From a virus: 22,556 nucleotides of DNA. The notes below the pieces were generated by a model. It saw nothing but the letters and a program-made list of their open reading frames with translations. It had not been told where the DNA came from and ran no database searches. The stretch covers positions 1-22,556 of the IMG/VR virus record IMGVR_UViG_3300044630_001770; one strand, 5' to 3'. Position numbers and translations under genes: made by a program. Below are positions 1-22,556 of the stretch, one piece after another (position 1 is the first letter of the stretch; the number at the start of each line of letters is the position of its first letter).

Positions 1-155
1 AGGACCTCATCAATCTGAGTTGGTTCAACTGTTGTCATCTTCAACCACAGTTCTTTGGTTCTGTTGAGGACCACAACAATGTCCCATTTGTTTTTGTTTG
101 GTGTGAGAACAACAGAGAGGTTCTTCAGCGAGAGTACATATTGTTTCTTTTTCAT
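1..155 (-). CDS. Small early protein A, unknown function (3' end cut by window edge)
   Basis: This open reading frame starts with ATG at 155 (beginning MKKKQYVLSLKNLSVV) and runs leftward off the window; about 52 residues are visible with no stop. The visible part alternates hydrophobic and basic residues (strand-like VVLTP, WDIVVVL), which suggests a small beta-rich cytosolic protein. I recognise no family. It follows the 173-529 gene on the same strand with a 17-base gap, and its own promoter (160-191) sits across that gap, with the -33 box inside the end of the upstream gene. The start is chosen because the promoter and the conserved CTTTGAAnT block sit directly against this ATG, as in the three neighbouring genes. 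The competing minus-strand frame at 25-315 lacks that signal. Confidence 0.7.
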   Translation of the reverse strand, partial: MKKKQYVLSLKNLSVVLTPNKNKWDIVVVLNRTKELWLKMTTVEPTQIDEV

Positions 156-194
156 AGTTCAAAGTTCGTTTATTAGTTTGACATTTCCAAATAC
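153..194 (-). repeat. Direct repeat copy 1: gene end + promoter + start codon cassette
   Basis: Reading leftward, the end of the 173-529 gene, its stop, the promoter and the next ATG form a block of about 40 bases that matches 809-850 at all but about five positions. Shared parts include GTCAAACTAAT and AACGAACTTTGAA. Confidence 0.75.
160..191 (-). promoter_or_regulatory. Near-leaderless promoter of early gene A
   Basis: On the minus strand the -33 box TTTG (188-191) is followed by exactly 20 bases and the -7 box GAACTTTG (160-167), then four bases and the ATG at 155. The known Bacteroidota primary-sigma consensus is TTTG, 19-21 bases, TAnnTTTG. The first base of the -7 box deviates (G for T). 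With usual spacing, transcription would start at or just before the ATG. Confidence 0.7.
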
Positions 195-529
195 TCATCC
201 AACAATTCTTGAAAAAATTCTTCGTTGTACTCACCCTTGTAGTAAGACAAAACCCAATCAACATCGTATTCCAAATCTGAAGCAGTGAACAGAAAGTCAT
301 CAGACATTGTTTCAATCACATCTTCAGAAGTGAAACTTTCCATGTCATGATTTTCATCAAACCATTTGGAGAATGTCTTTTCCATTTTGTCTTGAAGTGT
401 GTCACCATCAGAATAGTGTGCTGGATATGACTCGGTCCAATTGTTGAAGTATTCCATCACGACACTTCTGTCTTCCTTATTCAAATTTGACAACTCTTCA
501 AAATTCCGTTCAATCAATTTGTTTTCCAT
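173..529 (-). CDS. Small, strongly acidic early protein B, unknown function
   Basis: A 118-residue protein starting at the ATG directly downstream of a TTTG-N20-TATCTTTG promoter. It is very acidic: I count 32 Asp/Glu against 8 Lys/Arg, a net charge of about -24, with acidic residues spread over the whole length and many aromatic residues in between (YFNNW, WVLSYY, EYNEEFF). There is no signal peptide and no membrane segment, so it should be cytosolic. No family is recognised. Small acidic phage proteins of early type can act as DNA mimics or inhibitors of host enzymes, but nothing here proves that. Its last codons (ending MSN) contain the -33 box of the next gene's promoter and match the end of the 829-1047 gene, so the two gene ends share a repeated cassette. 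Confidence 0.85.
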   Translation of the reverse strand: MENKLIERNFEELSNLNKEDRSVVMEYFNNWTESYPAHYSDGDTLQDKMEKTFSKWFDENHDMESFTSEDVIETMSDDFLFTASDLEYDVDWVLSYYKGEYNEEFFQELLDEYLEMSN

Positions 530-533
530 AGTT

Positions 534-565
534 CAAAGATAGGGTTTATTATTCAGTTATACAAA
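534..565 (-). promoter_or_regulatory. Near-leaderless promoter of early gene B
   Basis: On the minus strand TTTG (562-565), 20 bases, then TATCTTTG (534-541), a full match to TAnnTTTG, followed by AACT and the ATG at 529. The -33 box lies inside the last codons of the upstream gene. Confidence 0.8.
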
Positions 566-811
566 AAAGATTTCAATAATTTCATTAAGGTTTTGTTTGT
601 ACCAAAGATTGAACTTTTCAGTTTCATTCAATCTTTTACCACTTGGTGTGATTACATGTGATTGTCCCAAGAGAATGAAATCTGTGTTGAACTTCTCAAT
701 CAATTTGAGTTGTTGTTCCTTTGTTGGTTCATCAAACATCAATGATTTGTATTTGTCCAAACACATACCAAAGTAAATGTTCTGTGTGTTATCTAATGTT
801 ATGTTTTCCAT
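557..811 (-). CDS. Small early protein C, unknown function
   Basis: An 84-residue protein starting MENITLDNTQ, with ATG at 811 directly after the GAACTTTG box of its own promoter. The sequence is mixed-charge with a central helix-like segment (EPTKEQQLKLIEKF), a predicted strand (TDFILLGQSHVI) and a hydrophobic C-terminus (IIEIFFV). No signal peptide or clear membrane span is present and no family is recognised. The gene lies between two same-strand genes with short gaps (17 bases before it, 27 after). The Phe/Val codons at its end also form the TTTG -33 box of the promoter for the 173-529 gene. It shares the MEN- start with that neighbour, which reflects a conserved sequence around the start rather than homology of the proteins. 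Confidence 0.8.
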   Translation of the reverse strand: MENITLDNTQNIYFGMCLDKYKSLMFDEPTKEQQLKLIEKFNTDFILLGQSHVITPSGKRLNETEKFNLWYKQNLNEIIEIFFV

Positions 812-850
812 ATTTCAAAGTTCGTTAATTAGTTTGACTTTACCAAATCT
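809..850 (-). repeat. Direct repeat copy 2: gene end + promoter + start codon cassette
   Basis: Second copy of the block described at 153-194, at the junction of the 829-1047 gene and the 557-811 gene. The match spans both coding and non-coding bases, so it is not explained by protein similarity alone. Confidence 0.75.
816..847 (-). promoter_or_regulatory. Near-leaderless promoter of early gene C
   Basis: On the minus strand TTTG (844-847), 20 bases, then GAACTTTG (816-823), then AAAT and the ATG at 811. Same layout as the promoter at 160-191, with which it shares almost every base. Confidence 0.7.
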
Positions 851-1047
851 TTTGGTTGATAATTTTCATCTTGGTCCTCAAAGTACATGTCTCTGAAAAG
901 ACACAACACGCTGTATTGAACTTGTTCATCATCCATGTCATCATCATCAAATCCATAAAGTGCTTCACATGCTTGAAACACTTCTTTTGACACCTCCTTT
1001 GAGAACCAAAGGTCACAGGCTTGTTTGTATCGTTTCTTCATTTTCAT
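829..1047 (-). CDS. Small early protein D, acidic C-terminal half, unknown function
   Basis: A 72-residue protein with a basic N-terminus (MKMKKRYKQ) and an acidic middle and C-terminal part containing the run FDDDDMDDEQ. It has three cysteines. It is the first gene of the leftward block, directly downstream of the best-matching promoter in the window (TTTG-N20-TACCTTTG). Two ATG codons are available (1047 and two codons further in); the first is preferred because it sits five bases after the promoter box, as in the other three genes. No family is recognised. Its C-terminus (LVKSN) and the bases after it are nearly identical to the end of the 173-529 gene, which looks like a shared recombination junction. 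Confidence 0.8.
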   Translation of the reverse strand: MKMKKRYKQACDLWFSKEVSKEVFQACEALYGFDDDDMDDEQVQYSVLCLFRDMYFEDQDENYQPKDLVKSN

Positions 1048-1051
1048 AATT

Positions 1052-1083
1052 CAAAGGTACAACCAATACTTTACACTGCCAAA
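1052..1083 (-). promoter_or_regulatory. Promoter of the first leftward early gene D
   Basis: On the minus strand TTTG (1080-1083), 20 bases, then TACCTTTG (1052-1059), a full match to the Bacteroidota consensus, followed by AATT and the ATG at 1047. Unlike the other three, it lies in non-coding DNA, so it is not constrained by an upstream gene. Confidence 0.85.
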
Positions 1084-1091
1084 TTTATTTT

Positions 1092-1104
1092 GATATTTAT
1101 ATTA
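1092..1104 (+). promoter_or_regulatory. Candidate late-type promoter for a small RNA
   Basis: GATATTTATATTAG-like sequence containing TATTTATA (1094-1101). It resembles the elements just upstream of the genes at 1232, 15718 and 20511. It has no TTTG at the -33 distance. It sits five to six bases before the structured stretch 1105-1194. Such AT-rich 8-mers also occur by chance, so this is a suggestion based on position. Confidence 0.35.
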
Positions 1105-1194
1105 GGGGTGAGACGTTCTTAATCTTACTGTCATTATTTTTTTTTTACCTCATCCCTTGTCCATATAACCCCTGCTGTTTCAGTGGGGGTTTTT
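1105..1194 (+). ncRNA. Possible ~90-base structured RNA between early and late regions
   Basis: The stretch begins with GGGGTGAG (1105-1112), which can pair along its full length (one G-U pair) with CTCATCCC (1149-1156), closing a loop of 36 bases that contains a run of ten T (1137-1146). It ends in a strong intrinsic terminator (1167-1194). The terminator points rightward, yet every gene to its left in the window is on the opposite strand, so it must end either an unseen rightward transcript or a short RNA that starts in this spacer. A promoter-like element lies immediately upstream (1092-1104). No known RNA family is recognised. Alternatives are an attenuator controlling the late operon or a terminator for transcripts entering from the left. 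Confidence 0.35.
1167..1194 (+). terminator. Intrinsic terminator, rightward, in the divergent spacer
   Basis: An 11-base-pair hairpin (arms 1167-1177 and 1181-1191, loop TTT, two G-U pairs) is followed by more T residues. The T-run is on the right side only, so it works for plus-strand transcription. Confidence 0.75.
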
Positions 1195-1218
1195 CATTTC
1201 CTTATTTTTCAACAATGA

Positions 1219-1231
1219 TATATTTATTAGT
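1219..1231 (+). promoter_or_regulatory. Candidate late promoter of the rightward operon
   Basis: TATATTTATTAGT runs directly into the ATG at 1232 and follows the terminator at 1167-1194. The same arrangement (terminator, then TATATTTATAAAGT, then ATG) recurs at 20459-20511. TATATTTA resembles the -7 box TAnnTTTG with the final G replaced by A. No -33 TTTG is present, so a different or modified RNA polymerase specificity is possible. Confidence 0.45.
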
Positions 1232-1486
1232 ATGAACGTGGATGAACTAATCAACAACTATTTCAAGTTATCTCCTGATGAGAAAGAGGACCTGTTGTGT
1301 TTATTAATTAAGGATTACTTTCATAGGAACTTGGCTCATGGTTTCTCTGTTGGGGAAATTATCAATGGTGTTGATGAGGTTATTGATTATTCAATATCCA
1401 AAGAAGATTATGAAATGAGTCAAGCGTTCAAAGATATAAAAGATGCGATGGCTATCGCAGTTAAAGAAATGAATTTAGATGTGTAA
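1232..1486 (+). CDS. Small hypothetical protein at the head of the late operon
   Basis: An 84-residue protein (start MNVDELINNYFKLSPDEKED) that looks mostly helical: LINNYFKLSPDEKEDLLCLLIKDYF, then a segment with DEVIDYSISKEDY, then a C-terminal amphipathic helix (KDIKDAMAIAVKEM). It is acidic and cytosolic, without signal peptide or membrane span. No family is recognised. It is the first gene after the candidate late promoter and overlaps the next gene by eight bases, so the two are probably translationally coupled and cotranscribed with the terminase genes. Confidence 0.75.
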   Translation: MNVDELINNYFKLSPDEKEDLLCLLIKDYFHRNLAHGFSVGEIINGVDEVIDYSISKEDYEMSQAFKDIKDAMAIAVKEMNLDV

Positions 1487-1736
1487 TTGTAAAGGTGGAA
1501 GAAAAAAGACCCATAACAACTTGGATTCACCAGACCATGTGAATCTTGCAAGGGAGGTCTTTAGAACGATTATCTTTGGTAAAGATATATCAGAGTTCAA
1601 TGACTACGATAAAATAGAAATAAACATGGCGTATTTATCATTATACCCCAATGTCAAAGGTGAACCATCATTGGAAGATATGGTTGGGGGAATAAAACAA
1701 GGAATTGAATTATACGATGTCAAATACAGAAGATAA
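1479..1736 (+). CDS. Small hypothetical protein with N-terminal CxC motif
   Basis: An 85-residue protein starting MCNCKGGRKK: a Cys-x-Cys followed by a basic stretch, then an acidic helical body (AREVFRTIIFGKDISEF, KIEINMAYLSLYPNVKG) and a final basic KYRR. Short proteins starting with a Cys/Lys-rich tip occur next to terminase genes in Bacteroidota phages as far as I recall, but I cannot name a family. Only two cysteines are present, so a complete zinc site would need a partner or a dimer. The gene overlaps the preceding gene by eight bases and the terminase small subunit by about 20, which points to a tightly coupled packaging operon. Confidence 0.7.
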   Translation: MCNCKGGRKKTHNNLDSPDHVNLAREVFRTIIFGKDISEFNDYDKIEINMAYLSLYPNVKGEPSLEDMVGGIKQGIELYDVKYRR

Positions 1737-2151
1737 AAGAAAGAACAACAGAGGTCAGGGGATGAAGGCTGAGGACACCTTTCCTGAGAACTGGAAGGAG
1801 ATAATGATTGATTGTGGGAAACGTGGAAAGAATCAAACTGAGATATTCATTAAGTTGAATATTCATCATTCAACCCATTATGACATATTGGAAAGAAATC
1901 AGGAATACAAAGAGACTTATGAAGAATACCTTCAACACTGTGAGCAGTGGTGGTATGATAAGGCTCATGAGGCAATTGTTGATGGAAAGTCCAAGATGTT
2001 TAACCAGAACTTATGGTCCATGATTATGAGAAACAAGTTCAAAGCGAATTGGAAAGATGAGAAATCATTGGACGTATCCACAATGGGTGAAAAACTTACA
2101 TCTGTTGACCCAATTAAAATTGAGGTTATCAGAAAATCAATTGAGGAATAA
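1717..2151 (+). CDS. terS: Terminase small subunit
   Basis: A 144-residue protein when started at the ATG at 1717 (MSNTEDKRKNN); a TTG at 1705 in the same frame would add four residues but is less likely. After a basic, disordered N-terminus comes a helix-turn-helix-like segment (about residues 39-60, NQTEIFIKLNIHHSTHYDIL) suited to binding the packaging site. A WW-containing helix follows (71-90), then LWSMIMRNKFKANW (99-112), the closing motif often seen in small terminase subunits. It recognises phage DNA and recruits the large subunit encoded 60 bases downstream. A further 21 codons are open in the +1 frame after its stop, ending in an ATGA overlap with the large subunit start, so a longer form ending at 2215 is possible. 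Confidence 0.75.
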   Translation: MSNTEDKRKNNRGQGMKAEDTFPENWKEIMIDCGKRGKNQTEIFIKLNIHHSTHYDILERNQEYKETYEEYLQHCEQWWYDKAHEAIVDGKSKMFNQNLWSMIMRNKFKANWKDEKSLDVSTMGEKLTSVDPIKIEVIRKSIEE

Positions 2152-2215
2152 TTGGAATCCTGACTTGGATTGGCCAGGTGAGGATTCCGAAGTTCCCCCC
2201 AATGAGAAATTATGA
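2149..2215 (+). promoter_or_regulatory. Hairpin and +1-frame extension between terS and terL
   Basis: The terS stop TAA (2149-2151) is followed two bases later by a stable hairpin: arms 2154-2161/2181-2188 (8 perfect pairs), a G-G mismatch, and 2163-2168/2174-2179 (6 pairs, one G-U), loop 2169-2173. It is not followed by a T-run, so it is not a normal terminator. Skipping the T at 2149 opens a frame encoding NPDLDWPGEDSEVPP-type residues that ends with TGA at 2213-2215, overlapping the terL ATG as ATGA. The layout fits recoding or coupling, but a one-base sequence error would look the same. Confidence 0.4.
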
Positions 2216-3366
2216 CAACAGTACAAACGACAGTAGTATTTGATGAATTGTTAAAGTCCGATGAGTTGGACAAAAGACTTGTTGTTGCTGTTGGTGGTTC
2301 TCGTTCAGGGAAAACATATAACATTCTGATATACTGGATTTATAGATTACTTCAAGAGGAGGGAAAGACATTATCAATTGTCAGAAAGACACTTCCTTCA
2401 TTGAAGAATTCCGTCTTAAAGGATTTGATTGAGGTCCTTGAATTGTTTGGGGTTTATGACCCAACATGTTTTCATAAGATGGATGGTTATTATGTTCTTG
2501 GAAAGAATATGATTAACTGGTTCTCAGTTGATGAACCACAGAAACTACGTGGTAGTAAAAGAGATTACCTGTATTGTAATGAAGCGAACGAATTAAAGAT
2601 TGAGGATTGGAATCAATTGATATTCCGTACAACAGATAAGGTTATTGTGGATTTGAACCCATCAGAGATTACATCATGGGTTTATGATTTGGAAGAACGT
2701 GATGACTGTTATTCATTCAAGACAACATGGAGGGATAATCCATTTGTTGATAAGAACATTATCAAGGAATTGGAATCATTAAAAGACAAAGATGAAAACC
2801 TTTATAGAATATATGCGATGGGTGAGAGGGGTTTACCACAACAGTTGGTATTCAATAAATTCAATATCATTGATGAGGTTCCACGTGGAATCAAGTTATT
2901 GGGTATGGGAATTGACTGGGGATTTAATGACCCCACAGCGCTTGTCAACGTTTATAAAAACGGTGATGAGTTATATCTAAAGGAGGTAATGTATGTGAAA
3001 GGGATGACCGTTCCTGACATTATCTACCAAATGGAAAAGATGAAGATTTCAAGGGTGGAGAACATATGGGCAGATTCCGCTTTACCTCAGAACATTGAGG
3101 AAGTCAAACGAAATAGATTCAACATTAAACCAGTATCCAAGAAAACAATTCTTCATGGTTTGGATTTAATTCGTAGACATCATGTGTATATTACAAAAGA
3201 TTCAAAGAACATCATTAACGAGTTTTCATCTTATCGTTACAGAGAAGATAAGGACGGGAACTTATTGGACGTACCAGAGGATGATAACAACCACGCCATT
3301 GATGCCATCCGTTATGTATTGGAATCAGAATTGAATAAGAGAACAGGAAAAATTACAATAGTATGA
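2212..3366 (+). CDS. terL: Terminase large subunit (ATPase-nuclease, PBSX-like)
   Basis: A 384-residue packaging motor, slightly short for the family (often 400-450). The N-terminal ATPase has Walker A GGSRSGKT (residues 28-35), the adenine/Q-region before it, and a Walker B-like YLYCNEANE with catalytic Glu124. The C-terminal RNase H-like nuclease has its three acidic residues: Asp235 (GIDWGFNDP), Asp288 (IWADSA) and Asp364 (NHAIDAIRY). These motifs match the Terminase_3/PBSX group. It translocates DNA into the prohead through the portal and cuts it at the end of packaging. The start is taken at the ATG in the ATGA overlap; no upstream in-frame start exists before a stop. It overlaps the next gene by four bases (ATGA at 3363). 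No portal gene follows, which is unusual. Confidence 0.93.
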   Translation: MTTVQTTVVFDELLKSDELDKRLVVAVGGSRSGKTYNILIYWIYRLLQEEGKTLSIVRKTLPSLKNSVLKDLIEVLELFGVYDPTCFHKMDGYYVLGKNMINWFSVDEPQKLRGSKRDYLYCNEANELKIEDWNQLIFRTTDKVIVDLNPSEITSWVYDLEERDDCYSFKTTWRDNPFVDKNIIKELESLKDKDENLYRIYAMGERGLPQQLVFNKFNIIDEVPRGIKLLGMGIDWGFNDPTALVNVYKNGDELYLKEVMYVKGMTVPDIIYQMEKMKISRVENIWADSALPQNIEEVKRNRFNIKPVSKKTILHGLDLIRRHHVYITKDSKNIINEFSSYRYREDKDGNLLDVPEDDNNHAIDAIRYVLESELNKRTGKITIV

Positions 3367-4171
3367 TAGAAGTAGTATTAGAAGATAAGGTGATTAAGGT
3401 TTCACCACATATGACAATTGGTCAGTATCAACAATTTGTTAGGAACAAAGAGATTTATAAAAACAATCCAACCAGATTATTATCGTTATATTTGGATTTA
3501 CCGATGCATCAATTAAGGGATTTACCATTATCTTCAGTTCAGATGGTTGAAAGTTATATCACCAATGAGATGTCCAAAGATTTTACAAAGGATGAAATGG
3601 TTGAGGTATTTGAATATGACGGAGTTGAATATGGAATTGAAAATGATTGGGGAAAATTATCTTGGGGAGCATGGGTTGATTTTCAAGTATATTCATCTGA
3701 GAACATTGAAGAAAATATTCATTTGATTATGGCAACTTTGTATAGACCAATTGTTTCAAGGAACAAAAAGGGAAAGTATAAGATTGAAAAATATAAGTCA
3801 GAGGATATTGAAGACAGGGCTGAAATCTTCAGGAACATTCCCGTTCTATATTGGTTTGGAGCATCAGGTTTTTTTTTGCTCATATCAACGCTGTACTTAG
3901 ACAATATAAAGAATTCTTTGATTATGACGAACAAAGCAAACCAGATGTTGATGAAGGGGTGGAAGGTTCTCCCAAAGTTTCTGCAAAAGATAATACCATT
4001 AGATTCTATTTTACTCTCACATACCAACTTGCAGGGGAAGATATAACAAAGTTGGAACAAATGGATGACATTCCTGTATATTTATGTTTAAATGTTGCTG
4101 CCATGTTGAAGGAAAGATATGACAAGGAACAAGAAGAAATAAGAAAAATGAATAGACAAATGAAGAAATAA
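3363..4171 (+). CDS. Tail assembly chaperone-like protein, needs -1 frameshift
   Basis: Two overlapping frames appear to encode one 269-residue protein: frame 0 from 3363 to about 3875, then the -1 frame from 3875 to the stop at 4171. The N-terminal part ([32 protein letters not shown]) resembles tail assembly chaperones, which keep the tape measure soluble during tail assembly and are classically made by -1 frameshifting. The switch falls in nine T residues (3869-3877). Beyond it, frame 0 runs another 56 codons to 4046, but that part looks like chance sequence (basic, hydrophobic), whereas the -1 frame is acidic, helical ([20 protein letters not shown]) and ends in a TAATG overlap with the next gene. 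A short frame-0 product of 227 residues is the alternative form. A homopolymer sequencing error would also explain the pattern. Confidence 0.65.
3869..3877 (+). promoter_or_regulatory. Candidate -1 ribosomal frameshift site (nine T)
   Basis: Frame-0 reading is GGT TTT TTT TTG. Slipping back one base gives TTT GCT and enters the downstream frame. T TTT TTT fits the X XXY YYZ slippery rule. I see no strong hairpin right after it. Confidence 0.55.
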
Positions 4172-5220
4172 TGGAACAATATGTATCATATCATAAAATA
4201 ATTCAAAATCTTGAATACTATCAACAATCTCAAGTTGGAGTTGGTTTGAATTCATTTGGACATGGAAATATCTACGAATTTTCAATGAACGCATCAGGAG
4301 GGACAGCAGTATACCCTTTGATGTTCGTAAGTCCTCAGAACGTGTCCTATGACATGAATACGACAACGTATACCCTTCAGATATTGTTCGCCGATAGAAT
4401 CAATGATGATATGTCAAACCAAGTTGATGTTTTGTCTGATATGTCAATTCAATCAAAGAGATTTATTTCATATATCCAACGTGGAATGAATCAAAACCCT
4501 CCGTTATTTGATATAATGGATAATACAATGCCAGTGACGGGAATTCCATTCCTTGAAAGATTTAATGATTATGTTGGAGGTATTTCAATGGATATTAGTA
4601 TTACAATATTTGAATACATTGATGCTTGTGATTACTATGAAGTAATAGAACCATCACCAACTCCAAGTATAACACCATCACCTACAACAACTCCAAGTGT
4701 TACCCCAACAAATACGAGTACCCCAACGGTTACACCTACAAACACAAGTACGCCTACAACAACACCTACAAGTACTCCTACAACAACTCCTACTACTACA
4801 CCAACACCGACTTATACACAAGCGATTTCACCAACACCTACAGAAACACCTACAGAAACACCAACTTCTACCCCAACGGTGACTCCGACTAACACTCCGA
4901 GTGTAACACCTACAAACACAAGTACTCCAACGGTGACTCCAACCAATACGGCAACTACAACGCCAACGGTTACACCTACAAACACAAGTACTCCAACGGT
5001 GACTCCAACCAATACGGCAACTACAACGCCAACGGTTACACCTACAAACACAAGTACTCCAACCAATACTCCGTCTGTGACTCCAACAGAGACACCGACA
5101 AACACACCAACACCGACATTAACACCAACTCCAACAGAACCTGTTGGATATAAATTACAAGCCGAAGATTCTGACTTTATATTGGCAGAAAACGGAGACA
5201 ACATAAATATAGAACATTAA
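4171..5220 (+). CDS. Tail-terminator/connector-like protein with long Pro/Thr repeat tail
   Basis: A 349-residue protein. Residues 1-157 form a folded domain ([45 protein letters not shown], then a C-terminal strand region ending IDACDY). I recognise it as similar to small tail-completion proteins of Bacteroidota phages, though without a firm family name. Residues about 160-322 are a Thr/Pro/Asn/Ser linker ([12 protein letters not shown] type), partly built from perfect 66-base DNA repeats (4915-5063). The last 27 residues return to normal composition ([18 protein letters not shown]), a short strand-rich cap. The chaperone-like gene ends on its start codon (TAATG). Such linkers are probably extended and exposed on the virion, and may carry glycans or project the tip. 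The tail-terminator role is inference; the repeat architecture is directly visible. Confidence 0.6.
4915..5063 (+). repeat. Tandem 66-base repeat encoding 22-residue Thr/Pro units
   Basis: Units start at 4915, 4981 and 5047; the first two are identical and the third is partial (about 17 bases). Each encodes [18 protein letters not shown] plus four residues. The perfect DNA identity indicates recent duplication. The repeat number is likely to vary between relatives. Confidence 0.9.
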
Positions 5221-5234
5221 AAAAACAAATTAAA

Positions 5235-6674
5235 ATGGCGAACACAAAAATTAGTCAATTACCTTCTTGGACGGGCACCGCTGCCGACTTAAGATGGTTC
5301 GTAATGAATAACAGCGGTGAAACAGAAACCTACAAATATAGTGGTTATACATCAGGAGTTAAACCTGTATCTGGTTTAACAGGTTCATATATGACGATAA
5401 ATTATACAGGTAATAGTATTTCTTGTATCAATTCAATTATATTTGGTGGTGATAATGATAATACTATCACATCAACAGATGCCATAGGTAGAAATACCAT
5501 AGTTGGTGGTAATGGTAATTCAATATCTACAGGTTTTGGAAATGGTATTTTCAATGGTATTGGAGCAACCATCACCGCAAACCAATCTACCATAGTTGGA
5601 GGACAAGGAACTATTGGTGATGGTTTTGGTAATGGTTTATTTGGTGGTGTTGGAAATGTTGGTGGTAATTATTCTGCGATTGTAGGTGGATATAGTAATA
5701 TTATTGGAACTACTTTTAATGATAGAGATGTAATCGCTGGCGGTCAAAATAATATATTCTATAACGCAAACAATTCATTTATAGGTGGTGGTGCGGAAAA
5801 TGATGTTTATGGTTCATCTGTAGCAGTTGTTGCTGGGTTTAATAATACAATAAGCACAGGTAATTTACTATTTGTTGGTGGAACACAAGATAATACAATC
5901 ACACAACCAGGATATACTTACGCACTTATTGGTGGTGGATATAACACAATCAATAACCAAAACAATTCAGCAGGTAATGCGATGTATTCATCTTACTTCT
6001 GTAGTGATACTACCGCTAATGATAATTCTGTTTTAGGTAATACTAACAACTGGTTTAGTGGTTCAAGGAATAGTAGTATGAGTGGATATGGTAAGTTTAA
6101 TCATATAACAAACACATATAATTCAACTATTACAAATAATGCTGGTGCCGATGTATTTGAGTGGTTTAACAAGATTGATAGTTCATCAGGTTCAACAATC
6201 ACTACATCAAAACAATCACAGATTTTAGGTGGTATTGATAATACCATTTCAGGTAAGACAAGAGCGGTAATGATTGGAACATCAGGTAGAACTGCTACTG
6301 AAAATGATACTACTTATGTTGAAAGTTTAAAAGTTTTTGGACAATCACAATCAACAGCAAATAACGTTGGTAGTGTTTCAACAGGAACAAGAACATTAGA
6401 TTTCAACACAGGTAATATTCAATATTTCCAATTAACAGCAGGAGCGAGTGTTGTATTAGATGCTACAAACTATAAAGATGGAGCAACTTACATTGTTAAA
6501 GTAAAACAACCAACATCAGGTGCTGCTGGAACAATGACTTATACATCACCATTATTTAAGTTTCCAAGTGGTGCAACACCAACTTTATCAACAGGAAACA
6601 GTCAGGAAGATATTTTGACTTTTGTTTGTATTGGAACAACATTATACGGAAACATTGTAAAAACTTTTATCTAA
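5235..6674 (+). CDS. Fibre/adhesin-like protein with GG-x-x-N repeats
   Basis: A 479-residue protein. The first 45 residues (MANTKISQLPSWTGTAADLRWF) match the typical N-terminal anchor of phage tail-fibre proteins (KISQLP, then a short strand region). Residues about 68-370 contain many copies of a loose repeat, such as TIVGGNGNSI, AIVGGYSNII, VIAGGQNNIF and ALIGGGYNTI, recalling the YadA-head left-handed beta-roll or other parallel beta-helices; these usually form trimeric stalks. The last ~95 residues (from TLDFNTGNIQYFQL to GNIVKTFI) are a distinct beta-rich tip also seen at the end of other phage fibres. Likely role: virion surface adhesin or fibre. It lies in the middle of the connector genes. 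It starts after an A-rich leader without Shine-Dalgarno. The exact structure class is inference. Confidence 0.65.
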   Translation: MANTKISQLPSWTGTAADLRWFVMNNSGETETYKYSGYTSGVKPVSGLTGSYMTINYTGNSISCINSIIFGGDNDNTITSTDAIGRNTIVGGNGNSISTGFGNGIFNGIGATITANQSTIVGGQGTIGDGFGNGLFGGVGNVGGNYSAIVGGYSNIIGTTFNDRDVIAGGQNNIFYNANNSFIGGGAENDVYGSSVAVVAGFNNTISTGNLLFVGGTQDNTITQPGYTYALIGGGYNTINNQNNSAGNAMYSSYFCSDTTANDNSVLGNTNNWFSGSRNSSMSGYGKFNHITNTYNSTITNNAGADVFEWFNKIDSSSGSTITTSKQSQILGGIDNTISGKTRAVMIGTSGRTATENDTTYVESLKVFGQSQSTANNVGSVSTGTRTLDFNTGNIQYFQLTAGASVVLDATNYKDGATYIVKVKQPTSGAAGTMTYTSPLFKFPSGATPTLSTGNSQEDILTFVCIGTTLYGNIVKTFI

Positions 6675-6675
6675 C

Positions 6676-7353
6676 ATGAGTATACCATTTAACTTTTCAT
6701 TCTGGTCACCACCTACAAGTATTACTTATATTGGAACACAAGAAACAACCGCAACACAAAGTTCATATACTTATTCATCTGTTGATATTGGTGGCCCTGG
6801 TTTAATAGTAATAGGTTTTAGTGGTCAAAGGAGCACTACAACAGGTTCTAATTTATTAAGTGGTATTACTATAAATGGTATAAATGCGACAATAGTAGGT
6901 CAAGTTCAAGAAGGAGTAACAACATTTGCAGAAATAAAACCTGTAACAGGATTGGTTTATTTAAGAGTAACAAGTGGAACAACAGCAAATATTACAGTGG
7001 TTTATCAAAACAATCAAAATGGAAACGCTATTAGTATTTGGAGAATACAAAATAATAAAAGTGATACACCAATACAAGTTGGTTCCGCAGCAAATGTTGT
7101 GACTCCAATATCAAATACTTTAACAGGACTTACAATAGGTGATTTAGTATGTGACCAAGGCTGTGGAACAGATAGCCCATTAGGCACTTATTCTTTAACA
7201 GGTGTAAATCAAAATGTTCAAGATTCTTTTGGTAGTCTTGGATATGTTAGTGGTAGTATTAGAATTACAAGTCCAGGTAGTTTAACTATTACACAATCTT
7301 CGTCAAGTGGCTTTGGTATAAGACAATTTAATATTAACGCTGTTTGGAGATAA
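6676..7353 (+). CDS. Beta-sandwich virion protein, possible decoration or fibre tip
   Basis: A 225-residue protein, rich in Thr, Ser, Gly and Val, with alternating strand patterns throughout (VDIGGPGLIVIGFSG, ITINGINATIVGQV, GLVYLRVTSGTTANITVVY) and almost no helix. The layout resembles a single-domain beta-sandwich found in assorted phage virion proteins, where an opening YIGTQ.. strand is followed by IG..R/G..V and a GI-x-I-N-G-I strand. There is no signal peptide, as expected for a virion part made in the cytoplasm. It starts two bases after the preceding fibre-like gene and may be its partner or tip. Only two cysteines are present (CDQGC). The function is not established; decoration protein and adhesin are both possible. 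Confidence 0.55.
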   Translation: MSIPFNFSFWSPPTSITYIGTQETTATQSSYTYSSVDIGGPGLIVIGFSGQRSTTTGSNLLSGITINGINATIVGQVQEGVTTFAEIKPVTGLVYLRVTSGTTANITVVYQNNQNGNAISIWRIQNNKSDTPIQVGSAANVVTPISNTLTGLTIGDLVCDQGCGTDSPLGTYSLTGVNQNVQDSFGSLGYVSGSIRITSPGSLTITQSSSSGFGIRQFNINAVWR

Positions 7354-7363
7354 TTTTTAACAC

Positions 7364-7900
7364 ATGGAAGAAGCAATCTTGGCAGAAATAGCGGCAATGT
7401 TGAAAAAGTCTTTGGTGACTCAATTGAATACGCCAAGACCTGTAAAAACATATGCGGGTGAACAGAAGACAGTTGGAGGTAGACCAGTTCCAATGTCACC
7501 TCCAAGAGCAAGTGGAAATCTAATTAAGAATTTAAATGTGTTTTGGGTTGATTCAGACTTTGAATCCAAACCTGAATTGATTGTTGAATTACCTGATTAC
7601 TACTACTTTGTAGAACAAGGTAGAAGACCAGGAAGATTCCCACCTTTGAATATGATTAGAACTTGGGCAAGAGTTAAAAAAGAAGTACCACAGTTTAGAG
7701 ATAAAAAGGGTAGATTTATTAACAATGAAACAAGAGCATATCTAATTGGTCGTTCAATAGCCACATATGGTTTTGGAGCAACACCATTTATAGATAATGC
7801 CATAGCAGCCGTATTACCAAAGATAACAGATAAGTTGGGAGATGCCGCAGCAGCCTTTTTCCAAAACGCAATAAATGAAAATAGAATTATAGTAGGATGA
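7364..7900 (+). CDS. Neck/tail-completion protein of the HK97 gp10-like type
   Basis: A 178-residue protein. The pattern YYYFVEQGRRPGRFPPLNMIRTWARV (residues about 80-105) is the signature that makes gp10-like neck proteins recognisable: an FVExGR-type strand, a proline turn, then a helix ending in W-A. A typical C-terminal part follows (FGATPFIDNAIAAV). It opens with a helix (EEAILAEIAAMLKKSLV). Such proteins sit between the head-tail connector and the tail tube. It ends in a four-base ATGA overlap with the next gene (7897), so the two are coupled. The neighbouring 4171 gene could be the tail terminator of the same neck; the two adhesin-like genes lie between them, as if inserted. Confidence 0.65.
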   Translation: MEEAILAEIAAMLKKSLVTQLNTPRPVKTYAGEQKTVGGRPVPMSPPRASGNLIKNLNVFWVDSDFESKPELIVELPDYYYFVEQGRRPGRFPPLNMIRTWARVKKEVPQFRDKKGRFINNETRAYLIGRSIATYGFGATPFIDNAIAAVLPKITDKLGDAAAAFFQNAINENRIIVG

Positions 7901-9294
7901 GCATAGCAATTATTCACGAACCACCACAGTTTCAGCCTGTATTAACAGATGGAATCTTCTATACAGTATCAGCAGATACAACAGGAGTTTATAAATTTAG
8001 ATATACCTACGATGTGTATGTTAATGGTACATTAGAGTTTTCAGCCAAAGCAACACCAAACCCTTTTGGAGTTGGTCTTGCCGATGTTTCAAGGGTATTG
8101 AAGACATATTGTCAAAACAACCCAATTGGATTGTGGAATACAACCCAAATTTATCAACATCAAACATTTCCATTTGCAGCACCTTACTTAAATGAAACAA
8201 TAAATTACCAAGTATACTTCGGTTACGAATATTCATCAACCCCATTAGGTTCTGTCACAGGATTTACAGGTGTAGGTTCAGGACAGACAATGGGTAATCC
8301 TGGTGTTAGCACATCCGTTAAAAAGGTGTTTAAATCAACGATGGGTGTCAATGGTAGGGCAACACAACAAGACTTCAATATAGACCCGTTTGTGTTGTCA
8401 GGAACACCATCTACATCAAATCCAACAACATCAGGATTATTCTTAACCAACTCACCAAGAACAAGGAATATTCAACCAACAGAATATTATACCTTACCTT
8501 TCACAAATTATTATTTGGATACAACGGTAATATCAGAACCTTATTATGCTGAATGGAAATTTTATGATGATGAAGGTTTTTTAATCACTGGTGTTACAGC
8601 AGATAACATTGTTAGTAATGGTGGTGGTCCAAGAACAAATTGTAATGATGTTTATCAAGCATTACCTTTAATTATCCCATCAGGAAATACAAACTATAAT
8701 ACACTTTATGTGGCTGCTGGTCCTGCTAACTTCCCATTTTGGAGTACCATATCAGCACAGACAGCACAATATACGGTTCAGTTATTTGGAAAGTTTACTG
8801 GTTCTACATCACCAATTCAACCAACACCGACACCAACTCCAACACCATCATCAACACCAATAACTTGTGTTTGTGAAACTTATAGAGTTATTAACCCTTC
8901 TTTAGAATCTCAAGGAATATTCACTTATAGAGATTGTAATAACATATCACAACAACTTGTTGTAAATCCACAAGGAGAGTTTTTTGTTTGTGTTTGTAAT
9001 TCAAGTTCTTGGAGTGTTAGTGGTCCGTTAATCGTAAGTTATGATTCACCTTGTAATATACCTTCACCAACTCCAACACCTACTCCATCAGCAACTCCTT
9101 GTTCATGTGTTGAATATGAAATAGATACAACAAATGCTGAAACTGAAGCACCTGTTTTACTTTACACTTTCTGTGATGGTTCACCAATAGCATATACAAT
9201 GAGCGTACCTGAAATATTCTCCGCTTGTGGTTGTTCAGGAACATTCAGTTGTTCAGATGCTGGTGTATCAATAACCTTAATGGGCTCTTGTTAA
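7897..9294 (+). CDS. Tail protein N-terminal part fused to two cysteine-rich domains
   Basis: A 465-residue protein. Its N-terminal region (EPPQFQPVLTDGIFYTVSAD, YTYDVYVNGTLEFSAKATPNP, ADVSRVLKTYC) matches the first half of a tail protein I recognise from Bacteroidota phages; the second half of that protein appears to be the next gene. From about residue 305 it changes character: a PTPTPTPT linker, a cysteine domain (323-386), a second Pro/Thr linker (387-400) and a second cysteine domain (401-465). The two domains share the spacing CxC-x(20-21)-C-x17-CxC-x18-C, so they arose by duplication. The next gene is in the same frame, separated only by TAA and nine bases. Virion tail location is inferred from context; the role of the cysteine domains is unknown. 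Confidence 0.6.
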   Translation: MSIAIIHEPPQFQPVLTDGIFYTVSADTTGVYKFRYTYDVYVNGTLEFSAKATPNPFGVGLADVSRVLKTYCQNNPIGLWNTTQIYQHQTFPFAAPYLNETINYQVYFGYEYSSTPLGSVTGFTGVGSGQTMGNPGVSTSVKKVFKSTMGVNGRATQQDFNIDPFVLSGTPSTSNPTTSGLFLTNSPRTRNIQPTEYYTLPFTNYYLDTTVISEPYYAEWKFYDDEGFLITGVTADNIVSNGGGPRTNCNDVYQALPLIIPSGNTNYNTLYVAAGPANFPFWSTISAQTAQYTVQLFGKFTGSTSPIQPTPTPTPTPSSTPITCVCETYRVINPSLESQGIFTYRDCNNISQQLVVNPQGEFFVCVCNSSSWSVSGPLIVSYDSPCNIPSPTPTPTPSATPCSCVEYEIDTTNAETEAPVLLYTFCDGSPIAYTMSVPEIFSACGCSGTFSCSDAGVSITLMGSC

Positions 9295-9303
9295 ACTAAT
9301 AAT

Positions 9304-9837
9304 ATGGCAAATATACCTAACCCCGTACCTACAACCTATACATTAGGAAATTGCTCAGGATATACTCCTGTGTCTGAAATATTCACATTCAATGTGGAAA
9401 ATATATGCAACCGTTCAGGAAACCCACAACTTCAATTGATGTGGCAAAACCGTTATGGTCATTTTGACTATTATACTTTTACAGCATCAAAGATTGAAGG
9501 TCTTGGAATTGATAGACAAACTTACAATCAATATGATGTTGATTGGGGAGCACAAAATCCTTCAAAAGAACAATGGACTTATGGACTTGCTGAATATGAT
9601 GTTACCATGACTGAAACTCATGTAATCAATTCAGGATTTTTAAATCAACCAGATTTTATGTATCTTCAAGAATTATACACATCAAATCAAGTTTATGAAA
9701 TTACACCTGATGGGGGATTAAGACCTATAGTTGTTTTGAATACTGAATTTAGTATCAAAAATAAAGGAAATAGAGAAATCACAAATATTGAATTAACATA
9801 CGTTTACTCAAATAATATTACTTTAATAGGATTCTAA
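9304..9837 (+). CDS. Tail protein C-terminal part (W-x-N-RYG-x-FDYYTF family)
   Basis: A 177-residue protein. The core motif MWQNRYGHFDYYTFT (about residues 46-60) is a hallmark I recall from a conserved Bacteroidota phage tail protein. It is followed by the expected pattern of an epsilon-type region (DRQTYNQYD), an antiparallel strand block with ETHVINSGFLNQPDFMYLQELYTSNQVYEI and a terminal strand pair. In relatives this module follows the kind of N-terminal domain found in the 7897 gene. Here it has its own ATG after an A/T-rich leader and a start much like neighbouring genes (ATGGCA). So either the protein is made as two chains or the in-frame TAA between them is sometimes read through. 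It ends one base before the next gene. Confidence 0.6.
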   Translation: MANIPNPVPTTYTLGNCSGYTPVSEIFTFNVENICNRSGNPQLQLMWQNRYGHFDYYTFTASKIEGLGIDRQTYNQYDVDWGAQNPSKEQWTYGLAEYDVTMTETHVINSGFLNQPDFMYLQELYTSNQVYEITPDGGLRPIVVLNTEFSIKNKGNREITNIELTYVYSNNITLIGF

Positions 9838-9838
9838 A

Positions 9839-12400
9839 ATGGATACTACTCTACTGGTTTATTTGAATGATGTTTGGAACAGGTTGGATATCTACGAAGA
9901 TATTCCAATTACTGTTGTTATACAAGAGGTTGATACCACAATTTTAGATGGTAGAAAGTCATCTTATTCAAAACAATTTGTAATACCAAATACCGATAAT
10001 AATGCCAATATTTTGGAACATTATTTTGAGGTTAATGGTATTGATTTCAACCCATTACAGAAGGTAGATTGTGTTGTTCAGTATCGTGGAACAGATATCT
10101 TTGTTGGGTATTTACGTCTTTCTGCTGTAATTAACAATCCAAATTATGTTGATTATGAAGTTTATATCTTGGGTGATATTGGAGATTTTGCATCAGAAAT
10201 TAGAAACATCACACTTCAAGATTTGGAATGGACTGATTTACAACATGAGTTAAATTATTCTTCAATTACCACATCTTGGAGCGCCAATACCACAGATACA
10301 GATGGATTGTTTGGTGGAAAGGTTCTTTATCCAATGATTAACTATGGATTGGATTACACTGCTGGTGGAAATCCTGTTTGGACTTATTCATTTGATGAGA
10401 CATACTCCTTTGACCAAAATACAAATCCAGTCCCTGAAAACGTATGGAAACCAGCAATTAGGGTAAAAGAAGTTGTTGATAGAATATTTGCAAGAACTGG
10501 TTATGAAATTGATTCAGAGTTTTTTGAAACAGATTATTTCCGTTCAATTTATATGGATACATTTGTTAATGGTAAATTGGGTGTTGATGTGGCATCTGGT
10601 GTATCAAACCAAAACATCTTCAAGATTTATACAAATTCGGCAATTGTTTATGATAATATTCAAGGACAAACACAATTGTTATTTAATAGATTAACACCTG
10701 ATGGATATGACCCATTAAACAATTTCGTACCCGCAGTTCCTTATAACTCAATAAATCCTGGTGCTCAACCAGGTCGTTCATATTTTAGAACTCCGTATAA
10801 TGGTCAATATTCCTTTAACATAAGATTTAATTATGATGATAACAATCAGGTTGGTGGTCAAATATATTTTCAGTTATTGTTGAAAAAAGCAACAAATGCT
10901 GATTTATTGGATGCTGTTACAATTGCAACATCTGACCAATATGAATTACCAACATCAGGATTGGATGCATCTGTTAACTGGTTTCCAACAGTAGATTTGG
11001 CACCTGGTGAATTTGTCTTTGTTAATATCTTGGTTAATGAAAACAATGGTGGGAATAGTTTGAGATTACTACCTTATAATGAATATACAATTACATCACC
11101 TGCACCAATGTGGGATTTGTATGCATCACCAACACTTGCTGGTACTCAATTGGTTGATATTAGATTGGGACTTCCCGCAACAAATTGTATTGATTTCATT
11201 AAAGGATTGATAACTCTATTCAATTTGGTTTTAATACAAAATGAAACAACAAGGGCAATAAAAATAACACCATTTAACTGGTATTATAATGAACCTGACC
11301 GAGCAGAGGTAGATTGGACAAAACGTTTGGATTTAAATTCAACTTGGAAAACAGAACCATTATCTTTTGAATTGTCTAAGATATTAAACTTTACCTACCA
11401 AAAAGGTGCTGAAGAATATTTAAACAAGATATTTGAAGATACAAACAACTATGCTTTTGGTAGATATAAATTTACTTCAACAAGCAATTTGTTTACAGGA
11501 GAAGTAAATTATTCAATTCCATTTGCAGCCTTACCTACAACCGTAGTTAATGGTGCTGATAATTTTATCATACCAGCAGTTTATAGGGAATTACTACCAC
11601 AATTACAACCATATTCAAATAAAAACCATTTGTTCTTTTGGACTGGTAATAGATACGCTTACAAAGACAAATTTAAACAATTACAGGGTACTTGGTATCT
11701 TTTATCAGGAGGAACTTCTGTAGAACAAACCACATATCCTTGTGTATCACATTTAAGTTCTTTGGATATTCAAATACCTGATTTGGTTTCAGATTTAAAC
11801 TTTGGTTCAACTTGGGATTTCTTTGGAAATTACAACACTTTACCAGTTCAATATACTCCATACAATTTGTATAATGTGTTTTGGGAAGATTATGTTGAAA
11901 ACATTTATTCAACAGAAACAAGAAGATTAACTGGTAGATTCTTACTAAGACCTTTGGATATCTATCAATTAAAACTTACAGATAAAGTTTTTGTAAAAGA
12001 TAGTTTTTATAGAATTGAAAAAATAAATGAAGCGGATTTGGTAAATAATAAATCTACCGAATGTTCTTTAATTAAAGAATTAGGTGGTTATTATAAAGTT
12101 ATTCCACCAGCACCATATTATACCATTGAACCAAATAGTCCATATCCTGGCATTTTAAGTGCATATACAGTCAATTGTTATACAGGATTGACACAATCAC
12201 CAGTGTGTGTAGGTTCTGCATCAACAGTTAACTTAACAACATTTGGTGTTTCAGGATTGAGCACAAATCAACAAGTATACTTTGATACAGGAACAGAATA
12301 CGTACCAGTCAATCAAGGAACATTCGTCAGATACACTGCAGAAACAGATACTTATGTTGTAATAAACAATGTGGGAACTCTCTTACAACAAAATTGTTAA
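9839..12400 (+). CDS. Large baseplate/tail-hub-like structural protein
   Basis: An 853-residue protein. The N-terminus (IPITVVIQEVDTTILDGRKS, SYSKQFVIPNTDNNANIL, FVGYLRLSAVI, DYEVYILGDIGDFASEI) matches a protein conserved in Bacteroidota siphophages and crAss-like relatives: a strand-rich domain with the S-Y-S-K-x-F-x-I-P signature followed by a G-x-L-x-L strand and an ILGDIGD segment. The long middle part is beta-rich with many aromatic residues. The last ~80 residues (from about SAYTVNCYTG) look like a separate small domain with three cysteines. It sits directly upstream of the tape measure, where distal tail and hub proteins cluster, so a role at the tail tip or as hub is likely. The exact part is not settled by sequence alone. 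It follows the 9304 gene with a one-base gap. Confidence 0.6.
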   Translation: MDTTLLVYLNDVWNRLDIYEDIPITVVIQEVDTTILDGRKSSYSKQFVIPNTDNNANILEHYFEVNGIDFNPLQKVDCVVQYRGTDIFVGYLRLSAVINNPNYVDYEVYILGDIGDFASEIRNITLQDLEWTDLQHELNYSSITTSWSANTTDTDGLFGGKVLYPMINYGLDYTAGGNPVWTYSFDETYSFDQNTNPVPENVWKPAIRVKEVVDRIFARTGYEIDSEFFETDYFRSIYMDTFVNGKLGVDVASGVSNQNIFKIYTNSAIVYDNIQGQTQLLFNRLTPDGYDPLNNFVPAVPYNSINPGAQPGRSYFRTPYNGQYSFNIRFNYDDNNQVGGQIYFQLLLKKATNADLLDAVTIATSDQYELPTSGLDASVNWFPTVDLAPGEFVFVNILVNENNGGNSLRLLPYNEYTITSPAPMWDLYASPTLAGTQLVDIRLGLPATNCIDFIKGLITLFNLVLIQNETTRAIKITPFNWYYNEPDRAEVDWTKRLDLNSTWKTEPLSFELSKILNFTYQKGAEEYLNKIFEDTNNYAFGRYKFTSTSNLFTGEVNYSIPFAALPTTVVNGADNFIIPAVYRELLPQLQPYSNKNHLFFWTGNRYAYKDKFKQLQGTWYLLSGGTSVEQTTYPCVSHLSSLDIQIPDLVSDLNFGSTWDFFGNYNTLPVQYTPYNLYNVFWEDYVENIYSTETRRLTGRFLLRPLDIYQLKLTDKVFVKDSFYRIEKINEADLVNNKSTECSLIKELGGYYKVIPPAPYYTIEPNSPYPGILSAYTVNCYTGLTQSPVCVGSASTVNLTTFGVSGLSTNQQVYFDTGTEYVPVNQGTFVRYTAETDTYVVINNVGTLLQQNC

Positions 12401-12403
12401 AAC

Positions 12404-15400
12404 ATGGCTGAAAAAACTATTGGATTAAAAATACAACTAAACGGTGTTGATACAATCATTACCGATATTAAAACCTTTGAAACTGAAATTAAGAAGGCTC
12501 GTGAAGACCTTAAAGGTTTAGAAATTGGTTCAACTCAATTTAAAAAATTATCTTCAGAAATAGGTCTTGCCGAATCGTCAATGTTGGGATTGATACAATC
12601 AACAAAGCGTCTTACAAAAGAACGTGAAATTGAAGGTATTGGTAAATTAGGTCAGGGTATAGCATCATCTTTTGCCGCAGCAACTGCCGCAGTTTCTTTG
12701 TTTGGAACTGAAAGTGAGGATGTACAAAAAGCAGCAGCCGCCGCATCAAACTTATTAACATTGGCGTTATCTGCTCGTGGTATTGCGGAAGTTAAGTTGG
12801 GAGCCCAATTGGTTGCCCGTACAATTGCTGAAAGAGCCGCAGCCGCTGCCAACGATTTAAGTAGAGTATCCAACCTTAGTGAAACAGCATCATTAGAGGC
12901 ATCAACTGCCGCTTTTGCTGCCAACAGTACAGCAGAGGTTGCAAACACCACAGTATCTCAAGCAAATAGTGTTGCCACAACAGAGGGAACTGTGATTGCA
13001 AATACCAATACAGGAGCAATTGTGACTAACACAGCAGCAACCGTTGGTGGAACAGCCGCTACGGGTTTCTTTACAAATGCGTTGAGGGTTCTTTATACAA
13101 CAATGGCTGCCAACCCTTATGGTGTTATTATTGCAGCAATTGGATTATTGGTTACAGCATATCTTGCTTTGGGTAAATCTCAACAAGAAGAAATTGTTAA
13201 ACTAAAAACTATTGATGAATTAAGAAGAGAAGGTCTTGCTCAAACTGAGAACGAGATTACAAAGATACAGATATTAACTTCAATTATCCAAGACAATAAT
13301 AGTTCATTATTGGCTCGTCAAGGAGCATATGAACAATTAAAGAAATTGGTTCCCGAACTTGCTGATTTAACTTTGGAAGAAGCACAAAATCAGGGAATTT
13401 TAAATATTGCAATTGAAAGGGAGATAAAGTTAATTGGATTACGAGCAGAACAAAAAGCCATTGAAAATTTCTTGGTTCAAGAATCTGAAGAAGCATTACG
13501 AAAAGAAGCGACTGAAAGAAAGAAAAGAATTGAAGATTTAAAAGAAGAAAGTTATTGGTCTCAATTCGTTAATGGATTTAGAGTTTTTGTGTTGAATCAA
13601 GCACCAAAACTGAATGAAAATCAAAAAGAAATTAACAGATTAGAAGCAAAAGGTACCGTTGGTAAAAAAGACCTTGCCAAAGTTACAAAAGCAATTGTTG
13701 AGTTGGAGGGTCAGGCAGATAATAGTAAAAAGAAAACCAAGAAATCTACCGAAGATGCTACAAAGGCTGAAGAAAAAAGAAGAAAAGAACAAGAAGAATT
13801 GATTAGAGTTTTGGGTGAAAGATTAAAAATTGAGGCTCAATTAATTGGTGTTGGTGTTCAAATTAATGACTTAGATAATAAAATACTTAAAACAACTGAA
13901 GATAATGTTTCGGCTGCTCAAGATTATGCCGCACAATTAAACGAATTAAAAACAGTTGCTCAATTATATGTTGAACTTAATAATCAATTAAATGAAAGTG
14001 TTGATTTCACAGGTACTGCTTTTGATTTGGGTCAAAATAGACTTGAAGAGTATTTTGACAAATTAAAAGAAGGTAATTTAACAACACAAGAATCTGCATT
14101 AGAATATGAAAGATTAGTTAAATCATTAGATAATATTAAAAAGATATTTGCTTTATCACCAGAAGATTCAAAAATATTGGATGAAGTAAGATTGAATTAC
14201 AAATCAATATTTGATACAGTAAATCAATTTCAAAATGTACCTAACGTAAAACCACCATTTGATGCTGAAACTTGGGAACAAACATTAATTGATTATGAAC
14301 TGGCAATTGGTAAACTAATTAATGACCCAAGTCAAATTGTTGACCCAATCACAAAAAATTTAAGAAGAAGGTCTGATGAAGAACTTGCCGAGGCAAAACG
14401 AACTGCGGCAGAAAGATTTAAATTATTGGAAGATTCTTTTGTAAAATCATATGTTTCTTTAAAAACACAAGAAGCGAAAGTAAGGGGTGATTTTAAAAAT
14501 GCAACGAGTAAAGATGTTCAAGATTTTGAAAAAAGTGCTTCTGAGGCAGCAAAAATAGCGTTTGATAATTTAACAAAAACAGGTGAATCTGTTATTACAT
14601 TTGAACAAGGAATATTCCAAACAACTGAGAAAGTTAAAGAATTAAACAAACAGTTATCCGCTTTGGCTCCAGCAGCAAGAGCAGGATTCTTAATACAAAA
14701 TGCTGAAGAAATAAGCAAACAATATGATTTGATAATTCCTTTAGTAGAAAATGAAGAAGAAGCACTTGCTGAAATACAATTAGAAATACAACAAAAAACG
14801 TTTGATGAAAGAAAGAAATACTTGGATGCTACAGCAAAATTACAGGCTGATTTATTGGCTCAGGGAATTGATATTGAAAGTTTATCATACGAACAAAGAT
14901 TAATTTTACTTGAAAAGTTTTTAAAGAAATCTGTTGAGTTAACAACAAAAACAGATAAAGATGAAGAGGAAAAGTTTAAAGAAAAACTATCAAAGATTGC
15001 CGATTATTTTGACCAATTTAGTTCTTATATTGGAGAGATTGGTTCTTTGGTACAACAAGGATTCCAACTTCAATTAGACCAATTAGATATAAATGCCAAA
15101 AAAGCACAAGAATCTGTAATTGGTGATACTGAAGAAGCAAACCAAAAACGATTAGAACTTGAGGAACAATTCCAAATCCAAAAAGCAGCAATTGAAAAGA
15201 AAGCAACAATAAGAGCATTACAAGTTCAATTGGTTCAGGCAATTGCTGATGGGGCTTCTGCCGTGTTAAACGCTTTGAGTGATGGTGGACCAGCAGCACC
15301 AATTCTTGCCGTGGCTGCGGGAGTTATTTCTGCTCTTCAAATTGGTATTATACAAAAACAATTAAACCAAGCACAATCACTTGCAGGTGGTGGTTTGATA

Positions 15401-15700
15401 TTTGGACCTTCACATGAAAAAGGTGGTGTTTATGCTGGTGGGGGAGTTAATGTTGAAGGTGGAGAATCTGTTATTAATAAAGTTTCAACGGTTAAATATG
15501 GTTCTTTATTATCATCAATAAATCAAGCAGGTGGTGGAAATGCATTGACATCAGCAACACAAAATGGTTTAATGGAAGAAAGATTAATGCAAGCAATTTC
15601 CAAAACAAATGGTCAACCAATCAGAGCGTATGTATTAAACTCTGAAATAACAAATGGACAAGCAATAAACAAAAGATTAAGTGAACTTGCCTCCATATAA
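12404..15700 (+). CDS. Tail tape measure protein
   Basis: A 1098-residue protein with the features of tape measures: long helical stretches with heptad-like patterns (residues 20-70 and 340-900), Ala-rich segments (AAATAAVSLF, AAAAASNLL, ERAAAAANDL), a membrane-like segment at about 237-257 (NPYGVIIAAIGLLVTAYLAL), a second hydrophobic region near 950-986 and a Gly-rich end (GGGLIFGPSHEKGGVYAGGG) like those seen in siphophage tape measures. The family sets tail length at roughly 0.15 nm per residue, which would give a tail near 160 nm. It lines the tube and is expelled into the host at infection. The chaperone-like gene is far upstream (3363) rather than adjacent as usual. Several charged helical runs (KKKTKKSTEDATKAEEKRRK) are typical. 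Confidence 0.85.
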   Translation: MAEKTIGLKIQLNGVDTIITDIKTFETEIKKAREDLKGLEIGSTQFKKLSSEIGLAESSMLGLIQSTKRLTKEREIEGIGKLGQGIASSFAAATAAVSLFGTESEDVQKAAAAASNLLTLALSARGIAEVKLGAQLVARTIAERAAAAANDLSRVSNLSETASLEASTAAFAANSTAEVANTTVSQANSVATTEGTVIANTNTGAIVTNTAATVGGTAATGFFTNALRVLYTTMAANPYGVIIAAIGLLVTAYLALGKSQQEEIVKLKTIDELRREGLAQTENEITKIQILTSIIQDNNSSLLARQGAYEQLKKLVPELADLTLEEAQNQGILNIAIEREIKLIGLRAEQKAIENFLVQESEEALRKEATERKKRIEDLKEESYWSQFVNGFRVFVLNQAPKLNENQKEINRLEAKGTVGKKDLAKVTKAIVELEGQADNSKKKTKKSTEDATKAEEKRRKEQEELIRVLGERLKIEAQLIGVGVQINDLDNKILKTTEDNVSAAQDYAAQLNELKTVAQLYVELNNQLNESVDFTGTAFDLGQNRLEEYFDKLKEGNLTTQESALEYERLVKSLDNIKKIFALSPEDSKILDEVRLNYKSIFDTVNQFQNVPNVKPPFDAETWEQTLIDYELAIGKLINDPSQIVDPITKNLRRRSDEELAEAKRTAAERFKLLEDSFVKSYVSLKTQEAKVRGDFKNATSKDVQDFEKSASEAAKIAFDNLTKTGESVITFEQGIFQTTEKVKELNKQLSALAPAARAGFLIQNAEEISKQYDLIIPLVENEEEALAEIQLEIQQKTFDERKKYLDATAKLQADLLAQGIDIESLSYEQRLILLEKFLKKSVELTTKTDKDEEEKFKEKLSKIADYFDQFSSYIGEIGSLVQQGFQLQLDQLDINAKKAQESVIGDTEEANQKRLELEEQFQIQKAAIEKKATIRALQVQLVQAIADGASAVLNALSDGGPAAPILAVAAGVISALQIGIIQKQLNQAQSLAGGGLIFGPSHEKGGVYAGGGVNVEGGESVINKVSTVKYGSLLSSINQAGGGNALTSATQNGLMEERLMQAISKTNGQPIRAYVLNSEITNGQAINKRLSELASI

Positions 15701-15706
15701 TTAAAG

Positions 15707-15717
15707 TATTTATAGAA
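15707..15717 (+). promoter_or_regulatory. TATTTATA element upstream of the protease gene
   Basis: TATTTATA (15707-15714) ends three bases before the ATG at 15718 in the short gap after the tape measure gene. It resembles the elements at 1219 and 20497 but lacks a preceding terminator and the exact TATATTTA. It could start a separate transcript for capsid genes. Confidence 0.3.
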
Positions 15718-18090
15718 ATGTTAAGAGTAATAGATTTAGATATAGAAGGCACCTTGACGGGTGATACACGAGTTGCTGAAATTGCTTTGGTAGAAATGCC
15801 AGCAATTGAACAGGATTTCATATATTTTGAAAAACAAGAATTTGAGTCATATAATGATTATCCACAAGCGGCAACAACAAATGCTTGTAGAGCAGTCAAA
15901 TGGGCTGAAGAAAATGGTTGGGGAAGTTGTCTTCAAGCAGAGGGAAAAAATAGAGCGAATCAATTATGTAATCGTGAAAATATAACTGAAGAAACTATTG
16001 CTCGTATGTCAGCATTTAGAAGACATCAACAACACAAAGATGTTCCTTATGAAGAAGGTTGTGGTGGAATTGCTTGGGATGCATGGGGTGGTGATGCTGG
16101 TGTTGATTGGGCTGAAAGAAAGTTGGAACAGATTAGAAAGTCCAAAGAAGAAATGGCTGAAGTGGGACCAAGAGGTGGAATTAAAGAAAGCAAAAAAGCA
16201 CCAAAGTCAGACACACCAAACAAAGACCCAAAAGGGGAAGGTTCAGCAAAGGGTGATGCAAGTGGAAAAAGAGGTGCTGAAGTTACAGCAGCACAAGAAA
16301 AAACATTACAGGGAAAGGTTGATGATTTCAACGAAAAAGAATCAAATACCAAAAACGGAAATGCCACATTGGGAGCATTAAAATCTGTATTCCAAAGAGG
16401 ATTGGGAGCATATAACACATCTCACTCCCCTCAAGTAAAATCAGCAGAACAATGGGCATATGCTCGTGTAAATGCGTTTCTTTACTTGTTAAAAAATGGT
16501 AGACCTGAAAATCCAAAATACACAACAGATTACGATTTGTTACCTGAGAAACATCCAAAGAACGGTAAGAAAGAAGAGATGGATTATGAACCATCATTAC
16601 CTGGTTATGTTAATTATCCATCAGGTAATACTGAAAATGATATGTTAATCAAACCAATTCTATTTGTTGAAAGAGAGCCAGGTGAAGAGAAAAAAGCATA
16701 TATTTCTCGTTGTACCGCATATCTTATCAAGAACGAAGGTTATGAATCAGACCAAGCGTATGCAATTTGTGAAAGTGAATCTGAGGACTTTGCAAGGGGT
16801 GAGAGGGTTTCATTTGATTATGATGATACCTTGAATACTGCAAGAGGTCGTGGGTTTGCCTTGCAAGAAATAAACAGTGGTTCTGATGTGTATATCATCT
16901 CAGCAAGAGCCGACAAAAAAAGAATGTTAGGTTTGGCTGAAGAGTTGGGAATACCAACCAATAAAGTATTTGCAACAGGTTCAAATAGGAATAAAATCAG
17001 GATGGTTAAATCTTTGAGAATCAAAAGACATTATGATAACAATGAAGATGTCATTGAACAACTTGGAAATGTTGGACAACAATTTTGTTTCTCATGTGAA
17101 CCAGTTGAATACAATTATTCTGATGAAGAATATGAAGCAAAAGAATTGTTGGATTTCTTAAAGGAAACTGACTATGAAAAGTTTGAAGCCATTGTGGGAA
17201 CAATGAGAGGTAAAACTGAAGGTGATATTAAAAAATTAAATCATAAAAACCCAACAACATATTTCAAATACGAAAGAGTTTCATCTGGTTCTCCCGATAG
17301 AGATTTTTGTATGTCAATTGAAAATAGATATTTCCGTAGATTGGAAATAGATATGTTAAGGGATACGAATACAGAGTTTGGTCATGAAGGTCAAGCGTAT
17401 TCAAAATGGTTATACAAGGGTGGTCCAAATTGTGTTCATGCTTGGAGAAAGTATATTGCTCAAGGTGACGTAATTTCTGACCAAGGCATGGCTGAAGGAC
17501 TGGCAGGAACACCACCAAAAGAAATGCCGAACAGTGGATATTATTCTGAAGAAACCAAAAGAAAATCTGAGGTTGCTTACATTGTTTCTCAGAACATGTC
17601 CCAATTAAATTTTAAAGCAGATACGGAAAAGAGAATGGTTTATTCTCCATTGATGATACCAAACATGTTAATTCCAAGATTAGATGAGGTTTCCAATGAA
17701 AAATATTATGTTAAATTTACACCACAGGTGATAGAAAAAATTCAAAATCTTTACATGATTGAAAAGAGATTGGACCAAACAAACTATGAACATACAGAAC
17801 AAAAAATGTCTGATGTGGTTATGGTTGAATCTTGGTTGGTTTCAGGAAAATCTGACAAAGCATATCAACTTGGTTTCTCAAGGGAGAATATTCCTGATGG
17901 AACTTGGATGGGTGGATTTAAAGTTTTGGAAACAAAAGAAGGAGATAACATTTGGAATAATTTCATTAAGACAGGAAAGGTTAAAGGATTCTCAGTTGAG
18001 GGTAATTTTATCACCAATTTTTCCCGTCTAAAAAATGATGAATATTTATTACAAGAAATCATAAACATATTAAATAAAATAAACGATTAA
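15718..18090 (+). CDS. Capsid maturation polyprotein: XkdF-like protease with embedded HAD and other domains
   Basis: A 790-residue multidomain protein. Residues 1-38 (LDIEGTLTGDTRVAEIALVE, MPAIEQDFIYF) and 625-770 (YSPLMIPNMLIPR, YYVKFTPQVIEKI, VESWLVSG, KGFSVEGNF) correspond to the start and core of XkdF-type prohead proteases; His692 and Ser759 are candidate catalytic residues. In between lie four apparent insertions. At 48-140 is a conserved module with RANQL, RRHQQH and AWDAWGGDAGVDWAERK. At about 192-280 is another (SVFQRGLGAYNTSHSP, WAYARVNAFLYLL, DLLPEKHP), preceded by a Gly/Lys/Ser linker. At 360-450 is a HAD phosphatase-like domain with intact motifs DYDDT (367-371), SAR (395), Lys426 and HYDNNED. 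At 505-580 is a MuF-like Cys motif (SPDRDFC, GGPNCVHAWR). It likely cleaves scaffold and capsid protein before packaging. The roles of the inserts are inferred only as virion-associated. Confidence 0.75.
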   Translation: MLRVIDLDIEGTLTGDTRVAEIALVEMPAIEQDFIYFEKQEFESYNDYPQAATTNACRAVKWAEENGWGSCLQAEGKNRANQLCNRENITEETIARMSAFRRHQQHKDVPYEEGCGGIAWDAWGGDAGVDWAERKLEQIRKSKEEMAEVGPRGGIKESKKAPKSDTPNKDPKGEGSAKGDASGKRGAEVTAAQEKTLQGKVDDFNEKESNTKNGNATLGALKSVFQRGLGAYNTSHSPQVKSAEQWAYARVNAFLYLLKNGRPENPKYTTDYDLLPEKHPKNGKKEEMDYEPSLPGYVNYPSGNTENDMLIKPILFVEREPGEEKKAYISRCTAYLIKNEGYESDQAYAICESESEDFARGERVSFDYDDTLNTARGRGFALQEINSGSDVYIISARADKKRMLGLAEELGIPTNKVFATGSNRNKIRMVKSLRIKRHYDNNEDVIEQLGNVGQQFCFSCEPVEYNYSDEEYEAKELLDFLKETDYEKFEAIVGTMRGKTEGDIKKLNHKNPTTYFKYERVSSGSPDRDFCMSIENRYFRRLEIDMLRDTNTEFGHEGQAYSKWLYKGGPNCVHAWRKYIAQGDVISDQGMAEGLAGTPPKEMPNSGYYSEETKRKSEVAYIVSQNMSQLNFKADTEKRMVYSPLMIPNMLIPRLDEVSNEKYYVKFTPQVIEKIQNLYMIEKRLDQTNYEHTEQKMSDVVMVESWLVSGKSDKAYQLGFSRENIPDGTWMGGFKVLETKEGDNIWNNFIKTGKVKGFSVEGNFITNFSRLKNDEYLLQEIINILNKIND

Positions 18091-18096
18091 AAAATT

Positions 18097-18885
18097 ATGA
18101 ATGCTACACAAGCAATTAACAGTATCGTTAAATTGTTAAATTTACAATTCAAGAAAGAAAATTTTACTTCAACATTTTTGATTGATGGAACTACAGAAGT
18201 TACAAACAATCAAGAAGCAGAATTAGAAGTAGGACAAACTTTATTTGTTGTAAAGGACGGCACTCTTGCACCAGCACCTGAAGGCAGCCATGAAACCAGA
18301 GATGGTTTTATTGTGACTTTGGATGGTGAATCAACAATCATCGCAATCGCATCAAAGGACAAAGAAATGAAATCAGAAGTAAACACGGAGGATGACTCCC
18401 TTATGGAATATACTGAGGCTAAAGATGCTCAGGGTCAAATCTTGGAATCAAATACATTTGATGTTGGTGAAAAAATTTACACAGTTAAGGAAGATGGTTC
18501 AAAAGAACCTTGTCCTGATGGTGAAAAACAAGTGGTGTTGAAAGACGAGAGTGGTAATGAAAACAAAATTAGAATTCAAGTTAAAGATGGTGTTATCACT
18601 GAAAGAGAAAATGTTGAAGAAGAAGATTCTGAAGACATGATGAAACCACAAATGATGAATTCTGACTTTTCAAAAGACATTAACGACATTAAAGAATCAA
18701 TGAGTCAAATCTTATCTATGATTGATTCAATGAATGGAAAATTCAAAACAGAGTTAAACTCATTAAAAACCGATTTTGATAGTTTCAAAAAATCACCAGA
18801 AAGAAAGGCTGTAGAAGAAAAGAAAACCTACAACGAATCTTTTGCTGATTACAAATTGGACTTGATTAAATCATTAAGAAAATAA
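18097..18885 (+). CDS. Capsid scaffold-like protein
   Basis: A 262-residue protein. After an N-terminal helix, two similar beta-rich modules occur: residues 41-83 (VGQTLFVVKDGTLAPAPEG) and 119-170 (VGEKIYTVKEDGSKEPCPDG), each with a strand, a DG turn, then a proline-rich PxPxG turn and a further strand; a tandem duplication is likely. The C-terminal third is acidic, then a likely coiled coil (193-235, KDINDIKESMSQILSMIDSM), then a basic tail (ending YKLDLIKSLRK). This layout and the position between protease and major capsid protein fit a scaffold that is cut by the protease and expelled as DNA enters. No cleavage site can be assigned from sequence alone. It starts six bases after the protease gene. 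Confidence 0.6.
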   Translation: MNATQAINSIVKLLNLQFKKENFTSTFLIDGTTEVTNNQEAELEVGQTLFVVKDGTLAPAPEGSHETRDGFIVTLDGESTIIAIASKDKEMKSEVNTEDDSLMEYTEAKDAQGQILESNTFDVGEKIYTVKEDGSKEPCPDGEKQVVLKDESGNENKIRIQVKDGVITERENVEEEDSEDMMKPQMMNSDFSKDINDIKESMSQILSMIDSMNGKFKTELNSLKTDFDSFKKSPERKAVEEKKTYNESFADYKLDLIKSLRK

Positions 18886-18907
18886 AATAAAAACAAAATT
18901 TAATAAA

Positions 18908-19855
18908 ATGGAAAATAAGAAAAAAATGTCATTTAACTATGACTTATCAAACTTACCAACCTACAATTCTTATGGTTCTGACATGTTGATTAAGGCAATC
19001 TTGGGATTGACTTTACCAAAGTATGCAACAATCAGACCTAACTTAAAAGGTACAACTGAAAAAGTTGGTTTCGTAACCAACGATGTTATCTTGCAAGATT
19101 TGAGTTGTGGATTTGACCCAACAGGTGATACTGTTCAAAACTTAGTTACAGTGGATTTGTGTAACAAAAAGGTTAACCAACAATTGTGTCCTTACTCATT
19201 GTATGACACTTATTTGAGTCAATCATTAACAAACAGCAACTTCCAAGAGTCAGTTCCTTTTGAAGAAGTAATCTTGACAGATATTTCAAACAGAATTGCT
19301 AACCAAGTTGAAAAACAATTGTGGCAGAACACAACTGCAAGTGGTGGAACTATCTACAACAACGCTTGTTTCAACGGTGTTGGTGCTTTGATTACATCAG
19401 GTAATGGTGCTACTCAAATCGCTTACTCAGCAGCAACTGCTTCAAATGGTTTGGATGTTTTCACTGCAATCTACGAGGCTATCCCTTCAAATGTATTACA
19501 TTTGGATGATTTGGCTATCTACTGTTCTTACGCTAACTACAGAGGTTTGGTAAGTTCTATGAGAAACAACTCATTCGTGAACTTGTTCACAATGGATTCT
19601 GCTAACGCTGCTATCGGTGAAGAGTGGAGTTTGATGTTACCTGGTACTAACGTAAAAATTATCCCAACTGTAGGTTTGGATGGTGTTAACGCTTACTACG
19701 CAGGACCAAGTTCGTACTACATGGTCGGAATGAATTCTGAAATAATGACCGTAAAATCAATCTACGACCCGTTTGAAGATATCGTAAAAATTCAAGCACA
19801 CGTAACTTACGGATTGGGTGTATTTGATGTAGCGTCATTCGCAATTTGTAAATAA
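18908..19855 (+). CDS. Major capsid protein (HK97-fold expected)
   Basis: A 315-residue protein placed after protease and scaffold, where the major capsid protein is expected. Length and composition fit (mixed strands, NT helix ELSxxx-like absent; many Gly/Asn turns). Features visible are an N-arm-like start (MENKKKMSFNYDLSNLP), a central helical spine region (TDISNRIANQVEKQLW) and C-terminal strands ending FDVASFAICK. Codons ending in C (AAC, TAC, TTC, ATC) are clearly more frequent than in neighbouring genes, the usual sign of a highly expressed protein. No HK97 motif can be named from sequence alone, so the fold is inferred. An A-rich leader precedes the ATG. Alternatives are another abundant virion protein, but none fits the place better. 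Confidence 0.75.
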   Translation: MENKKKMSFNYDLSNLPTYNSYGSDMLIKAILGLTLPKYATIRPNLKGTTEKVGFVTNDVILQDLSCGFDPTGDTVQNLVTVDLCNKKVNQQLCPYSLYDTYLSQSLTNSNFQESVPFEEVILTDISNRIANQVEKQLWQNTTASGGTIYNNACFNGVGALITSGNGATQIAYSAATASNGLDVFTAIYEAIPSNVLHLDDLAIYCSYANYRGLVSSMRNNSFVNLFTMDSANAAIGEEWSLMLPGTNVKIIPTVGLDGVNAYYAGPSSYYMVGMNSEIMTVKSIYDPFEDIVKIQAHVTYGLGVFDVASFAICK

Positions 19856-19890
19856 CCCATAAACTATTAACTAATTAAAGAAATAGAATT

Positions 19891-20442
19891 ATGGCAGCAT
19901 GTTATTTATCAACAGGATATACCCTTGATTGTAGAACATCTTCAACAGGTGGTATCAAAACAATGTGGGTTTTAGGTGGTTCTGGTAACACAATCACTGG
20001 TTACACAGTAACTAACTCAGAAGTTACCGCTATCGGTGGAACAGGAACTTGGTTCAAATTTGAACTTCCAAAACAGGCAGGTTCTTTGAGTGAAACACTT
20101 GGAATCAACACGGTAGCACAATCAGTAACTTTCCAACCAGAAGTTATTGTAAATTTACCTAAATTAAACACACAACTAAGAGACGCATTTGTTGACTTGG
20201 TATCTTTGAACGAAATATATTGTTTAATAGAAGATAACAACAACAGATACTGGTTAGTTGGATTAGATAATGGTTTATTAGTTACTGCTGGTTCTTTGAA
20301 CTCAGGTCAGGCTTACACAGATTTGAACGGAGCAACTGCTCTTACAATGACAGGTGGAGAACCAACATCAATAAGAGAAGTGTTAGTAACAACTACTATC
20401 GGTGCGGTATTTACTGCAGGTGGTTTTACTTTCCAATCTTAA
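19891..20442 (+). CDS. Tail-tube-like major structural protein
   Basis: A 183-residue protein (MAACYLSTGYTLDCRT). The middle reads FKFELPKQAGSLSETL, then a helix-containing KLNTQLRDAFVDLVSLNEIY, then CLIEDNNNRYWLVGLDNGLLVTAG, SGQAYTDLNG and ALTMTGGEP. The pattern of a D-N-N-x-R-Y-W-L-V-G-L strand, a turn and SG-x-A is what I recall for the tail tube protein of Bacteroidota phages. Like the capsid gene before it, it uses many C-ending codons, so it should be abundant, which fits a tube protein. The gene ends just before the strong terminator at 20459-20484, so it is the last gene of the late operon. A head-decoration protein is the main alternative. Confidence 0.5.
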   Translation: MAACYLSTGYTLDCRTSSTGGIKTMWVLGGSGNTITGYTVTNSEVTAIGGTGTWFKFELPKQAGSLSETLGINTVAQSVTFQPEVIVNLPKLNTQLRDAFVDLVSLNEIYCLIEDNNNRYWLVGLDNGLLVTAGSLNSGQAYTDLNGATALTMTGGEPTSIREVLVTTTIGAVFTAGGFTFQS

Positions 20443-20458
20443 TAAAAACATTGAAATT

Positions 20459-20484
20459 TGGGGAGGTTAAAATCTCCCCATTTT
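20459..20484 (+). terminator. Intrinsic terminator after the capsid/tube operon
   Basis: Arms TGGGGAG (20459-20465) and CTCCCCA (20474-20480) form a 7-base-pair stem with an 8-base loop, followed by TTTTC. It ends rightward transcription after the 19891 gene. Confidence 0.85.
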
Positions 20485-20496
20485 CATTAGCCAAAC

Positions 20497-20510
20497 TATA
20501 TTTATAAAGT
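20497..20510 (+). promoter_or_regulatory. Candidate promoter of the host-recognition module
   Basis: TATATTTATAAAGT directly precedes the ATG at 20511 and lies 13 bases after a terminator, so a new transcript must start here or the terminator must be passed. Nearly identical to the element at 1219-1231. No TTTG occurs at the -33 distance. Confidence 0.5.
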
Positions 20511-21581
20511 ATGAAGTGGAAACCTTATTCAGCCCCAAGAAAACAACCGAACATTAATGACATGATTTACCCAAAGGGTGAAAAAAGACCTGGCAATGTT
20601 TGGGTGGGCGGAATATTAATGAATGTGTATAAAGCACCACCATCAACAACACTTCCTTTATGGGTTGCGGTTGGTGGTTTAACAGCGACTACTATTGGAT
20701 ATTCTGTTGATGGTATGACTTGGTCTGCTTCTACAAATGGAAAAATTGTATTTCCTGCTCCAGTATTATCAGTATCGTCAAGTAATAGCCTTTGGGTTGT
20801 TGGCGGTCAATCACCTAATACTATTGGATATTCTAATGATGGTATAACTTGGTCTGCTTCTACAAATGGTAATAGTATTTTATCTTCACTTTGTTTTGAT
20901 GTTGGTTGGAATGGTTCTATATGGGTTGCTGGGGGACAAGGAACAAATACTATCGCCTATTCCAACGATGGTATTACTTGGAACGCATCTACTAATGGAA
21001 ATAGTGTTATTTCTGGAACAACCAGAGGAATTGGCACAGATGGTTCTATATGGGTTGCTGGTGGGTCAGGAATAAATACATTAGCATATTCTAATGATGG
21101 TATTACTTGGTCTGGTTCTACTAATGGAAATAGTATTTTAACTAGTGAAGGTAGGTGTATTGCTTGGAATGGTTCTATATGGGTTGCTGGCGGTTTTTCA
21201 ACAAATCCATTAGCATATTCTAATGATGGTATTACTTGGTCTGCTTCTACTAATGGAAATAGTATTATGGCTGCTACTAATTCTGTGGCTTGGAATGGTT
21301 CTATATGGGTTGCCGCAGGACAAGGAGCAAATAGATTAGCATATTCTAATGATGGTTTAACTTGGTCTGGTTCTACTAATGGAAATACTTTTTTTAGTGG
21401 TGGACTTTCTGTTGGTTGGAATGGTTCTATGTGGGTTGCTGGTGGGATAGGAGCAAATAGATTAGCATATTCTATTGATGGTATTACTTGGTCTGCTTCT
21501 ACTAATGGAAATATTTTATTCAATTCTGTTGTTTATGATGTAGCATCAAAACCAGCCCCTAATTTGTATCCCCCAAGATAA
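20511..21581 (+). CDS. Seven-repeat propeller-like receptor-binding candidate
   Basis: A 356-residue protein. A 49-residue basic N-terminus (MKWKPYSAPRKQPNINDM), possibly the virion anchor, is followed by seven repeats of 42-44 residues, each reading roughly WNGSIWVAGGxGxNxxAYSNDGITW-like with SxSTNGN after it. Each repeat contains an Asp-box-like SNDGITW turn, so a seven-bladed beta-propeller is expected. The DNA repeats are also strongly conserved (20658-21554). It is the first gene after the terminator at 20484 and precedes a fibre gene, suggesting an adsorption role such as binding a surface sugar. It could also be a phage-borne enzyme fold, but no catalytic residues are visible. The last ~10 residues (KPAPNLYPPR) leave the repeat pattern. 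Confidence 0.65.
   Translation: MKWKPYSAPRKQPNINDMIYPKGEKRPGNVWVGGILMNVYKAPPSTTLPLWVAVGGLTATTIGYSVDGMTWSASTNGKIVFPAPVLSVSSSNSLWVVGGQSPNTIGYSNDGITWSASTNGNSILSSLCFDVGWNGSIWVAGGQGTNTIAYSNDGITWNASTNGNSVISGTTRGIGTDGSIWVAGGSGINTLAYSNDGITWSGSTNGNSILTSEGRCIAWNGSIWVAGGFSTNPLAYSNDGITWSASTNGNSIMAATNSVAWNGSIWVAAGQGANRLAYSNDGLTWSGSTNGNTFFSGGLSVGWNGSMWVAGGIGANRLAYSIDGITWSASTNGNILFNSVVYDVASKPAPNLYPPR
20658..21554 (+). repeat. Seven tandem repeats of 126-132 bases
   Basis: Repeat starts: 20658, 20790, 20919, 21048, 21177, 21303, 21429. Stretches such as GGTTCTATATGGGTTGCTGG and AATGATGGTATTACTTGG recur almost unchanged in repeats 3-7; the first two are more diverged. High DNA identity points to recent expansion or gene conversion. 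Confidence 0.9.
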
Positions 21582-21584
21582 TAT

Positions 21585-21788
21585 ATGTATAGAATTGATG
21601 ATATAGCCTTTGATGAATACTCAGTTGAAACTGTTGAAATGAATTTGGAAAGTTGTGATGTTCATTTAAGAGTATTGTTTAGTAAAGAAGATAAAAGGAT
21701 TCAAAGAAGAAAGACATACAAGTTTGAAACAGATTGTAATGTTGATGTAAATAAATTAATTGAAGAGTTAAAAAACATAATTAAATAA
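21585..21788 (+). CDS. Small hypothetical protein between two adhesin genes
   Basis: A 67-residue protein (MYRIDDIAFDEYSVETVEM), predicted as strand-rich in the first two thirds with a basic patch (KEDKRIQRRKTYKF) and ending in a helix (VNKLIEELKNIIK). It contains two cysteines. No signal peptide or membrane span is present. No family is recognised. It starts three bases after the propeller gene's stop and overlaps the following fibre gene by one base (TAATG), so it is translated with them and may be a small chaperone or adaptor of the host-binding module; that is an inference from position only. The minus-strand frame over the same bases is a shadow of the Pro/Thr repeats. Confidence 0.65.
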   Translation: MYRIDDIAFDEYSVETVEMNLESCDVHLRVLFSKEDKRIQRRKTYKFETDCNVDVNKLIEELKNIIK

Positions 21789-22556
21789 TGCCTCAGGTTT
21801 TTTATAGAAAACAATTTAGTGATTATCTTGGTGAACAAAGAGCCATAGATGATATTGTTCAATCTTTTCAACCTGCTGTTGGACCTTCTCCAACGCCTAC
21901 TCCATCTATTACCCCTTCTGTTACGCCTACACTTACAAGGACACCTACACAGACCCCAACAAACACACAAACGCCTACTAACACACAAACGCCAAGTGTA
22001 ACGCCTACAAATACCCAAACACCTACAAATACCCAAACACCTACAAATACACCTACAAACACTCAGACTCCTACAAACACTCAGACTCCTACAAATACTC
22101 AAACTCCTACAAATACTCAAACTCCTACAAATACTCAGACTGCCACACAAACACCAACAAACACAGCAACTCCTACTCCAACACCTACCTTTGTATTTGA
22201 TAGTGATGCTTTGCTGTATTTTAGTAGAGTAAATGCTGCGGGTGGAACATTAAGTAATACAGAAAAAACTGCCGTAAATACTTTAACATTAAGTATGAAG
22301 GCATATGGTATTTGGAATAGTATGGTTGCGATTTATCCTATGGTAGGTGCGAGTGCCGCAGCATGTGCTCAAAATCTTAAATCACCAAGTTATACAGGAA
22401 CATTTAGTGCTGGTTGGACTTTCTCACCTACGGGTGTATTACCAAACGGAACAAGTGCTTATATGGATACATCATTAAATGCGGCTGGTAATTTGACCAA
22501 TAATAATTGGCATTTATCTTATTACTCAAGAACAAATAATTCAGTAAGTAATGATT
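21788..22556 (+). CDS. Tail fibre with Pro/Thr repeat stalk (3' end cut by window edge)
   Basis: An open frame of 256 codons without a stop, starting at the TAATG overlap (MPQVFYRKQFSDYLGEQRAIDD). Residues 1-32 form a short helical anchor similar to the N-termini of other Bacteroidota phage tail proteins. Residues about 33-134 are a Thr/Pro/Asn/Gln stalk (TPTNTQTPTNTQTP). From about 135 comes a folded domain (FDSDALLYFSRVNAAGGTLSN, AVNTLTLSMKAYGIWNSMV, IYPMVGASAAACAQNLKSPS, FSAGWTFSPTGVLPNG) resembling a C-terminal module common in phage fibres, in which D-x-D-A, a helix pair and IYP-x-V-G are conserved. The protein probably projects a binding domain from the tail. The rest lies beyond 22556. 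This frame has no stop in the window. Confidence 0.75.
   Translation, partial: MPQVFYRKQFSDYLGEQRAIDDIVQSFQPAVGPSPTPTPSITPSVTPTLTRTPTQTPTNTQTPTNTQTPSVTPTNTQTPTNTQTPTNTPTNTQTPTNTQTPTNTQTPTNTQTPTNTQTATQTPTNTATPTPTPTFVFDSDALLYFSRVNAAGGTLSNTEKTAVNTLTLSMKAYGIWNSMVAIYPMVGASAAACAQNLKSPSYTGTFSAGWTFSPTGVLPNGTSAYMDTSLNAAGNLTNNNWHLSYYSRTNNSVSND
22052..22141 (+). repeat. Five tandem 18-base repeats encoding six-residue Pro-Thr units
   Basis: Units begin at 22052, 22070, 22088, 22106 and 22124 and read CCTACAAAYACTCARACT, encoding PTNTQT. Irregular related units extend to about 21945 on the left. Confidence 0.85.

Follow-up and report, generated by a model that had tools for sequence, protein, structure and literature searches.

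We report that every one of the four leftward genes in a 22,556-nucleotide stretch of viral DNA (IMG/VR record IMGVR_UViG_3300044630_001770, positions 1 to 22,556; hereafter the window), with ATGs at 1047, 811, 529 and 155 on the minus strand, is preceded by an exact match to TTTG-N20-nAnCTTTG-N4-ATG. This signal of about 50 bases, in which a putative promoter is combined with the start codon, is placed immediately 5' of each gene. We propose, with a probability of roughly 0.8, that these elements are sigma-A-type promoters which initiate transcription on the ATG, overlap the end of the upstream gene, and double as boundaries for gene exchange.

The first element, of a type that we term class B, spans 1045..1083 (-), with the -33 TTTG at 1080-1083, the -7 box TACCTTTG at 1052-1059 and, after four bases, the ATG at 1045-1047. 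It opens the first gene adjoining the divergent region (829..1047, minus strand, 72 aa), and a counterpart occupies the same position, with different genes behind it, in the related loci L005, L086, L011, L012 and L087. The second, of class A, lies at 809..847 (-) (TTTG 844-847, GAACTTTG 816-823, N4, ATG 809-811), overlaps the C-terminal codons of the 72-aa gene and precedes an ORF of 84 aa at 557..811 (-). The third, of class C, is found at 527..565 (-) (TTTG 562-565, TATCTTTG 534-541, N4, ATG 527-529) before an ORF of 118 aa at 173..529 (-), whose C-terminal codons in turn overlap the fourth element, again of class A, at 153..191 (-) (TTTG 188-191, GAACTTTG 160-167, N4, ATG 153-155). The gene behind this last element, at 3..155 (-), is cut by the window end and codes for at least 51 aa. 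The four bases between the -7 box and the ATG read AATT, AAAT, AACT and AACT in elements 1 to 4, and the first base of the -7 box is G instead of the consensus T in two of the four, the A, the TTTG and the spacing being intact. These exact matches corroborate the identical geometry that the earlier note had described for the four genes; its claim that three of the -33 boxes are embedded in the coding end of the upstream gene is likewise correct, the upstream stops lying 20, 30 and 20 nt before the respective ATGs. The four leftward proteins have no match in PHROGs or Pfam. None of the genuine rightward gene starts in the window carries the element; one formal rightward match, at 7652, was discarded, its ATG, 3 nt from the box, being internal to the ORF 7364-7900.

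The combination of TTTG and TAnnTTTG separated by 19-21 nt, which defines the Bacteroidota sigma-A (sigma-ABfr) promoter, is present in all four elements with a spacer of N20. A generic sigma-70 scan is uninformative for Bacteroidota. In Flavobacterium johnsoniae, the -7 box comprises T-12, A-11, T-8, T-7, T-6 and G-5, and +1 follows after 4 or 5 nt (PMC6847099), and the sigma-A box of F. psychrophilum maps to -12 to -5 (PMC9723704). Measured against the A of the ATG, the boxes of the phage occupy exactly -12 to -5, which places +1 on that A by a numbering that is borrowed from Flavobacterium rather than from an identified host of the phage. Judged by position only, the mRNAs are predicted to be leaderless and to start with AUG, so that the near-leaderless expression envisaged in the earlier note stands as a prediction, with +1 on the A of the ATG. 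On leaderless mRNAs the ribosomes of E. coli require a 5'-terminal AUG and, if the same is true here, this would explain the exact 4-nt distance. We infer promoter activity, the start on the ATG, early timing and the host phylum; that the elements are sigma-A-type promoters is very probable, and that transcription starts on the ATG, or within 1 nt of it, is likely. We posit that host RNA polymerase, with a primary (housekeeping) sigma factor of the kind known from Bacteroidota (-33 TTTG, -7 TAnnTTTG), would initiate at each element, and that each small gene would be expressed from its own leaderless mRNA, whose first base would be the A of the ATG. Since no leftward terminator-like site was found between the genes (none in window 1-1260), the transcripts may nest, with the downstream genes also being made by read-through from the upstream promoters.

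To place the arrangement among related viruses, we used a terminase search, which recovered 80 viral loci, including eight full-length matches with terminase identity of at least 96%; the contigs of these relatives are metagenomic and partial. When TTTG-Nx-nAnnTTTG-Ny-ATG was counted over the 80 loci, 30 matches fell in the cell with a spacer of 20 and a distance of 4, and between 0 and 9 in every other cell. Matches in the close clade are mainly found on the non-terminase strand, within a module of small genes that differs in content from contig to contig: the element precedes 29 of 45 opposite-strand genes as against 2 of 94 terminase-strand genes (Fisher p = 3e-16, a descriptive value, as the counts come from a simple, crude ORF caller and include related genomes and shadow ORFs). 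The third of the opposite-strand ORFs that lack the element consists partly of short-spaced genes expected to be co-transcribed and partly of spurious ORFs. The distance from box to ATG in this clade is 4 nt in 29 genes and 5 nt in one, with none at 0-3 or 6-9 nt; distances beyond 9 nt are single cases, apart from a small cluster at 32 nt that fits the -33 box itself being scored as the box. Though not demanded by this search, a TTTG at 19-21 nt is present in 25 of the 29 genes with a 4-nt box. In more distant relatives (terminase identity 49-78%) the feature is sparser, with 4 nt still the commonest short distance, and the cultured Bacteroidota phages SJC10, Fpv6, snusmum9-1, 11b, FCL-2, B124-14 and phi10:1 (n=7) lack the pattern, with 0-2 such genes each. 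Profile searches returned few family matches for the module proteins of the relatives. One of these, a 373-aa protein encoded at 3146-4267 (+) of locus L107 behind a start-proximal box at 4 nt, matches DruA of the Druantia system (PF14236, E 4.5e-12), which indicates that the module can carry a larger gene too.

Alignment on the ATG separates at least three classes of element, which differ in their spacers. In class A the layout is TTTG, 5 nt, GTcAAA, n, TAA, ... ACTTTG, with the upstream stop mostly at -20; class C reads ...AAACCCCTAtCTTTG, lacks the GTCAAA block and has the upstream stop at -30, -39 or -40; class B belongs to the first gene beside the divergent region. Copies of class A, and likewise those of class C, share an identity of about 0.7-0.86 between -40 and +9, as against about 0.3-0.4 on either side of this stretch, while the copies of class B also have the upstream intergenic region in common, their identity falling at +10. 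As in a boundary sequence, identity in classes A and C is thereby confined to the junction, and the downstream genes are unrelated. Behind the first 33 elements stand 27 proteins that BLAST can tell apart, and an extended set, enlarged with contigs from scans of the collection for elements, comprises 59 elements with 46 distinct 40-mers, spread over 14 loci and placed before 35 such protein groups; it is the distinct numbers that carry meaning, as L101 nearly repeats part of L086 and L012 and L085 are parts of one contig, and very short proteins may have been split by BLAST in the grouping. Promoter identity is 0.589 for pairs of homologous proteins and 0.585 for unrelated pairs, and is therefore independent of protein homology; in two pairs, identical 40-mers precede unrelated proteins. 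A search for patterns mixing the element classes gave no match.

Conversely, individual protein families change their promoter class. The family of the window gene starting at 155 has a class A promoter in the window and in L107, and a class C promoter in L086/L101; a 147-aa family is under class A in L011 and class B in L012; and the 84-aa family has an A-type promoter in the window and in L086/L101, and class B in L011. Genes and promoters thus reassort, and the gene-by-gene modularity and swapping suggested by the earlier note are seen in the relatives, where the same element precedes different genes; the enrichment of the motif before other genes of the same module, which had been set as a test, was found there as well. 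The overlap itself bears signs of constraint: the 13 upstream genes ending at -20 share a C-terminus that is mostly LxxSN, and in these tails the TTG is invariant (11/11 with Leu at that position), as is the TCA (13/13), even though the proteins otherwise differ. Such invariant synonymous codons argue for constraint at the level of DNA. Class B retains TTTGG.AGTGTAAAG where there is no upstream coding sequence on that strand, and the LxxSN tail of the proteins seems to be a side effect of the promoter. The element is probably a boundary for gene exchange, at which a unit from -40 to about +9, the promoter overlapping the 3' end of the preceding gene, would be the point of replacement with a working promoter being kept. 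Recombination at the shared sequence would be the mechanism of swapping, a proposal consistent with families occurring under different classes. More tentatively, and at somewhat less than even odds, the accessory genes could be split-promoter cassettes, in which one gene contributes the -33 half through its 3' end, where it often encodes a C-terminal LxxSN tail, and the next contributes the -7 half fused to the ATG through its 5' end, such that joining them recreates a correctly spaced leaderless promoter; this would amount to expression that is largely leaderless, with one promoter per gene, in a phylum where most mRNAs have leaders.

Several other readings of these repeats have to be weighed. 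That they are chance matches in AT-rich DNA is hardly credible: when the window was shuffled 300 times with its dinucleotides preserved, 285 shuffles had no site with the full pattern, 15 had one and none had more; when all spacings of 15-25 and distances of 0-12 were scanned in 100 shuffles, no single geometry exceeded 2 sites; a control pattern read backwards had no match in the window; and the relatives repeat the pattern. The looser TTTG-N20-nAnnTTTG, which omits the ATG, is only mildly enriched (4 observed against 1.56 expected, with 4 reached in 7 of 100 shuffles), which would favor chance if taken in isolation, and what makes the pattern significant is accordingly its constant spacing from the start codon. 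A weightier challenge is that the stretch of CTTTG followed by A-rich sequence is a Kozak-like signal for translation initiation on a polycistronic leftward mRNA, with no promoter being involved. F. johnsoniae does employ such signals (PMC6847099), and A is frequent at -3 and -4 in the elements; nevertheless, the TTTG 20 nt upstream and the conserved block between the boxes are left unexplained, and the rightward genes of the same phages start without CTTTG, rendering this reading quite improbable.

Closer to our proposal is the alternative that the elements are promoters whose transcripts start a few bases off the ATG with very short leaders, the fixed distance merely reflecting descent from a few ancestral elements. 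The copies within a class are clearly related, and in F. johnsoniae the distance from start to box is either 4 or 5 nt, a variation of 1 nt. Against this, classes A, B and C differ in their spacers and yet keep N20 and N4, and 4 nt also predominates in distant relatives, whose spacers are unrelated; we consider this alternative unlikely. We give similarly low credence to the repeats being primarily sites for a phage regulator, either a repressor or an activator, that overlap promoters, with the GTcAAA between the boxes as its operator. The near-invariance of -24 (A in 25/25 elements) and -26 (T in 23/25) is in keeping with an operator, whereas the block is absent from class C and family searches recognized no regulator among the proteins searched. 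Moreover, this reading is compatible with the elements being promoters and is no true alternative to it. The translation-signal and regulator-site explanations cover only part of the pattern, and sigma-A-type promoters starting on the ATG remain our preferred reading.

If so, the phage would depart from the Bacteroidota studied to date, in which leaderless mRNAs are a minority; this counts against the proposal, as do the G at the start of two of the four -7 boxes and the opposite-strand ORFs that lack the element. Leaderless transcripts make up 5.5% in F. psychrophilum (PMC9723704), 87% of leaders in F. johnsoniae exceed 10 nt (PMC6847099), about 3.7% of the UTRs of B. thetaiotaomicron are below 10 nt (PMC7366714), and an older computational survey, limited to Pribnow-like boxes, found leaderless genes in one of 37 Bacteroidetes/Chlorobi genomes (PMC3160421). 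We surveyed 99 genomes from the phylum of an uncultured Bacteroidetes MAG (G016), totaling about 340 Mb as a rough sum of rounded sizes. By hand count, the strict motif occurs at 4 nt in 150 sites, with at most 8 per genome or about 0.44 per Mb, and at 10 nt in 121 sites, and there is accordingly no strong phylum-wide leaderless signature. In the phage clade it occurs 25 times in 115.8 kb, or 216 per Mb, a roughly 490-fold higher density which suggests that the phage does not merely mirror a phylum-wide habit, the comparison set being the phylum and not an identified host. A scan of genome contigs by terminase alignment yielded three distant loci only (37-39% identity) and identified no host.

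Other features of the window deserve mention. TATTTA precedes the ATG by 5 nt in nine genes and by 6 nt in three, and is almost absent elsewhere within 40 nt; this count covers 172 ORFs of nine close-clade loci, overlapping contigs included, and several of the 12 instances are orthologues. Within the window, TATTTA-N5-6-ATG lies at 1219-1234 (+) before the first rightward gene (1232), at 15707-15720 (+) before a prohead protease-like gene (15718, PF14550) and at 20497-20513 (+) before the gene at 20511, and no -33 TTTG was seen at these sites. Such motifs before late-operon genes may be a start-proximal class of late promoter, which we offer as a lead only; a two-mismatch search of the window for TATATTTAT-N5-ATG was not above chance, the exact-core, start-centered count being the informative one. 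The divergent region at 1104-1195 (+) contains a helix formed by GGGGTGAG...CTCATCCC followed by a terminator-like hairpin at 1167-1191 (fold -27.5 kcal/mol, z -3.7 versus shuffles). Both hairpins are kept in six relatives, with two-sided changes in two pairs only and an unfavorable covariation term; the region is possibly a small RNA or a leader, and an Rfam search of the window at gathering thresholds gave no match. Two rightward proteins, encoded at 4171-5220 and 21788-22556 (+), have long Thr-Pro-rich repeats, which may be extended linkers if these are virion or tail proteins.

With respect to the old question of phage mosaicism, the elements offer a concrete joint at which single genes could be swapped and yet stay expressed. 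They also constitute a natural set of predicted leaderless promoters with which to ask how the ribosomes of Bacteroidota, a group without Shine-Dalgarno sequences in its mRNAs, initiate on an AUG at the very 5' end. The pattern TTTG-N19/20-[TG]AnnTTTG-N4-ATG can further serve as a search key for locating where the tiny genes of such phages truly start.

The arrangement is unreported for Bacteroidota phages in the open literature searched, a weak indication given the incomplete coverage. Known systems resemble parts of it. The Start-Associated Sequences (SAS) of Cluster K mycobacteriophages are repeats found only at non-structural genes of various families, typically 3-7 bp from their starts (PMC3203893); together with the ESAS they have one orientation and sometimes include the upstream stop codon (PMC3203893), and a translational role has been proposed for their 13-bp sequence with its Shine-Dalgarno core (PMC3203893). 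Like them, the phage element is confined to the non-structural strand, lies near starts and precedes unrelated families; unlike them, it has the form of a complete sigma-A-type promoter without a Shine-Dalgarno sequence, at a nearly invariant distance from box to ATG, and the SAS consensus GGGATAGGAGCCC with its Shine-Dalgarno core is absent from the elements. It works like a SAS, yet is none. Cluster O mycobacteriophages have three predicted SigA promoters heading operons, whose predicted +1 is the start codon's first base (PMC4351075). The host-type promoter with a +1 predicted on the start codon is common to both; however, leaderless mRNAs are common in the phylum of the Cluster O hosts and a minority in that of our phage, where the element stands at nearly every small gene. 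With the sigma-A promoters of Bacteroidota the elements share both boxes, the 19-21 nt spacing and the box at -12 to -5; these host promoters mostly give leaders, with medians of 24 and 32 nt (PMC7366714, PMC9723704), and the -33 box, weak in F. johnsoniae (PMC6847099), is near-universal in the phage elements. Finally, for lambdoid phages an older proposal holds that short shared boundary (linker) sequences at gene junctions allow exchange (cited in PMC3029335). The present elements resemble such boundaries, and the morons, in having a shared junction sequence and extra genes with their own promoter; they differ in that the own terminator after each gene that characterizes a moron is absent, and in that the boundary is itself the putative promoter and overlaps the stop codon of the upstream gene.
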